From NCBI GenBank assembly GCA_020853525.1, contig JADYYS010000019.1, positions 1-64,000 of the forward strand: a stretch of DNA of 64,000 nucleotides, written 5' to 3'. Numbering within the stretch: the stretch's first letter is position 1; the number at the start of each line of letters is the position of its first letter. The DNA comes from Ardenticatenales bacterium. Lineage in GTDB: Bacteria; Chloroflexota; Anaerolineae; Epilineales; Epilineaceae. This document shows, in pieces, positions 1-64,000 of this stretch. The notes beneath the pieces were generated by a model that saw only the letters and a list, made by a program, of their open reading frames with translations, did no database searches and was not told where the DNA came from. The position numbers and the translations under genes are program-made.

Positions 1-128
1 CGAGCGGCGCGACGGACGCACCGGGCGACGAGAGCAAGGGCTACGAGGCGTTCCCGGTGTTCGACTTCTTCGCACCCGAGGACGCGCTGAGCTGCCCGGG
101 GATGCCGGAGGGGTTCGGGGGGCGGTAA
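1..128 (+). CDS. 3' end of an unidentified gene
   Basis: Partial gene, open at the left edge of the window. The frame ending in TAA at 126-128 reads as a plausible coding end (…FPVFDFFAPEDALSCPGMPE… then GFGGR) with the G/C third-position bias of the neighbours. Too little is present to identify a family. It converges with the secreted protein gene on the opposite strand, and a strong hairpin follows about 120 bp downstream. Confidence 0.5.
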   Translation, partial: SGATDAPGDESKGYEAFPVFDFFAPEDALSCPGMPEGFGGR

Positions 129-245
129 GGCGGACAGAGGATCGAATGGGCGCAGGGCGGTAACGCCTTCGCCTCGTAGGGGCGACGCGAACGCGTCGCC
201 TGCAGGCCAACCGGCCCGTCGAGACGGATCGAAGCGCAGCAGCAG

Positions 246-283
246 CGGGGCCGGGTCGAGAAATCGACCCGGCCCCGTCCTTT
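246..283. terminator. Strong hairpin terminator
   Basis: A perfect 14-bp G/C-rich stem (CGGGGCCGGGTCGA pairing with TCGACCCGGCCCCG) closes on a GAAA tetraloop and is followed by a short pyrimidine run (TCCTTTC). It lies between two convergent genes and could serve the upstream plus-strand gene. Confidence 0.7.
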
Positions 284-303
284 CATACCTAGATCGAGCG
301 CCA

Positions 304-365
304 GATCACCGTGATTCGGACCGAAGATCACCGTGATCTTGGATGAACATCACCGTGATCTTCGG
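304..365. repeat. Three palindromic 22-bp-spaced repeats
   Basis: Three copies of ATCACCGTGAT start at 305, 327 and 349, exactly 22 bp apart. The first two are preceded by G, and the second and third are followed by C, so the core is the inverted repeat GATCAC-C-GTGATC. The outer arms of the second and third copies (CCGAAG… and …CTTCGG) are also complementary, so 321-337 and 349-365 can pair as one long hairpin. The array sits between the convergent gene ends at 128 and 378. It could be an operator array with two-helical-turn spacing or a decayed repeat hairpin. Confidence 0.7.
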
Positions 366-377
366 AGTTCTTCGAAC

Positions 378-2861
378 CTACCGCCGCGACACCGCCGTGA
401 ACGGCAGGAACAAGTCCGCCTTCCGCCAGCACGTCCGGAGATCCGCCGTGTCCTGGCCGTCGCGCGGGTCCTTGACGGTGACCTTCGCTTCGAGGCAGCC
501 GACGAAGTTCGTCCGGGACCGGAAGCAAAGCTCGCGCGTGCCCTGGGCGGCAACGAACAGGCTGTCCGAGTCGTACGGCTCGGCGAACCAGCGCAAGGAG
601 AGCACGTTGTGGTCCGGATCGTCGGCCTTGTACGTCAGGTCGTAGCACGCCTGCTGGTTGCGGGCGACGGTCATGCCGCGCAGCTTGTCGCGCAGGATGC
701 GGGGCGGGATGTTTCCGTCCTCGTTCCGGCTGCGCCACGTGAGCGTGATGCCGGCCGTGGCGCGGGCGCCGCCGGAGTCCTGGACCTCGAGGTCGGCGTT
801 GTCGCTGCCGACGAAGCCTACGTCGGGCTCGAAGTCGATCACCTGGCGGCCGGTCTTGTTCACCTGGGCGTGCAGGCCGTCCGGGTTCAGGACGAACCAC
901 TCGAGGTTCTGCGGCGGGTCCTCCTTGTCCGTGGCCATGCCCGTCAGGTCGACCGTGATCGTCGTGTTCACGGGGGCCACGTACTCGCGGCGCAACTTGT
1001 CGTACTCCACGAACGGCGGCGTGTTGCGGTCGTTCGACCAGTAGAGGGCGATCGCCTGGCGGGCGCTGCAGCCGTCGCGGTCCGTCACGACGAGCGTGAC
1101 GATCAGGCTGTAGCTCTCCTTGATGCCGCCGTTCAAGAGGAACGCCAGGCGCTGTCCGCCGCGGCCCGTGACGGTCACGTCCTTGGCCTTGTCCGGCGGG
1201 ATCTCCACATCCCAGCTGAGCTTGTCCTGCGGATCTTCGGTGTCCTGGGCGTTGCCGAGCAGGCTGAGCTCGATGATCTGGCCCCACAGCGCCGGCGCCG
1301 GGTCGGGGATGCGCGGTGTGATCTTGGGGCAGTCGTTGATGCTGTTGACGATCACGCGAAACGAGAGTTGGGCCTTCACGAGGCCATCCGATACCTCGAT
1401 GCGCACCGTCGTCGTGCCGAACCACTGCGCGGCCGGCGTGATGCTGATGACGTTCGTCGGCAGGAGCTTGACGCCGGCCAGCGGATCGCCGGCGTCGAGC
1501 ATCGTGAAGCGCAGGGCGTCGTCGCCGCAGTCGGCGTCCGAGACGTAGTTCTTGAGATCGACGATGGCCGTCTGGTCCTCCTCGAGCACGACGTCGGGGA
1601 TCGGCTGGATGACCGGCGGCGTGTTGTAGTTGATCGTGTTCTGATAGAGCGCGCCGATCGCCAGGCAGCCGTCGCCCCCCATCTCCTTCCAGCCCTCCCA
1701 CCAGTCCTTCAGCGTGGCCGGGTGCTTCGCGTCGACGACGGCGAAGACCTCCTTGAACGTCGCGTTGCCGACGTCCGTGCCGTCCATCGTGGCGTCCTTC
1801 TCGAAGAGGTCCCAGAACGCGCCGGCGATCCGTCCGGGGACGGTGTCGCCGTCCTCCCAGTCCGGCGTGCCGGTGGTGGCCGCATCGAGGTCCATCGTCC
1901 GGAGCGCGGGCGTGCTGAAGCGCGGATCGGCCTTCACGCCGATCGGGATGAACGCCGCGAGGCCGTGCAACAGCGCGCACGCCGGATCGCTCTTCAATCG
2001 GATGTCGGGCGGCGCGATGTCGAAGCAGCCCTGCCAACCGGCCGGCGCCTGGTCGCCGAGCAGGCTGTCCAAGAGGGCGTAGGCGCCGTAGCGCAGCACG
2101 AGATCGCCGCTGCGGGCGTCCTCGTCGCGGAAGTAGAGCGTCTTGCCGGCGCGGTCGAAGCGCGGACCGTCCTGGCTCGCGGCAGACCAGTAGGCCGTCA
2201 CCGTTCCCGGGTCGCGGCCGGCAGCATCGCGCAGGAAGAACCACTCGCTCGCGAGGTCGACGAACGTCCACATCGCCTCGATCTCGCGGTCCTTCTCGGC
2301 GATGTACTGCGACGGGAAGCCGACGATACCGTCCGGCACGTTCTTGCGGTTGCCCGAGCGCTCGTTCAGCTCATAGCTCGTCCAGACATAGCTGTGCGGC
2401 GTACCGGCCTGCAAGAGCCGAACCTGCTTCCCCTCGGTGTAAACCTTCAGGAAGATGTCCTGCGTCCCCTCGCGCGACGCCCCGTCCTGGTCGACGTTGG
2501 GCACCTCCTTGGACGCGTAGCGCCCCTCTTCGTCCGTATAGGTCGTCGCCAGCAGCTGCGACGTGACCGGGAAGCCCTCGTCCTTGTCGTAGACCTCGAC
2601 CTTGACCCCGGCGGCCGGATGGTTCATGTCGCTGGCGCGGTCGGAGTAGTAGATGGCGCCGCGGACGATGATCATCCCGGGCTCGGGGGTGGCTTGCGCA
2701 GGGGCATCGTCCGGCGCGCGTAGGCTCGCGGCGCGCGGCGCGACGGCTTGCGCGGCCGGCGGGAAGGCGGAAACGGCGACGGCGGTAACGGCGACAAGGC
2801 CCGCGACTGCGAGCGCCATGGGCGCGCGCGCGGCGAGGGCCAGCGGTGGCCGCTGGTGCAT
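378..2861 (-). CDS. Secreted multi-Ig-domain protein with degenerate peptidase-like domain
   Basis: 827-residue exported protein of unknown role. The start chosen is the ATG at 2861, preceded by GGAGGG seven bases upstream; it opens a basic N-terminus and signal peptide ending near AQA. A short TTR-like beta domain follows (about 60-130), then an alpha-rich region (about 200-400) that matches secreted metallopeptidase-like proteins of this phylum in its downstream motifs (WEDGDTVPGRIAGAFWDLF, YQNTINYN). Where an HExxH zinc site and a WxEGxADF motif would be expected it has RYGAYALL and LLHGLAAF, so catalysis is unlikely. Tandem cadherin/Ig-like repeats (NTPPV…, DxDG) fill about 410-800. The C-terminus is FLPFTAVSRR, the tail motif shared with other exported proteins here. 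It probably acts at the cell surface in binding. Confidence 0.75.
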   Translation of the reverse strand: MHQRPPLALAARAPMALAVAGLVAVTAVAVSAFPPAAQAVAPRAASLRAPDDAPAQATPEPGMIIVRGAIYYSDRASDMNHPAAGVKVEVYDKDEGFPVTSQLLATTYTDEEGRYASKEVPNVDQDGASREGTQDIFLKVYTEGKQVRLLQAGTPHSYVWTSYELNERSGNRKNVPDGIVGFPSQYIAEKDREIEAMWTFVDLASEWFFLRDAAGRDPGTVTAYWSAASQDGPRFDRAGKTLYFRDEDARSGDLVLRYGAYALLDSLLGDQAPAGWQGCFDIAPPDIRLKSDPACALLHGLAAFIPIGVKADPRFSTPALRTMDLDAATTGTPDWEDGDTVPGRIAGAFWDLFEKDATMDGTDVGNATFKEVFAVVDAKHPATLKDWWEGWKEMGGDGCLAIGALYQNTINYNTPPVIQPIPDVVLEEDQTAIVDLKNYVSDADCGDDALRFTMLDAGDPLAGVKLLPTNVISITPAAQWFGTTTVRIEVSDGLVKAQLSFRVIVNSINDCPKITPRIPDPAPALWGQIIELSLLGNAQDTEDPQDKLSWDVEIPPDKAKDVTVTGRGGQRLAFLLNGGIKESYSLIVTLVVTDRDGCSARQAIALYWSNDRNTPPFVEYDKLRREYVAPVNTTITVDLTGMATDKEDPPQNLEWFVLNPDGLHAQVNKTGRQVIDFEPDVGFVGSDNADLEVQDSGGARATAGITLTWRSRNEDGNIPPRILRDKLRGMTVARNQQACYDLTYKADDPDHNVLSLRWFAEPYDSDSLFVAAQGTRELCFRSRTNFVGCLEAKVTVKDPRDGQDTADLRTCWRKADLFLPFTAVSRR

Positions 2862-3020
2862 GGGGTGTCCCTCCAGGGGTGTGTGGGTTGTCGAAGGTTC
2901 CCTGTCCCCGCGGTGTGCGCTCGGCACACCGCGCCCGTCAGGGAGGACGTTTTCGAGGGGGGAATGGTTACGGTGTGGGAGTCGGCGTCGTCGGATCGCC
3001 TAAGGCCCTCACCCCCCGCC

Positions 3021-3046
3021 CCCCTCCCCCAAGGCTGGGGGAGGGG
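3021..3046. terminator. G/C hairpin between minus-strand genes
   Basis: CCCCTCCCCC-AAGGCT-GGGGGAGGGG is a perfect 10-bp stem just downstream of the MFS transporter gene on the minus strand, flanked by further C and G runs. It resembles the dispersed C-rich/G-rich hairpins common between genes of high-GC Chloroflexota. Possible terminator; no clear U tract. Confidence 0.5.
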
Positions 3047-3062
3047 GAGGATGCTTGGCGGA

Positions 3063-4394
3063 TTAGGACCCCAATGCCGGCGCGACGTCCCGCGGCGGCC
3101 GTTGCCCGGGCGTCAGCTGCCGGTCGACGAGGAGCAGGGCGGCCGTCACGGCGGCGGCGATCACGGCCAGAGAGTACGAGGCCACGTAGCCGTCCGTCGC
3201 CCGCGCCAGCGCCCCCCCGATGAGCGGCGCCAGGACGAGCGCGGGCGTGGCCAGGCTGTGGCCGAGGCCGATGTACGCCGGGCGGGTGCGCGCATCGCCG
3301 AACGTGAGGATGTAGACGAGCGGGATCATCGTGAGGGCGATGTTCGCGGCGCCGGCCAGGATGAAGACGGCGCCGATCCACAGCAGCGACGGGGCGACGG
3401 CGGCGAGCAGCGCGGCCGCACCCGCGGCGATGGCCCCGCCGGCCATCACGCGCCGGTGGCCGACGTTGTCGGCAAGCCAGCCGAGCGCCGGGCTGAGGAC
3501 GACCTGGACGAGCGCGAACAGCGCGCCGAATGTGCCGATGTCGGCCAGGGTTGCGCCGAGACGTGCCTGGGCGTCCACGGCGAAGAAGGCAGCGGGCATG
3601 AGCGCGAACCAACTGGCCAATCGGGCCGCGACGAAGCGGCGGAAGTGGGGGTCCGCTTGCCAGACGGAGCGGATGGACGGGGGAGGGTCGTTCGGCAGGT
3701 CGGCGGCGGCGACGTCGGATGGGGCGAGTGGGTCGGGGTCGTCAGATCGAGCGACGACCGGCATGGGTGCGGCGGGGTGCAGCGGCTCGCGGAGGCGCGA
3801 CAGAAAGCCGTACGACACGACCAGCGCCGCCGTGCCGATGCCGAAGCACAGCGCGAAGCCCATCCGATCCGGGAAGCGCTCGAGGATCCGCCCGGCCGAC
3901 CACGCGCCGATCGCCGCCATCAGCTGCACGGCGCCGACCATGATGCCGATGAACGCGCCGCGACGTCGGGACTCCGTCATCCGTACGAGGAGCGATTGCC
4001 ACGGCGGCGCGGTGAGTCCGCCGCCGAGGCCGAACACGAGGAGCAAGGTCAACGTGAGGCCGACGGCCACCTGGCGGGGGAGCCAAGGCAGGCTGAGGGC
4101 GAGGACGGCCAGGCCGAGGAACGGCAGCCGCTCGACGATCGTGGCGCGCAGAACGGCCGGGTGGAAACGATGAAGGCGGGCGACGCGGCGCACGAGCAGC
4201 AGCTGCGGGACGTGCCAGCCGAGGGGCTGGAGCCATGGGATGAGGGCGAGGGCGATCGCCGATGACGAGATCGAGCGAACGAAAAGGGGCATGACGGAGA
4301 CGAACGACGCCAGGCCGATCGCCAGACCGAAGAAGGCGCCGTTCAGCACGCAGAAGGTGAGGTTGTGGCGCTGGTGGGGGGGCGGGGGCGGCAT
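3063..4394 (-). CDS. MFS transporter
   Basis: 443-residue polytopic membrane protein of the major facilitator superfamily. About twelve hydrophobic segments are visible in two halves separated by a polar, proline-rich central loop (residues around 220-260). The motif ESRRRGAFIGIMVG after transmembrane segment 4-5 resembles the basic loop typical of the family. The ATG at 4394 is chosen because the upstream extension is low-complexity and antisense to the next gene's start; the ribosome site is weak. The substrate cannot be told from sequence. Divergent from the beta-propeller gene at 4517, so the roughly 120 bp between them should hold both promoters. Confidence 0.8.
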   Translation of the reverse strand: MPPPPPHQRHNLTFCVLNGAFFGLAIGLASFVSVMPLFVRSISSSAIALALIPWLQPLGWHVPQLLLVRRVARLHRFHPAVLRATIVERLPFLGLAVLALSLPWLPRQVAVGLTLTLLLVFGLGGGLTAPPWQSLLVRMTESRRRGAFIGIMVGAVQLMAAIGAWSAGRILERFPDRMGFALCFGIGTAALVVSYGFLSRLREPLHPAAPMPVVARSDDPDPLAPSDVAAADLPNDPPPSIRSVWQADPHFRRFVAARLASWFALMPAAFFAVDAQARLGATLADIGTFGALFALVQVVLSPALGWLADNVGHRRVMAGGAIAAGAAALLAAVAPSLLWIGAVFILAGAANIALTMIPLVYILTFGDARTRPAYIGLGHSLATPALVLAPLIGGALARATDGYVASYSLAVIAAAVTAALLLVDRQLTPGQRPPRDVAPALGS

Positions 4395-4516
4395 CCCGAG
4401 GCCTTGAGGGCGGGTTGACGGGCGCAGGACACAGCGAGTATAGCTTCGAACCACCGGATCGGATCGTCGAGGGATGCCGGCGACGCCGATCTCACCGAGG
4501 GGATCTGCAAAGGCGA

Positions 4517-6085
4517 ATGGCAACGCTCAACCCGACCCGTCGTCCACTCACGCTGGTTGCCAAGATCACGCTCGCCGTCGTGCTCGTGATCGCCGTGTTT
4601 CTGACCTCCGGGATCGACTGTTGGGGCGGTCGGTGCGCCTGTACGCCCCGGCTTGTCGACACGTATTTCCATCCGTACAGCCGAAGCGGCGTGCTGGCCG
4701 TCAACGCCCAGTCCCGTCTACTCTACTCCTCGGCCGACGATGCGATGGCCATCGCCGTGCTCGACGCGGACGATGCGATGGGCGGACCGCTCTTCAGCGT
4801 ACCGACCGAGGGCTATCTCGGCGGCGTGGCGCTCGACGAGACGGGCAACAAGGTCTATGTCCCACAAGGCTTCTCCAAGAGCGTGCGCGTGGTGGACGGC
4901 AACACGCATGTGCACCACGACATCATGGTGCCGGCGGCCACGAATGCGATCGGTTCGCTGGCCGTCGATCCGGCGCGACGGCGGCTGTACGTGGTTCGCA
5001 ACGATGACCTCAACGTCGCGCTGTTCGACACGGCGTCTGAACGGTACCTTGGTTCCGTCGCCAGCGGCTGCTGCACCACCCCGTCCATGCTGATAGGTGT
5101 GGACCGATCGACCGGCGTGCTGCTCGTCCTCGACACGGGCGACGGCACGCTGTCGGCTTTCGACGCGAACGGCGATCGGATCGCTTCGCTCGATGTCGAA
5201 GGCCCGCCGCTCCGATTCACGGTCGACTCCGACCAGCACCGGGCCTACATCGCCGTTGATCAGCCCCAGCAGGTGACCGTCGTGGACATCGACCCGGCAA
5301 GCGGTACGGCGTTCACCGTCCTGGCGCACATCCCGCTGCGCGACCGGCCGACCGATATCGCCCTCGACCCGGCCGCGCACATCGGCTACGTTGCGAACAG
5401 CGGCACGAACACGCTCACGCTGATCGACTTGGCGGCGAATCGCCGGATCCTGGACCTGCCGATCGGCCACCAACCCGGCTACCTTGCGGTCGATACGGCG
5501 ACAGCGCGCGTGTTCGTGGCGCTGGCGAACCAGGGCGTGGCGATCGTCCAGGGCTGCCCGGCGGCGCGGCGGCGCCTGTCCGGACTGCGGGGGATGTTCA
5601 CCCGGCCGACGTCACGGCCCTCGCCGCGCTCGATCGCCACGCCGGTCGACCACAGCAGTCCGACGGAGGCGGCGCTGCGGCGGGCGTATGTCCGCGGGGA
5701 GCGGATGTTCGTGAACCGAACGCAGTGTCTGGACGGCGTCACGACGTATGAGGCGGCGGAGGCCGTCACGGCGATCGCTACGGCGGGGGCGCGCGTCGTC
5801 GACGCGGGCGCGGCCGGGCAGATGTGCGGCGTCGGTACGGACTTCCCGCAGCCGGACATGGCAGCCGCCGGCTACTTCTTCTCGGTGCCCGTGCTCGAGC
5901 CCGGCGCCGAAGTGCCGACGGTCTGGACGTTCGAGAGCGCAACGCGGACGCTGCTGACGACGGATCGCCCCGCAACGCTGCACGTGACCCGCTCGTTGGA
6001 GGCGCCCACGACGCCTTGGCGGGAGAGCTTGTGGTGGCTGTCGCGGTGCAAGACGAAGGTTCCGGAGGCGGAGTGCGCGCGGTAG
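4517..6085 (+). CDS. Membrane-anchored YVTN-type beta-propeller protein
   Basis: 522 residues. A single hydrophobic segment near the N-terminus (KITLAVVLVIAVFLTSG) acts as signal anchor or signal peptide, followed by a Cys pair (CWGGRCAC). Residues about 60-370 carry repeated blade motifs of the form 'LAVDPARRRLYVVRNDD', 'DIALDPAAHIGYVANSG', 'LAVDTATARVFVALAN', typical of YVTN/SMP-30-like propellers. The last 150 residues form a separate Cys-containing domain of unknown family. No enzyme residues were recognised; an extracytoplasmic binding or scaffold role is inferred. The ATG at 4517 (AAAGG upstream) gives the anchor near the N-terminus; an in-frame upstream extension exists but overlaps the divergent gene's promoter region. 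Confidence 0.7.
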   Translation: MATLNPTRRPLTLVAKITLAVVLVIAVFLTSGIDCWGGRCACTPRLVDTYFHPYSRSGVLAVNAQSRLLYSSADDAMAIAVLDADDAMGGPLFSVPTEGYLGGVALDETGNKVYVPQGFSKSVRVVDGNTHVHHDIMVPAATNAIGSLAVDPARRRLYVVRNDDLNVALFDTASERYLGSVASGCCTTPSMLIGVDRSTGVLLVLDTGDGTLSAFDANGDRIASLDVEGPPLRFTVDSDQHRAYIAVDQPQQVTVVDIDPASGTAFTVLAHIPLRDRPTDIALDPAAHIGYVANSGTNTLTLIDLAANRRILDLPIGHQPGYLAVDTATARVFVALANQGVAIVQGCPAARRRLSGLRGMFTRPTSRPSPRSIATPVDHSSPTEAALRRAYVRGERMFVNRTQCLDGVTTYEAAEAVTAIATAGARVVDAGAAGQMCGVGTDFPQPDMAAAGYFFSVPVLEPGAEVPTVWTFESATRTLLTTDRPATLHVTRSLEAPTTPWRESLWWLSRCKTKVPEAECAR

Positions 6086-6207
6086 GCTATAGGCTACCCT
6101 GGCGCACGAGATCAACCTCGCACGTGGCATCACCCAGAAGCCCACGTGGTTCATGACGCAGCCGAATTCGGCACGTGCGCATTGCCGGGACGATCGACGG
6201 TAGCCGT

Positions 6208-6441
6208 TCACCCGATTGCTACGTCACCTTGCATGCCGCCGATTGCCCGACAGCAGTGGGCTGTCAACTGGGTGATCGCTTGCTGAAGATCGGAATCGGG
6301 TGCGTTGCGCAGACCCCCATCGATCATGCCGAGCAGCACGGTGATGCCCAGGCTAAAGGTCACGAAGAGCCAGAACGCGCGTCGCCTGGACCTGCCAGTG
6401 AACACCGCGTACTTGCGGAGGGCTTCGAGATACCATTTCAT
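6208..6441 (-). pseudogene. Truncated DUF805 membrane protein
   Basis: 77-residue frame. The first 45 residues (MKWYLEALRKYAVFTGRSRR… then a hydrophobic helix ending MIDG) match the N-terminus of DUF805 inner-membrane proteins well, and GGGGAA lies upstream of the ATG. The remainder lacks the usual further helices and the conserved RRLHDxxxSGWW end, and the frame stops about 40-50 residues short. Most likely a truncated remnant at the tail of the secreted-protein cluster, though expression of a short membrane peptide cannot be excluded. Confidence 0.6.
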
Positions 6442-6507
6442 CGTATTCCCCAGTGAGCGAAGCCGGAATGACGGTGCTATCGCAATGCGCTTCGGCTGGC
6501 GCCTTGA

Positions 6508-8082
6508 TCAGTCACCGCTTGCACAGACTTCCAGCACCACATCGTCGAGATCCCAAGCAGTGAGGTTGTAGTAGCTGGTGGTCACGATGAACTGCAGTTC
6601 CGCCAGCCGCCAGCCCGGTCGCCGCACCAGCTGTTCGGTTACGTCGAAACCTTCTTCGTCGATCCACTTCGACCGCGGATGCTGGTTGTTGATCGCGACG
6701 ATGTCCGCCGATTGCGACGTTGTCTCGCCGACCAGACGTGCGATCAGCACGTCGTTGACGGCGGCCCCATCGCTTTCGAGTGTCGTCATCCGCCACGCGA
6801 AGCGGAGCGTCGCGGATTGAATCGGGCTCGGTGCGCCGGGTTCGGCCGGGTACGTCTTCAGAACAGCCTTGTTACGCAGCCGGTCGCGCGCCTCGTTGCG
6901 CTCACCCAAACGCGCAAGCCACGACCCACGCCGCGCATCTCCTTGACGGATCGCCTCCGCGTCGCCCTGTTCGTGAATCCACCCGCTGGAACCTAGCTCG
7001 AAGTCACCGTTCTCCAGGACGTTCACGCACGCCGGTCGCGGCGTGGCGACGACGGCGCTCGGCGCGGTCCATCCGATCGACAACCGCAGCGCCGAGGGGA
7101 GGAAGATGCCGCGGACCTGAGCCGTCGTCGGGATGGCGGTCGGGGACGCGACGGGGCGCGCGGTGGCCGTCGCCGTTGCCGACGGGCGCGGCGTGGGCGT
7201 CGCCTCGCGCGTCGCCTCGCGCGTCGGCGTGCGCGTCGGCGTGCGCGTTGCGGTGGGCTGCGGGGCGGTCGTGCGGGACGGGGTGGCGGTGCTCAGCGTG
7301 TACTCGACTTCGAGCTTGGGCGCGTACGAGCCCTCTTTCGTTCCGAACCCGCGCAGCGTGCTCTCTTCCTCGCTCTCATCGTCCTGCAGCAGGATGCCGA
7401 AGTTGTCGGCGGGCCTGGACACCCAAGCCTGGACAAGCGACGTGTCGAGCGGCGCGTCCTTCCAGCCGAAGATGGCCTGACTGCCGCTCGCCCCCGAAGT
7501 GAGGCTGAGAGAACCGGACGACAGGCTGTTGGCTGAAGGACGCGAGTTCCAGGTGACGTTGTTCTCGGACCAGCCTGAGGTCACCGCGAAGAAGTCGATC
7601 GATCGGACTCTGTGCTCCCAGTCGTACCGCAGCAAGTAGTATGCGGATAGGGTGGCGTTCGTGATCGTGGCCGTGCGGGGGATTGAAGTCGTGTCGAATC
7701 GGACGAGCCCCCGATACGTGCCGTGCGTTCGGCCCATCTCGTCGTCGGCCCCCACGATCATCGCCGGATCCAGGAGGTTGTCGGCACGCGCCGGGCGCGG
7801 CTTGCCGACAAGCTGGCCGAAGTTCTGCGCCGGCTCCGCGCTGAACACGTGGGTGTCCGCGACGGCGCTCAGCGTCACCACCGCCTGAAGAGCCGACGGG
7901 TCGTGGGCGTCGTGACGACCGCCGGCATAGGTGGTGGACGGTGCGAGGGGGTCCGTTTCTGACACGAACATGGACTTCCCGCCCACGCCGGGTGCCGAAC
8001 GGACGTCGGACGCGGCCGGCGGTGCGGCGCAAAGCGCGGCCGCGATCGTAGCGGACAAGGCGAGCCAGCGACGACCCCTCAC
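6508..8082 (-). CDS. Secreted DNRLRE-domain protein with C-terminal CBM-like domain
   Basis: 524 residues. The start is the GTG at 8082, directly after GAGGAGGAG. Residues 1-25 are a signal peptide. Residues about 70-260 form a DNRLRE domain (VTLSAVADTHVFSAEP…, RGLVRFDTTSIP, SGWSENNVTWNSRP, a family that often accompanies surface proteins). A Thr/Pro/Arg linker with TREATREAT repeats follows, ending in the motif IFLPSALRL. The last ~150 residues form a beta-sandwich starting NVLENGDFELGSSGW, like carbohydrate-binding or discoidin domains. The LP motif is therefore internal here, between domains. Third secreted gene after the sigma/anti-sigma pair; 84 bp separates it from the gene upstream. 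Confidence 0.75.
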   Translation of the reverse strand: MRGRRWLALSATIAAALCAAPPAASDVRSAPGVGGKSMFVSETDPLAPSTTYAGGRHDAHDPSALQAVVTLSAVADTHVFSAEPAQNFGQLVGKPRPARADNLLDPAMIVGADDEMGRTHGTYRGLVRFDTTSIPRTATITNATLSAYYLLRYDWEHRVRSIDFFAVTSGWSENNVTWNSRPSANSLSSGSLSLTSGASGSQAIFGWKDAPLDTSLVQAWVSRPADNFGILLQDDESEEESTLRGFGTKEGSYAPKLEVEYTLSTATPSRTTAPQPTATRTPTRTPTREATREATPTPRPSATATATARPVASPTAIPTTAQVRGIFLPSALRLSIGWTAPSAVVATPRPACVNVLENGDFELGSSGWIHEQGDAEAIRQGDARRGSWLARLGERNEARDRLRNKAVLKTYPAEPGAPSPIQSATLRFAWRMTTLESDGAAVNDVLIARLVGETTSQSADIVAINNQHPRSKWIDEEGFDVTEQLVRRPGWRLAELQFIVTTSYYNLTAWDLDDVVLEVCASGD

Positions 8083-8166
8083 GATCTCCTCCTCATGCAG
8101 GCCGAATCGGGTGGACGGGACGCCCTTCCCGTGCTGCGGCCAACGACGACTACCTGCGGCCAACGA

Positions 8167-9726
8167 CTACTTCTTCACCGTCAGCAGCCACCACGAACCG
8201 CACCCCCCATTGATCACGCCCACTGCGCCGAAGCCTTCGGCGGCGGACTTGAAGATGACCAGACCGTCGACGAGCAGTCCGCCCGACGGCGCCTGTGCAG
8301 AGAATGAGCAGTTCACGATGGGGGCCGACGACACAGTCGCCCGCCCACCGCCGCACTGCGTGCGGGACTGCATCACGATGTCGCGCACGGATCGGCGGTC
8401 GCCGTTCACCTTGAACGTGATGCTGGCGTTGCCGTCGCTGCCAGACCACGTACCCGTCTTGAGGTCGGACGGGCAGAAGCGCGGTGTCGCGCTGGGCAGC
8501 GGAGTCCGGGTGGGCGTGGGCGTGACCGTGGGCGTCGGCGTGCGCGTGGGTGTCCGGAGCACGTGGTCCTTGGAGAGGTAGGGCATGAACGCCGGTTCAG
8601 GCGTGCGCACGCGTGTCGGCGACGGCGAAGGCGACGGCCGGCGGGTCGAGCTGGGCACGGCGGACGGCGTCAGCGTCGACGCCGACGTGGCTGTCGGCTC
8701 CTCGTCCGCCACGTAGCGCAACATCACGGAGTTCCCAACGGCCCACACGTCCCCGTCCGGCACGGCGGAGATGGCGGTCAGGGGCCGGTCCGTCGGGCTC
8801 TCGGCCACGCTCCACGCCGTGCCGTCCCAGTGCAGCAACGTGCCGCCGTCGCCGACCGCCCACCCATCGTCCGCGCGGCGCATGGCAACGCCGCGCAGGT
8901 AAACGGAAGGGCAGCCTGCGCAATCGACTGCGGCCCATCGCCGGCCGTCCCAGTGCACGATCGTCGCGTTGCTGCCCACCGCCCACACGTCGCTGGCCGA
9001 CAGCGCATCCACGGCGAACAGCTTCTCCTCCGGCCGCGGGCTATCGACTTCATCCCAGGCATCGCCATACCAGCGGAGGATGTTGCTGTCACCGATCGCT
9101 TTGGCGCCGACCGCCCAGGCAAGGTTGTTCGAGACCGCAGCGACGCCGTACATGTCGACCATGGACGGAGCGGCCGTTCCCTGCCACGTCGAACCGTTCC
9201 ACCGAGCACCCTTCGTGAACCGACCGACCATGAGGCCGAACGATGGTGACGGCATGTCGACGCCGTACATGAGCGAGTTCGACGACCATGCCGCTTGGGA
9301 TCCCCAGGCCGCGCCATCCCATCGGAGCACATCCGTGTGCGGGTTCGGGACGGGAATCATCGGTGGAGGACCGCCACCGCTGCTGACCCAGTCCGACGCC
9401 ACCGCCCAACCGTCGGTGGGCGAGAGCATCGCGATCGAGCGAATCGGCAGCGTGGTCGGGCTTTGGGCGGCGGACCACGTGCGGCCGTCCCAGTGGAGGA
9501 GGCGTCCGCTGCCGCCGCCGGCCCAGCCGTGCGTTGGGCTCAGCATGTGAATCGCCTCCAAGGGCGGTGTGGCCGGACTGTCGAAGACCTCCCACTGTCC
9601 GCCGGCACCCGACCTCGCGAACGCAACGGCGTCGGCCAGTGCCCCACCAGCACGATGCACACGTGGGCGCAGGCTCATGGCGACGGCAATCAGTCCAAGG
9701 GCAAGCAGGGCGCGGCGGAGCATCAT
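8167..9726 (-). CDS. Secreted BNR/Ycf48-like beta-propeller protein
   Basis: 519 residues. The first of two adjacent ATG codons (9726) has GGAAGGAG seven bases upstream. A signal peptide is followed by about seven blades with the repeat 'GWAVGxGGTLLHWDGxxW', as in BNR/Ycf48-type propellers. A linker rich in TPTRTPTP surrounds a weak LP-like element (AFMPYLSKDH), then a Cys-containing beta-rich domain of about 100 residues (CPSDLKTGTW… CGSWWLLTVKK) ends the protein. Nothing indicates catalysis. Lies 108 bp downstream of the FG-GAP gene and is probably co-transcribed with it. Confidence 0.75.
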   Translation of the reverse strand: MMLRRALLALGLIAVAMSLRPRVHRAGGALADAVAFARSGAGGQWEVFDSPATPPLEAIHMLSPTHGWAGGGSGRLLHWDGRTWSAAQSPTTLPIRSIAMLSPTDGWAVASDWVSSGGGPPPMIPVPNPHTDVLRWDGAAWGSQAAWSSNSLMYGVDMPSPSFGLMVGRFTKGARWNGSTWQGTAAPSMVDMYGVAAVSNNLAWAVGAKAIGDSNILRWYGDAWDEVDSPRPEEKLFAVDALSASDVWAVGSNATIVHWDGRRWAAVDCAGCPSVYLRGVAMRRADDGWAVGDGGTLLHWDGTAWSVAESPTDRPLTAISAVPDGDVWAVGNSVMLRYVADEEPTATSASTLTPSAVPSSTRRPSPSPSPTRVRTPEPAFMPYLSKDHVLRTPTRTPTPTVTPTPTRTPLPSATPRFCPSDLKTGTWSGSDGNASITFKVNGDRRSVRDIVMQSRTQCGGGRATVSSAPIVNCSFSAQAPSGGLLVDGLVIFKSAAEGFGAVGVINGGCGSWWLLTVKK

Positions 9727-9834
9727 CGGACTTCTCCTTCCATTGCTGATCGCTCCTGAAACATGGCATGTGTCGGGCACCCAATTCGCGTGCATGCGCG
9801 ATGGGAGTCTGGTCCGCGACAGGGCGCCGTGTCG

Positions 9835-11574
9835 TCAGCGGCTCACATCCGATGCAGTGCGCAGGATGACTGAATCGACTGGCTGACCGTTGTAAGCGAT
9901 CGGCAGGCACACTACCGCTCGACGCGGACCTTCCGTCGGTGCCATCGTCGGTGGCACGGCAGTGGTCTCATCGGTCGACGTCGGAGACGGCGGTACCGTT
10001 GGCGTCGGTGCCTCGGGTGTGCGACTCGCCGGTGGTTGCGCCGGGGTGACGCTGGGTTCGGCCGTCCGGGTCGCCGACGGCGGGATAGGCACTGCCGTTT
10101 CCCCGACCAACGGCCCGACGTGGATGGCCACAACCCCCGCTTCCCACAGTCCGTTCGGGCTGTCCTGCGAGAACGTGTCGAGGATGAGGTCGTCCAGCCC
10201 GTCGCCGGTGACGTCGTCGAACAGCCAGCCCGGCGTATAGGAGTCCGCCGGCGGCTCGGGCAGCCGAATCACGTAGTCACCGCCCGTACCGCGCTTGCCG
10301 ACGGCCAAGTCCGTGCTCGAGGCGATCGGGCCGCTGACAATTCGCCATTCGGTCACGGGCCGCCCTGTTGCTGGCGGCCATCCAAACAGAAGGTCATTCA
10401 GTCCGTCGCCCGTGACGTCGCCGATGTGACTGATGAACTCATCGGTCACGCGAACGTCGCAGTCTGTCACGTCCTGCTTGGGTGCGAAGACGTGGCCACC
10501 GAACCATACGCACTGCATGCCCCGACGTGCTGTGTCGTCGCGATAGATACCTACCAATTCTTGGCGACCGTCGCCCGAGATGTCATCCAACGGCCGCACG
10601 AAGACGCCACCATAGCCGCGCTCGGTCGATTCATGGTCGATGACGACATCTGCAACGTCCTGAATCCGCGCCTCAGCCGGCCACGTGGGTCGCCCGAAAG
10701 CGATGGCGGAAGTGTTGCTGTAGAGGAGCAGGTCCGTCAGCCCGTCGCCATTGAAGTCGGCGGCGTCGTCCTCTTCCAAGATGCAGCCCACTTGCTCGTC
10801 GCGAGCACCGCTGATCACGACCGACGGCTTCGTTGTACCGATATCGATGCGGCGGAGTCCGCCTTCAGGTGCGAAGTACAGATGGAGCGGGCTCGGTCCG
10901 ATGGACAGGTCCAGCGTGACGCCGCACGACCCGACGGCGACGTCCCGCCGGCCGTCGCCGTTGAAGTCGCCGGCGATCACCGTGTCGGGCATCAGGAACC
11001 GCTCGGCCTCACTCATCGTCCGAGGCACACGCTCCTGACGGACGACAAGGTCGGGCTCCTGGCTCTTCACATCGATGGGTCCCCAGCCCGAGTGTCCGAA
11101 AAAGACCCTGGCCTCGCTGGCCGAGTTCTCTCCGCCTCGGTACTCGTTCTTCTTGACCACCAGATCCTGCAGGCCATCGCCGCTGATATCGAGCATGTCC
11201 TGGACCCGGTAGATCGGCGTGTTCGGCAGGCGAAGATCGTCTACCGCGGGGAATCCGAGGGAGTGAAGCTGTTCGAGCTGCGACAGGCCTGCCGAGGCCG
11301 GCCAGTCGGCGCGTCCCATGGCGACGGCGTCCAGTTGATGGTTGCGCGTCTGAGTCGGAAACCAATCGAACACCATGTCGGCAGCGCCGTCGCCGTTCAG
11401 ATCGCCGACAAAGTCCGCAGACAGCAGTGCAAGGCGGGCTTCGCCGAAGATGACGGACGCCGGTTGCAGGTTGATCAGCTCCGGAGACTGCATGCGAGAC
11501 GCGGCGCGGATGTAGGTGCTGGTGGACAGCACGATGACGAGTGCCGAGGACGCCGGCAACCACTTGCGGGTCAT
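9835..11574 (-). CDS. Secreted FG-GAP/VCBS repeat protein
   Basis: 579 residues with a signal peptide (KWLPASSALVIVLSTSTYIRA) and a GGGAGGGAG ribosome site before the ATG. Residues about 50-480 are FG-GAP repeats with calcium-loop motifs such as DLNGDGAADMV, DISGDGLQDLV, DFNGDGRRDVA and DVTGDGLDDLI, typical of integrin-alpha-like propellers. A PT-rich linker follows, and the protein ends shortly after VCLPIAYNGQ, a variant of the LP tail with 18 further residues. Predicted extracellular binding protein. First of three secreted genes behind the anti-sigma gene, 63 bp downstream of it. Confidence 0.8.
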   Translation of the reverse strand: MTRKWLPASSALVIVLSTSTYIRAASRMQSPELINLQPASVIFGEARLALLSADFVGDLNGDGAADMVFDWFPTQTRNHQLDAVAMGRADWPASAGLSQLEQLHSLGFPAVDDLRLPNTPIYRVQDMLDISGDGLQDLVVKKNEYRGGENSASEARVFFGHSGWGPIDVKSQEPDLVVRQERVPRTMSEAERFLMPDTVIAGDFNGDGRRDVAVGSCGVTLDLSIGPSPLHLYFAPEGGLRRIDIGTTKPSVVISGARDEQVGCILEEDDAADFNGDGLTDLLLYSNTSAIAFGRPTWPAEARIQDVADVVIDHESTERGYGGVFVRPLDDISGDGRQELVGIYRDDTARRGMQCVWFGGHVFAPKQDVTDCDVRVTDEFISHIGDVTGDGLNDLLFGWPPATGRPVTEWRIVSGPIASSTDLAVGKRGTGGDYVIRLPEPPADSYTPGWLFDDVTGDGLDDLILDTFSQDSPNGLWEAGVVAIHVGPLVGETAVPIPPSATRTAEPSVTPAQPPASRTPEAPTPTVPPSPTSTDETTAVPPTMAPTEGPRRAVVCLPIAYNGQPVDSVILRTASDVSR

Positions 11575-11637
11575 CTTTTCACTCCCTCCCTGACACGATG
11601 CGATGGAATCACGACCTCGAGACGCATGGAGCTCGTC

Positions 11638-12651
11638 CTACCGCCCGATCACCACCCAATCCACCGTAATGTCACTCGCCGCCCAGTCATGCGGCACATC
11701 GATCCCCTCGAACCAACAGCGCCGAATGTCGAGGCTGAAGTGGGTGGTGCTCTTGCCGCCGATGCCGATGACGTGACAGGCGTCGTCGACGGTGGTCGGC
11801 TTGGAGGCGTTGTGAGGCGTGAAGAGCACTTGGTAGCTGCCGCTGCTCATGGGAGGAGCGAAGGTGACCTTCAAGCCCGAGTCGCCTGCCGGCAGCGTCG
11901 CCGTGCCGAAGCGAATCGACAACCCGTCGAGTTCGTCCCGTCCGGTCTCGCTGCCTGCCCGGCCGTCCAGTGAGACCGCCACCTCGTGCGCCCGGCACCC
12001 CTCGCTGGCCCGCGCCAGCCGCAGCCGTCCGTCGACCCCCGCTGCGCAGACAAGCTCCGCCTCGAAAACCGCGCCATGCGCCTCGGCGGGGCCTCCGGCC
12101 ATTCGGGCGATCGTGTACGGCAGCTCAGCCCAGCGCGACGGATCGATGACCGCCACCACCAGCGCCAGACCGATCGCCGCCCGGCCGACGCCGAGGCCGA
12201 ACTGCGCGAGCGGCGTCGCGCCTTCCATCGCCAGACGGCGTCCGATCACCTCCAGCCATACCCACGCGGCGATCCCGAACCCGATGGGAACGGCGGGCAA
12301 CATGGAGTCCCATTCGCCGGCGGGCTCCTGCCGAAAGGCCACCCAGACGCCCAGCAAACCGACGACGACAAGGAGTCCCAAGCCGCTCACCCAGTACCGC
12401 GTGACCCGCTGTCGGCGCGCCCGCCGTTCGGCGTCCTGCCCGGCGACGTAGGTCGCAAGCCGTTGGAGGTCGCCGCCCAATGGGGAGGCGGGCCATGCCA
12501 CTTCGGCGAGGGTGGTGCGCACGAGTCGTTCGTCGGCCAGGACCGCGGCGCAGGTACGGCAGCCGGCGATGTGGTCGGTCACCGACGATGGCATCTCGTG
12601 TCCGGTAGCATTGTCGGAGATGAAACGCTGGCAGCGTTCGCAGTCAAGCAT
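11638..12651 (-). CDS. Membrane anti-sigma factor with zinc-finger domain
   Basis: 337 residues. The N-terminus carries a zinc-binding anti-sigma signature (CERC near residue 4, then HIAGCRTC, i.e. HxxxCxxC), expected to clamp the sigma factor. Three hydrophobic segments lie at about 85-105, 120-140 and 150-175. The C-terminal 150 residues are beta-rich with several cysteines and would be extracytoplasmic, a possible sensor domain of no recognised family. The partner is the ECF sigma factor 62 bp upstream. GAAGGGA precedes the ATG. That it restrains the adjacent sigma factor is inferred from family and position. Confidence 0.8.
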   Translation of the reverse strand: MLDCERCQRFISDNATGHEMPSSVTDHIAGCRTCAAVLADERLVRTTLAEVAWPASPLGGDLQRLATYVAGQDAERRARRQRVTRYWVSGLGLLVVVGLLGVWVAFRQEPAGEWDSMLPAVPIGFGIAAWVWLEVIGRRLAMEGATPLAQFGLGVGRAAIGLALVVAVIDPSRWAELPYTIARMAGGPAEAHGAVFEAELVCAAGVDGRLRLARASEGCRAHEVAVSLDGRAGSETGRDELDGLSIRFGTATLPAGDSGLKVTFAPPMSSGSYQVLFTPHNASKPTTVDDACHVIGIGGKSTTHFSLDIRRCWFEGIDVPHDWAASDITVDWVVIGR

Positions 12652-12713
12652 GATCGGTCCCTTCTGATCGAGTGGGAGGGTTCTCGCGCGTCAGCGCGGC
12701 CGGCTCGGCCGAC

Positions 12714-13316
12714 TCAGCCTTCCATGTGAGCCGGGGTGATGCCCGCCGCCCGCAGCGCAGCGGCGCATCTCCTTCGCGCACGCTGCCATCGCTTCCACGC
12801 GGCTTCAGAGGTAGTGCCGATGAGCGCAGCGATCTCAACCAGGTCGAACCCCAGACAGCCGTGCAGCACGAGGATCTCTCGATCACCCTTCGACAGCGTC
12901 GCGAGCACCGCGCGCACGTCGCGTCGGGCGTCAGGATCGACGTGACGAGCCGAGCGGAGGACATCGATCAACGCCGTGCGGAGCGCAGCGCGTCGCTGCC
13001 TGTGCTTGAGATGGCGGAACGCCGTGTTCCGGGCGACGCGCCATAGCCAGTGCTCCGGGTTGTCGACTCTATGCCCGTGGCGGAGCGCCTTCGCCCCGAC
13101 ATCCATCAGCAGATCCAGTGCGTCCTCCTCGGATCCCGAGAGGGCAAGGAGGTACCGATAGAGCCGCTCCTCGAGGCGGCGAAACGTCTCCACCATTTGG
13201 ACAGCGCCGGCCGGGTTCGTCGCGACATCGCTCGGTCGGGCGCCGAACACGAGATCGTCAGCCACGGCGACGGCAGGCAACGGCTCGGGCGGGGACGGCG
13301 AGGACTTGCGGAACAC
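12714..13316 (-). CDS. ECF-type RNA polymerase sigma factor
   Basis: 200 residues from the GTG at 13316 (GGAG eight bases upstream). Region sigma2 is visible at about 40-105 (LYRYLLALSGSEEDALDLLM…, NPEHWLWRVARNTAFRHLK) and sigma4 at about 135-190 (LSKGDREILVLHGCLGFDLVEIAALIG, a helix-turn-helix). It should redirect RNA polymerase to a small regulon when released by the anti-sigma factor encoded just downstream. A 14-bp motif about 75 bp upstream of its start also precedes the SDR gene, consistent with autoregulation. Confidence 0.85.
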   Translation of the reverse strand: MFRKSSPSPPEPLPAVAVADDLVFGARPSDVATNPAGAVQMVETFRRLEERLYRYLLALSGSEEDALDLLMDVGAKALRHGHRVDNPEHWLWRVARNTAFRHLKHRQRRAALRTALIDVLRSARHVDPDARRDVRAVLATLSKGDREILVLHGCLGFDLVEIAALIGTTSEAAWKRWQRARRRCAAALRAAGITPAHMEG

Positions 13317-13389
13317 GGGTCGTCTCCAACGCAGCAGCCCGGCACAATGGGGCGAGTGGGCGAGCGCACAAGGAAAGATCCTGCAACGG

Positions 13390-13403
13390 CCGCAACTGGA
13401 CAC
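13390..13403 (-). promoter_or_regulatory. Candidate ECF promoter element upstream of sigma gene
   Basis: On the minus strand GTGTCCAGTTGCGG lies about 75 bp before the sigma start. The identical 14 bp occurs at 14797-14810 before the SDR gene. Beyond each copy, a loosely similar GG-n-TCTT-CC stretch follows at comparable spacing. Candidate -35 region of an ECF-dependent promoter; inference only. Confidence 0.4.
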
Positions 13404-13477
13404 CCTACGCCAAAACTCGTGGATTGCGCTCCGCGCACGTCCGGCGTGACCGCCGCGGATCGCCGAATCTGCTCGCG

Positions 13478-14713
13478 TCAGGCCGATGCAACCGTCGCTT
13501 CCGCGTCGCCCCGCGCCTCAGGAACACCGAGCCCGCGCTCGACGGCGTACGCCATGAGCCGATCGAACGCCGCCCCGTCCACGACCGGGCACGCGATGCC
13601 AGCGGCTTGTTCGAGCCGGCGCGTGGCGCCGAGGTCGAAGTGGATGGCCGGCACGGTCACGTAGGGGTCGAACATGTCGCCCAGCGTGCGGTAGTAGTGA
13701 CGCTCGAAGCGGTCCAAGTCGGCAGGGCGCTCGCCCACGAACTCGACGCCGGCGACCTTGATCCAGTCCAGCATCCGCCGGACGTACAGTTCGTGCGGCG
13801 TCGACCGTTCCGGCGCGAGGTGGATCGCGCGATCCGGCGTGGGATGCAGCGCCGCATGCACGATGAGCTTGGCGCAGTAGTCCGCCGGAACGATGTGCAG
13901 ACCTGATCCGCGGGCGATGTGAAACCGGAGCGGGAGTCTGTGCCACTCGTCCAGCGCGGGGCGTCCTGGTCCCATCGCGCGGATCTTGAACCGCAGCATC
14001 CGAGCCGCCCACTCGTAGAAGACTGCAAATGTCGGCACGGCGCCGATCCGTTCCTCGATCAGCCGGCCTCCGATGGTCGATGGTCGAACGACCACCGTGT
14101 CGAGGCCTGACAGTTCGGCGAAGTCTCGAACGACACGCTCTGCGGCCGCCTTCGAACGCTGGTAGGGGTTCGCAAAGCTGCCTGCAAGGTCGAGGTCGTC
14201 CGGCAGGATCGTACCCGCCATGCGCCCGGCGGAGTATGCCGACCCGACGAAGACCAGCTTGCCCAGCTCGATCTGCCCTGCCAGCGCTGTGACCCGTTGC
14301 GCACCGCCGAAGTTCACATCGAGCACCCGCCGCGCGGTTTCGGAGTCCGTCCGAAAGGACGTTTGCCCGGCGCAGTGGACCAGCGCGTCCCACCCCCGTG
14401 CCCCGCCCGGCAGCTCACCGATCTGCACGATGGGATCCCCGGCGCGGCCGACGGCGTCGGCTTCGACGCATCGGACCTGTGACAGCAACGCATCCAGATC
14501 GATCGCCGGCGGTCGATCCTCCCCAAAGATGTAATCGGCGCCATCGGTGGACAGCATGTCCATGACCCGCTGTCGCAGCGACCTGTCGCCGCTCGCCCTG
14601 CCCAGAACGACGACCATGTGGCGCTCGCCGCGCCTCAGGCTCTGCTTGAGCACCTCGAAGAGCACGTTGCGGCCCAGAAGGCCCGTGGCCCCCGTCAGGA
14701 TCAGTCGCGCCAT
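13478..14713 (-). CDS. Extended SDR / fatty-acyl-CoA reductase-like NAD(P)-binding protein
   Basis: 411 residues. The N-terminal Rossmann motif LTGATGLLGRNVL, the VHCAGQTSF region, SAYSAGR and the catalytic-type YQRSKAAAE (Tyr-x-x-x-Lys) mark an extended short-chain dehydrogenase, closest in layout to NAD-binding_4 (fatty acyl-CoA reductase/thioester reductase) proteins. ATG at 14713 with GGGGA about eight bases upstream. No carrier-protein or adenylation domain is attached, so the substrate is unknown. A shared 14-bp motif with the sigma gene suggests it could belong to the same regulon. Confidence 0.75.
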   Translation of the reverse strand: MARLILTGATGLLGRNVLFEVLKQSLRRGERHMVVVLGRASGDRSLRQRVMDMLSTDGADYIFGEDRPPAIDLDALLSQVRCVEADAVGRAGDPIVQIGELPGGARGWDALVHCAGQTSFRTDSETARRVLDVNFGGAQRVTALAGQIELGKLVFVGSAYSAGRMAGTILPDDLDLAGSFANPYQRSKAAAERVVRDFAELSGLDTVVVRPSTIGGRLIEERIGAVPTFAVFYEWAARMLRFKIRAMGPGRPALDEWHRLPLRFHIARGSGLHIVPADYCAKLIVHAALHPTPDRAIHLAPERSTPHELYVRRMLDWIKVAGVEFVGERPADLDRFERHYYRTLGDMFDPYVTVPAIHFDLGATRRLEQAAGIACPVVDGAAFDRLMAYAVERGLGVPEARGDAEATVASA

Positions 14714-14796
14714 CGTCTCGTCCCCACGCAGGCGGCCGCCACACGCGCGCGGCGGAGCCGGCGGACAGCCGGCGAATGGGAAGAGCCCGCTGCTGC

Positions 14797-14810
14797 CCGC
14801 AACTGGACAC
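14797..14810 (-). promoter_or_regulatory. Candidate ECF promoter element upstream of SDR gene
   Basis: Second copy of GTGTCCAGTTGCGG (minus strand), about 85 bp before the SDR start and identical over 14 bp to the copy before the sigma gene. The remaining 180-bp gap between the SDR gene and the kinase gene end holds no other recognisable feature. Confidence 0.4.
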
Positions 14811-14894
14811 TTTGGGGAACGATGGGTAGCACAATCGGCGCCGAAGCTTCGCACGATGCGCCGGCGCTGCCGAGCGCGCGGACGGCGGCGCTGA

Positions 14895-17800
14895 TCAGAA
14901 CAGCGCCAGTGTCCCCGCGGCGCCCCGTCCGCCAACGTCCTCACCGGCCAGCGGACCCGCCAGCCCAACCGCCATCGCGCCGGATGCCATGCCGTGCGGG
15001 TCGTCGACGGCCGAGTCGGCCACCTCCCCGCCCACCCCCAGGGCCGGCAACCGCACCGTGATCGTCGTCCCCGCCCCCAGCACGCTCTGGATGTCCATCG
15101 TCCCGCCGTGGAGCATGACCAGGTGGTGGGCGATCGTCAGGCCCGTGCCGGTGCCGTGGGCGCGGTGGGTGAACGTCGGGCCGGCCGAGCGGGGCGGGGG
15201 GCGGCGCAGGGCGTCGCGCAGCAGGAGGAGCTCGTCGGCGGCGATGCCGCGGCCGGTGTCGGCGACGGAGATCGCGACGTCGCGGCCGAGGCGCCAGGCG
15301 CGGACGGCGATCTCGCCGGACTCCGTGAAGCGCGCGGCGTTGGAGACGAGGCTGTTGAAGACCTGCTTGAGGCGCAGCGCGTCGCCGCCCACTGGCGGCA
15401 GGTCGGCCTCGACGTCGATCCGCAGGCTCACCGGACGGCCGACGAGCAGCCCGGCGGAGCCCGTGCGGACGGCGTCGAGCAACGGAGGCAGGTCGACGGC
15501 CACGCGGTCGAGGCGCATCTCGCCCGCCTCGATGCGCGCCAGGTCGACGAGGTCGTCGATCAGGCCGACGAGCTGCTGGCTGCTCTCGTGGATCGCGCAT
15601 ACGTCCTCGCGGACCTCGTCGGAGATCGCGCCGGAGTAGCCGCCGAGGATGAACTCCACGTAGCCGAGGATGCTCGTGAGCGGCGTTCGCAGCTCGTGGC
15701 TCACGTTCGCCAGGAAGTCGCTCTTCAGCTGGTCGACCTCGCGCAGCCGCTCGCTCGTCGCCTTCAGCTCGCCGAACAGGCGCGCGTTGTCCAGCGCGAC
15801 CGCGATCTGGCTGGCCAGAACGCTGAACGCATCCACGTCGGCCTGCGAGAAGCGGTTGCCCTCGTTGTCCTGGACGTCGAGCACGCCGACGAGCTCGCCG
15901 TGGGCCATGAGCGGCAGGGCGAGCTCGCTGCGCGTGTCCGGCAGAAGCGGGTTGGCCACGAAGAGCTCGCCCGCGCGCACGTCCGGCTCGTAGACGATCT
16001 CCCGCCGGCTGCCCGCCCGCGCCACGAGGCTCCGCGCCGCGTCGAGGCTGATCCGGTGGCCGCGGGCGAACAGCCGCCGCCCGACGTAGCCGCTGCCCGC
16101 CCGGACGACGAGGCTGCGCGAGGCCGGCTCGTACACGTAGATGTGGACGTGGTGCAGCCCGAAGCGCACCTGCAGCAGTTCGACCGTCTCCGGCAGCAGC
16201 TGCGCCGGATCCAGGATCGCCGACAGCCGACCGGCCGCCTCCGCCGCCGTCCGCAACAGCCCCGTGAACCGCGCCCGCTCGACGTCCGTTGCCTTGCGCG
16301 CCGTCACGTCCTCGAGCACGCCGAGCACGCCGCCCCACGTCGTCGGATAGGCCTGCAGATGCCACCACCGCTCACGCACCGCCACCTCGGCCGTCACGCT
16401 CTGCCCCTCGTCGAGGGCCAGCGCCAGGGCGTCGGCGAGCGACGTTCCCACGAGGTCCGGCGCCGCCTCGGCCAGCGTCCGGCCCTCGATCTCGTCGACC
16501 GTACCGCCGAGGAACGCCGCGAACGGGGTGTTGCAGTGGAAGATCGTCCCGTCCGCCTGGAGAGCCACGAACGGCACGCCAAGGCTCTCGACGAGCAACC
16601 GGTCCTTCACGACCTCGCGGCGGAGCGCCTCGAGCGTGCGGGAGCGGTGGGCGCCAGCGGCCTCGGGGTCGGTGGGCGGAGTGGCGGTTGTTCCCAGGGC
16701 AGCCAGGTCCCCGGACTCGGCGGCAGCGCCGGGTGATCCATCGGTATCATGGGATCCATAGGACCTCTGGGTCCCATTGGCCTCGCGCGATCCCCCGCTT
16801 CCACCTGCCCCGTTGGCCGCCTTGGCCCCGCTCCCCGGTCCCCCAGCCACGACGCTCCCGCTGCCGCGCGTCAGCCCGGCCTTCAGCCGCACGTTCAAGT
16901 GATCGAGCGCCCGCTCCGCCTCGGCCTGGTGGACCTCCATCGACAGGGCGTGGAAGATCTCGTGATGGTGAAGGGCACGGGAGTGGTCGCCTCTGGCCTT
17001 GTAGAGCGCACAGAGGTCGTGGTGCAGCTCGGCGATGCGGGACTGGGCCTTGATGTCCTCGACGATCGCCAGCGCCTGGTGAAGATGGTCGAGCGCCGCG
17101 TCGCCGTCGCCTTGGCGGCTGTGCAGGTCGCCCAGGTCGCGCAGCGCGCGCGCTTCCCACTGGCGGTCGCCGAGCGATTGGAAGATGCTGAGGCTTTCCT
17201 CGAAGTAGTCGAGCGCGCTGCCGTCGTCGCCCATCTTCAGGTAGAGCTCGCCGATGACGGTCTGGCTCATCGCCTCGCCGCGCCGGTCGCCCAGCTGCTG
17301 GCGGATGACGAGCGCGCGCAGATGGTAGACGAGCGCCGTCGAGAGATCGCCGAGCGCCTCGTACGCCACCCCGATGTTCATCAGGCTCATCGCCTCGCCC
17401 GGCTTGTCCGCCAGGCCGGTCTTGATGTCCAGCGAGCGCAGGTGGTAGTCCAGCGCGTGCTCGTCGTCGCCGAGCTCGTGGCGGACGTGGCCGATGTTGC
17501 CCAGCGCCACCGCCTCGCCGCGCCGATCGCCCGCCTCGGTGGCGACCTCGAGGCTGGCCGCGAAGTGCTCGAGCGCCGCCGTGTAGTCGCCGAGGCTGCC
17601 GTGGACGCTGCCCAGCAGGTTGAGGACACTCGCCTCGTTCGCCCGGTCGCCCAGCGCCTCGAACGCGGCGCGGATCGAGGGCAGCTCGTGGAGGACGGAC
17701 GCGAAGTCGCTCTGCAGGAAGCGGCACGCGGCGATCGTGCGGCGCGCAAACGCCAGCCCGAGGGCGTCGTCCCGGCGCACGGCGATGGTGCGCGCCTCGT

Positions 17801-17933
17801 CGGCCAGGCCGGCGGCGCGTGCCGGATCGGCGTTCTTAAGCTCCCAGGCCAGGGCGTTCAGAGCGACGAGGCGTGCCGACTCATCGGCTGCTTCGGCCAG
17901 TCGCCCCTCGAGATCGCCCAGCACGTCCGCCAC
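14895..17933 (-). CDS. TPR-PAS-GAF sensor histidine kinase
   Basis: 1012 residues, no membrane segment, so a cytoplasmic sensor. Residues about 20-355 are TPR repeats (ALGNIGHVRHELGD-type units). A Gly/Ala/Ser-rich linker (about 360-440) leads to a PAS domain (about 445-560), a GAF domain (about 575-735), a HisKA domain with phospho-acceptor His746 in SHELRTPL, and an ATPase domain (about 850-965) with N box FNSLVSNAARF, G1 DTGRGI and G2 GTGTGLTIAHH. GTG start at 17933 with GGAGG just upstream. Last gene of an operon with two PLP enzymes and receiver domains; the likely phosphate acceptors are those receivers. Paralogous to the kinase at the head of the operon. Confidence 0.85.
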   Translation of the reverse strand: MADVLGDLEGRLAEAADESARLVALNALAWELKNADPARAAGLADEARTIAVRRDDALGLAFARRTIAACRFLQSDFASVLHELPSIRAAFEALGDRANEASVLNLLGSVHGSLGDYTAALEHFAASLEVATEAGDRRGEAVALGNIGHVRHELGDDEHALDYHLRSLDIKTGLADKPGEAMSLMNIGVAYEALGDLSTALVYHLRALVIRQQLGDRRGEAMSQTVIGELYLKMGDDGSALDYFEESLSIFQSLGDRQWEARALRDLGDLHSRQGDGDAALDHLHQALAIVEDIKAQSRIAELHHDLCALYKARGDHSRALHHHEIFHALSMEVHQAEAERALDHLNVRLKAGLTRGSGSVVAGGPGSGAKAANGAGGSGGSREANGTQRSYGSHDTDGSPGAAAESGDLAALGTTATPPTDPEAAGAHRSRTLEALRREVVKDRLLVESLGVPFVALQADGTIFHCNTPFAAFLGGTVDEIEGRTLAEAAPDLVGTSLADALALALDEGQSVTAEVAVRERWWHLQAYPTTWGGVLGVLEDVTARKATDVERARFTGLLRTAAEAAGRLSAILDPAQLLPETVELLQVRFGLHHVHIYVYEPASRSLVVRAGSGYVGRRLFARGHRISLDAARSLVARAGSRREIVYEPDVRAGELFVANPLLPDTRSELALPLMAHGELVGVLDVQDNEGNRFSQADVDAFSVLASQIAVALDNARLFGELKATSERLREVDQLKSDFLANVSHELRTPLTSILGYVEFILGGYSGAISDEVREDVCAIHESSQQLVGLIDDLVDLARIEAGEMRLDRVAVDLPPLLDAVRTGSAGLLVGRPVSLRIDVEADLPPVGGDALRLKQVFNSLVSNAARFTESGEIAVRAWRLGRDVAISVADTGRGIAADELLLLRDALRRPPPRSAGPTFTHRAHGTGTGLTIAHHLVMLHGGTMDIQSVLGAGTTITVRLPALGVGGEVADSAVDDPHGMASGAMAVGLAGPLAGEDVGGRGAAGTLALF

Positions 17934-17949
17934 TCGCCCCTCCGGTGCT

Positions 17950-18009
17950 CAGTGTCCGTCCACGCAGTGCCCGTGCCCGCAGTGCCCGTCCACCGCAGTG
18001 CCCGTCTAC
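17950..18009. repeat. Four tandem 15-16 bp repeats
   Basis: Four imperfect copies of CAGTGCCCGTCCACG (15, 15, 16 and 14 bp before the stop codon) fill most of the 76-bp gap between the threonine-synthase-like gene and the kinase gene downstream. It is the only intergenic gap of that size inside this operon. Confidence 0.75.
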
Positions 18010-19278
18010 TCAGCGCTCGTCGCCGCGCGCCATGACGACGGCGGCCGTGTCGTTGCCCACCGCGTCTATCGCGGTGACGCCGTTGTGCGTCACCGCGGCG
18101 CCGGCCCCGTCCGCCAGCAGGTACTCGTACTTCAGGCCGTTGCCCGTGAAGAACAACAGTACGCGCTCGTCGGGTTTGATCCAGCCGCGCGCCGCGAGCT
18201 CGGCCGCCGCGACGACAGTCGCCGCCGACTCGGGGGCCGTGAAGATCCCCTCTGCGTGGCCGATCCGCGGCAGCCACTCCAGGATCGCGTCGTCCTCGAC
18301 CGCGATCGCGCAGCCACCGCTGGCCCGCACTGCGTCCAGGATCAGAAAGTCGCCGATCGCCGACGGCACGCGCAGGCCGGGCGCCACCGTCGCCGCGCCG
18401 ACCCACGGCGCGGCATGGTCGGCGCCGGCCTCCCAGGCGCGGACGATCGGGGCGCAGCCGGCGCTCTGGACGCTGACCATCCGCGGCCGCCGGCCGTCGA
18501 TCCAGCCGAGCGCCTCCATCTCGTCGAACGCCTTCCACATCCCGATCAGCCCGGTGCCGCCGCCCGTCGGATAGACGATCACGTCCGGCAGCGTCCAGCC
18601 GAGCTGCTCCGCCAGCTCGTAGCCCATCGTCTTCTTGCCTTCGACGCGGTACGGCTCGGCCAACGTCGAGCAGTCGAACCAGCGACCCTCGGCCACCCCG
18701 GCCTTCACGTGGGCCGCGCAGTCCGTGATCAGGCCGTCGATCAGCGTCACGTCGGCGCCGAGCATCCGGGTCTCGAGCGCGATGAGCGGCGGGACGTCGC
18801 GCGGGACGTAGACGTGGGCCGCCAATCCGGCCCGCGCGGCGTACGCCGCCAGCGCCGCGCCCGCATTGCCGGCGCTCGGCAACGCGACCGCCTTCGCCCC
18901 GAGCTCGCCGGCCCGCGAAACGGCCATCACGAGGCCGCGCGCCTTGAACGACCCCGTCGGGTTCAGCCCTTCATCCTTGACGAGCAAGTTCGGCAGGCCG
19001 ATGGCTGCGCCGAGGCGGGGCGTGGCGAGGAGCGGCGTCCAGCCCTCGCCGAGCGTCAGCCGCCAGGCGGCGTCGATCACGGGCAGCAGCTCGGCGTACC
19101 GCCAGAGCGACCCGACGCGGTCCGCCAGCGCAGCACGCGGCAATGCATCGCGGGCCGCCGCGAGATCGTAGCGCGCGAGGAGGGGCGAGCGGCACGCGGG
19201 GCACAGGTTCAGCAGCGCGTCGACCGGGTAGGTCGCGGCGCAGCGGGCGCACGCCAAGTGGGTGAGGTGGCTACGCAC
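18010..19278 (-). CDS. Threonine-synthase-like PLP enzyme
   Basis: 422 residues, fold-type II PLP enzyme. A zinc-ribbon-like N-terminus (Cys10, Cys13, Cys26, Cys29) precedes the catalytic domain; the Schiff-base lysine is Lys112 in PTGSFKARG, with SAGNAGAALAAYAARAG and the glycine loop YPTGGGTGLIG following. This is the ThrC pattern (O-phosphohomoserine to threonine), but two such genes in one signalling operon make a housekeeping role uncertain. The GTG start at 19278 overlaps the end of the receiver gene by 8 bp. Cys and Lys positions are identical to those of the fused paralogue encoded upstream in the operon, so the two arose by duplication. Confidence 0.8.
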   Translation of the reverse strand: MRSHLTHLACARCAATYPVDALLNLCPACRSPLLARYDLAAARDALPRAALADRVGSLWRYAELLPVIDAAWRLTLGEGWTPLLATPRLGAAIGLPNLLVKDEGLNPTGSFKARGLVMAVSRAGELGAKAVALPSAGNAGAALAAYAARAGLAAHVYVPRDVPPLIALETRMLGADVTLIDGLITDCAAHVKAGVAEGRWFDCSTLAEPYRVEGKKTMGYELAEQLGWTLPDVIVYPTGGGTGLIGMWKAFDEMEALGWIDGRRPRMVSVQSAGCAPIVRAWEAGADHAAPWVGAATVAPGLRVPSAIGDFLILDAVRASGGCAIAVEDDAILEWLPRIGHAEGIFTAPESAATVVAAAELAARGWIKPDERVLLFFTGNGLKYEYLLADGAGAAVTHNGVTAIDAVGNDTAAVVMARGDER

Positions 19279-19660
19279 CGATCGCCTGCCCCGCCGGCCA
19301 GTGCGCCTCGACCAGGTGCAGCAGTTCGGCCACCTTGATCGGCTTGGCCAGATAGTCGTCGCACCCGGCCGCCAGGAACAACTCGCGGTCGCCGCGCATC
19401 GCCGAGGCGCTGATGGCGATGACCTTGATTCCGGCCAGGTCGGCGTCGGCGCGGATCTGGCGGACGACCTCGAGGCCGTCGATGTCGGGCAGGCCGATGT
19501 CGAGCAGCACGAGCGGCGGCCGCAACTGCCGCACGAGCGCAAGGCCGCTCAGGCCGTCCTCGGCCTCGACGACGGCGAATCCGGACGACTCGAGGATCTT
19601 TCGCACCAGGCGGCGATTGTGGTAGTTGTCCTCGATGGAGACGACGGTCTTGTCGCTCAC
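19271..19660 (-). CDS. Single-domain response regulator receiver (CheY-like)
   Basis: 129 residues, one REC domain and nothing else. Acidic residues in SIEDN, phospho-acceptor Asp in LLDIGLPDIDG, Ser in ISASAM and Lys in LAKPIK are all in place, so phosphorylation is expected. GTG start with GGAG upstream. It lies 10 bp after the PLP-REC-REC gene and overlaps the next PLP gene by 8 bp, so all three are likely made together. With no DNA-binding domain, its output must be protein-protein contact or phosphate relay. Confidence 0.9.
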   Translation of the reverse strand: MSDKTVVSIEDNYHNRRLVRKILESSGFAVVEAEDGLSGLALVRQLRPPLVLLDIGLPDIDGLEVVRQIRADADLAGIKVIAISASAMRGDRELFLAAGCDDYLAKPIKVAELLHLVEAHWPAGQAIGA

Positions 19661-19670
19661 GTTCGGCTCC

Positions 19671-21803
19671 TCATGGCAGCAGGATCGTCTCGACGTGGGC
19701 CAGCAGGCTGCTGCGGTCGAGCGTCTCTTTCGTCCAGATTGCGTCCGCGCGCGCCGAAAGCCGGGCGCGCGTACGCGGGTCCACCTGCCGTGAGCTGACG
19801 ATGACGAGCGGCACGTCGGCCATCGGCCCCGTGTCGGCGATCTCGGCGACGACGTCCTCGCCGTCGGCGTCCGGCAGCGAGAGGTCCATGATGATCAGGT
19901 CGGGCCGGGCGCGCGCGAGGGCAAGCCGGGCCGCAGCGGCGGTGGGCGCGACCGTCACGGTGAAGCGACCGCTGGACTCGAACAGCCGACGCAGCAACCG
20001 GGCATCCAGCTCGAAGCCGTCGATGACGAGGATGCTCGGCCGCCGGCCGTCGCCGAACGCGGCCGCGTCGCCGCGCGCGTCGCCCGGTCCGTCCCACGCC
20101 CGCCCGTTCGGTGGTCCGCCGTTCGACGGTGCCGCGCCGATTCCGTTCACTGCCTCCGCCACGCTGCCCGCGCGTCCCACCGTCGCCACGACGTGCTCGA
20201 CAAGCTCGGCGGCGCTGAAGCTCCCCTTCTGCCAAATGGACGCCGACCGCGCCTCGAGCCAGCGGCGTTCCTCGACCTCGAGCGTCTTGGCCGAAACGAC
20301 GATCACCGGCACGCCGGCCGTCCGCCCGTCGCTCTTCAGCGCCTCGAGGATGGCGGTGCCGTCCATCCCGGGCATCATGAGGTCGAGCAGAACGACGTCG
20401 GCCCGTCGCTGGCGGACGAGGTCAAGGCCGTCCGGGCCGTTGTGGGCTTCGAGGACGCGGTAGTTCCGGTAGCGTTGGAGCAGTCGGCGGATCAGCCGGC
20501 TGTGGTCGGGGTTGTCGTCGATGACGACGACGGTCGTCACCTGCTCGTCCAGCCCTTCCAGCGCCGCGCCGAGACCCTCGCTGCCGCCGGATCGCTCGCG
20601 CGTACGCCCGAGATCCAGCGTGAAGGTGTAGCGGTCCTCCAGCGCGTGCTTCTCGGCGCTGAACGTGTGGCCCGAGCAGTTCACGACGACGGTGGCGTCG
20701 GGGGCGATGGAGTTGCGCTGGCGGAGCGCCTCCAGTCCGGCGAACGCCACGCTGGCGGCCGGCTCGACCGAGAAGCCCTCGGCGCGGGCCACCCGGCGCA
20801 TCGCGCGGAAGGCGTCGCCATCGCTGACGGCGACCATCGCGCCGCCGTGGCGGTCGATCGCGCTCTTGAGCATCGTGTACGCCGGGCCGGGGTCGCCGGT
20901 GGCCAGCACGGTGATGAGCGTATCGGGTTGGACGGGCGTGGCATGAACCTCGCCGCGCTCCCAGGCGCGGACCATGGGCGAGCAGCCCTCGCTCTGGATG
21001 AGGCCGAGCCGCGGGATCCGGTCGATCAGGCCGGCGGCGAACAGCTCGCCGAAGCCCTTGTGCACGCCAAGCGGTCCGATGCCGCCCGACACCGCCTGCA
21101 CGTACCAGTCCGGGGCCCGCCAGCCGAGCTGCTCGACGATCTCGTAGGCGACGGTCTTCATCGCCTCCTTGCCCGGGATCATCTTGGCGCCGCGGTCGAA
21201 CGGGAAGCCGCGCCGGGCCGCGAAGTCGGCCGCCACGGACTTGGCCTGATCGTACGTGCCGGTGATCTTCACGACCTCGGCGCCGTACAGCGCCAGCTCG
21301 CGCATCTTCTCGGCCGGCACGCTGCTCGTCAGGAACACCCACAAACGGATGCCGGCCCGCGCGCAGAACGCGGCGTAGGCCGCCGCGGCATTGCCGGTGG
21401 AGGCGATGACGAGCTCGCGCGTGCCGCGGGCGGCCAGTGCCGTCACGGCGGCGGCCGCCTGGCGGTCCTTGAAGCTGCCGGTCGGCTGCTGGCGCTCGTC
21501 CTTGATCCAGAGATCGCCGTACCCGAGCTCGCGCGCCAGGCCGGCGGAACGCGTCAGCGGCGTCCAGCCCTCGCCCATCGACAGCGGCCGGACGTCGTCG
21601 CCGAACGGCAGCAGCTCGGTGTAGCGCCACATCGAGCTGACGCGGGAACGGACGAGCGCCGGCCAGTTCGGCGGCAGGCGGCGCAGGTCGTAGCCGGCAT
21701 CGAGCCAGGCGCTGCCGCACGACGGGCAGGCCTCGGCGTACGCATCGGCGGGGGTGCGGTGGCCGCACTCCAGGCAGGTGACCGCGTTGAAGAGCGTGGT
21801 CAC
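19671..21803 (-). CDS. Threonine-synthase-like PLP enzyme fused to two receiver domains
   Basis: 710 residues. Residues 1-410 are a threonine-synthase-like PLP enzyme: Cys10/13/26/29 ribbon, Lys112 in PTGSFKDRQ, ASTGNAAAAYAAF, and the glycine loop SGGIGPLGVHKGF. Residues about 435-555 are a complete REC domain (VIDDN, LLDLMMPGMDG, Lys in WQKGSF). A Gly/Pro/Asn-rich linker leads to a second REC (about 590-708) whose acidic pocket is reduced (VIDGF in place of DD) though the acceptor Asp in IMDLSLPDADG remains. The GTG start overlaps the kinase stop by four bases (GTGA). The fusion suggests that phosphorylation directly modulates a PLP enzyme; I know of no characterised example. Confidence 0.85.
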   Translation of the reverse strand: MTTLFNAVTCLECGHRTPADAYAEACPSCGSAWLDAGYDLRRLPPNWPALVRSRVSSMWRYTELLPFGDDVRPLSMGEGWTPLTRSAGLARELGYGDLWIKDERQQPTGSFKDRQAAAAVTALAARGTRELVIASTGNAAAAYAAFCARAGIRLWVFLTSSVPAEKMRELALYGAEVVKITGTYDQAKSVAADFAARRGFPFDRGAKMIPGKEAMKTVAYEIVEQLGWRAPDWYVQAVSGGIGPLGVHKGFGELFAAGLIDRIPRLGLIQSEGCSPMVRAWERGEVHATPVQPDTLITVLATGDPGPAYTMLKSAIDRHGGAMVAVSDGDAFRAMRRVARAEGFSVEPAASVAFAGLEALRQRNSIAPDATVVVNCSGHTFSAEKHALEDRYTFTLDLGRTRERSGGSEGLGAALEGLDEQVTTVVVIDDNPDHSRLIRRLLQRYRNYRVLEAHNGPDGLDLVRQRRADVVLLDLMMPGMDGTAILEALKSDGRTAGVPVIVVSAKTLEVEERRWLEARSASIWQKGSFSAAELVEHVVATVGRAGSVAEAVNGIGAAPSNGGPPNGRAWDGPGDARGDAAAFGDGRRPSILVIDGFELDARLLRRLFESSGRFTVTVAPTAAAARLALARARPDLIIMDLSLPDADGEDVVAEIADTGPMADVPLVIVSSRQVDPRTRARLSARADAIWTKETLDRSSLLAHVETILLP

Positions 21804-24268
21804 GCGGCGGCCGTCCCGTTGGCGTAGGCCGTCGGAGCGCCGAGCGTCGGTGCGGCGGATCGCGCCGCGGGAAGGCGGACCGTGAACACGGTGCCGACGC
21901 CGGGTCGGCTCTTCACCTCGATCGCGCCGTTGTGCAGCTCGACGAGGAACAGGGTGATCGCCAGCCCGAGCCCGGCGCCGCGCGCGCGGCGGGTGAACGG
22001 GCTGTCGGCGTGGCGGAAGGGCCGGAAGATGGCGGCGACATCGGACTCGCTGATCCCCGGACCGGTGTCCTCGATCTCGAGGCAGACCTCGTCGCCCTCG
22101 CCGTAGCACCGCAACCAGACATGACCGGCCGGTGTGAACTTCACGGCGTTGCCGACGAGGTTGTTCAGGATCTGGCCGAGCCGGACGCGGTCGCCCTGGA
22201 TGGGCGGAACGTCCGGCGCGGCGACGACGTGCATGTCGATCGGGCGGCCGACGAGCAGGCCGGCGTTTGTGACCCGCGCCCGTTCGAGAAGCTCGGCGGC
22301 GCCGACGGGTTCGGGCTCGAGTCGCATCTGGCCGGCCTCGATGCGCGCGAGGTCGAGCAGGTCGTTGATCAGGTGCAGCAGCTGCTGACCGTTGTCGTGG
22401 ATCGCCTCGATGTCCTCGCGCGCCGCCGGGTCGACGTCCGTGCCGAGACCCATCAGGATCAGCTCCGCGTAGCCGATGATGGAGTTCAGCGGGGTGCGCA
22501 GCTCGTGGCTCATGTTCGCCAGGAACTCGCTCTTCAGGCGGTCGACCTCGCGCAGCCGCTCGGCCGTGGTCTGCACCTCCTGGAACAGCCGTGCGTTCTG
22601 GATCGCGACGGCGATCTGGCCGGAGAGGGCGAGCAGGGCGTCGATGTCGGCCTGTGCGAAGCGGCCGACGGCGCGGTCCTGCAGGTCGAGCACGCCGACG
22701 AGCTCGCCGCGGGCGACGAGCGGCAGCGCGACCTCGGAGCGGGTGTCCGGCAGGAGCGCGTTCGGCAGGAACGCCGGCTCGCTGTACACGTCGTCCACCT
22801 TCACGACCGTGCGGGCCGTCGCGGCGCGGGCCACCAGGCTGCGCGGGGCGGTGAGCGGGATCGCGAAGCGACTCTCCACGAGCCGTGCGCCGACGTCGCC
22901 GCTGCCGGCGCGGACGACGAGCTGGCCACTGGTGGGGCCACTGGTGGGGCCACCAGTGGGGCCACTGCCGGGTTCGACGAGGAAGAGGTGGACGTAGTAG
23001 AGGTCGAACCGGTCGCGCAGGAGCTGGATGATCTCCGAGAGCAGGGCCGCCGGGTCGAGGATCGTCGAGAGGAGCTCGGCGGTCTCGGCCGATGTGCGCA
23101 GCAGGCTGGTGTAGCGGGCGCGCTCGTGCTCGGCCTCCGCCAACTCATGGTACGTGCGGGCCAGCTCGACGTTCCTCAGGCGGTAGATCTCGGCCTCGCG
23201 CTGCGCCTCCTTGACCTCGTAGCGCACGCGCAGGTTCTGGACGTTGCGCTCTGCGCCCTCGCTGAAGACTTCCCGCTCCAGCGTGTGCGCCTGCTCGAAG
23301 TGCTCGAGCGCCCGCGCCGTGTCGCCGGCGCGCTTGTAAGCCTCCGCGAGCGCGCGGTGGGCCTCGAGCTCGCGCGGACGGAAGCTGATCTCCTGGAGGG
23401 CCTTGACCGCATCGCGCAACAGGCCGATGCCCTCGCCCAGACGGTCGTCGTCGGCCGCCACGAGCTTGCCGAGGCTGAGGCGCACGAGGCCCTGCCACTG
23501 CCGCATCTCGAGCTCGTCCACGATCTCGAGGCTGGTGCGCAGGTACCGCTCGGCGCCGTCCGCATCGCCCTGCTTGGCGCAGACCGTGCCGAGGTTCTCC
23601 AGGCACATCGCCTCGCCCAGCCGGTCGCCGAGGCGGCGGCGAATGCCGAGGCTCTCCTCGTGACAGGCGCGCGCCCGGTCGAGGCTGCCGACCATCTCGC
23701 TCATCGCGCCGAGGTTCATCAGCGTGGCGGCGGCGCCGGCCTCGTCGTCGATCGCGCGCCGCAGCTCGAGGGCGCGCTCGGTGTGCTCGAGGCCGCTCGG
23801 CAGGTCGCCCAGCTCGGCGTACACCTGGCCGATGTTGCCGAGCGCGACGGCCTCACCGCGCTGATCACCGAGCTCGGTGGCGATGGCGAGGCCGTCGAGG
23901 AAGAGCTCGAGGGCCTTAGGGAAGTCGCCGAGCGTGCCGTAGGCGCTGCCGAGGATGTTCACGACGCTGCCCTCGCCGCGCCGATCCTGGAGCGTGCGGT
24001 AGAGCTCGCGCACCGCGGGCAGCTCGGAGAGCGCCTGCTCGTGCTCGCTCTTGATCACGTGGCAGGCGCACAGCGTCCGCCGCGCGTCGGCGATGCCCTT
24101 GTCGTACCCGAGCCCGTCCGCGTAGGCCAACGCCTCCTCGGCGAGGGCGGTGGATTCCTGCACGTCGGCCTGCAGGCGTTCCCACGCCCGTGCGTTGAGC
24201 ACGTCGATCGTGGCGCGTGGATCCACCTGCCGGCCGTCGGTGGTGGCGGCGCCGAGGGTATCGACCAT
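21800..24268 (-). CDS. TPR-GAF sensor histidine kinase
   Basis: 822 residues from the ATG at 24268 (AGGGG seven bases upstream). Cytoplasmic: TPR repeats (about 25-350), a coiled-coil-like helix (about 355-400), GAF (about 415-575), HisKA with His588 in SHELRTPLNS and an ATPase domain (N box LNNLVGNAVKF, G1 DTGPGI, G2 GAGLGLAI). The GAF domain contains a repeat-generated insert GPTGGPTSGPTSG from a 12-bp tandem repeat. It lacks the PAS domain of its paralogue. First gene of the operon; a good sigma70-like promoter lies 85-115 bp upstream. Confidence 0.85.
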   Translation of the reverse strand: MVDTLGAATTDGRQVDPRATIDVLNARAWERLQADVQESTALAEEALAYADGLGYDKGIADARRTLCACHVIKSEHEQALSELPAVRELYRTLQDRRGEGSVVNILGSAYGTLGDFPKALELFLDGLAIATELGDQRGEAVALGNIGQVYAELGDLPSGLEHTERALELRRAIDDEAGAAATLMNLGAMSEMVGSLDRARACHEESLGIRRRLGDRLGEAMCLENLGTVCAKQGDADGAERYLRTSLEIVDELEMRQWQGLVRLSLGKLVAADDDRLGEGIGLLRDAVKALQEISFRPRELEAHRALAEAYKRAGDTARALEHFEQAHTLEREVFSEGAERNVQNLRVRYEVKEAQREAEIYRLRNVELARTYHELAEAEHERARYTSLLRTSAETAELLSTILDPAALLSEIIQLLRDRFDLYYVHLFLVEPGSGPTGGPTSGPTSGQLVVRAGSGDVGARLVESRFAIPLTAPRSLVARAATARTVVKVDDVYSEPAFLPNALLPDTRSEVALPLVARGELVGVLDLQDRAVGRFAQADIDALLALSGQIAVAIQNARLFQEVQTTAERLREVDRLKSEFLANMSHELRTPLNSIIGYAELILMGLGTDVDPAAREDIEAIHDNGQQLLHLINDLLDLARIEAGQMRLEPEPVGAAELLERARVTNAGLLVGRPIDMHVVAAPDVPPIQGDRVRLGQILNNLVGNAVKFTPAGHVWLRCYGEGDEVCLEIEDTGPGISESDVAAIFRPFRHADSPFTRRARGAGLGLAITLFLVELHNGAIEVKSRPGVGTVFTVRLPAARSAAPTLGAPTAYANGTAAA

Positions 24269-24352
24269 CCGTTGCCCCTGTCGTTCGCCCCGCCCGACGC
24301 ATGGGAACAAGGGGGAGCGTCGCGTGCGCAGTGTTGAGGGGTGGGGGCCGCA

Positions 24353-24382
24353 AGGATACCCGCATTGGGCGGCGCCCGTCAA
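24353..24382 (-). promoter_or_regulatory. Candidate promoter of the kinase/PLP operon
   Basis: On the minus strand TTGACG (24382-24377) and TATCCT (24358-24353) are separated by 18 bp, near-consensus for a sigma70-type promoter, and would give a leader of about 80 nt before the kinase start. The rest of the ~300-bp divergent region to the TerC gene shows nothing further. Confidence 0.5.
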
Positions 24383-24570
24383 TAGGCGGTCAGTCGTTTT
24401 TCCGTCGGTTCGCGTCGCCGAATCGGAGCTGCGACGCCCGCCCTAGCGCCACATTGACGGGACGCGGTGCGTCGATACCATCAGCGGCGCCGCGCCGACG
24501 GTGCGCCCGACCGGGCGCCGTGCGCCATCCGCGCGCCCATCCGGGCGCTGTGTCGACCGCGAGGTGATCG

Positions 24571-25341
24571 GTGGCCGATCTGTTCACGACCGCCAACATG
24601 GTGTCGTTCCTCACGCTGACCGTGCTCGAGATCGTGCTCGGCATCGACAACGTGATCTTCATCGCCATCCTCACGGGCGCGCTGCCGCGCGAACGGCAGG
24701 GGCTGGCGCGGCGCCTGGGCATCAGCCTGGCGGTCCTGTCGCGCATCCTCCTCCTGTTCTCGATCTCGTGGGTGATGCGCTTGAACGATCCGCTCATCAC
24801 CGGCCTGCCCGGCGCGGACCACGGGCTCTCGGGCCACGACCTGATCCTGCTCTTCGGCGGACTGTTCCTGATCGCCAAGAGCACGGCCGAGATCCACAAG
24901 AAGCTCGAGGCGGAAGACGTGCACAAGGTCGGGCGCGTCAGCACGATGGCCGGCGTGATCGTCCAGATCCTGCTCATCGACGTGATCTTCTCGCTGGACT
25001 CCGTCATCACGGCGGTCGGGCTCGCCGACGACCTGCGGGTCATGGTCGCCGCCGTCGTCGTCGCCGCCGTCGTCATGCTCGTCTTCGCCGGCTCGATCGC
25101 GTCCTTCGTCGAGCGGCACCCGACGATGAAGGTTCTCGCGCTGGCGTTCCTCATCCTGATCGGCACGATGCTCGTCATCGAGGGCTGGAACCCGGAGACC
25201 GCGCACGCGCTCGGCCTCAAGCAGTACGCCTACTTCGCGATGGCGTTCTCGTTCGTGGTGGAGCTGGTCAACCTGCGGGTGCGGCGTTCGGGCGAGCCGG
25301 TGCACCTGCACAACACGCCGGATTCGGACGCGGTGGGCTGA
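24571..25341 (+). CDS. TerC-family membrane protein
   Basis: 256 residues, about seven membrane helices. The paired acidic motifs of the TerC family are present: EIVLGIDNVIFIAIL in helix 1 and LLIDVIFSLDSVITAVG mid-protein. Family members act in metal-ion homeostasis, with Mn2+ export shown for several. GTG start with GAGG upstream. A second, differently built TerC protein lies 380 bp downstream behind a Mn2+ riboswitch, which supports a manganese role by context. Confidence 0.85.
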   Translation: MADLFTTANMVSFLTLTVLEIVLGIDNVIFIAILTGALPRERQGLARRLGISLAVLSRILLLFSISWVMRLNDPLITGLPGADHGLSGHDLILLFGGLFLIAKSTAEIHKKLEAEDVHKVGRVSTMAGVIVQILLIDVIFSLDSVITAVGLADDLRVMVAAVVVAAVVMLVFAGSIASFVERHPTMKVLALAFLILIGTMLVIEGWNPETAHALGLKQYAYFAMAFSFVVELVNLRVRRSGEPVHLHNTPDSDAVG

Positions 25342-25510
25342 GCGTCGGGCGGCGGGTGCGCCCCATCGTCAGCCGATCGCATTACTGCAGATCGCGGCGC
25401 TGGCCGGAGCGGGTGACGAAGGATGGTCCGGTGCCGCGACTTGCAGGGCGAACGCACGTTCGACAGCCGGCGATCGTCCTGCGCAGGCTTGACCGGCGCC
25501 GCGGACATCG

Positions 25511-25690
25511 CTACCGTCCTCGGCAACTCTTCGGGGAGTAGCCACCAGCCGGCGCAAGTCGGCCGTGGGACGGACGGTCGTCAGTACGGAGCCAACGCTC
25601 CCGGCCGTTCGGCGTGTGCGCCGCGGGACGGCGACATGGCAGGCGAGACCGAGACGCAACCCTAACGGGTCGTCCGGCCTCGCCTTTTCG
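25511..25690 (+). promoter_or_regulatory. yybP-ykoY (Mn2+) riboswitch with expression platform
   Basis: The aptamer signatures are present in order: GGGGAGTAGC (25533-25542), CGTCAGTACGG in the distal arm, and GGCGAGACC (25642-25650). P1 can form between CGTC-c-TCGG (25515-25523) and CCGAGACG (25649-25656). AGGCGAG (25641-25647) can alternatively pair with CTCGCCT (25679-25685), which is followed by TTTCG, so Mn2+ binding could compete with a terminator-like hairpin. The element precedes a TerC/Alx gene, its commonest partner. Identified by eye; covariance scoring has not been run. Confidence 0.8.
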
Positions 25691-25721
25691 TTGCCGCGCG
25701 ACCGCCCTCCCGGAGTGAGAA

Positions 25722-26648
25722 ATGGCCGACAACATCTGGTTCTGGGTCGTCTTCAACGCGTTCGTCCTGCTGCTGCTGGCGCTCGATCTCGGCGTCTTTC
25801 ACCGCGCGGCGCACGAGGTGTCCACGCGCGAGGCCGCAGCGTGGAGCGCGTTCTGGATCTCGCTGGCGCTCGCCTTCAACGGCGTGCTGTACGTCTGGCA
25901 GGGCTCGGAGATCGCCCTGCAGTTCCTGACCGGCTACCTGATCGAGAAGTCCCTGTCGATCGACAACATCTTCGTGTTCGTCCTCATCTTCGGCGCGCTC
26001 GGCGTGCCGAAGATGTACCAGCACCGGGTGCTCTTCTGGGGCATCGTCAGCGCGCTCGTGCTGCGCGGGGCGATGATCGGGCTCGGCGCCGTGCTCATTC
26101 AGCGGTTCCACTGGCTGCTGTACGTCTTCGGCGCGTTCCTCATCGGCACCGGCATCAAGATGGCGTTCCAGAAGGCACGCACGCTCGATCCGGAGATGAG
26201 CCTCGTCGTTCGGCTGGCGCGCAGGGTCGTGCCGGTCAGCACCGCCTACGACGGCCAGCGCTTCCTCACCCGGCTGAACGGCCGGCGCGCCGTGACGCCG
26301 CTGTTCCTCGCCCTGCTCCTCGTCGAGGTGACCGACCTCATCTTCGCCGTCGACTCGATCCCGGCGATCTTCGCGGTCACGACCGACCCGTTCCTCGTCT
26401 ACACGTCGAACGTGATGGCGATCCTCGGCCTGCGCTCGCTCTACTTCCTGCTGGCCGGCGTCGTCGACCGCTTCCACCTGCTCAAGCTCGGCCTGGCGCT
26501 CGTGCTCGTGTTCGTCGGCGCCAAGATGGTGGCGGCGGACGTCTTCAAGGTCCCGACTGCGATCTCGCTCGGTGTGATCGCCGTCCTCATCGGCGGCAGC
26601 GTGGCGGCGTCGCTGGCGTTCCCGAAGCGCGAGCCGACACCCGCCTAG
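25722..26648 (+). CDS. TerC/Alx-family manganese exporter
   Basis: 308 residues with about nine membrane helices. Conserved acidic motifs EKSLSIDNIFVFVLIF and VTDLIFAVDSIPAIFAV, plus the SNVMAILGLRSLYFLL stretch, place it in the Alx/TerC branch, whose characterised members export Mn2+. GGAG lies before the ATG. The yybP-ykoY riboswitch upstream should raise expression when Mn2+ is high. The gene end overlaps the convergent phosphodiesterase gene by 4 bp. Confidence 0.9.
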   Translation: MADNIWFWVVFNAFVLLLLALDLGVFHRAAHEVSTREAAAWSAFWISLALAFNGVLYVWQGSEIALQFLTGYLIEKSLSIDNIFVFVLIFGALGVPKMYQHRVLFWGIVSALVLRGAMIGLGAVLIQRFHWLLYVFGAFLIGTGIKMAFQKARTLDPEMSLVVRLARRVVPVSTAYDGQRFLTRLNGRRAVTPLFLALLLVEVTDLIFAVDSIPAIFAVTTDPFLVYTSNVMAILGLRSLYFLLAGVVDRFHLLKLGLALVLVFVGAKMVAADVFKVPTAISLGVIAVLIGGSVAASLAFPKREPTPA

Positions 26649-27190
26649 CCGCGCCGCCCGCGCGGCCCGAGGTCGATCCGCCACGCCTGCCAGTCCGCGC
26701 CGGGCGCGCGAGCCATCGTGTAGGCAGTTCGACGTTCGTGGAAGCCGTGGTGCCCGGCCGCGCCCGGGTTCACGACGAGCGCGCCGCCGACACGCCAGAA
26801 GCCCTCGACGTGGCTGTGGCCCACGACGACGAGGTCGGGATGCGCCGCGTCGACGAGGGCGCGCAGTTCGGCGTTCGGCCGACCGGGCGGTCCGGCGATG
26901 TGCAGCGACGCGACGCGCGCGCCTGCCGCGTCGACCCACGCCGAGAGCGGCAGGTCCGACAGCACGCCGAAGTCGATGTTGCCGCGCACGGCCAGCACGG
27001 GGGCGACGGCCCGGAGCGCGTCGAGGATGGCGGCGTCGCCGATGTCGCCGGCGTGGACGATCAGTTCCACGCCGGCGAAGTGGGTGAGGACCGCCGGATC
27101 GAGCCAGCCGTGCGTGTCGGCGACGAGCCCGAGGCGGACCGCGGGGGACGTGACGTCGCCCGCGCGTTCGCCGCGGGGCGTCGTCCTCAA
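26645..27190 (-). CDS. YfcE/MJ0936-like metallophosphoesterase
   Basis: 181 residues. All metal-binding motifs of the family are seen: ADTHG, HAGDIGD, RGNID, and GHSH. Members hydrolyse phosphodiesters with Mn2+ or similar metals; the in vivo substrate is usually unknown. The only in-frame start without an untenable extension is TTG at 27190, which overlaps the stop of the M28 peptidase by 4 bp (TTGA), suggesting translational coupling; the true start is uncertain by about 15 residues. Confidence 0.8.
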   Translation of the reverse strand: MRTTPRGERAGDVTSPAVRLGLVADTHGWLDPAVLTHFAGVELIVHAGDIGDAAILDALRAVAPVLAVRGNIDFGVLSDLPLSAWVDAAGARVASLHIAGPPGRPNAELRALVDAAHPDLVVVGHSHVEGFWRVGGALVVNPGAAGHHGFHERRTAYTMARAPGADWQAWRIDLGPRGRRG

Positions 27191-28587
27191 GGCCGCGTCG
27201 CCGACATGCGCATCGCCGGCCCGTGGTAGCCGGCCACCTGGAGGGCCTCGATCAGGTCGGCCCGCTCGAGCATCGCCCGGACGTCGCCCGGCGGCAGGTG
27301 GGGCAGCGGGCGATTGGGTGCGTCGGCCAGCGCCCACAGCGTGTGGGCGCCGACGCACGCGGCGCGGGCGAACGGTGCGACGGCCACCTTGTCGAACGTG
27401 TCGCCGAAGCCGTGGTAGTAGCGGCCGACCTCGGGCGGGAGGACGGCCTTCAAGCCGACGACCGGGACGCCCGCCAGCATGAACGGTTCGTGGTCGCTGT
27501 GAAGGCCGGCCTTGTCGTCGAACGCGCGCCGCATGCCGAGCGGCGCCAGCTGGTCGGCCAGCGCGCCGAGCAGGCGGTTCGGCGCATGCCCCGGCGTCCA
27601 GTAGCCGTACGGATCGCCCGTCATGTCGAAGTTCATCACGCCGACATGCAATGGAAGCGCCGCGCCGTGAGCATCGACATAACGATGCGAGCCGAGCAGT
27701 CCGATCTCCTCGGCCGCCCACAGGGCGAAGCGCAGCGTCCGGCGCGGGCGGATACCGGCGGCGTGGAGCAACGCCAGCACGCGCGCCGTCTCGAGCACGA
27801 TCGCGCTGCCCAGGCCGTTGTCCGTGGCGCCTTGGGCGACGTCCCAGCTGTCGAGGTGGGCGCCCGCCAGCACGATCTCGTCGGGGCGTTCCGTGCCGGG
27901 CAAGTCGGCCAACACGGTCCGCGTCGTGCGCGAGGCGAACGTGTTCGTCGTGGCCACGTGCGCGATCGGCACGGTGCCGGCGTCGAGGAGGCGCTTCAAG
28001 CGCTGGCCGTCCTCGAAGCTGATGCCGAGGCTCGGGATGGCGGCCTCGCCGTCCGCGCACACCCCGGTGCGGGCGATGTTGCCCGCGTCGCGGCTGTGGA
28101 TGAGGAGCGCCGCCGCGCCGTGCGCAACGGCGGCCGCCAGCTTCTCGCTGCGGTGCCGCACCCGCACGCCCGCCGACGCGTCCTCGTCGGCCAGGGCGAC
28201 GGCGCCGCGTACGGCGTCGCCGAGGCGCGCCCAGTCCGCGGGCTCGGCGTGGCCGACATCGACGACCGGACCGGTGAGGTCGGCGGACCGCGGACAGTTG
28301 CCGTGCGCCAGGGCCGACAGCGGCCAGGGCGACGGGGCTACGACCTCGGCCGTCAGCGAACCGCGCGTCCAGGCGGTGATCTCGAACGGATCGTAGCGGA
28401 CGTCGGCGAGGCCCCAGCCGGCGAGCAGGCCGTGCGCCCACGCCTCGGCTGCGGCGGCGCGGTCGCTGCCGGCGGGGCGGCCGCCCACGCTGTCGCACAG
28501 GCTGCCGAGCAGGCCGTGGGCGGTCGGGCGGCCGAGGATCTCGGCGAGGAGCACGTCGGCGACGGCGGGCGGGACGGGGTGGGTCAT
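27187..28587 (-). CDS. M28-family metallopeptidase (aminopeptidase/carboxypeptidase Q-like)
   Basis: 466 residues. Zinc-site motifs of M28 are in order: AGAHLDSWD, GATDNGLGS, AAEEIGLLGS, NFDMTGD and YYHGFGDTF. The N-terminal half contains a protease-associated-like insert (residues about 105-220). There is no signal peptide from the ATG at 28587 (GAGG upstream), so cytoplasmic action is likely. Divergent from an M42 peptidase and coupled to the phosphoesterase downstream; the three may form a peptide-turnover neighbourhood. Confidence 0.85.
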   Translation of the reverse strand: MTHPVPPAVADVLLAEILGRPTAHGLLGSLCDSVGGRPAGSDRAAAAEAWAHGLLAGWGLADVRYDPFEITAWTRGSLTAEVVAPSPWPLSALAHGNCPRSADLTGPVVDVGHAEPADWARLGDAVRGAVALADEDASAGVRVRHRSEKLAAAVAHGAAALLIHSRDAGNIARTGVCADGEAAIPSLGISFEDGQRLKRLLDAGTVPIAHVATTNTFASRTTRTVLADLPGTERPDEIVLAGAHLDSWDVAQGATDNGLGSAIVLETARVLALLHAAGIRPRRTLRFALWAAEEIGLLGSHRYVDAHGAALPLHVGVMNFDMTGDPYGYWTPGHAPNRLLGALADQLAPLGMRRAFDDKAGLHSDHEPFMLAGVPVVGLKAVLPPEVGRYYHGFGDTFDKVAVAPFARAACVGAHTLWALADAPNRPLPHLPPGDVRAMLERADLIEALQVAGYHGPAMRMSATRP

Positions 28588-28772
28588 CGGGTGCGGTCCT
28601 CGGCGGGTCACGGCGCGGGGGGCCTTCGGCGTCGTGTGGTATAACACGCCGCCCGCGCGCCGTCCAAGCCGTCCGGAGCGGCATGGCGACGCCTGTGACG
28701 GCGGGGCATCCAGCGGCCCTGGAGCCCGGAAGTCGAGCGGCCCCGCAACCCAGAATGGACGAGGAGACCGGC

Positions 28773-29873
28773 GTGAACTTCGATCTGCTCAAGCGATTGT
28801 GCGAGACACCGGGCGTGCCGGGCCGCGAGGACAGGGTGCGCGCCCTCATCGCCGATGAAATCCACGGGTTGTTCGACGCCGTCGAGGTGGACGCCATGGG
28901 ATCCCTGATCTGCCGGCGCGGTCCGCGCCCCGGCACGTCGACGAGCGGCCCTCACGGCGACCCGACGGACGACGGCGCGACGATCGGCGCGCGGCCGAAG
29001 CGGGTCATGCTCCTGTGCCACATGGACGAGATCGGATTCCTCGTCACGTCCGTCGACGACGACGGCTTCGTGTGGCTGGATCCCGTCGGCGGATTCGACC
29101 CGCGCAACCTCTTCAGCCGCCGCGTGCGCCTGTGCACGGACGACGGCGACCTGCCGGGCGTCATGAACCCGGGCGGCAAGCCCGTCCACATCAGCACACC
29201 CGAAGAGCGCAAGCGGATCCCGGAGGTCCCGGAGTTTTACGTCGACCTCGGCATCCCGGCGGACTCCGTCCGGGCCCGCGTGCATGTCGGCGACTACGTC
29301 GTGATGGACGAGCCGTGCCTGCAGATCGGCGAGAAGGTCGTGTCGAAGGCGCTCGACAACCGGGTCGCGTGTTGGCTCGGCATCGAGGCCGTGCGTGCGC
29401 TCGACGCGTCGGGGACGGGCCACGTGTGCGAGATCGTCGTGGCGTTCACGACGCAGGAGGAGGTCGGGCTGCGCGGCGCGCGGACCGCGGCCTTCGCCGT
29501 GCAGCCTGACATCGGCCTCGGGCTGGACGTCACGCTGTCATGCGACACGCCGGGCGTCCCGGAGCGCGAGCGCGTGACGCAGCACGGCAAGGGCTTCGGG
29601 CTTCACGTGAAGGACAGCTCGTTCATCGCCGACTGGGACCTCGTCAAGGAGATCGAGGCGCTCGCCATCGACCGCGGCATCCCGTTCCAGCGGACGATCC
29701 TCCGCGCGGGCGGCCAGGACGGTGCCGCGGCCCAGCAGGCGGCGGCCGGGGCGCGGGCGGTCGGGATCGTGGTGGGGACGCGCTACATCCACACCGTGAC
29801 GGAGATGGTCCACACCGGGGATCTGGAGGCGGCGCGGGACATCGTGGCGGCGTATCTTGGGACGGTGGGGTAG
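28773..29873 (+). CDS. M42-family aminopeptidase
   Basis: 366 residues from the GTG at 28773, chosen because GAGGAG precedes it and because it places NFDLLKRLCETPGVPG at the N-terminus as in family members; an ATG 18 bases upstream is possible. Metal ligands and catalytic residues of M42 are seen: LLCHMDEIGF, SKALDNRVA, TTQEEVGLRGA, GLGLDVT and GTRYIHTVTEM. A Ser/Gly/Asp-rich stretch near residue 65 (RPGTSTSGPHG) looks like a repeat-derived loop. Dimetal, probably self-compartmentalised cytosolic aminopeptidase. Confidence 0.85.
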   Translation: MNFDLLKRLCETPGVPGREDRVRALIADEIHGLFDAVEVDAMGSLICRRGPRPGTSTSGPHGDPTDDGATIGARPKRVMLLCHMDEIGFLVTSVDDDGFVWLDPVGGFDPRNLFSRRVRLCTDDGDLPGVMNPGGKPVHISTPEERKRIPEVPEFYVDLGIPADSVRARVHVGDYVVMDEPCLQIGEKVVSKALDNRVACWLGIEAVRALDASGTGHVCEIVVAFTTQEEVGLRGARTAAFAVQPDIGLGLDVTLSCDTPGVPERERVTQHGKGFGLHVKDSSFIADWDLVKEIEALAIDRGIPFQRTILRAGGQDGAAAQQAAAGARAVGIVVGTRYIHTVTEMVHTGDLEAARDIVAAYLGTVG

Positions 29874-29887
29874 AGAAGGCTGCCTCG

Positions 29888-31255
29888 TCAGCGCGGACCG
29901 CGCTGGGCGTACGGCAGCCAGAGTCTGCGCATGATGACCGGCGGCAGGGAGGGCGTCGGCGGCGGCGGCGGTTCGAGCGTCGGCGGCAACGACGACGGGA
30001 CGGCAGCCGGCGCACAGATCGGAGGGCTGGGAAGAGGCAGCCCGTCGCAAAACGTCAGGACCATCGAGGAGGCGGCCGTGTCGGGTGCCGGTTGTGCCCG
30101 CAGCCCAAAGACCAGCGCCTGAGCGAGTCCCGTACCGACCGAATGGTCGGCCTCGACCACGGCCACGAATCGGCCGCCAGCGCGATAGCCCCCGGCGGGC
30201 AGCACCCAGTTGACGAGCGTCGGCGTCGAGACCTCTGCGGATGGCTGGGTCAAGGGGATCTTGGCGGACCAACGCGGCCGCAGCCGCAACTGGATCTCGA
30301 CGGAGTCCAACGGCGCGCCGAAGGCACCGAGCGTCTGGTGAACCAGCGTCGCCAGCATCGCTTGATCCGACGCCATGGGCAGCAGCGCCACGAGCATTGC
30401 CGAGAACTCGGGCCGCCCCGCCAACCGCTTGGCCAGCCAGCCGATGTCCGACGCATCCAGCAGCCAGGCCTGACCGACGATATCGCGCGTCGCCACCAGG
30501 CTCGCTGCGACGCGGTCAACGGTCTCCGCCTCCGCCTTCGCCGGCCCGGTCGCGTCGAGCACGATCAGCAGCGGACGGCTGGTCGGTCGCACCGCGCGCA
30601 GCGTCCGGTCGGCGGTGTCGAGGCCGGTGCTCCACGACGTCGGTTTGAAGGCCGGTCGGACGGTAATCCGACGGAGGGCTCGGAGCGCACCGGTGAACTC
30701 CTGCGCGGTCGTGGCCCAGCCCGACGCCTCGCCGGGTCGGGCGAGATCGATCGTCAGCAGCGACGTGCCGTCCGCCGCCTCGAGCACTTCGACCAGCACA
30801 TCGAACGTCAGAGCGATGTCCGCGGCGCGTGAAGGGCTCACGCTGCCGACGACCAGGACCACCGACCGGCGGTCGAGAAGCCGTGGGCACTCGACCTGGA
30901 CGTCCACCGTCAAGGTCACCGGAACGCCGCTCTGAAGCACCGTCGTCGAGGCGGCGACGCCGGTCCGGACGGCACAGCTCGGCAGCGTGCCCAGGATCGT
31001 CTGCGCATCGGGCAGGCCGCCCGGAAACGTCGCCGTCGGGGTCGGCGCCTGGGAGGGCGCGGGCGGTCTGGTCGGGACGGCGGGTTGGGCGCGGGCGGGC
31101 CGAACCACGGTTGACAGGGCCACGGTTGACAGGGCGAGCAGCGCGGCAACGACCCACGCCGTGCCGCGGATCGACGCCTGTCGCGTCACTTGGGCGGTGG
31201 GGGTATGGGATATGCCGTCGGCGCCGTTTCGCGCAGCGGCCGTTGGATTCGACAT
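29888..31255 (-). CDS. Secreted von-Willebrand-like protein, MIDAS-less
   Basis: 455 residues, signal peptide near residues 25-60 (VVAALLALSTVALSTVVRPARA). A Cys-containing beta domain (PSCAVRTG… VQVECPRLL) leads into a Rossmann-like fold resembling vWA domains, but the first strand reads SVVLVVGSVSPS, without the DxSxS metal site. A Pro-rich linker and the tail LWLPYAQRGPR end the protein. GGAGG precedes the ATG. Tandem paralogue of the next gene (shared patterns RPLLIVLD, VGQAWLLD). Probable surface adhesion or scaffold function; inferred. Confidence 0.65.
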   Translation of the reverse strand: MSNPTAAARNGADGISHTPTAQVTRQASIRGTAWVVAALLALSTVALSTVVRPARAQPAVPTRPPAPSQAPTPTATFPGGLPDAQTILGTLPSCAVRTGVAASTTVLQSGVPVTLTVDVQVECPRLLDRRSVVLVVGSVSPSRAADIALTFDVLVEVLEAADGTSLLTIDLARPGEASGWATTAQEFTGALRALRRITVRPAFKPTSWSTGLDTADRTLRAVRPTSRPLLIVLDATGPAKAEAETVDRVAASLVATRDIVGQAWLLDASDIGWLAKRLAGRPEFSAMLVALLPMASDQAMLATLVHQTLGAFGAPLDSVEIQLRLRPRWSAKIPLTQPSAEVSTPTLVNWVLPAGGYRAGGRFVAVVEADHSVGTGLAQALVFGLRAQPAPDTAASSMVLTFCDGLPLPSPPICAPAAVPSSLPPTLEPPPPPTPSLPPVIMRRLWLPYAQRGPR

Positions 31256-31306
31256 CGACTCCCTCCGTTCCACGTGCGCCGGCGGACCGGCGGCTTCGGC
31301 ATGACG

Positions 31307-32848
31307 TCAGCGATCCCGCATCCCGATCGGCAGCCACAATGCCCGCATGGGCGCACCGGGCGAAGCGGCCGGGGTGGCGGACGGGGCCGGCGAAGGCGGC
31401 GTCGACGGGATGGTCGGCGTCGCGGTGAGCGGAACGGCCGTCGGAGAGGCCGTCGGAGAGGCCGTCGGAAAGGCCGTCGGGACGGCACGCGGGGTCGCTG
31501 TCGGCGGCACCACCGCACGCCGGCAGGTGGCGGGGGATGGGGGCGGCGCATCGACGCAGACGTTGGCCCCGGTTCGGAGCGACGAACGCAGCGCGGGCAG
31601 TGTGCGCTCGATGGCGACCTCGGCATCGGCGCCGCCGTTGGCACGCGGACCGATCGTTCGGAAGACGGCCGTGTAGCGCATCGCCATTCGATGGCCCGTG
31701 CCGGGCGTCATCCACCGGACCTTCCGGTTCGTCGCGTCCTCAGCCGTCGGCGCCGTTTCGGGGACCGCGTCGCCCACCGGCAGCTGCACGGAGAGCAGGA
31801 TGTCCACGAGCGTGATCGGCGCCGCGGCCGATACGACCAGCCGGTGGAGCAAGTGCTCCAGCGTCTCGTTCAGGTCGGCGCCCGGGAAGAGGGCGACCAC
31901 CGTGCCGTCGTTCGGAACGGGGCGGAAGATGCGGCCGGCCAGCCAGCCGGTGGTCGAGACATCGAGCAGCCAGGCCTGGCCGACCCGGTCGCGCGTCGCG
32001 CCGGCCAGTTGCTGCAGTCGCTCGACGACGTTCGCCTGACCGGAGACCGGCCCCCAACTGTCGAGGACGATCAGAAGCGGCCGCTCCGTCGGCCGGGCCG
32101 AGCCGAGCAGCGTTTCAGCAGCGGCGATCGCGTCCATCCACGCGGCTTCGTCCAGTACGGTCAGCACCTCGAGCCGGCGCACGCGCCCCTCCAGCGCCGC
32201 GATCTCGGCCGGCGTCGACGCCCACGGCGCCGGCCCGGTCGCCGTGCCGACCTCGACGAGCGCAAGGCGCGTTCCGCGGCCGATGGCCATGTGCTCGACG
32301 AGCAGCGCGAGGCTGGCGCGCACATCGCGGATGGAGGCGTGTGTCCGGCTGCCGACGATGACGACGGCCGCGCGCCGATCGAGCTGCTGCGGGCACTCGA
32401 TGTCGGTGGTGACCGTCATCGTCACCGGATCGCCCGCGATGACCGCATCCGGCGACGACGTCAGCGATGCATGGAACGTGCACGCGGGCAGGACGCCGAG
32501 GACGGAGAAGCCGGGCGGCCGAGCGGTCCGTTCGGGAACGGAAACGGGCGTCGGAGCGGGCGTCGGATCGGAGGTGGTCTGCGGCTGGGGCGTCGGCGCC
32601 TGGCCGCGCGCGGGGCGCGATGTGGGCGCGGACAGCGCAAGCGCCGCGGCCAGCGTTAGGGCCAGCGGCACCGCAATCGCCACCGCCGGCGGTACCGCCA
32701 AGGCCGGCGCCGGACGCGTTGCTCGCGCGGATCGTACGGCCGGGCGAGCGATGTCGCTGTCGCTGTCGACATCGGTGTCGCAGTCGATGTCGGAGTCGAT
32801 ATCGACGTCGGTGTCGCTGTCGGTGTCGGAGTCGATGTCCGTGTTCAC
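31307..32848 (-). CDS. Secreted von-Willebrand-like protein with acidic Asp/Ser N-terminus
   Basis: 513 residues from the GTG at 32848 (GGTGG upstream). The first ~32 residues are an acidic Asp/Ser/Thr repeat (NTDIDSDTDSDTDVDIDSD…), encoded by a hexanucleotide repeat, before a hydrophobic export segment (VAIAVPLALTLAAALAL). The body matches the neighbouring paralogue: CTFHASL… IECPQQLDRRAAVVIVGS, RPLLIVLD, VGQAWLLD, again with no DxSxS metal site. A long PTA/SPTA linker precedes the tail LWLPIGMRDR. An acidic N-terminus before a signal sequence is odd; a start after the repeat would also leave an export signal. Confidence 0.6.
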   Translation of the reverse strand: MNTDIDSDTDSDTDVDIDSDIDCDTDVDSDSDIARPAVRSARATRPAPALAVPPAVAIAVPLALTLAAALALSAPTSRPARGQAPTPQPQTTSDPTPAPTPVSVPERTARPPGFSVLGVLPACTFHASLTSSPDAVIAGDPVTMTVTTDIECPQQLDRRAAVVIVGSRTHASIRDVRASLALLVEHMAIGRGTRLALVEVGTATGPAPWASTPAEIAALEGRVRRLEVLTVLDEAAWMDAIAAAETLLGSARPTERPLLIVLDSWGPVSGQANVVERLQQLAGATRDRVGQAWLLDVSTTGWLAGRIFRPVPNDGTVVALFPGADLNETLEHLLHRLVVSAAAPITLVDILLSVQLPVGDAVPETAPTAEDATNRKVRWMTPGTGHRMAMRYTAVFRTIGPRANGGADAEVAIERTLPALRSSLRTGANVCVDAPPPSPATCRRAVVPPTATPRAVPTAFPTASPTASPTAVPLTATPTIPSTPPSPAPSATPAASPGAPMRALWLPIGMRDR

Positions 32849-32969
32849 GTTGTTCCACCGGATGTGTTGCGTCCAGCAGCCGGCGCGGACGCCTGCCGAT
32901 AGCTTCGACACGCCGCGAGGGAAAATGGTGCCCTCGATTCGCGGCGTGCTCCTTACAACACGCGGCCGG

Positions 32970-33821
32970 CTACTCGATGACCACCCCCTCGACCCCTTCC
33001 TCGGCCGGCGGGAAGCGCATGTCCAGCCGCTCCAGCGCTTCGACGATCGTCGCGACGCACACGAGGTCGCGGTACCACTTGCGGTTGGCCGGGATGACGT
33101 ACCACGGTGCGTCCGTCGTCGTCGTGTGCTCGATCGCGTCCTCGAAGGCCCGCATGTAGGCATCCCAGGCTCGGCGGGCATCGAGGTCGCCCAGACGGAA
33201 CTTCCAGCGCTTCTCGGGGTCGGCCAAACGCTCGCGCAGCCGCTCGGCCTGCTCGTCCCGGTCGATGTGCAGGAAGAACTTGAGGATCGTCGTCCCCTCG
33301 TCGACGAGGAGCTGCTCGAAGGATCGGATGTGGTCGTAGCGCTTGCGCCAGCGCGCCTCGGGCACGAGGTCGAGAACGCGGACGACGAGGACGTCCTCGT
33401 AGTGGCTGCGGTTGAAGAGGACCATCTCACCGCTGCCCGGCACGTGCGGGTGGACGCGCCAGAGGTAGTCGTGCGCCAGTTCGACGGATGTCGGCACCTT
33501 GAAGGACGCGACGTTCACGCCGGCCGGGTTCACGCCGTCGAACACCCGGCGGATTACGCCGTCCTTGCCGCCGCAGTCCATCGCCTGCAGGACGATGAGC
33601 ACGCGGTGCTTGCCCTCGGCGAAGAGCAGCTCCTGGAGAACCTCGAGCCGGTCGTTCAGTGTCTCGAACATCGCCTCGGCGTCCGCGCGGTCGCCGTCGA
33701 AGGCACCGTCGCCCTCGGGGTCGATCTTGTCGAGGTCGATGCGTTCACCGGGCTTGACACGGTGGCGATCGAAGTCGATGCGATTGAGGATCGAGCGGAT
33801 GTCGGGGGCGTCGGCGGGCAT
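32970..33821 (-). CDS. ppk2: Polyphosphate kinase 2 family protein
   Basis: 283 residues, a complete single PPK2 domain. Walker A-like QAMDCGGKDGVIR, the lid-associated FNRSHYEDVL and the RWRKRYDHIRSFE region identify PPK2, which transfers phosphate between polyphosphate and nucleotides. The N-terminal extension and short single domain resemble class III enzymes (AMP/ADP phosphorylation), a subclass assignment I hold loosely. AAGGAG precedes the ATG. Divergent from the methyltransferase-Nudix gene. Antisense frames across it are artefacts of GC bias. Confidence 0.9.
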   Translation of the reverse strand: MPADAPDIRSILNRIDFDRHRVKPGERIDLDKIDPEGDGAFDGDRADAEAMFETLNDRLEVLQELLFAEGKHRVLIVLQAMDCGGKDGVIRRVFDGVNPAGVNVASFKVPTSVELAHDYLWRVHPHVPGSGEMVLFNRSHYEDVLVVRVLDLVPEARWRKRYDHIRSFEQLLVDEGTTILKFFLHIDRDEQAERLRERLADPEKRWKFRLGDLDARRAWDAYMRAFEDAIEHTTTTDAPWYVIPANRKWYRDLVCVATIVEALERLDMRFPPAEEGVEGVVIE

Positions 33822-33873
33822 CGTGACCACTCCTTGGCAGTTGGTCCATGGGGATTGGATCGGGATCCGCCGA

Positions 33874-33879
33874 TATAAT
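33874..33879 (+). promoter_or_regulatory. Candidate -10 element of the methyltransferase-Nudix gene
   Basis: A perfect TATAAT stands out in GC-rich sequence about 80 bp before the GTG start. No matching -35 hexamer is found at 16-18 bp spacing, so the promoter would depend on other contacts or a different sigma factor. Confidence 0.4.
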
Positions 33880-33957
33880 CGGTCCGGACCGCGCCGCGCG
33901 CCAGCCGCCGAGCGAGCCGTGCGGCGCGGACGCGGGCGACAATGATTGAGGTGCGTT

Positions 33958-35535
33958 GTGGACTCTGTGACGAACACGGCCGAGACGGCCACGGCGGGGA
34001 TGATCGAGTTCCGCCACGTGGCGGGCACGACCCGCGGGGCGTACAACGACATCTACGCCGGCGTCGGCATTCGCCACCCGGACCGGATGTGGGAGTGGGT
34101 GCTGGACGTCCTCGGCGCGCACGCCGGCCAGGATCTGCTCGATGTGGCCTGCGGCGAGGCGCAAATGGTCGCCCACGCCGCCGCCCGCGGCCTCGAGGCC
34201 CACGGCGTCGACCTGTCCGACATCGCCCTGAAGGTGGGCCGCGGCCGGTCCGGCGCCCCAGCGATGGGGCTGGCCGCGGCGAACGGCGAGGCGCTGCCGT
34301 ACCCGGACGACGCGTTCGACCTCGTGACGAACCTCGGCAGCCTCGAGCACTACGAGGATCCGGTGAAGGGGGCGGCCGAGATGGCCCGCGTCGTCGCCCG
34401 CGACGGCCTCGTGCTGCTGCACGTGCCCAACGCCTTCGGCCTGCGCTGGAACGTCGCCCACGCTTGGCGCCACGGCGACGTCCACGACGACGGGCAGCCG
34501 ATCCAGCGCTACGCGACGCGGGCACAGTGGACGCGGGTGCTGGAGGCGGGCGGGCTGGAGGTCGTGCGGGTGCTGGGGTACGAGGAGATGGCGCACCAGC
34601 CGACGGGCCTGGCGGGGTGGCTCGGGGCGGTGCGTCACCCGAGCCGGCTGCTCGTGCCGTTCGCGCGGTTCCTGCCGGTGGACATGGCGAGCATCTTCGT
34701 GTTCATCTGCCGGAAGGCGCCGCAGTGGTTCGACGACGCCGTCGTCGCCGATGCGGCCATCACGGATGCGGTCGACTCCAAGGCCGACGTGGACTCCAAG
34801 GCCGACGTGGTCGACGCATCGACCGACGTTGTTCCAGTGAACGTAGCAGGCCCTGTCGCGAGCCCTTGGCCCAGCGTAGAACCCGTCGTCTTCCCGACAC
34901 CGCGCCGCAAGCGTGCGGCATCCAAGCCCGCCCGCCCGCCCGTGGACCCGATCGAGGTCGCCGGGATCGAGCTGCAGTACGGGGCCGCCCGCCGCGAAAC
35001 CGCGACGATCGACATCGCCGCCGACGCGTTCGACGACTGGTGGCGGACGATCACGGATGCGAGCGACCGGCGCGGGGAGGTCGTCCTTGTCGTCCGGCGG
35101 CCGGAGGACGGCCACATCCTCGTCCACACGAAGCGCCACTACCCGCTGGGCGTCTGGCGGCTGCCGACGGGCGGGATCAAGCCGCACGAGGCGGTGTTGG
35201 ACGGCCTCGAGCGGGAGTCGGTGGAGGAGACGGGCCACAAGCTCGGAGTGGAGCGCTTCATGGCGCTCGTCGAGCACCGCCTCGTCGGCGGGCCGAACGG
35301 CCGGGAGTCGACCGCGTTCCCGTCCTACGTCTTCCAGCTGCGCCCGCCGGCGGGCGAGATCAACGTCCAGGACAGCAGCGAGGGGATCGACGGGTTTCGG
35401 TGGGTGTCGCCGGGCGAGTTGGCGATGCTGACGGCGAATTTGCGGCGGCTGGGGGGGCGGTATGGGGCGTGGGGGCGGTTTCGGGCGGTGGTGCAGGAGG
35501 TGGTGAAGGCGGATCTGGCCATGCACACGCCGTGA
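33958..35535 (+). CDS. SAM-dependent methyltransferase fused to Nudix hydrolase
   Basis: 525 residues from the GTG at 33958 (GAGG upstream). Residues about 10-260 are a class I methyltransferase (motif I LLDVACGEAQMVAHAA, acidic VDLS, then NLGSLEHYED). A linker (about 262-330) includes the 18-bp DNA repeat DSKADV-DSKADV and a basic patch. Residues about 330-520 are a Nudix domain with box GGIKPHEAV…ERESVEETG, the REUxEE core intact. One domain would methylate an unknown acceptor, the other hydrolyse a nucleoside-diphosphate-linked compound. The combination suggests nucleotide or metabolite repair or modification; the substrate is unknown. Confidence 0.8.
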   Translation: MDSVTNTAETATAGMIEFRHVAGTTRGAYNDIYAGVGIRHPDRMWEWVLDVLGAHAGQDLLDVACGEAQMVAHAAARGLEAHGVDLSDIALKVGRGRSGAPAMGLAAANGEALPYPDDAFDLVTNLGSLEHYEDPVKGAAEMARVVARDGLVLLHVPNAFGLRWNVAHAWRHGDVHDDGQPIQRYATRAQWTRVLEAGGLEVVRVLGYEEMAHQPTGLAGWLGAVRHPSRLLVPFARFLPVDMASIFVFICRKAPQWFDDAVVADAAITDAVDSKADVDSKADVVDASTDVVPVNVAGPVASPWPSVEPVVFPTPRRKRAASKPARPPVDPIEVAGIELQYGAARRETATIDIAADAFDDWWRTITDASDRRGEVVLVVRRPEDGHILVHTKRHYPLGVWRLPTGGIKPHEAVLDGLERESVEETGHKLGVERFMALVEHRLVGGPNGRESTAFPSYVFQLRPPAGEINVQDSSEGIDGFRWVSPGELAMLTANLRRLGGRYGAWGRFRAVVQEVVKADLAMHTP

Positions 35536-35753
35536 GACCGGTGGATACGCGATAGGACGTGCTCGTCGTGCGGGCCGGGCGGGGGAGCGTCCGGAGTCTT
35601 GTGTAACCGGTCGGCCGCAGGTCAAAGGGGGAGGCGGTCATCGAAGCGGATGGTGAGCTGGTTGAGGACGAGGGGCCGGCCTTGGACGGCGCCGGCGAGA
35701 ACGCATCAAAGCACAGGCCTCTCCTTCGTTTGTGAACGCGTCAGCTGGGCGAG
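35536..35753. other. Gene-poor stretch before transposase remnant
   Basis: No supported gene. On the minus strand a short frame reads …VLNQLTIRFDDRLPL and then stop near 35624, with the look of a coding 3' end whose gene is otherwise gone; I could not assign it. Together with the IS91-type remnant that follows, this reads as an old insertion or deletion scar. Confidence 0.4.
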
Positions 35754-35999
35754 GTGTCGGTCACGTCGAAGGAAGTTTCGAGAGCGGACGCCAGTCGCCG
35801 CTGGGCTGACCTCCTCCGGCGGATCTACGAGGTCGACCCGATACGGCGCCTGACTTGCGGCGGCTCGATGCGCGTGATCGCGCGGATCCAGGATCCGTCG
35901 GTGATCGACAAGATCCTGCGCCATGTGCGCGCCAAGGGCGGTCGGTTGGCGGCGCCAACGGGCGCGCGGCGGCGCTGGAGACGCGGATGGGGCAGTTGA
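35754..35999 (+). pseudogene. Remnant of an IS91-type transposase C-terminus
   Basis: 81-residue frame. RRWADLLRRIYEVDPIRRLTC followed by GGSMRVIARIQDP and KILRHV matches the conserved C-terminal block of IS91-family transposases (…VDPLxCPRCGGxMRVIAxIEDPxVIxKIL). The first zinc-ligand cysteine of the CPRC pair is lost (IRRLTC) and nothing upstream continues the gene, so it is a decayed fragment. Confidence 0.7.
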
Positions 36000-36041
36000 C
36001 GCGGGGGTGGGAGGGGCTTGAAGTGGCAGGCGACTGAATGT

Positions 36042-37586
36042 CTATCCCCCGCGCTCACCACCATCCACGACCGGCAAGTACGCCCGCCCCGCGGGCTGGG
36101 CGCCCGCCGTCACCGTCGGCTCCAGGCTGGGGCGCGGCGTCGCCCACGGGCTCGGAGCCGATGTTGGGGACCGGGTCGGCACCGTGCTTGGTACCCTGGT
36201 CGGTTCCGGGGTATTCGGCAGGTTGATCGCGGCTCCGGCCGGAAGCTCGTAGTTCCCACTGTGGTGGTGATCATGGCCGTAGGTCGGCCAGCCGGGACCG
36301 CGCCCGCCGAGGGAGAAGGCGACCGCGCGGCCCCAGTTCGCCTCCGGAGTGTCGGACTGCCCTCTGCCGTAGACGGCGAAGACATCGTTCGCTCCGTCGC
36401 CGTCGAGGTCGGCCACGGTCGGGTGGAAGTTGAAGGGTGCCGGCTGCGGAAAGGTCCGCGAGTGGAGAAGGCGCCCGTCGCGCCCCGAATGCACGTTGAT
36501 CGCCGGCAGCTGGTCGCCCAGGTTGCCGTCGGTCGCTGTGAGGATGTCGGGCAGCCCATCATCGTCGGCGTCAACGAGCACAGCGCCGCGCGGGGCATAG
36601 CCCGGCAGGTCGATACGAAGTTGCCAGGTCCCAAGGGCGTCGAATACCTGCAGGTTGTCCGCGGCCACCACGACCTCCAGCGCCCCGTTGCCGTCGAGGT
36701 CGCCCATCGCCGTTGGCCCGAAGACATAGGTCACGCCCTCCAGCTTCCTCGACCACAGTACCGCACCGTCCCGCCCGTCCAGCGCCCACAGCATCCCCGA
36801 GTAGTCGCCCAGGGTCACGTCGGGCACACCGTCGCCGGACAGGTCGCCGAAGGCCCCGGCGTGATAGGTCCAGCCGCCGATGGTCGTCTCCCAGCGCATG
36901 CGCCCGTCGAGGCCCGAAAAGCCACGCACCTTGTCGTCGAACCAGGTCGACACGACCACGTCGAGCCGGCCGTCGCCGTCCTGGTCGAACAACAGCGGCG
37001 CGCTCTGGTAACAGCCGCCGACATCGGCTGTCCAGCGCAGACGGCCCGACGTGCCGTCGAACGCGCGCAGACCGCCCGGCTCCCCGGAGCGCGGGCCACA
37101 GCTGGCCAACACGATCTCCAGCGCGTCATCTCCGGTCACGTCGCCGACCGCCTCGGGGGCGTCGAGCACCTCGCCGATCACCTTCGTCCAGCGGTCCCGA
37201 CCATCGGCGCCCGCTACATGGAATTCGTTGGTCTCGGAGTTTCCCCACATGACCTCGGGCCGGGCATCGCCGTCCAGGTCAGCGACTGTGACCGAGTTGT
37301 CCACCGGTCCGCCACCGCTCGGCAGCTCCCACAGCGTCGACCCGTCGTGGTGCAGCGCGAGCACCCGCTCGTCGCGGTAGTAGGTGCCGAACAGGATCTC
37401 CGGGTCACCGTCCCCGTCCAGATCGCCGACCGCCCCGCCGCCGAAGGACGGGGACCTGAGGGCGAGGTCGAACAACAACTTGCCCGCTCGGGGCGACGCC
37501 ATCGCCTCGCGCCCGACCAAGCCGGCAAGGGCGAGGGCGCCCAGGCCGGCGACCATCGCGATGGGGGGCAGGTGTCTCGGTCCCAC
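36042..37586 (-). CDS. Secreted FG-GAP / PQQ-like repeat protein
   Basis: 514 residues, GTG start. The N-terminal hydrophobic stretch (PIAMVAGLGALALAGLVG) is an export signal. Repeats such as GDLDGDGDPEILFGT, ADLDGDARPEVMWG, DQDGDGRLDVVVST and DLSGDGVPDVTLGD are FG-GAP blades with calcium loops, mixed with PQQ-like LWALDGRDGAVLWSRK. A PT-rich linker leads to the tail AYLPVVDGGERGG. Predicted extracellular. It stands alone between remnants of IS91- and IS256-type transposases, so it may have arrived with, or been isolated by, mobile DNA. Confidence 0.75.
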   Translation of the reverse strand: MGPRHLPPIAMVAGLGALALAGLVGREAMASPRAGKLLFDLALRSPSFGGGAVGDLDGDGDPEILFGTYYRDERVLALHHDGSTLWELPSGGGPVDNSVTVADLDGDARPEVMWGNSETNEFHVAGADGRDRWTKVIGEVLDAPEAVGDVTGDDALEIVLASCGPRSGEPGGLRAFDGTSGRLRWTADVGGCYQSAPLLFDQDGDGRLDVVVSTWFDDKVRGFSGLDGRMRWETTIGGWTYHAGAFGDLSGDGVPDVTLGDYSGMLWALDGRDGAVLWSRKLEGVTYVFGPTAMGDLDGNGALEVVVAADNLQVFDALGTWQLRIDLPGYAPRGAVLVDADDDGLPDILTATDGNLGDQLPAINVHSGRDGRLLHSRTFPQPAPFNFHPTVADLDGDGANDVFAVYGRGQSDTPEANWGRAVAFSLGGRGPGWPTYGHDHHHSGNYELPAGAAINLPNTPEPTRVPSTVPTRSPTSAPSPWATPRPSLEPTVTAGAQPAGRAYLPVVDGGERGG

Positions 37587-37794
37587 GGCGGTCAGCGTAC
37601 TTCTGGCGAGCGCTCCAGGTCAATCGATCGACCTCTGCCGCCGTCTCGCAGCCTTCGCAAGCGCCGGCCAGGGCATCCGGCACAGTGTAGAACCCCTCGA
37701 TGCACCGGAAGATGGCCATGCCAAGTCGACGAGGCACCGGCCGCTGGACTGCGCGACGTTCATGTCGACGCACGTCTCTGGCGCGGATGCAGGC

Positions 37795-37930
37795 GACAAC
37801 CTGCCCAAGCGACTGCAGGGCACGGCCAAGGCTCACCTCCACGCGATCATGTACGCCCCGATCGCGCCACGGACGACAACGAGATGAAGAGCGGTTCGAC
37901 GAGGTCGATTCGGCCAAGCACGCACGCGCG
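37795..37930 (+). pseudogene. Remnant of an IS256-type transposase
   Basis: Frame fragments LPKRLQGTAKAHLHAIMYAP and, after a frame change, RFDEVDSAKHARAT match consecutive conserved blocks of IS256-family transposases (…LPKSxQxxAKxxLHxIxxAPDRA… FDExYxAKYPKA). The two blocks lie in different frames and no flanking transposase remains, so the element is long dead. The rest of 37587-37955 holds no other supported feature. Confidence 0.6.
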
Positions 37931-37955
37931 ACCCAACGACCCGACAACAGGATCG

Positions 37956-39254
37956 TCAGCCGTGGGATGCCACAAACCGCTCGAACACCCTGTTCCCCAC
38001 CATCAACCCCCGCCCCGTCACCCGCGTCCGCTCCGCATCCACCGTGATCATCCCCCACCCCGCCAGCTCCGCCAGCACGTCGGCATACACGACCCGCGGA
38101 TCCACCCCGTGCAGCGCCGCGAACCGCGCATGCCCCACGCCCTCGTCGATCAGCCGCAGGCCCACCATCATCGTTTCACCCATCGCCGTCGGGCCGTCGA
38201 GGTGCTCCTCGAAGTCCGTCGGCAGCTCGCCCTCGCTCACGCGCCGGATGTAGCCGTCCACGGCGCGATGGTTGCCCCAGCGAACGTCGGTCGCGGTGCC
38301 GATGCCTGTTCCGATGCCTGTTCCGATGCCAGTGCCGATGCCAACGCCGGTGCCGATCCCGGTCGTGTCGCGCGTCCGCAGGTGCCCGTGGGCACCCGCG
38401 CCGCACGCCAGGTAGTCGTCGTTGCGCCAGTAACAGAGGTTGTGGCGGCTCCGGTGGTCGCTCGTGCGGGCCCAGTTCGAGACCTCGTAATGCTGAAAGC
38501 CTGCGCCGCCGAGAAGCGCCATCGCCGTCTCGTAGTGCTCGGCCGCCGCGTCGTCGTCGGGCGCGGCGACGGCGCCGGTGGCGACCCAGTGGTGGAGCGG
38601 GGTGTCGGGCTCGACGATCAGGCTGTACAGGCTGAGGTGGTCCGTCCCGAGGTCGAGGGCGCCGCGCAGCGTGTCCCGCCAGCGGGCGACCGGCTGGCCG
38701 GGCAGGCCGAACATGAAGTCGACGTTGATGTTGTCGAACCCGGCCGCGCGGGCGGCGGCGACGGCCTTTGCGATGTCGTCGACGCCGTGGATCCGGCCCA
38801 GGAACGCCAGCTCGTCGGGCTGGAGGCTCTGCGCGCCCATGCTCAGCCGGTTCACGCCGATCGCCCTGAGCCCCTCGAACCGGGCGGCGTCGACGGTGCC
38901 CGGGTTCGCCTCGGACGTGATCTCGGCGTCGGGGGCGATCGAGAGGTGATCGCGCGCGGCCGTGAGGATCCGGCCGAGCTGCGCCGGCTCGAGGACGGTC
39001 GGGGTGCCGCCGCCGATGAAGACCGTCGTGACCGTCCGGCCGTCGACGGACGGGGCGCGGAGAGCGATCTCCCGGCAGAGCGCGACGACGTAGCGCTCGT
39101 AGCGGTCTTCGAGGCCGGCGTATGTGTTGAAGTCACAGTACGGGCACTTTTGGGCGCAGAACGGGATGTGCAGGTAGAGGCCGATCCCGTGCGGCTCGGC
39201 TTCCGTCGGTTCGGCTCCCGTCGGTTCGGCACCCGGCGGTTGGTGTAACGTCAT
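37956..39254 (-). CDS. hemW: Radical SAM heme chaperone HemW-like protein
   Basis: 432 residues from the ATG at 39254. The radical SAM cluster motif CAQKCPYCDF (CxxxCxxC) follows GLYLHIPF; VFIGGGTPT, EANPGT, NRLSMGAQS and NINVDFMFGLPGQ are typical of HemW (formerly called an oxygen-independent coproporphyrinogen oxidase homologue). Two repeat-made segments are unusual: GAEPT-GAEPT-EAEP at the N-terminus and a glycine/isoleucine/threonine stretch of GIGT units (residues about 305-325) encoded by 12-bp tandem repeats in the C-terminal half. Divergent from the queuine operon across 62 bp. Confidence 0.85.
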   Translation of the reverse strand: MTLHQPPGAEPTGAEPTEAEPHGIGLYLHIPFCAQKCPYCDFNTYAGLEDRYERYVVALCREIALRAPSVDGRTVTTVFIGGGTPTVLEPAQLGRILTAARDHLSIAPDAEITSEANPGTVDAARFEGLRAIGVNRLSMGAQSLQPDELAFLGRIHGVDDIAKAVAAARAAGFDNINVDFMFGLPGQPVARWRDTLRGALDLGTDHLSLYSLIVEPDTPLHHWVATGAVAAPDDDAAAEHYETAMALLGGAGFQHYEVSNWARTSDHRSRHNLCYWRNDDYLACGAGAHGHLRTRDTTGIGTGVGIGTGIGTGIGTGIGTATDVRWGNHRAVDGYIRRVSEGELPTDFEEHLDGPTAMGETMMVGLRLIDEGVGHARFAALHGVDPRVVYADVLAELAGWGMITVDAERTRVTGRGLMVGNRVFERFVASHG

Positions 39255-39316
39255 GTTGCGTGCGATTATCGTCGCCCCGCCCGCCGAATGCCCACTGCGC
39301 ACCCCGAGGTTCGCCC

Positions 39317-40306
39317 GTGCCCGCCGTTGCCGAGCGTTTGCCCGATGCAGTTCGCGCCTCGTGCGCCGCCGTTGTCGCCACGGCCCGCCGCGCCTGGCCG
39401 GACGCCATCGCGATCCCGCAGCTCGCCGCCCGCATCGCCGTCGGCATGGAGACGGGCGCGTACGCGGCCGGATCGTGGGACGTGTCGATCCACTTCGCCG
39501 GCCCCCCCGAGGCCACGGTCCAATACCTCCTCGTGCTGGACGCGCTGAACTTCTGCTTCTGGACGACGCCCGGCTTCGAGTACATCGATCTCGCCACCCG
39601 CCTGCGCGATGTGCTCGCGTCCGACCCCGCCGCGTTCGACGCCGACCGCCTCGTCGCCGCGACCCCCTCCACGCTCGCCGCCTGGCTCGGCGCCGACGTC
39701 GCGCCGCTGGACGAGCGGGCGCGCCTCGTCCGCGAGGTGGGCGCGGGGCTCCTCGACGTCGACAACGGCTACCACGGCGGCAATGGCTACCACGGCTACC
39801 ACGGCCTGGCCGCCAACGTCGTCCGCGCCGCCGGCGGCAGCGCCGCCCGCCTTGCCGCCCTCGTCGCCGCCGCGTTCCCCGGCTTCCGCGACGGCGCGGT
39901 GTACGACGGCCGCCAGGTCTTCTTCTACAAGCGCGCCCAGATCTTCGCCGCCGACGTCTGGGGCGCGCTCGGGGGCGTCGGACTCGGTGCGTTTCGCGAC
40001 ATCGACGATCTCACGACGTTTGCCGACTACCGCGTGCCGCAGCTGCTGCGCGCGGAGGGGGCGATCCGGCTCGCGCCCGACCTTGCGGCGCGCATCGACG
40101 GATTCGATGAGCTGCCGGCCGGCGGCGTCGAGGAGGTCGAGATCCGCGCCGCGACCGTCGTCGCCGTCGACGCGCTGCGCGCCGCCCTCGCTTCCCTTGG
40201 CCGGCCGATGAGCGCCGTCGAGCTGGACTGGCGGCTCTGGAGCCGCGCCGAGGCGATTCGGGACCGGCTGCCGGCGCACCACCGGGTGCGGACGGTGGCG
40301 TACTGA
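39317..40306 (+). CDS. Queuosine salvage protein Qng1 (DUF2419)
   Basis: 329 residues from the GTG at 39317 (GAGG upstream); an upstream ATG at 39260 would add a poorly conserved leader. Motifs of the queuosine salvage/DUF2419 family are seen: LDALNFCFW, VFFYKRAQIFAADVW, LTTFADYRVPQLL and ELDWRLWSRAE. Characterised members release queuine from queuosine 5'-monophosphate. The insert NGYHGGNGYHGYHG near residue 150 comes from a short DNA repeat. It overlaps the TGT gene by one base (TGATG), which supports the function: queuine freed here can be used directly by TGT. Confidence 0.85.
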   Translation: MPAVAERLPDAVRASCAAVVATARRAWPDAIAIPQLAARIAVGMETGAYAAGSWDVSIHFAGPPEATVQYLLVLDALNFCFWTTPGFEYIDLATRLRDVLASDPAAFDADRLVAATPSTLAAWLGADVAPLDERARLVREVGAGLLDVDNGYHGGNGYHGYHGLAANVVRAAGGSAARLAALVAAAFPGFRDGAVYDGRQVFFYKRAQIFAADVWGALGGVGLGAFRDIDDLTTFADYRVPQLLRAEGAIRLAPDLAARIDGFDELPAGGVEEVEIRAATVVAVDALRAALASLGRPMSAVELDWRLWSRAEAIRDRLPAHHRVRTVAY

Positions 40307-41553
40307 TGGCGGCCGACGCGCCCACCCCACCCGTCTTCGAGACGTCTTGGACGGACGGCCGCGCCCGCGTCGGCCGTCTCGCCACGGCGCACGGCGTGAT
40401 CGACACGCCCGCGTTCGTCGCCGTCGGCACGCAGGCGACCGTGAAGTCGATGACGCCGGGCGATCTTGTCGACGTCGGCCAGCAGGCCATCTTCTGCAAC
40501 ACCTACCACCTGTTCCTCCGGCCGGGCGCCGACGTCGTGGCCGCTCAGGGCGGCCTGCACCGGTTCATGGGTTGGGACGGCCCGATCATGACGGACTCGG
40601 GCGGCTTCCAGGTCTTCAGCCTCGGCGCCGGCCTCGAAGGAGGCGTCGGCAAGCTCGGCTCGATCTTCCCGGGCGAGGGCGGGATGCGGCGCCTCAAGGC
40701 CGGCCCGTCGTTCGTGCGCGTCACGGACGACGGCGTGCAGTTCACGAGCCATCTCGACGGCTCGCGCCACTTCTTCACGCCCGAGGTGTCCATCGGGTTT
40801 CAGCAGCAGCTCGGCGCCGACATCATCCTGGCCTTCGACGAGTGCACCTCGCCTCTGCACGACCACGCCTACACCGCCGCGGCCATGCACCGCACCCACC
40901 GCTGGGCCGAGCGGTCGCTGGCGGCGCATGGCGGCGGGATCAGCCGCCATGGGGATCGCCAACTGTTCTACGGGATCGTCCAAGGCGGCTGGTACCCCGA
41001 CCTGCGCGCCGAAAGTACCCGCTTCACGGCCGCGCTCGGCGCCGACGGCATCGCCATCGGCGGCTCGCTCGGGCAGACGAAGGCGGACATGCACGCCGTC
41101 CTCGACCTCACCGTGCCGCTGCTGCCGGCGGACAAGCCCCGTCACCTGCTCGGCATCGGCGAGATCCCGGACATCTTCGCGGCCGTGGAGCGCGGCGTCG
41201 ACACGTTCGACTGCGTCGCCCCGACCCGCATGGCGCGCAACGCCGGCCTGATCGCCCGGGACGTGGACGGCGAGCGGCTGCCCCGCTTCCGCCTGAACCT
41301 GCGCAACGCCCGCTACAAGAACGATCCGCGGCCCGTCGATCCGGCGTGCCCGTGCGCGCTGTGCGCCGGTTTCAGCCGCGCCTACCTCCATCATCTCTTT
41401 CGGTGCGACGAGCTGCTGGCCTATCGGCTGGCGACGCTCCACAATCTGACCGCCATCAACCGCCTCGTCGCCGAGATGCGGTCCGCGCTCGTCGAAGGCC
41501 GCTTCCAGGCCCTCCGTGCTGACTGGCTCGGCGCTGGACAGGAGACCGTATGA
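40306..41553 (+). CDS. tgt: Queuine/tRNA-guanine transglycosylase
   Basis: 415 residues, slightly longer than usual bacterial enzymes (about 375). DSGGFQVFSL, FTSHLDGSRH, GIVQGG, AIGGSLGQ and FDCVAPTRMARNAG are the TGT core motifs, and CPCALC…H near the C-terminus is the zinc site. It exchanges guanine 34 of GUN-anticodon tRNAs for preQ1 or queuine. There are no queuosine biosynthesis genes in the window, and the gene sits between a queuosine hydrolase and an ECF transporter, so a queuine-using enzyme is plausible; base specificity is not decided from motifs here. Overlaps the S-component gene by 4 bp. Confidence 0.92.
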   Translation: MAADAPTPPVFETSWTDGRARVGRLATAHGVIDTPAFVAVGTQATVKSMTPGDLVDVGQQAIFCNTYHLFLRPGADVVAAQGGLHRFMGWDGPIMTDSGGFQVFSLGAGLEGGVGKLGSIFPGEGGMRRLKAGPSFVRVTDDGVQFTSHLDGSRHFFTPEVSIGFQQQLGADIILAFDECTSPLHDHAYTAAAMHRTHRWAERSLAAHGGGISRHGDRQLFYGIVQGGWYPDLRAESTRFTAALGADGIAIGGSLGQTKADMHAVLDLTVPLLPADKPRHLLGIGEIPDIFAAVERGVDTFDCVAPTRMARNAGLIARDVDGERLPRFRLNLRNARYKNDPRPVDPACPCALCAGFSRAYLHHLFRCDELLAYRLATLHNLTAINRLVAEMRSALVEGRFQALRADWLGAGQETV

Positions 41554-42260
41554 TGCTGCGTCGGCGTTCCGTTCTCGACCGCGTGCAGGACCTCGACCGC
41601 GTGCAGGACCCGAAGATCCTGGCGCTCATCGCATCGGCCATCGTGCTGAACTTCGTCGGGGGCGAGGTCATCAAGCTGGCGCGCCTGCCCGTCTACGGCG
41701 ACAGCGTCGGCACGATGCTCGTCGGGCTGCTGGCCGGACCGGTGATCGGTGCGATCGGCGGCGTCGCCAGCAACCTCGTGCTCGGGCTGCGCGACCCGAG
41801 CATGCCGTTCTTCGCACCGGTGTCACTCGTCATCGGGGCGCTCGCCGGGGCGTTCGCGCAGGCAGGGTTCTTCCGCGCCTGGCACGGCACGGCCGCGCGG
41901 CGCGCACCGGTCCGCACCGGCGCCGCGGCCGTGTTCGCAGGGCTGGTCATCGGCGTCGCCGCCGCGTGCGTCGCCACCCCCATCGCCGCCTACGTCTACG
42001 GAGGCGTCACGGGCGGCCCGACGGACGTCCTGTTCGCGGTCTTCCGGTCGTACGGGCTGGACGTCTGGAAGGCCGTCTTCGGCCAGAGCGTCGTCAGCGA
42101 TCCGATCGACAAGCTCGTCACCGCGCTGCTCGCCCTCGCGATCGTCTCGGCCCTGCCGCGCCGCACCGTCGCGCGCTTCCCGAACGGCCCGCGCCTCCTC
42201 GGCGACGCCGATGTCGAGCTGTCCGTGCCCGCATCGGCCGACATCGATGCCGTTGCGTAG
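41550..42260 (+). CDS. ECF transporter S component, probably for queuine or precursor
   Basis: 236 residues, about six membrane helices, with PVYGDSVGTMLVGLLAGPVIGAIGG near the start, the glycine-rich pattern of ECF substrate-binding subunits. An 18-bp duplication makes LDRVQD-LDRVQD at the N-terminus. ATG start overlaps the tgt stop (ATGA). Substrate inference rests on context: between tgt/Qng1 and the T and A subunits. It need not be a close relative of the QrtT group described in other phyla. Confidence 0.75.
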   Translation: MMLRRRSVLDRVQDLDRVQDPKILALIASAIVLNFVGGEVIKLARLPVYGDSVGTMLVGLLAGPVIGAIGGVASNLVLGLRDPSMPFFAPVSLVIGALAGAFAQAGFFRAWHGTAARRAPVRTGAAAVFAGLVIGVAAACVATPIAAYVYGGVTGGPTDVLFAVFRSYGLDVWKAVFGQSVVSDPIDKLVTALLALAIVSALPRRTVARFPNGPRLLGDADVELSVPASADIDAVA

Positions 42261-42285
42261 CCTCGCCTGAGGGCCGGGGAGCCGG

Positions 42286-43086
42286 GTGCCGCCTCTGCCG
42301 CCGACCCTCGGCCTGCGATCCGCCGCGAAGTGGCATCCCGCCACCATCGCGGGCCTGTCGATCTGCCTGACGTTGCTCGCGTTCTGGCCGCTCGACAGCC
42401 TCGCAGCCGCCGTCGTCGTACCGGCTTCCCTCGTCGCGGTCGCCGCGGTCGTCGCGGCGTCGGCCGGCCCCGCGGCCGCGCATCGCTGGCGCCGCTGGAC
42501 GATGGCCGCCGGGTTGCCGGTGGCCGTCAGCCTCTTCCTGATCCACGGCCTCATCTTCCCCGAAGGCCGCGACGTCCTCGTGCGCCTCGGTCCGCTGGCC
42601 GTGACCGTCGAGGGGCTGACGTTCGCCGCCGCCCGCGCCGCCCGCTGGCTGGCGGCGGCATCCGCGCTCGCCCTCGTCGGCGCGCTCTGCCGTCCCGCCG
42701 CGCTGGCCACCATGATCGAGTCCGCCTCGCTGCCCGGCGGCCTCGGCCATGCGCTCGCATCGGCGCTCCTCCTCGCGCCCGCCGCGCAGCGCAGTGCCGC
42801 CCAGATCCGCGAAGCGCAGCGCGCCCGCGGCCTGGAAACCGACGGATCGATGTGGCGTCGCGTCCGGTCCATCGCCCCGCTCGTCGTGCCGCTCGCCGTG
42901 GCCGTGATCGTCGACGGACAGCACCGGGCGCTCGCGCTGACGTCGCGCGGCTTCTCGCCCGGCCAGCCGATGTCGCACCTCGATCCGCTGCCCGACAGCC
43001 CGTTCCAGCGCCGTTTCCGGCGCGCCGGTCCTGCGATCGTCCTCTTCGCGCTCGTCGTCGCCCACGTTCTCGGCGCGGCGCGATGA
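42286..43086 (+). CDS. ECF transporter T component
   Basis: 266 residues, about six hydrophobic segments. The two coupling-helix Ala-Arg-Gly type motifs are visible: EAQRARGLE (about residue 185) and ALALTSRGFSPG (about residue 220), which in T components contact the ATPases. GTG start after GGGGAG; the stop overlaps the ATPase start (ATGA). Confidence 0.8.
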   Translation: MPPLPPTLGLRSAAKWHPATIAGLSICLTLLAFWPLDSLAAAVVVPASLVAVAAVVAASAGPAAAHRWRRWTMAAGLPVAVSLFLIHGLIFPEGRDVLVRLGPLAVTVEGLTFAAARAARWLAAASALALVGALCRPAALATMIESASLPGGLGHALASALLLAPAAQRSAAQIREAQRARGLETDGSMWRRVRSIAPLVVPLAVAVIVDGQHRALALTSRGFSPGQPMSHLDPLPDSPFQRRFRRAGPAIVLFALVVAHVLGAAR

Positions 43087-44711
43087 ATCGGGACGGCCCG
43101 CTGTCGGTCACCGGCGTGGGGTTTCGCTACGCCGGCGCCCCGGCCTCTCACCCCCCGGCGCTCGCCGACGTCGACCTGTCCGTCCGCGCCGGCCGGATGC
43201 TCCACCTCCTCGGTGGGAACGGCAGCGGCCGGAGCACGCTCCTCGCCGTCCTGGCGGGCCTCGCACCCGCCGTCACCGGCGGCACGCTGAGCGGTGCCGT
43301 TCATGGCAGCAACGGCACCGCGTTCGTCCATGCCGACCCCTACCTCAACCTGTCCGGCGCGCGCGATTCCGTTCGTGCCGAGCTCGCATTCGGCCTCGAG
43401 TGCCGCCGGATGCCCCGCGCGGCGATGGTCGAGCGGGTGGATGCCGCGCTGGATGCGTTCGCCCTGGCCCGCCTCGCCGGCCGCGACCCGACATCGCTTT
43501 CCGGCGGTGAGGCGGCGCGCCTGGCGATCGCCTGCCAATGGGTGCTCGAGCCGGCCGTCCTTCTCGTCGACGAGGTCGACGCCCAGCTCGATGCGGGCGG
43601 CGCGGCCGCGGTCCGCCGCCATCTGGCGGATCGGACGGCGGCCGGGGCAGGCGTCGTCTTGGCCGGCGCGCGGATGGACATGATCCCGGCGGCGGGCTCG
43701 GGGGCGGGGCCGGCGGATGCGGTTGTGCTCGCGGGCGGGCGCGTCGTGGCGGCGGGTGCGCTGGACGTCGTCGCCGGGCACGTCTCGGGGCACGATTGGG
43801 GCGTGGTGCCGCGGAGCGGGCCGGCGGTGGGTCGGGGCGCGTTCGACGCGTCGGGGGCGAACGGTGCGTCGATCTCGGCGCTCGCGCCGAGCATGGAGGC
43901 CGATCTCGAGGTCGCCGGACTGTGCTGCGCATTCGACGGTGCGGCTGCACCCGCCCTGGACGACATAACGTTCAGGGCCGTGCCGGGAGAGGTCGTCGCC
44001 GTACTCGGCCCGAACGGCGGCGGCAAGTCGACGCTGGCGCGGGCGATCACCGGGCTGCACGTGCCCGCGGCTGGGGTTGTGCGCATCGGCGGGCGCGACG
44101 TCGGGCGCGACGTCGGGCGCGATGTCGGGCGCGATGTCGGGCGCGATGTCGGGCGGGGCGTCGGGCGGGGCGGAGGGGGGAGGCGCGACGCCGGAGCGGG
44201 CTCCGGCAGCCGGCGGGATGACGGGCCGGTCGGACCGGCGCGCGGCGTGGCGCTGAGCGTACAGCGGCCGGAGCGGATGCTGTTCCGGCAGTCCGTGGCG
44301 AACGAGGTCGCGATCGGGTTGCGGTGGTGCGGCGCAGCGCCGGACATCGCCCGCGCCGCGGTCGGCGCCGCGCTGGCCGTGTGCAGCCTGGCCGACCGCG
44401 CGCTCGATCATCCGCACGATCTTCAGCCATCCGAGCGCCGCTGGCTGGCCCTGGCCGCCGCGATCGCCCTCCGCACGCCGGTCCTCATCCTCGATGAGCC
44501 GACGGCCGGTTTCGACGCCCGCGATCTCGCTCGCTTCGCCCGATGCCTCCGCCTTCTCCAGGCGGCCGGGCGCACCGTGGTATGGGTCACCCACGACCAC
44601 GGTCTCGCCCGCGCGCTGGCCGATCGCGCCTTGATGGTCGTCGCCGGCCGCGTCGAGGCGAGCGGCGCGGCGACGGACGTGGTCGACCGCTCGGCGACGA
44701 CGCATGGCTGA
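43083..44711 (+). CDS. ECF transporter fused double ATPase (EcfA1A2-like)
   Basis: 542 residues with two ABC domains. Domain 1: Walker A GGNGSGRSTLL has Arg in place of the Lys; signature LSGGEAARLAIA and Walker B LLVDEVDAQLD are intact. Domain 2: Walker A GPNGGGKSTLA, Walker B LILDEPTAGFD and VTHDH are intact, but the signature is degenerate (LQPSERRWLAL). So only one composite site (Walker A of domain 2 with signature of domain 1) is canonical. A 12-bp tandem repeat inserts GRDV units (about residues 338-362) between Walker A and the Q-loop of domain 2. Energises the S/T pair upstream. Confidence 0.85.
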   Translation: MNRDGPLSVTGVGFRYAGAPASHPPALADVDLSVRAGRMLHLLGGNGSGRSTLLAVLAGLAPAVTGGTLSGAVHGSNGTAFVHADPYLNLSGARDSVRAELAFGLECRRMPRAAMVERVDAALDAFALARLAGRDPTSLSGGEAARLAIACQWVLEPAVLLVDEVDAQLDAGGAAAVRRHLADRTAAGAGVVLAGARMDMIPAAGSGAGPADAVVLAGGRVVAAGALDVVAGHVSGHDWGVVPRSGPAVGRGAFDASGANGASISALAPSMEADLEVAGLCCAFDGAAAPALDDITFRAVPGEVVAVLGPNGGGKSTLARAITGLHVPAAGVVRIGGRDVGRDVGRDVGRDVGRDVGRGVGRGGGGRRDAGAGSGSRRDDGPVGPARGVALSVQRPERMLFRQSVANEVAIGLRWCGAAPDIARAAVGAALAVCSLADRALDHPHDLQPSERRWLALAAAIALRTPVLILDEPTAGFDARDLARFARCLRLLQAAGRTVVWVTHDHGLARALADRALMVVAGRVEASGAATDVVDRSATTHG

Positions 44712-45558
44712 CGCCCGGCCCACCGACCGTCCCGTCCCGTCCCTCTCGCCTCGCCTCGCCGCCATCGCCGCCCACGTCCCGCCGGGCGCCCGCCTGGCCG
44801 ACATCGGCACCGACCACGCGGTCCTGCCCGTGGCGCTCGCACGCATGCGCCACGTGGTTGCCGCCGTCGCGGTCGACCTGCGGCCCGGAGCGGTGGCGCT
44901 GGCCAACCGCATGGTCGTCCGCCACGGTGTCGCCGACCGCGTTGCCGTCCGGCGTGGTGACGGCCTGGCGGCGCTGCGCGATGGCGAGGCGGACGTCGTC
45001 GTCATCAGCGGTCTCGGCGGGTCGACGATCGTGCGAATCCTGGCCGCCCAACCGACGACGCTGGACACCGTCGGCCGCCTCATCGTCGCGCCGCAGTCCG
45101 AAACTTGGCGCGTGCGGCGTTGGCTCATGACGAACGGCTGGGCGATCGTCGCCGAAGTCCTGCTGCGGGACGGCGCGCAGGACTATGAGATCGTCGTCAC
45201 CGAGCGGGGCGACCCGCGCGCCGCCTACCGCTGGTCGGGACGGCCGTCGCAGCTGCGAACGGCCAGCCTGCTGTGGCTCGGGCCGGTGCTGGCCCGGGCG
45301 GCCGAGGCGCATTGGCAGGACCGCTGGCGGCGTGCGGCCGATGATCGCGAAGCGCTGGCCGACCGTACGGCAGCGAGCGGGTCGACGAGGGCGATCCGGG
45401 CGGCGGTCCGGCACAGGCGGTGGGCGGCGCGGACGCGGAGGGCGGTCGATGCGGCGGAGGGAGCCGCCGAACGAGCGACCGAGGGATCGCAATCGAGATC
45501 GCCGACCGCGCCGACCGGGCTCCGAACTGCCGGGGATCGGGCCGCTGTCCGCTCCTGA
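44704..45558 (+). CDS. TrmK-like tRNA (adenine-N1)-methyltransferase
   Basis: 284 residues, ATG overlapping the ATPase end by 8 bp. ARLADIGTDHAVLPVAL is the SAM-binding motif characteristic of TrmK (m1A22 of tRNA), followed by AVDLRPGAV, ISGLGGSTI and LIVAPQSE. The C-terminal ~80 residues are basic, Ala/Arg-rich and poorly conserved. Its place at the end of a tRNA-queuine operon gives a second tRNA-modification gene in the same transcript. Confidence 0.8.
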   Translation: MADARPTDRPVPSLSPRLAAIAAHVPPGARLADIGTDHAVLPVALARMRHVVAAVAVDLRPGAVALANRMVVRHGVADRVAVRRGDGLAALRDGEADVVVISGLGGSTIVRILAAQPTTLDTVGRLIVAPQSETWRVRRWLMTNGWAIVAEVLLRDGAQDYEIVVTERGDPRAAYRWSGRPSQLRTASLLWLGPVLARAAEAHWQDRWRRAADDREALADRTAASGSTRAIRAAVRHRRWAARTRRAVDAAEGAAERATEGSQSRSPTAPTGLRTAGDRAAVRS

Positions 45559-45651
45559 TGCGGTTCGCCGCGCCGAGCCGCTACAATTCCGGTCGATCCG
45601 ACTCCGGTCGATCCGACGCACCTCTCGCCGCCACTGGATGTCCGAGCGCCA
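45559..45651 (+). other. Short gap with duplicated 15-mer
   Basis: Between the TrmK-like and clpS genes, TCCGGTCGATCCGAC occurs twice in direct tandem (about 45587-45616), preceded by TACAAT, a possible -10 element for clpS. No convincing -35 was found. Confidence 0.4.
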
Positions 45652-46002
45652 ATGCCGCCCCAACCTGAACGCCATCTCGAGCCGGAAGGCGATGTCGCAG
45701 TCCGGCCGCGGGCGAGGAAGCCGCGTCCGTGGCGCGTGATCCTGCACAACGACGACTACACGACGATGGCATTCGTCATCCACATCCTGCAGAGCCACTT
45801 CGGGAAGACGGCCGCCGAGGCGACGCACGTCATGCTCCAGGTGCACCACAAGGGCAGCGGCGTGGCCGGCATCTACCCGCGGGACGTCGCCGAGACGAAG
45901 GTCGAGGTCGTGACCGAGGAGGCGCGGACCAACGGGATGCCGCTGCTGGTGGAGGCGGAGCCGGATCCGGACGGGGGAGAAGATGGCAACGATGAACGCT
46001 GA
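45652..46002 (+). CDS. clpS: ATP-dependent Clp protease adaptor ClpS
   Basis: 116 residues. The core WRVILHNDDYTTMAFVIHIL and the AxxxMLQVHHKG…AEVx motifs define ClpS, which delivers N-degron substrates (Leu, Phe, Trp, Tyr N-termini) to ClpA. Asn-Asp-Asp of HNDD form part of the N-end amino-group site. The charged N-terminal tail needed for ClpA handover is present. clpA follows 116 bp downstream. Confidence 0.9.
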   Translation: MPPQPERHLEPEGDVAVRPRARKPRPWRVILHNDDYTTMAFVIHILQSHFGKTAAEATHVMLQVHHKGSGVAGIYPRDVAETKVEVVTEEARTNGMPLLVEAEPDPDGGEDGNDER

Positions 46003-46118
46003 GCGGGACGCGGGACGACGGTTCGCGGCGAGGACGACGGCGGTCCGGCCGGCCCAGATGGCCCATCGCACCGCCGCGGTCCGCTCGGCCGCGGCGCATT
46101 CGGCGGGTTGACGCTCCG

Positions 46119-48482
<2,364 letters not shown>

Positions 48483-48551
48483 AGCCCGAACCCCCGCCAG
48501 TCCCTATCCACCCCCTGTCCGCCCCCTATCCGACCGCCGCAGGCGTGAGAG

Positions 48552-48582
48552 AGCCCCGTCGCGGCAAAGCCGCAACGGGGCT
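48552..48582. terminator. Hairpin between clpA and tRNA-Ser
   Basis: AGCCCCGT-c-GCGGC / GCCGC-a-ACGGGGCT with an AAA loop forms a 13-bp stem with one mismatch. It lies downstream of both convergent units (clpA on plus, tRNA on minus). No long U run. Confidence 0.55.
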
Positions 48583-48586
48583 CGAG

Positions 48587-48673
48587 CGGAGAGGGCGGGA
48601 TTCGAACCCGCGATCCCTTGCGGGATACACGCTTTCCAAGCGTGCGCACTAGGCCAGACTATGCGACCTCTCC
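48587..48673 (-). tRNA. tRNA-Ser (GGA anticodon)
   Basis: 87 nt without CCA. Acceptor GGAGAGG/CCTCTCC with discriminator G, D-arm, anticodon arm CGCTTGGAAAGCG (loop anticodon GGA, decoding UCC/UCU), long variable arm TATCCCGCAAGGGAT, and T-arm GCGGGTTCGAATCCCGC. The long variable arm is the serine-type hallmark. Confidence 0.95.
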
Positions 48674-48735
48674 ACGCGACCGCTCCACGCGCGCCCTGGC
48701 GCGTCGCGACGCGGCGGCGAGTGTAGCACGGGGGG

Positions 48736-49794
48736 ATGTTGGCCGCCAACGCACCACCGCGCTATCCTCGCAACGTGCGCCCCACCCACCCTGCCCCCCC
48801 CCGCGTCCTCGGCTGGTACCCGCCGACGGCCGATCCGCTTGCAGCGGCCGACGGCCCCGTGCTCGTCGCGGTGTGCGGCGCGCACGGCAACGAGCCGGCC
48901 GGCGTGGAAGCGGCCCTGGACGTCCTCGCCGCGCTCCATGCTTCCCGTCCTCCCGCGCGCGGACGATTCGTGGCCGTGACCGGCAACAGGTCGGCGCTCG
49001 CCCGCGGTGTCCGCTACGTGGATGCCGATCTGAACCGGCTCTGGACCGACGATGCCGTGCGCGCCCTGTCCGATCACGGCGTGCGTTCCGCACGCGACGG
49101 TGCCGGCGACCTCGACGGCGGCGTGGAGGCGGCCGAGCAGTCCGACTTGTTCGCCACCCTCTCGGCGATCATGGGCGGCGGCGAGGCCCACAGCGGCAGG
49201 GTGTCGATCCTCGACCTCCACACGACGTCGGCGCCCAGCGCGCCGTTCGCCATCGCGCTGCCGACGACGCCGAACCGGCGGCTGCTGGCCGGCGTGCCGC
49301 TGCCGCTCGTCCACGGGCTCGAAGGCCGCCTAACCGGTACGCTCTCGTCGTGGCTGGCGCGTGCGGGCCACGCCGCGCTGTCGGTGGAGGGGGGCCGGCA
49401 CGGCGACGCATCGAGCGTGCGGCACCTCGTCCACGTCCTGTGGCTTGCCCTGGCCAACGGCGGCGTCCTCGATCGGCGGGATGTCGCGTGGGCGGCGAAC
49501 GCGGCCGCGTTGCGCACGGCCCGCGCCGGTCGGCCGGCCGGCGTGACGGTGGCCTACCGCCATCCGGTGGGTCGCGGAGACGGGTTTCGGATGCAGCCGG
49601 GGCTGGAGAGCTTCCAGCGGGTGCGCAAGGGCACGTTGCTGGCCGAAACGCATGCCGGACCCGTTACGGCACCGCTCGGCGGCGTGCTGCTCTTCCCGCT
49701 CTACCAAGGGCTGGGCGACGATGGGTTCTTCATCGCACGGCGGATCGATACGCGGTGGCCGCACGGCGCACCGCAGCAGGAGGGGCAGGTATGA
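48736..49794 (+). CDS. Succinylglutamate desuccinylase/aspartoacylase-family protein
   Basis: 352 residues. The zinc-carboxypeptidase-like motifs are present: GAHGNEPAG (HxxE), DADLNR and LDLHTTS, as in AstE/AspA proteins that cleave N-acylated amino acids; family-level call only. The ATG at 48736 follows GGGGGG; a GTG at 48775 is an alternative. The gene overlaps the vWA protein start by 4 bp (ATGA), linking the two in expression, for no obvious functional reason. Confidence 0.75.
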   Translation: MLAANAPPRYPRNVRPTHPAPPRVLGWYPPTADPLAAADGPVLVAVCGAHGNEPAGVEAALDVLAALHASRPPARGRFVAVTGNRSALARGVRYVDADLNRLWTDDAVRALSDHGVRSARDGAGDLDGGVEAAEQSDLFATLSAIMGGGEAHSGRVSILDLHTTSAPSAPFAIALPTTPNRRLLAGVPLPLVHGLEGRLTGTLSSWLARAGHAALSVEGGRHGDASSVRHLVHVLWLALANGGVLDRRDVAWAANAAALRTARAGRPAGVTVAYRHPVGRGDGFRMQPGLESFQRVRKGTLLAETHAGPVTAPLGGVLLFPLYQGLGDDGFFIARRIDTRWPHGAPQQEGQV

Positions 49795-51581
49795 CGGACT
49801 TCGAGCGCGCCCGGAGGCGCCGGCGACGGCATGGCGTCATGGGGATCGCGGCGGCCATCCTCTTGGCCGGCGGCGCCCCCCTGTTGTGGAGCGACCTCCG
49901 CGCGAGCGACGCGGCGCGACGCCCGGCCGCCGCCCAGAGCGACGGTCCGCGGCAGTGCGACGTCCGGCTGACGAAGACCGCCGCCCCGGCGCGCGTCGTC
50001 CTCGGGCAGACGGTGCTCATCACGCTCACGGCCGATGCACGCTGCGCCGACGTGGTCCGGCCGCTGCACGTGGCGTTCGTCGTCGACAACTCGATCGCCG
50101 TCGGCGGACCGAAGCTGGGGGCAATGCGCAACGGCGTCAACGCCTTCGTCGATACGCTCGACTTCACGACGTCGCGGGCCGGACTCGTGGTGTACCACAG
50201 CGTCGTCGAGATCCTGGCCGAACTCACCGCCGACCCGGAAGCCATCAAGGACAAGACCGCCGCGTTCTTCCCGCGGCTCGGCAGCAACATGCGGATGGGC
50301 CTGATGGCCGGCGACCTCATCCTGCAGCGCGGCAGCGGGTTGGCGGTGCGGCCGGATGTGAGCGAGGTCATCGTCCTCCTGGCCGGCAACGTGGACGAGG
50401 GCGATCCGGCGGCGCTGCTGGCGGAAGCGGACCGGATCAAGGCGCGCGGCGTCACGATCCTGTGCATCGGGGTCGGCGGGATGGCGGACTTCGACGTGCT
50501 CGGCCGGATCGCGTCCGGACCGAACCATGTCTTCACCGAGGCCGACAATGCGCTCCTGGCCGACGACATGCGGACGATCGCCGCCGGGATCGGTCGCGTG
50601 CGTCTGACGGGGGCGTTCGTCACCGACACGCTGCCGGCCGATATGTCCTTCGTCTGGGGCAGCGATGACCCGCCGGCCCGGCCGCGCGGCGCGGATCTGC
50701 TCTGGAACTTCGCGCTCTGGCCGTCCGAGGGCTTGACGCTGACCTACGAAGTGGAGCCGAAGGCGCTCGGCCGTCACGCCACGAACGTCGGCGCCGAGGT
50801 CGAGCTGCGCTTCGACCAGGGGGCGCCCAAACGGTATCCCTTCCCGGTCCCCGAGGTCGAGGTCGTCCTGCCGCCGACGGCCACCGCCACCGCGTCCCCG
50901 ACGCCGACCGCCTCGCCGCCGCCGACGCCGACGCCGGTGCTCCTCCCGGCGTACCTCCCCGTCGCGCTCCGCCGCCACTGCGCGCCCGATCTGCGCGGCG
51001 CGGACTTCATCGTCGTCATCGACACCTCGCTGTCCATGGTCGAACGGACGGCCGGCGAGCCCAAGCTGGCATGGGCCACGCTGGCGGCGAGCGCCTTCAT
51101 GGACGAGCTGATCCTGCCCGCCGATCGCGCCGGCGTCGTCGTGTTCAACAGCCAGGCGCGGCTGCTGCAGCCGCTGTCCGCCAACCTCGGTGCGCTGCAG
51201 TACGCGCTCTTGGCGCTGTTCAACCAGCTGGCCACCGGCACGCGCCTCGACCTCGGGCTGCAGCTGGCGGCGGACGAGCTGGCCGGCGTCGTGCCCGGTG
51301 GTTATCCGGGCCCGGTGCCGGTGCGCTACCTGGACCCCGAGCGCGACAAGGTGATCGTCGTCCTGACGGACGGCCAGACGGACCCGGAGCGAACGGCCGC
51401 CGTCGCCGCCCGGATCCGCGGCCAGGGCGTGACGATCTACACGATCGGCCTGGGTGATCAGGTCGACGGGCGACTGCTGGAACGGATCGCCGGCAGCCCG
51501 TCGCGCTACTTCCCGACGGCCGACGGGCAGGCGCTGGCCGACATCTATCGACAGATCGCGTTGTACAGGGGTTGTCCGTAA
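49791..51581 (+). CDS. Secreted protein with two vWA domains
   Basis: 596 residues. A basic N-terminus and hydrophobic segment (VMGIAAAILLAGGAPLLW) export it. A Cys-bounded beta domain (CDVRLTKTAAP… ADARCADV) precedes vWA domain 1 (about 90-270), whose MIDAS is altered (VVDNSIAV). After a PTPT linker and the motif AYLPVALRR comes vWA domain 2 (about 405-590) with an intact MIDAS (VIDTSLSM) and VLTDGQTDPE. The LP motif is therefore internal. Metal-dependent adhesion to proteins or surface assembly is inferred from the second domain. Confidence 0.75.
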   Translation: MTDFERARRRRRRHGVMGIAAAILLAGGAPLLWSDLRASDAARRPAAAQSDGPRQCDVRLTKTAAPARVVLGQTVLITLTADARCADVVRPLHVAFVVDNSIAVGGPKLGAMRNGVNAFVDTLDFTTSRAGLVVYHSVVEILAELTADPEAIKDKTAAFFPRLGSNMRMGLMAGDLILQRGSGLAVRPDVSEVIVLLAGNVDEGDPAALLAEADRIKARGVTILCIGVGGMADFDVLGRIASGPNHVFTEADNALLADDMRTIAAGIGRVRLTGAFVTDTLPADMSFVWGSDDPPARPRGADLLWNFALWPSEGLTLTYEVEPKALGRHATNVGAEVELRFDQGAPKRYPFPVPEVEVVLPPTATATASPTPTASPPPTPTPVLLPAYLPVALRRHCAPDLRGADFIVVIDTSLSMVERTAGEPKLAWATLAASAFMDELILPADRAGVVVFNSQARLLQPLSANLGALQYALLALFNQLATGTRLDLGLQLAADELAGVVPGGYPGPVPVRYLDPERDKVIVVLTDGQTDPERTAAVAARIRGQGVTIYTIGLGDQVDGRLLERIAGSPSRYFPTADGQALADIYRQIALYRGCP

Positions 51582-51624
51582 CCGACCCTGCCGGTGGTTC
51601 TATCCCCCGGCGTGGACGGGTCGA

Positions 51625-51653
51625 TTGCTGATCGAACGGCCGTGCGATATGAT
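51625..51653 (+). promoter_or_regulatory. Candidate sigma70-type promoter
   Basis: TTGCTG (51625-51630) and TATGAT (51648-51653) with 17-bp spacing lie in the 246-bp gap between the two secreted vWA genes. The leader before the start at 51828 would be about 165 nt; no structure was recognised in it. Confidence 0.4.
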
Positions 51654-51827
51654 CGAATGGCCGTTGGAACGAAATCATGCGGCACACGTGTCTCATGGTA
51701 CTGAGCGGCGAACCAGAGACGGTCGGCACCAGGGCGACCGTGCGGATGCGCCACCGCCGACCGAAGCGGCCAGGCAGCCGCGGCGGCTTTCAACGAACCC
51801 GCTGGGATGAGAAGGGGGAGGAACGAT

Positions 51828-53381
51828 ATGGAACACCGTTCTATGGCGCGACGCGCGCTCGGCGCCGCCGTGGTCGCGGCCGCCGTCGTCTTCGTGACGG
51901 CATCGGCGCACGACACCGCGCAGGCGGCGCCGAACCGGTTGCCGATGGCCGCGCGGCTCCTGCAGTCGCCGACGGCGACGCCGGATCCGGACCAGGTCTA
52001 CTACTACTTGGACGGCTACACGCCGTGCAGCCTGAAGGGCCACCACACGATCACGCCGCAGACCGTCGAGGAAGGCAAGACGGTCACCGTGAAGGTGGAC
52101 TATGAGTTCAACTGCGGCACGGAGGAGATCAAGCAGATCGACGTCGTGTTCGTCGTCGAGAACACCGGATCGCTCAAGTTGAACAACGTCCAGGGCAAGC
52201 AGCAGCCGCTCGACAACCTCAGGCAGGGCATGTCCAACCTGGTGCGCAACATCGACCCGACGAACGGCTCGCGTGTCGGTTTGGTGAAGTACGGTTGCGA
52301 CAACCACACCGACCCGCCGATCGGCAGCGGCCAGGAGCACTACGAGCGCTTCCGGTCCGCCGTGCAGGGGATGAACGGCAACCTGCCGGGTGGATCGAAC
52401 CCCGGCACGGCCCTGCGGCGCGCATCCGGTGAGCTGGCGGCCCTGGCCAAGCCGGATCCGTTGAACCCGCCGTCGTTCATGATCGTCATCGACGCCGGCG
52501 GTCAGCCGTGCGCCGGACAGCCGCGCCCGCAGACCGCCGACATCGCCGATGCGTGCGACGCCGCCAAGACGAACATGGCCACCGTCGTCCTCGTCGCCCT
52601 CCGGCCGTCCCAGGGTCGCCTCCGCGGCTGCAACACGCCGGGCTGGTACTTCCGCTCGTCGAACGACAACGGGACCGACCTCCCGGCGATCCTCGAGGAG
52701 ATCCAGGAGCGGATCTTCAAGGGCTCGCGGCCGTACCGGACCGCATATACCGTCTACCCGAACACCTATCTCTGGGGCTACGAGTTCGGCAGCGGCGTCC
52801 CGACGGAGCCGAACGTCACGTTCCCGGACCTGGCGTGGGAAGAGGACCTCGGCAACCGCCGCAAGGCCAGCTTCCGCTACGAGTACAAGATGCGCGCCCT
52901 CGAGGCATCCGCGCCGGCGTCGTGGGTGTCCATCGCCATTACGGATGGCGGGATCCCATCGCCGCTGATCCAGTTCCTGTACAACGACGGCACGAGCGAC
53001 CAGATCGTCGTGCCGGACACCAAGCTGTGCATCTTCCGCCCCGGCAAGGAAGCCGTGGACTGCGGGCCGTTCGTGAGTCAGGTACAGGGAACGGCCGTTG
53101 CCGGCACCGTCACGGCGCAGGCGTACAAGTCGCCGACGCCGTCGTCCGGCACGCCGAATGGGATCCCGACGGACGTTCCGGCGACGACCGAGGTTCCGAC
53201 CGAGGTTCCGACCGCGCTCGTCGCCACGAACACGCCGATCGGACCGGATCCGACGGACACGCCCGTGCCGCCGGACACCGTCACGCCCGTGCCGCCGGAC
53301 ACGGTGACGCCGGCGGTACCGACGTCCGCTACCGACAACAACGTCTACCTGCCTTGGGCGGCGCGGAAGTTCGGCTTCTAG
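51828..53381 (+). CDS. Secreted vWA-like protein with LP tail
   Basis: 517 residues from the ATG at 51828, preceded by GGGGGAGGA. Signal peptide ends near AQAAP. A Cys-bounded beta domain (TPCSLKGHHTI… YEFNCGTEE) leads into a vWA-like domain whose MIDAS is degenerate (VVFVVENTGSL, Glu for Asp). Several extra cysteines suggest disulfides. A PTEVPTEVPT and PPDTVTPVPPDTVTP linker (18-bp DNA repeat) precedes the tail VYLPWAARKFGF. Same architecture as the three other vWA-like secreted proteins here; probably surface-located. Confidence 0.7.
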   Translation: MEHRSMARRALGAAVVAAAVVFVTASAHDTAQAAPNRLPMAARLLQSPTATPDPDQVYYYLDGYTPCSLKGHHTITPQTVEEGKTVTVKVDYEFNCGTEEIKQIDVVFVVENTGSLKLNNVQGKQQPLDNLRQGMSNLVRNIDPTNGSRVGLVKYGCDNHTDPPIGSGQEHYERFRSAVQGMNGNLPGGSNPGTALRRASGELAALAKPDPLNPPSFMIVIDAGGQPCAGQPRPQTADIADACDAAKTNMATVVLVALRPSQGRLRGCNTPGWYFRSSNDNGTDLPAILEEIQERIFKGSRPYRTAYTVYPNTYLWGYEFGSGVPTEPNVTFPDLAWEEDLGNRRKASFRYEYKMRALEASAPASWVSIAITDGGIPSPLIQFLYNDGTSDQIVVPDTKLCIFRPGKEAVDCGPFVSQVQGTAVAGTVTAQAYKSPTPSSGTPNGIPTDVPATTEVPTEVPTALVATNTPIGPDPTDTPVPPDTVTPVPPDTVTPAVPTSATDNNVYLPWAARKFGF

Positions 53382-53427
53382 TCACAGCCCTCGGGCGTCG
53401 TCGGACGCTCGGTACACCGAACAGAAT

Positions 53428-53459
53428 GACGCCCGCGGTGCATAGGCACCGCGGGCGTC
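53428..53459 (+). terminator. Hairpin terminator after vWA-like gene
   Basis: GACGCCCGCGGTGC and GCACCGCGGGCGTC form a perfect 14-bp stem with loop ATAG, about 45 bp after the stop codon and just before the tRNA-Ser 3' end on the other strand. Likely bidirectional. Confidence 0.7.
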
Positions 53460-53470
53460 GTCGCTTCTGG

Positions 53471-53558
53471 CGGAGGGGGTGGGATTCGAACCCACGACGG
53501 GCTCACACCCGTACGCGTTTTCGAGACGCGCGCACTAGGCCAACTATGCGACCCCTCC
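53471..53558 (-). tRNA. tRNA-Ser (CGA anticodon)
   Basis: 88 nt without CCA. Acceptor GGAGGGG/CCCCTCC, anticodon arm with loop TCTCGAAAA (anticodon CGA, decoding UCG), a long variable arm (TACGGGTGTGAGCCCGT) and T-arm GTGGGTTCGAATCCCAC. Serine-type structure like the tRNA 4.8 kb to the left. Confidence 0.95.
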
Positions 53559-53639
53559 CGAACGAGGGGCGAGGATAGCACGGGCCGCGTTGCGGCGCCA
53601 AGCGTCGTGCAGGCGTCGCAACGCGGCCCGCACGTGCGG

Positions 53640-54419
53640 CTACAGGATCTGCTCCAGGAACTGCCGCGTCCGCTCGCTCTTCGGCGCCGTGAAGAACGTC
53701 GCGGGATCCGCTTCCTCGACGATCTGGCCGGCGTCCAGCAGGATGACGCGGTGCGCGACGGCGCGCGCGAAGCCGACCTCGTGCGTCACGACGACCATCG
53801 TCATGCCGCCCTTGGCCAGGGCCTGCATGACCTCGAGAACCTCCTTGATCATCTCGGGGTCGAGAGCGCTCGTCGGCTCGTCGAAGAGCATGACCTTGGG
53901 CGACATCGCCAGCGCGCGGGCGATCGCTACGCGCTGCTGCTGGCCGCCGGACAGCTGGCCGGGATACTTGTCGGCCTGCTCCGGAATGTGGACCTCTTCG
54001 AGCCGGCGCATCCCGAGCGCCCTGGCCGCGTCGGCGGCCAGCCCGAGGACGTGCATCGGCGCCAGCGTGACGTTTTCCAGCGCCGTCAGATGCGGGAAGA
54101 GGTTGAACTGCTGGAACACCATCCCGACCTCGCGCCGCACGCGCTCGACCGCCCGCGTGTCGCGCGTCAGCCGCGTCCCGTCGATGATCACGTCGCCGCT
54201 GTCGTGCGGCTCGAGCCGGTTCAGCGTGCGCAGGAGCGTGCTCTTGCCCGACCCCGACGGACCGAGGATGCAGACGACCTCGCCGCGGGCGATCTGCAGG
54301 TCGATGCCTCGGAGGACGTGGAACTTGCCGTACCATTTGTGCACGTCGCGGATGACGATGATCGGGTCGGTGGGGGCGGTCTTGGGCTCGGTCACAGGTA
54401 CGCTCACGGTTGTTCTCAT
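53640..54419 (-). CDS. Polar amino-acid ABC transporter ATP-binding protein (GlnQ-like)
   Basis: 259 residues, complete ABC ATPase: Walker [13 protein letters not shown]-loop [16 protein letters not shown], signature [15 protein letters not shown], Walker [15 protein letters not shown] and the switch [10 protein letters not shown]. The [12 protein letters not shown] and FNLFPH sequences are typical of the polar amino acid family (GlnQ/HisP). No permease or binding protein is encoded within the window, so it is an orphan or serves a transporter elsewhere. Start at the ATG 54419; GTG codons downstream are possible. Confidence 0.85.
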
Positions 54420-54574
54420 ACGGTGACTGGAGATCGGCCGGTCGGGCGGCACAGTGTAGTCGGGCGGGGGAGGAGCGCGCAACGGCGAACGTCCGACACG
54501 ATTGGCCGCCGCCGCCCGCGCCGGACTACCATGCGTGGCATGCCAATCGGCTGCCTTGCTCCGAGGAATGGACC

Positions 54575-55186
54575 ATGCATGCGATTCCGCAGCCGCGTCG
54601 TTCGCGCCGCTGGGCGACGGTCACGCTCATCTCCGCCGTTTGCGCCGCCTGTACGCCGACGGCCGCCGTGACCGTGCCGGCCGAGCCACCCACCGCCGTG
54701 CCGACCGCCGTGCCGGCCGACATGCCGACCGCCGTGCCGGCGACCGCGGCGATGGAGCCGACCTCCACCCCGGCGGCCATCGAACCGGCGTCCACCGCCG
54801 ACGGAGCGGCGGGCACGGCCATCAGTCCCACGAGCGTCGATGCGTGCAGCGATCCGCAGACGCAGGCGCTCGGCACCGGCTGGAACTTCGTCGTCGCCAC
54901 CGCGCCGCTGGCCGGAGAGCACGTGCAGCCGGGCTTTCGCCTGCGGGGCTGCGGGGACGTCTTCGAGGCCTCGTTCGGCTGGCGACTGCGCGACGCTTCG
55001 GGCGGCATCCTGGTGGAGGACTTCGCGATGATGAGCTGCGGCACGGGCTGCGTCGGCACGTTCGACCTGCCGGTGGCCTATCCGCCGGTCGCCGAGCCGT
55101 CGCTGGCCAGCCTCGAGGTCTACACGACGAGCATGAACGACGGCGCCGAGATGGTCCGCGGGATCATCCCTGTCATCCTGCACTAG
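54575..55186 (+). CDS. Lipoprotein with Gmad2-like domain
   Basis: 203 residues, GAGG before the ATG. Basic N-terminus, hydrophobic stretch and a Cys in VCAACTP that could be a lipobox-like site, though it is not a canonical LAGC. A low-complexity [17 protein letters not shown] region (repeat DNA) follows. The C-terminal 110 residues resemble the Gmad2 immunoglobulin-like domain of spore-germination and envelope proteins ([19 protein letters not shown]…, [17 protein letters not shown]). Extracytoplasmic, unknown partner. Confidence 0.6.
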
Positions 55187-55199
55187 CGCCACGCCGCCC

Positions 55200-56045
55200 A
55201 TGATCGTCCGAGCGGCGCCGGCCCACGTCACGCGCGGCAAGACGGCCGCCAACCGGCTGCGGCGGATCGACGTCTTCACGGCGCGCTACGATCCGTGGCT
55301 CCTGCGCCGGTCGGATGGGCCGTGGGCGGATGCCTGGGTCGTCGACCTCGGCTACGGCGAAACGCCGGCGACGACGCTCGAGGCGGCGGCGCGGTTGCGG
55401 CGGCTGAACCCGGACCTGCGCTTCCTGGGGGTCGAGATCGACCGGGCGCGCGTCTTGGCCGCTCAGCCGTGGTCCGATGCACGCACCGCGTTCCGCCACG
55501 GCGGCTTCGCGCTGCCGCTGGAGGTCGTCGACGGCCGGCGCGAGACGGTGCGCCTGATCCGGGCGATGAACGTGCTGCGCCAGTACGACGAAGCCGAAGT
55601 CGCCGGCGCCCACCGGACCCTCGTCGATCAAGTTCCGCCCGGCGGGCTCGTCATCGAGGGCACGTCGGACCCGACCGGCCGGCTGTGGACCGCAAACGTC
55701 CTGCGGCGGCCGGACGGCGACGCGGCGGCTCCATTGGCCGACCATGCCGCGCCGTTCGCTGAGGCGCTCGTCTTCGGCACGAACTGGGCGGACGGCTTCG
55801 ACCCGGCGCGCTTCAACGCCGTGCTGCCCAAGAACTGGATCCACCGTGTCGTCCCGGGCGAGCCCGCCCACGCCTTCGCGTCGAGCTGGGCGTCCGCCTG
55901 GCGCGATGCCCTCGCCGGCGGCCGCGCCTTCGGCCCGCGCTGGCTGTTCCGCGCCGCCGCCGACGGCCTGCGGGCGCGCGGCTTCGACGTCGACGTCCGC
56001 CGCGTCTGGCTGGACCGCGGTATCCTGATCTGGCGGCTGGCGTGA
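55200..56045 (+). CDS. Class I SAM methyltransferase-like protein
   Basis: 281 residues. The glycine motif WVVDLGYGETPATTLEAA and an acidic residue in FLGVEID resemble SAM-binding motifs I and II; VLRQYDEAEV and LVIEGTSDP follow. I recognise a conserved but uncharacterised methylase-like family, not a specific enzyme. The GTG-started M20 gene overlaps its stop by 4 bp (GTGA), so the two are coupled. Confidence 0.6.
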   Translation: MIVRAAPAHVTRGKTAANRLRRIDVFTARYDPWLLRRSDGPWADAWVVDLGYGETPATTLEAAARLRRLNPDLRFLGVEIDRARVLAAQPWSDARTAFRHGGFALPLEVVDGRRETVRLIRAMNVLRQYDEAEVAGAHRTLVDQVPPGGLVIEGTSDPTGRLWTANVLRRPDGDAAAPLADHAAPFAEALVFGTNWADGFDPARFNAVLPKNWIHRVVPGEPAHAFASSWASAWRDALAGGRAFGPRWLFRAAADGLRARGFDVDVRRVWLDRGILIWRLA

Positions 56046-57265
56046 GCGACGCGCTCCGCGCACACATCGCGGCACTGGTGCCCGAATTGACCGCGCTCCG
56101 CCGCGACCTGCACGCCCATCCGGAGCTCGGCTACGCCGAGCACCGCACGAGCGCCGTCGTGCGCGCCTGGCTCGACGGGTTGGACGTGCCGTACCGCGCC
56201 GGGCTGGCGCGCGGCACCGGCGTGGCGGCCTACCTGCCGGCGACGACTGCCGACGGCGCGGCGCGCCCGCCGATCGCGCTGCGCGCCGACATGGACGCGC
56301 TGCCGATCGACGAGGCGACGGGCGCGCCGTATGCATCGCGCTCGCCGGGCGTGATGCATGCCTGCGGCCATGACGGGCACACCGCGATCCTGCTCGGCGC
56401 CGCCAAGGTCCTCTCCGGCCTGGCCGACCGGCCGAACCCGGTGATCTTCTTGTTCCAGCCGGCCGAAGAGGGCGGCGCGGGCGGCAAGCGGATGGTCGAG
56501 GAAGGCGCGCTGGCCGGTCCGGACGGCCTGGCGGCGGCGGTGGTCTACGGCCTGCACGGCTGGCCCGATGTGCCGGTCGGCCACGTCGCCACGCGCCCAG
56601 GGGCGCTCATGGCGGCATGCAACCGGTTCGACATCGTCGTGACGGGGCGCGGCGGCCACGCCGCGCAGCCCGAGCGTACGGCGGATCCGATCCTGGCGGC
56701 GGCGCACGTGATCGTCGCGCTGCAGTCCGTCGTCAGCCGCAACGTCCCGCCGGGCGACGCGGCGGTCGTGACCGTGGCCTCCGTCCATGCCGGTTCGGCG
56801 TTCAACCTCGTGCCGGCGGCGGCAACGCTTTCCGGGACGATCCGCGCGTTCGCGAGCGACGTCTACGCGCTGCTCACGCGCCGGATCGACGAGGTCGCAC
56901 GCGACGTCGCTGCCGCGCTCGGCTGTGAGGCGACCGTGCGCTGGGACACCGGCTTCCCCGCGACGGTGAACGATGTCGCCGCCACGGACCGCGTCGTGGC
57001 CACGGCGCGGGCGGCGCTCGGCGCCGATCGCGTCGACGCGGCGTTCCCGCCGACGATGACGGCCGAGGATTTCGCCTACTACGGCCAGCACGCGCCGGCG
57101 TGCTTCTTCTTCCTGGGCGTGCGCGATCCGGCGGCCGCGCGCTGGCCGCAGCTCCACCAGGCGGACTACGACTTCAACGACGACGCGATCGCGGTCGGCG
57201 TTGAGTTGATGGTGCGGCTGGCGTTGGCGCTTGCGCCGGCGATGGGGGACACGACGCTGCGCTGA
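56042..57265 (+). CDS. M20-family amidohydrolase
   Basis: 407 residues. Metal-site motifs of M20D aminoacylase/hippurate-hydrolase-like enzymes are seen: DLHAHPELGY, LRADMDALPI, HACGHDGHTA, QPAEEGGAGG and TAEDFAYY. They remove acyl or amide groups from N-acyl amino acids. The dimerisation domain lies at about 185-300. GTG start overlapping the upstream stop. Confidence 0.85.
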   Translation: MSDALRAHIAALVPELTALRRDLHAHPELGYAEHRTSAVVRAWLDGLDVPYRAGLARGTGVAAYLPATTADGAARPPIALRADMDALPIDEATGAPYASRSPGVMHACGHDGHTAILLGAAKVLSGLADRPNPVIFLFQPAEEGGAGGKRMVEEGALAGPDGLAAAVVYGLHGWPDVPVGHVATRPGALMAACNRFDIVVTGRGGHAAQPERTADPILAAAHVIVALQSVVSRNVPPGDAAVVTVASVHAGSAFNLVPAAATLSGTIRAFASDVYALLTRRIDEVARDVAAALGCEATVRWDTGFPATVNDVAATDRVVATARAALGADRVDAAFPPTMTAEDFAYYGQHAPACFFFLGVRDPAAARWPQLHQADYDFNDDAIAVGVELMVRLALALAPAMGDTTLR

Positions 57266-57277
57266 AACGTTTCAGTG

Positions 57278-57311
57278 CCGACCCCGCCCCCAGAATTGGG
57301 GGCGGGGTCGG
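57278..57311. terminator. Bidirectional hairpin terminator
   Basis: CCGACCCCGCCCCC-AGAATT-GGGGGCGGGGTCGG is a perfect 14-bp stem right after the M20 gene and before the 3' end of the disrupted lipoprotein gene on the minus strand. A second, weaker pairing (GCGAAGAGAACTGG with CCAGTTCGCG) follows. Confidence 0.7.
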
Positions 57312-57367
57312 TTCGCGAAGAGAACTGGGGGAGGGAGCCTCCACCAGTTCGCGCATGCGCCCGCCGA

Positions 57368-57619
57368 TCAGTTGGCCTTGGAGAGCTTCACGTCCGTCAT
57401 CGAGAGGTAGAACGTCGCCTCGCTCACGGTCAGCGTGCCCGCAAGCATGACGTTGCAGAACGTGTCCGCGCAGTCCGTGGCGATGAAGTCCTTGGCCGCC
57501 TGGTCGAGCAGGGCGCCGTCGAAGAAGACGTCCACCGGCAGGCCGTCCGGGGTCTTTGCATCCGCGCCGGCGTCGTCGACGACGCGGCAGGCGTAGTGGC
57601 CGTCGGAGCCCGGGGTGTT
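57368..57619 (-). pseudogene. 3' half of disrupted lipoprotein gene
   Basis: 84 codons in the frame NTPGSDGHYACRVVDD… to …MTDVKLSKAN and stop. It joins exactly, in frame, to the 5' half at 60878-61159 when the transposon and one 9-bp target copy are removed, restoring a 177-residue lipoprotein. The encoded part has a Cys-rich beta-type domain of unknown family. Confidence 0.85.
57611..57619. repeat. Target site duplication, left copy
   Basis: CGGGGTGTT immediately outside the left inverted repeat, identical to 60869-60877. Nine bases is the usual duplication length for IS1-type elements. Confidence 0.9.
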
Positions 57620-57636
57620 GGTAGTGGGTCAGTTTG
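57620..57636. repeat. Left terminal inverted repeat
   Basis: GGTAGTGGGTCAGTTTG, perfectly complementary to 60852-60868. Confidence 0.9.
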
Positions 57637-57722
57637 GTCACGGGAAGATAAAGGGGGCCGACGATAACCGATCCGACAGGCCGGACCTTGCTTAACCGCT
57701 CAGGCGGCGGCATGCTGGCGGG

Positions 57723-58316
57723 ATGGGGCGCCGATGGTGGGAGTTCGTCGTATCGGCTTGCAAGCTGTATTGGCTGGCGGTCGGAATTACGCTGTTCGTC
57801 GCGATGCCGCAGCTTCTTAACGCGGTGGGCGCGTGGCGATGGAACGTATCCGAGCGTTACTCCAGGTGGCTCGACGTCACATGGCCGTGGCGCGTGATGT
57901 TCACGGCCGCCGTGTTCTTGCTGGCGACGGCCTGGATTCACCATCGCCTTCGGATGGATCACCTCGCCCTGTTGGGGGAGCGCGCAAGCCGTGAGGTGCG
58001 AAACGAAGTGATGGACCGACTCGGCGCGTTCGGGCTTGAACTGAAAGCGTACGCGGATGAGTGGCACCCCCTTGCCGACCTGGACCCTCTCCGCCAGCGC
58101 ATCATTGCTTACATCGAGCAGACCCTCGGGGCTTCCGTCGTGGCGGATTTTCTTTCCGTGGGGCCGATGCCATCTCCACCAGAGCACAGTTTCGGGCCGC
58201 GGCAGTTCGTCGACTACCACCGATCCGTCGCGTATCAGTCCAACTTGGTCCGTATTAGAGAGGGGATACGCCGAGGGACGATAGAGCCGCTTGTCGCGAC
58301 CCCGATTAGCGCGTAG
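57723..58316 (+). CDS. Cargo: two-helix membrane protein
   Basis: 197 residues, no recognised family. Two hydrophobic segments (WLAVGITLFVAMPQLL and VMFTAAVFLLATAWI) in the first third are followed by a soluble alpha-helical region of about 120 residues. Frequent in single-gene cargo roles in mobile elements, such membrane proteins are sometimes defence or immunity factors, but nothing here proves it. Ends 9 bp before the next cargo gene. Confidence 0.6.
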   Translation: MGRRWWEFVVSACKLYWLAVGITLFVAMPQLLNAVGAWRWNVSERYSRWLDVTWPWRVMFTAAVFLLATAWIHHRLRMDHLALLGERASREVRNEVMDRLGAFGLELKAYADEWHPLADLDPLRQRIIAYIEQTLGASVVADFLSVGPMPSPPEHSFGPRQFVDYHRSVAYQSNLVRIREGIRRGTIEPLVATPISA

Positions 58317-58325
58317 ACTGTTGCC

Positions 58326-58628
58326 ATGCCTAAGCGAACAAGCACCCTCAAGCGCCCGCGCGACCCTAACGCCCTAGCCGCCCTCATCGTGGCAGAGGCG
58401 ACGGACGAGACTCCCGCGCCCGTCACCGAACCGGCCACGCCTGAACCGTCGCCCGACGCGCCAGTCCTCGACGACGGGAAGAACCCTGCCGCCGTCGCGC
58501 TCGGCAAGCTCGGCGGGAAAAAGGGTGGACCCGCGCGCATGGCGAAGCTCACGCCCGAGGAGCGGAGCGCGCTGGCTAAGAAGGCGGCGGCGAAGCGCTG
58601 GGAGAGGAGTCAAGGGGAGGCGCAATAA
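58326..58628 (+). CDS. Cargo: small basic KKGGPARM-motif protein
   Basis: 100 residues. An Ala/Pro-rich first half is followed by GKLGGKKGGPARMAKLTPEE and a Lys/Ala-rich end (LAKKAAAKRW), a motif seen in small, possibly nucleic-acid-binding proteins of unknown role. Its last 53 bp overlap the 3' end of the convergent minus-strand cargo operon. Confidence 0.6.
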   Translation: MPKRTSTLKRPRDPNALAALIVAEATDETPAPVTEPATPEPSPDAPVLDDGKNPAAVALGKLGGKKGGPARMAKLTPEERSALAKKAAAKRWERSQGEAQ

Positions 58629-59064
58629 TCTCACGAGAGATTCTATGCGTTACCCGAAACGGATGAGCATTACAGTACGTCCATTCTTGCGTATCGTCGA
58701 CTCGACGTAGCGATATTTCGATCTGATACACACCCTCCTCGTGTACCGGGAAGCCAGTAACTTTAGCGGCCGTGTAATGCCCCGTTGCCTTGTCCCCAAA
58801 TCGAAATCTTGCAATCCTATCAATGGAGGTTGTTCCGGACGGAGTTATTACCCTGGCTCTCTGCTCGAACATGTATCCATTGTCGCCTGACTCTTTTACC
58901 CACGAAGTTATTACATGAAATGGGGCAGAGACTGCCTCCATAGAGGCATCGATTTCCTCGCTAGCATCGACGACAATCTGATCTATCATGCGAATGATAG
59001 ACAAGGTGTTGTCCTGTCCGATGATGTAATCAACGCACGGCGCGATCATGACAAGGCGGGCCAT
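58576..59064 (-). CDS. Cargo: DUF6941-like protein
   Basis: 162 residues. The start MARLVMIAPCVDYIIGQDNT then LSIIRMIDQIVVD, and the beta-rich body with EEGVYQIEISL, resemble DUF6941 proteins (small beta-sandwich, function unknown). Starts inside the end of the zinc-ribbon gene (19-bp overlap), third in a tight minus-strand operon. The A+T content here is visibly higher than in chromosomal neighbours, consistent with imported DNA. Confidence 0.55.
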   Translation of the reverse strand: MARLVMIAPCVDYIIGQDNTLSIIRMIDQIVVDASEEIDASMEAVSAPFHVITSWVKESGDNGYMFEQRARVITPSGTTSIDRIARFRFGDKATGHYTAAKVTGFPVHEEGVYQIEISLRRVDDTQEWTYCNAHPFRVTHRISREIIAPPLDSSPSASPPPS

Positions 59065-59432
59065 GGACTCATCTCCGGCTGGAGGCGCTCAAACGTCGTA
59101 GGGAGAACCAGGAGGCGCCGACCCTCAAAAGGGGGACGCATGACCTCCACAACGGTTAGTAGGTCTCCGGCTTGATGCGCCGGGTTCCATCCGATTGGCC
59201 TAAGCCGAGGGTGTCGAAATGGTTGGCCTGCTTCCATCCATTGAATCCGAAGCTCGTCGCATCTCTCGTGTCGCCCGGAGACGGTCTTTGCCGAGTCGTC
59301 ATAGCCGAATTGGGTACCACAACACGGACAAATGACATCGATTTCGTAAAGGTACGGCATGTTAAAGTTGCAGACCGGGCACCTGTGGCTTTCAGTTTCG
59401 CTATTCAAGTCGTCCTCCTGGTCCTGCAACAC
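59046..59432 (-). CDS. Cargo: zinc-ribbon protein
   Basis: 128 residues. CPVCNFNMPYLYEIDVICPC followed by CGTQFGYDD gives two CxxC knuckles; the later LRIQWMEAGQPF and GWNPAHQAGDLL match a widespread family of CPxCG…WNPxxQ proteins found next to toxin or secretion genes. Function unknown; an immunity or antitoxin role is possible from position behind the toxin-like gene (28-bp overlap). Confidence 0.6.
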   Translation of the reverse strand: MLQDQEDDLNSETESHRCPVCNFNMPYLYEIDVICPCCGTQFGYDDSAKTVSGRHERCDELRIQWMEAGQPFRHPRLRPIGWNPAHQAGDLLTVVEVMRPPFEGRRLLVLPTTFERLQPEMSPWPALS

Positions 59433-59860
59433 TTCCGTTCTTTGAGTCCTTCGCCGGTCGCGCCATAGAAATAGTCTTCATCATCTTTATACTCGGGAGG
59501 TCGCCTGTCATCATCTATGACATAGTAAGTGTGGACGAATCCACACTTGCAGACGACACCGAACTCGCGAGTATCTCGATTCCACCGAATGCGGTCACCA
59601 TTCTCCCGCCTGCCTTCGAGCGTGATACCATTACCGTCCACGGGCCGGGAAAGGAAGCTGATGGCAGCCTGTTCGTAGGCGTCGACCGAATCCTCCTCTA
59701 TAATACCATGCTCCAGCAGCCTGGCGGCATGGTCACCGTGATGGATCTCAAGGTAGAGAGTGTTCGGCTGAAAGCCAACCACGTCCGGCACGGTGTAGAC
59801 TCCACACGGACTAGCGCTTGGCCGGTTGGCTAATCGGCGCGCCAACGTGGTCCCGGCCAT
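59405..59860 (-). CDS. Cargo: possible RNase-toxin-like domain protein
   Basis: 151 residues from the ATG at 59860. The order of motifs HHGDHAARLLEHG, YEQAAISFLSRP, NGDRIRWNRDTREFGVV and HTYYVIDD resembles the small domain at the C-terminus of polymorphic toxins and some phage head proteins (HxxxHG… YExxAxxFL… GDxxRYDxxTxEFGVxxxxGxIxTYF), related in pattern to tRNase/BECR-type toxins. Here it is free-standing. First of three overlapping minus-strand genes; no signal peptide. Assignment is by pattern memory and is moderate at best. Confidence 0.5.
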   Translation of the reverse strand: MAGTTLARRLANRPSASPCGVYTVPDVVGFQPNTLYLEIHHGDHAARLLEHGIIEEDSVDAYEQAAISFLSRPVDGNGITLEGRRENGDRIRWNRDTREFGVVCKCGFVHTYYVIDDDRRPPEYKDDEDYFYGATGEGLKERKCCRTRRTT

Positions 59861-59893
59861 TATAACACCGGGGGTGAAACTGACCCAAATCAC

Positions 59894-59922
59894 TTGACAA
59901 TGCCAGAGCGATCTGGTATACT
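59894..59922 (+). promoter_or_regulatory. Transposase promoter
   Basis: TTGACA (59894-59899), 17-bp spacer, TATACT (59917-59922): a near-consensus sigma70 promoter 35 bp before the transposase ATG. Much stronger than any chromosomal promoter seen in the window. Confidence 0.8.
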
Positions 59923-59956
59923 CTCGGCACGTAACCACGCTGCCGGAGCTGATCAA

Positions 59957-60847
59957 ATGAACCGCCTCTCGACCACCAAGCGCGCCGAAATCATCCGCTG
60001 CCTCGTCGAGGGGAATTCCATCCGGTCGACCGTCCGCATCACGGGCGCGGCGAAGAACACGATTGCCAAGCTCTTGCTTGACCTTGGCACGGCTTGCAGT
60101 GAATACCAGGACGTGACGCTCCGCAACCTGCCGTGCAAGCGGTGGCAGCTTGACGAGATTTGGTCGTTCGTCGGCGCGAAGAACGCGAACATCCCCGACG
60201 GGCGCAAGGATGAGCCGGGCATCGGTGACGCTTGGACCTGGACGGCTATCGACGCGGATACGAAGCTCGTGCCGTCGTTCCTCGTCGCGGATCGCTCCGC
60301 CGATGCCGCTGCCCGCTTCGTTGACGATCTGCGCTCCCGCGTCGCTGGCCGCGTCCAGGTGACGACGGACGGGCACAACGCCTACCTGACCGCGGTCGAG
60401 AACGCGTTCGGCCGCGACGCCGATTACGCCATGCTGATCAAGACGTACGGTGCGGCGTCGACCACGATCACCCCCGAGCGCAAGTATTCGCCCTCCAAGG
60501 TGAACGGGTCCGAAACGCGGGTGATCCACGGCCAGCCGGACCCGGCCCATATCGCCACGTCCTACGTCGAGCGCCAGAACCTGACCATGCGGATGAGCAT
60601 GCGCCGGTTCACGCGCCTTACGAATGCGTTCTCCAAGAAGGTCGAGAACTTGGCCGCCGCAGTCGCGCTGCACTTCATGTTCTACAACTTCGCCCGCCCG
60701 CACACGACGCTCTCCAAGGCTGCCGGCCGCCCGACTACGCCTGCGATGGCAGCCGGGAAGGCTGACCGCGTGTGGACGGTCGAGGACATCGCTGGTCTGT
60801 TGGATCGGCCGGTTCAGACGGTCCCGTGGGCCGGTCAGAATCTTTAA
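59957..60847 (+). CDS. IS1-family-like DDE transposase
   Basis: 296 residues from the ATG at 59957 (GGAG eight bases upstream). The N-terminal helix-turn-helix (RAEIIRCLVEGNSIRSTVRI then TGAAKNTIAKLL) precedes the DDE domain: Asp in CKRWQLDEIWSFVG, TTDGHNAYL, and the C-terminal TSYVERQNLTMRMSM then RRFTRLTNAFSKKVEN with a Glu. This is the 'IS1 family' transposase type common in Chloroflexota and Planctomycetes, read as one frame without the programmed frameshift of classical IS1. Confidence 0.85.
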   Translation: MNRLSTTKRAEIIRCLVEGNSIRSTVRITGAAKNTIAKLLLDLGTACSEYQDVTLRNLPCKRWQLDEIWSFVGAKNANIPDGRKDEPGIGDAWTWTAIDADTKLVPSFLVADRSADAAARFVDDLRSRVAGRVQVTTDGHNAYLTAVENAFGRDADYAMLIKTYGAASTTITPERKYSPSKVNGSETRVIHGQPDPAHIATSYVERQNLTMRMSMRRFTRLTNAFSKKVENLAAAVALHFMFYNFARPHTTLSKAAGRPTTPAMAAGKADRVWTVEDIAGLLDRPVQTVPWAGQNL

Positions 60848-60851
60848 GGAT

Positions 60852-60868
60852 CAAACTGACCCACTACC
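60852..60868. repeat. Right terminal inverted repeat
   Basis: CAAACTGACCCACTACC, the exact reverse complement of 57620-57636. It also supplies the premature stop of the 5' lipoprotein half. Confidence 0.9.
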
Positions 60869-60877
60869 CGGGGTGTT
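60869..60877. repeat. Target site duplication, right copy
   Basis: CGGGGTGTT, identical to 57611-57619, directly outside the right inverted repeat. Confidence 0.9.
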
Positions 60878-61159
60878 CATCAGGTTGCACTTCGTGAGCA
60901 GGACGGTCTTGCCGGACAGGGACACCGCCTGATCGACGAAGGCCTGGCCGCCCACCGTCGTCACGGCGCCGCCCTCGGTCATGCCGGACGTCGGGAGCGT
61001 GGGCAGGGCCGCGGGCGCCGTGGTCGGGAGAACGGAACCGCTATCGGCCGGAGCGGACATCGCGGTCGGCATCGTTGTCGGACCGGACGCGGCGCGGCCG
61101 CAGGCGGACAGGGCGAAGGGCAGGGCAAGGATGATGAACAGCATCGCGAAGCGGTTCAT
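60878..61159 (-). pseudogene. 5' half of disrupted lipoprotein gene
   Basis: 94 codons starting MNRFAMLFIILALPFALSAC, a clear lipoprotein signal with lipobox LSAC, followed by a Thr/Pro/Ala linker and QAFVDQAVSLSGKTVLLTKC. AAAGGA precedes the ATG. The transposon now fuses it to a short tail (GSGSV) and stop inside the right inverted repeat, so a truncated 102-residue lipoprotein could still be made. Confidence 0.85.
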
Positions 61160-61459
61160 GGGCGGTCCTTTCGGGATCGGGAGGGAGGGCGCCGATCGGA
61201 TGTCGACGCGGTGGCAGGGGATTGTAACGGCGATCAGGGCGGAGTCGCACGATAGCGGCGGTGGTCGCTGCGCGGATCGGCCGTAGAGGCGCGGGGCTTT
61301 CAGGCTGGATCGTGATCGTTTTCAGGCAGGAACCCAATCACTTCCTGGCTGGATGTCTCTGACTTCCTGACGCGGTTGTGATCGCGCCTGCCAGGGATGC
61401 ATGTCCTGCGGCCGAATTCGGTCGCGACGCCTGCGGCGCTGAAGAGGAGATCGTTGCGG
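61160..61459. other. Intergenic region, no gene seen
   Basis: About 300 bp between the lipoprotein start and the VapC end. It must contain the lipoprotein promoter (read leftward). I saw no convincing hexamers, repeat or RNA structure. Confidence 0.4.
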
Positions 61460-61882
61460 TCACTCGATGACCACGAGTCCCTCCCGCCGGGCTGCCTCGC
61501 GCAGGCGTTCGTCGAGGCATACGAACGGGACCGTCTCGGGTTGGCCGTCCGTGACGGCAATCGCGGCGGCGAGTTGCAGCGCGTCGGCAGCGCGAAGTGG
61601 GTGCGTGCGCAACAGCCGCCGCGCGAGCGGCCGGATGGCGGCCACGGGTTGCACCTCAAGCCATGTGGCCGCGAGATCTTCGAGCGTCCGAAGCATCGTG
61701 TTCGATGCGGAGGTCGTCAAGGCGCCCGCATGCTCGCGCCGCGTCGCGGCGGAAGCCACCTCGACACGGGTAGACCACCAGACGATCATCGTGGCGTCGG
61801 TGGCGAAAAGCTCCCGCATTGCATTGCTCTGCCCCTCGGCCACCAAGAGCGGCACGATGGCTGATGAGTCCCAGAACCTCAC
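61460..61882 (-). CDS. VapC-like PIN-domain toxin
   Basis: 140 residues, GTG start. PIN-fold acidic residues are visible: Asp in RFWDSSAIVPLL, Glu in TRVEVASA, Asp in RAADALQLAAA and Asp in FVCLDERLREAA. VapC toxins are Mg2+-dependent RNases that cut tRNA or rRNA. The GTG overlaps the antitoxin stop by four bases (GTGA), the usual coupling in such modules. Confidence 0.85.
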   Translation of the reverse strand: MRFWDSSAIVPLLVAEGQSNAMRELFATDATMIVWWSTRVEVASAATRREHAGALTTSASNTMLRTLEDLAATWLEVQPVAAIRPLARRLLRTHPLRAADALQLAAAIAVTDGQPETVPFVCLDERLREAARREGLVVIE

Positions 61883-62181
61883 CGGTCGTCCGCTCGATCG
61901 TCCAGGAAGGCCTGCAGGACACTGGACCCGTCGACCGTCGAGACAAGCGGACCGTCCAGCAGCCTGGCGTCCGGTGGACGGGAGGGCAAACGAACCAGCC
62001 CCAAGGCAGCCAGTCGACCGACGCGCTCGGTGTCGTCGGTCGACAGATCGCCTGCCACGGCCGGCTCGATGCGCGCGATCGGGCGGCCGCGGTGCAGGAT
62101 GAGCACGGACTCGCCTTCGGCGACGCGGCGAAGCAGTTCACTCAAGCGGGCTTTCACGTCGGTCACGTTGGTTGTGATCAT
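61879..62181 (-). CDS. Phd/YefM-family antitoxin
   Basis: 100 residues from the ATG at 62181. The N-terminus (TTNVTDVKARLSELLRRVAE then GESVLILHRGRPIARIEP) is the Phd/YefM DNA-binding fold; the C-terminal half should wrap the PIN toxin. A palindrome directly upstream is a probable autoregulatory operator. Confidence 0.85.
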   Translation of the reverse strand: MITTNVTDVKARLSELLRRVAEGESVLILHRGRPIARIEPAVAGDLSTDDTERVGRLAALGLVRLPSRPPDARLLDGPLVSTVDGSSVLQAFLDDRADDR

Positions 62182-62183
62182 GT

Positions 62184-62196
62184 GACCATTATGGTC
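62184..62196. promoter_or_regulatory. Palindromic operator of the toxin-antitoxin module
   Basis: GACCAT-T-ATGGTC, perfect 6-bp arms around one base, two bases upstream of the antitoxin ATG. Position and symmetry fit binding by the Phd/YefM dimer. Confidence 0.55.
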
Positions 62197-62275
62197 CGTG
62201 CAAGCCGACCGGGTCAACCTGGCGTTCGCGACGATTCCGCGGGCGGCCGAGCAGCGTCACCAGCCGGCAGGCGAG

Positions 62276-64000
62276 CTAGCGGCGGGGACGGAACGCTACG
62301 GGCAGCCAGAGGTTCGTCGTCGGCCTGAAGCGGGTCAGGACTTCAACGCCAATTCGTTGATCGTGCGCGAAGTACACGACATCGCGCAGCGCCGCCATCC
62401 GTCCGTCCGGAGGCACGCTCAGTCGCCCGACGACCGTCGGCGGGATCCGACCATCGACGCGAACGACCCAAATCGCCCCATCCAGGTACCCGTATACCCA
62501 CCCATCGGTGGCGTGCAGCGTTTTGAAATCCTCTGCGAGGCGCAGGTGTGCGCGCACTTCCGGTCGCTCTGGCACGGCGAAATCGATGAACACGACGTCC
62601 CGACCGCCGCCGTAGACCGCTGTCGTGCCGCTCGTGCCTGCCGGCCTCAGGCCCTCCGGCACGCCTGCGAGCGGGCCGATCGGGCGCGGCGAGAACGGCT
62701 CGGCGATGTCGACCTGATAGGGTGGCGTCGACCCGATAAGGAGTCGACGCCCGGCAACGAGCAGCGGACCCATGACGGGCATATGGTGCATGCCCACCAG
62801 ACGCGTCCGCCCCGGGGTGGACACATCGAGGACCGACAGGCGACCGTCGCTCCCGAGTGCGTAGACCACCGGACGGACGACGGCGAGGGCGTTGACATAC
62901 GGCCCGCCGGGCGGCGGAGGGCAGCGGCCGTTTCCTAGACACCACTTGGCGGTCGGGGCCATACGGTGGCCCTGTGAGACGTCCCACACCGTGACGCCTC
63001 CATCCTCCGTGTTCACGGCCAGGATCCCATCTGCGCCGGCCAGCAGCGGAGTGATCGTGTAGTCCGCGTTCCCCAGCGGAGCCGGATGCGCCGCGTCGGA
63101 CAGGTCGTACATCCACCGCAGATGCTCGATCCGATCGTAGTTGTCCACGATGAGTTGCCGGCCCACGACGTTCAGCTTCTTGATCTCACCGCTCTTCCAG
63201 CCGCGCCAGCGCCGCGTGGCGCCGAGATCGGCATCAGCGGCGCCGCCGACGAGGGACAAGACCTGGCCTTCGGAACCGTGGCTGCTCACGGCCGCCACAT
63301 GGTCCCGCAGCCCATGCATTTCGACGTTCTCGGCGATGACCGTGATCGGCGCCAAGGGCACGGGCGCTCCCGGCGTGCGAACGTCCAGGCGGGTGATCCA
63401 ACCGGTCGGTCGCGTGACGTAGACGATGTCGCCGAAGCGGTACAGCCAGTGGTGCCACCCCGGATGGGCCACGGGCACGTCGTCGGTGATGTCGACGACG
63501 CCGATCTGGCGCGGCGGATCCGCGGCGAGATCGATCAGCCGGAGGCGCAGCGTGGCTTCGGGCCCTTCGCGCTGCTCGTTTTCGAACGTGTAGGCGATGG
63601 TCCCGCGGGCGACGAATGGAGAACGCCATGTCCACGTGAACTCGCCCGCGAGCCGCGGAGCGCTCGGCACGGTGAGGTCGACCTTGAGCCAGGTGTCGGC
63701 GGCCGTATGGACATAGAGGTGGCTGCCGCCGTTCACGACGACGTTCGGCTCGGCAGAGCCCGGCAGCACGGCGGAACCGAGCGGCGCGAGCGTCTCCGGA
63801 TCGCGTAGCATCAGCTCGACTCTCGGCTCGGGCGCCGCGGACTTGTTCATGATGACGAGGCCGGGATCTGTCACGTGCGGCCCTTCGGCCGGTATGCCGG
63901 TGTCCCGCAGGCCGATCGTGCCGCCCGCGTCGTACAGGTCGGCAAGCTTCCCTTCGTGCTGGATCAGGGTCCGGGTCGGAAGATGAAAGATCGAGTAGAT
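62276..64000 (-). CDS. Secreted LVIVD/propeller-type protein with LP tail (partial)
   Basis: The frame is open to the right edge, so the N-terminus lies outside the window; at least 574 residues are present. Repeats of the type 'LSVLDVSTPGRTRLVGMHHM', 'RLDVRTPGAPVPLAP', 'VTVWDVSQGHRM' and 'FIDFAVPERPEVRAHL' are LVIVD-like propeller blades found in exported Chloroflexota proteins. The C-terminus is NLWLPVAFRPRR, the shared LP tail. A GTG near 63874 is internal because the coding frame continues upstream of it. Confidence 0.75.
   Translation of the reverse strand: MYSIFHLPTRTLIQHEGKLADLYDAGGTIGLRDTGIPAEGPHVTDPGLVIMNKSAAPEPRVELMLRDPETLAPLGSAVLPGSAEPNVVVNGGSHLYVHTAADTWLKVDLTVPSAPRLAGEFTWTWRSPFVARGTIAYTFENEQREGPEATLRLRLIDLAADPPRQIGVVDITDDVPVAHPGWHHWLYRFGDIVYVTRPTGWITRLDVRTPGAPVPLAPITVIAENVEMHGLRDHVAAVSSHGSEGQVLSLVGGAADADLGATRRWRGWKSGEIKKLNVVGRQLIVDNYDRIEHLRWMYDLSDAAHPAPLGNADYTITPLLAGADGILAVNTEDGGVTVWDVSQGHRMAPTAKWCLGNGRCPPPPGGPYVNALAVVRPVVYALGSDGRLSVLDVSTPGRTRLVGMHHMPVMGPLLVAGRRLLIGSTPPYQVDIAEPFSPRPIGPLAGVPEGLRPAGTSGTTAVYGGGRDVVFIDFAVPERPEVRAHLRLAEDFKTLHATDGWVYGYLDGAIWVVRVDGRIPPTVVGRLSVPPDGRMAALRDVVYFAHDQRIGVEVLTRFRPTTNLWLPVAFRPRR

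Follow-up and report, generated by a model that had tools for sequence, protein, structure and literature searches.

A putative direct queuine salvage operon with its own ECF transporter in an Ardenticatenales bacterium (Chloroflexota)

Eukaryotes, and many bacteria as well, depend on import for the micronutrient queuine. To our knowledge, many of the bacterial queuine transporters are still unidentified. A run of six plus-strand genes in an Ardenticatenales bacterium (assembly GCA_020853525.1, contig JADYYS010000019.1; the 64,000-nucleotide stretch analysed is referred to as the window) raises the question of whether this organism takes up queuine, or a compound that yields it, for direct insertion into tRNA: the genes, all with intact frames, occupy positions 39317-45558 and encode Qng1, TGT, the S, T and fused A-A’ components of an ECF transporter, and a TrmK-like protein (Table 1). 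The original prediction was that a queuine-type compound is imported, queuine is released from queuosine nucleotides and is then inserted into tRNA. Our analysis favours this reading, direct queuine salvage, with a probability of roughly 0.8; it is the best explanation of the locus because of the absence of the Que genes searched for, the queuine-type pocket of the TGT and the recurrence of the gene order in other genomes. Since the transporter, the releasing enzyme and the inserting enzyme lie together, a single cloned segment would suffice to test the substrate.

The place, strand and identities of the six genes were confirmed by Pfam and NCBIfam searches. The genes had been described as overlapping or abutting throughout, which is true of the Qng1/TGT (-1 base), TGT/S (-4), T/A (-4) and A/TrmK (-8) joins, but not of S and T, which are separated by a gap of 25 bases (+25). 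Upstream of Qng1 lies hemW in divergent orientation, and the operon promoter would thus be expected in the short space before position 39317. An Rfam scan of positions 36000-50000 detected neither a preQ1 riboswitch nor any other Rfam riboswitch. On the far side, genes for ClpS (45652-46002) and ClpA (46119-48482) follow on the same strand, preceded by gaps of 93 and 116 bases respectively, and a minus-strand tRNA-Ser (gga; 48586-48673) lies directly past clpA; a tmRNA call overlapping this tRNA is probably spurious.

Table 1. Genes and repeat element of the predicted salvage operon, with window coordinates.
Feature	Position	Strand	Start	Assignment and remarks
Qng1/DUF2419 queuosine-nucleotide glycosylase	39317..40306	+	GTG	329 aa; PF10343; longer ORF from 39260
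tRNA-guanine transglycosylase (TGT)	40306..41553	+		Pocket GGSLG; sole genome copy; TIGR00430
ECF S component, QrtT/CD3073-like	41550..42260	+		Predicted substrate queuine and/or queuosine; NF045596, AlphaFold fold
ECF T (EcfT/CbiQ-like) transmembrane coupling subunit	42286..43086	+	GTG	PF02361
Fused ECF A-A’ ATPase	43083..44711	+		Two ABC_tran stretches
12-base tandem repeat	44090..44167	+		6.5 copies; GRDV-type residues, ATPase domain 2
TrmK-like tRNA m1A22 methyltransferase	44704..45558	+		8-base overlap with EcfA; PF04816

The window Qng1 covers positions 2-285 of the 285-position PF10343 profile (E 2.4e-65, 221 bits against a cut-off of 25) and aligns with the solved DUF2419 protein of Sphaerobacter (7u07, E 2.3e-55). 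D298 and W302, named as active-site residues of the Sphaerobacter enzyme (PMC11592518), correspond in the 7u07 alignment to D and W in the window protein, the former encoded by codon 40226-40228. Qng1 is matched in 98 of 400 genomes of the phylum. The ECF set is complete as well: the S fold, a T subunit (PF02361, E 1.4e-14, with RARG and SRG motifs) and two ABC ATPase domains are all present. With the Qng1 active site kept, a full ECF set and, as we show below, a lone queuine-type TGT, the predicted sequence of import, queuine release and tRNA insertion holds up. The sixth gene was listed with the operon in the original prediction, and its assignment to TrmK is clear (PF04816, E 3.2e-41, 141.6 bits against a cut-off of 27); TrmK was, however, not found in the related operons at loci L088, L089 and L140, and we have dropped it from the queuosine scheme because it is not conserved there.

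Could the host make queuosine itself? The assembly comprises 4.27 Mb in 76 contigs at 96.85% completeness, so about 3% of the genome could be lacking from it. Family searches across the genome covered QueA, QueC, QueD, QueF and QueG. QueA, which the same search found in 35 of 41 genomes, has no match in the host, and neither do QueG and QueD; the queuosine-precursor transporter QPTR is likewise absent as judged by family search. As for the remaining candidates, reading of the sequences identified the QueC-like matches as asparagine synthase AsnB and GMP synthase GuaA and the QueF-like match as GTP cyclohydrolase FolE. The statement that no queuosine synthesis genes lie near the operon can therefore be extended to the whole assembly for QueA, QueC, QueD, QueF and QueG, and with these absent we found no full de novo pathway that would use the tgt of the operon, the only copy in the genome.

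The TGT itself tells the same story. It is matched by PF01702 (E 4.5e-129) and by TIGR00430 (450 bits, over the cut-off). Among bacterial TGTs, queuine-inserting enzymes have the pocket GG[LS][AS]G and preQ1-type enzymes GGLAVG (PMC10723273). By alignment, the window TGT has the pocket GGSLG, in which one residue of the preQ1-type GGL[AS]VG is missing; it agrees with the queuine-inserting motif in length and pattern, though not letter for letter, the fourth letter being L instead of A or S. In addition, the genome shows the further hallmark of a queuine-specific TGT, encoding this enzyme but neither QueA nor QueG. To place this pocket among relatives, we compared 30 genomes picked for holding an S relative or Qng1. 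A pocket lacking the valine was found in 11 of 11 genomes without QueA, where it reads GGSLG or GGLAGD, but in no more than 2 of the 19 that have a QueA match (Fisher p 1.4e-6; this p-value makes the link look stronger than it is, since several of the 30 genomes share a genus and are not independent). In both exceptions, G342 and G109, the QueA match is a divergent protein, scoring 183 and 169 bits, compared with an equivalog cut-off of 324 and 467 bits for a true QueA. Across relatives within the phylum, pocket type thus tracks the absence of QueA.

Divergent QueA-like proteins of this kind were seen at three loci (L197 2346-3368, L198 2046-3080 and L199 1280-2317; 169-183 bits against the cut-off of 324), two of which belong to genomes with a TGT pocket other than the preQ1 type. 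Genome G166 (L081, L182), which was entered as preQ1-type in the 30-genome test, has three TGT matches, among them a GGSLG TGT adjoining Qng1 and a GGLSVG TGT, plus QueA and QPTR; it holds the salvage and the synthesis types side by side.

What does the transporter carry? Searched alone against the PDB, the S sequence returned chance matches only. The top structural matches of its AlphaFold model (pLDDT 88.8) are all ECF S components, namely ThiT, FolT, RibU, BioY and PanT (best Z 13.6), and the protein is accordingly predicted to have the ECF S fold. As to family, S is under the cut-off of PF12822 (E 1.5e-4) and falls short of that of NF045596, the CD3073 family of ECF S components (E 8.4e-29, 100.5 bits against 180), which counts against the salvage reading. 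NF045596 is the best family for the S group, yet the relatives score 101-140 bits and every protein tested is under the cut-off. The assignment of a substrate draws on gene neighbourhood and host genotype.

One alternative is that the transporter imports preQ1 or preQ0, or a pterin-like vitamin such as folate, and not queuine. Accounts in PMC11130926 and PMC5372724 lend it some weight: preQ1 uptake was the first role predicted for QrtT/QueT, one C. difficile QrtT imports preQ1 only, and a ureide permease adjoining qng1 moved preQ0 and preQ1. Our own searches add that, by S family profile, folate S components come closest among solved proteins (E 7e-9). This nearness leaves some doubt, but as far as the family models tell, the S component does not cluster with the transporter of another vitamin, the outcome named at the outset as contradicting a queuine substrate: the folate-family model TIGR04518 does not match the window S at all, and those relatives that it does match score 22-28 bits, well short of the cut-off of 60. 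Furthermore, without QueA and QueG the known route cannot turn imported preQ1 into queuosine, and the pocket of the window TGT is not of the preQ1 type. We consider this alternative improbable and retain queuine salvage as the preferred reading.

The S alignment, run against GTDB genomes, picked up 80 loci. Two Ardenticatenaceae MAGs (L088, L089) have Qng1-TGT-S-T-A in the identical order; TGT-S-T-A is found at L140 and L201 in two further genomes, a Chloroflexi MAG and G342, and S-T-A-A-Qng1 at L163, in an Acetothermia MAG. S is thus adjoined by TGT and/or Qng1 in the window and at L088, L089, L140, L163 and L201, a linkage that is one mark of a QrtT-type S component, and chance is excluded as its cause because the same gene order repeats in other genomes. 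The closest S match beyond the host genome in the phylum search, in G039, shares a contig with Qng1 and TGT, the three genes lying far apart; this genome too lacks QueA.

We then asked whether the Q-linked S components share a single descent, using a tree of 38 rows. The window S is the longest end branch, another point against the salvage reading, and because of this long branch its exact place is unsure. Grouping the nine Q-linked or queuine-type rows as one clade was rejected (p-AU 0.025), which again speaks against salvage, while grouping the window S with L035, L088 and L089 was not (p-AU 0.38). The original prediction of a dedicated, queuosine-specific S component consequently fares differently in its two parts: the linkage to TGT and Qng1 does recur, but specificity by descent is contradicted by the rejected clade and by a wider family that also sits beside nucleoside hydrolases, PfkB kinases and other genes.

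This wider family suggests a second alternative, in which the transporter is a broad nucleoside importer with queuosine as one substrate, and Qng1 and TGT use one of its products. IU_nuc_hydro nucleoside hydrolases, frequently a tandem pair, adjoin 33 of the 80 loci, and a PfkB kinase accompanies many of these. In its favour, too, the genomes tested that have this S type possess QueA and a preQ1-type TGT. However, the S components at such loci form a separate tree group (support 99/99), and the window S falls in another supported part of the tree together with most Q-linked, PDH-linked and other S components. The window operon has neither a nucleoside hydrolase nor a sugar kinase, and close linkage to TGT or Qng1 recurs several times within the window S group. 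A broad nucleoside importer is therefore unlikely in our estimation, if less so than a preQ1 or folate transporter, and queuine salvage remains favoured. Taken as a whole, the family looks like one that carries ligands resembling nucleosides or bases, and its linkage to queuosine salvage would have arisen, or persisted, more than once.

The fetched stretches of the 80 loci hold other recurrent neighbours, including a PfkB kinase at 26, a PCC-domain protein at 27, PDH genes and an IF-2B-family protein. L098 (3094-5932) and 32 other loci, mostly from Anaerolineales, combine a PfkB kinase, one or two IU_nuc_hydro genes and ECF S-T-A-A, probably a nucleoside uptake system. A PCC-domain gene accompanies ECF S-T-A-A at L157 (5535-8622), L148, L164 and L167, in Citrobacter, Buttiauxella, Trabulsiella and Atlantibacter. 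In Ignavibacteria (L104, L128, L129, L165), an S relative lies directly 3’ of the pyruvate dehydrogenase E1/E2 genes.

The fused ATPase is asymmetric. Domain 1 has the Walker A GGNGSGRST and the signature LSGGE, domain 2 the Walker A GPNGGGKST and the signature LQPSE. In relatives, the domain 1 signature is LSGGQ or LSGGE (ISGGE in L163), and alignment shows that domain 2 lacks LSGGQ throughout, with LLPNQ in L088 and L089, LPPAR in the Roseiflexus relatives and LHTAQ in Citrobacter; both Walker motifs, A and B, and the switch His are retained in domain 2. The loss of LSGGQ from domain 2 implies that only one of the two composite ATP sites is canonical. In the window, the other, degenerate site additionally lacks the domain 1 His and the Walker A lysine, which is replaced by arginine (GRST), unlike in L088 and L089. 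In a group II ECF transporter, by contrast, the signature motif engages Mg-ATP in each of the two ATPase subunits (PMC10368641). We encountered no description of degenerate ATP sites in ECF transporters in the literature searched, which is not proof of their absence. That the group is a distinct ECF subtype in which one ATP site works while the degenerate state of the other is conserved, with a Chloroflexota lineage specialised to queuine or queuosine import, is a tentative idea that we hold to be possible rather than probable; in any case, the transporter subgroup stands out by the asymmetry of its ATPase.

The lysine-to-arginine change in the domain 1 Walker A also counts against salvage. 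Together with the long S branch and the in-frame expansion of a 12-base repeat in ATPase domain 2, it could indicate that the operon is decaying, a formerly complete salvage transporter that is losing function. But the six frames are intact and their joins tight, the substitution falls in a site already degenerate through the partner signature with the other ATP site canonical, and in-frame repeats turn up often within the window; decay is the least probable of the readings that we weighed, and very unlikely. The repeat itself falls between Walker A and the Q-loop; hemW (38296-38361) and other parts of the window have comparable in-frame repeats.

Under the preferred reading, direct queuine salvage, the S component would bind a queuosine precursor outside the cell, and the T and fused A-A’ components would import it at the expense of ATP. 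Queuosine or its nucleotide, whether imported or stemming from the cell’s own tRNA turnover, would be hydrolysed by Qng1 to give free queuine, which TGT would then insert into tRNA, giving the predicted queuosine modification.

How does this arrangement compare with known systems? An earlier prediction, cited in PMC5372724, had already placed ECF components of the QrtT/QueT type beside queuosine genes, and in the tests reported in PMC11477304 and PMC11130926, C. difficile QrtT imports preQ1, q and Q. Section 2.2 of PMC11130926 places PF12822/QrtT-type ECF transporters beside bTGT, Qng1 or QueK; Chloroflexota are not mentioned in its main text. A QrtT-type ECF component beside TGT or Qng1 is therefore already reported, and what is added here is the direct Qng1 route with the full ECF set in the operon. 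The C. difficile QrtT (QrtTUVW)/QueK/QueL system resembles the window in that an ECF S component adjoins a queuosine-releasing hydrolase. Its route, however, is indirect: a standard TGT receives preQ1 that QueK and QueL have regenerated, and the system is under a preQ1 riboswitch. In the window, Qng1 replaces QueK, the operon has no queL, the TGT is of the queuine type, no Rfam riboswitch is detected, and the T and A genes are inside the operon. Sphaerobacter thermophilus Qng1 (7u07, 7u91) belongs to the same family as the window protein, with a near full-length alignment and the active-site D and W, but the descriptions consulted characterise the enzyme alone and give no transporter context. 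Chlamydia trachomatis likewise has a TGT shifted to queuine while other queuosine synthesis genes are missing (PMC10723273); there, the transporter is QPTR/YhhQ, whereas here an ECF transporter and Qng1 stand in its place.
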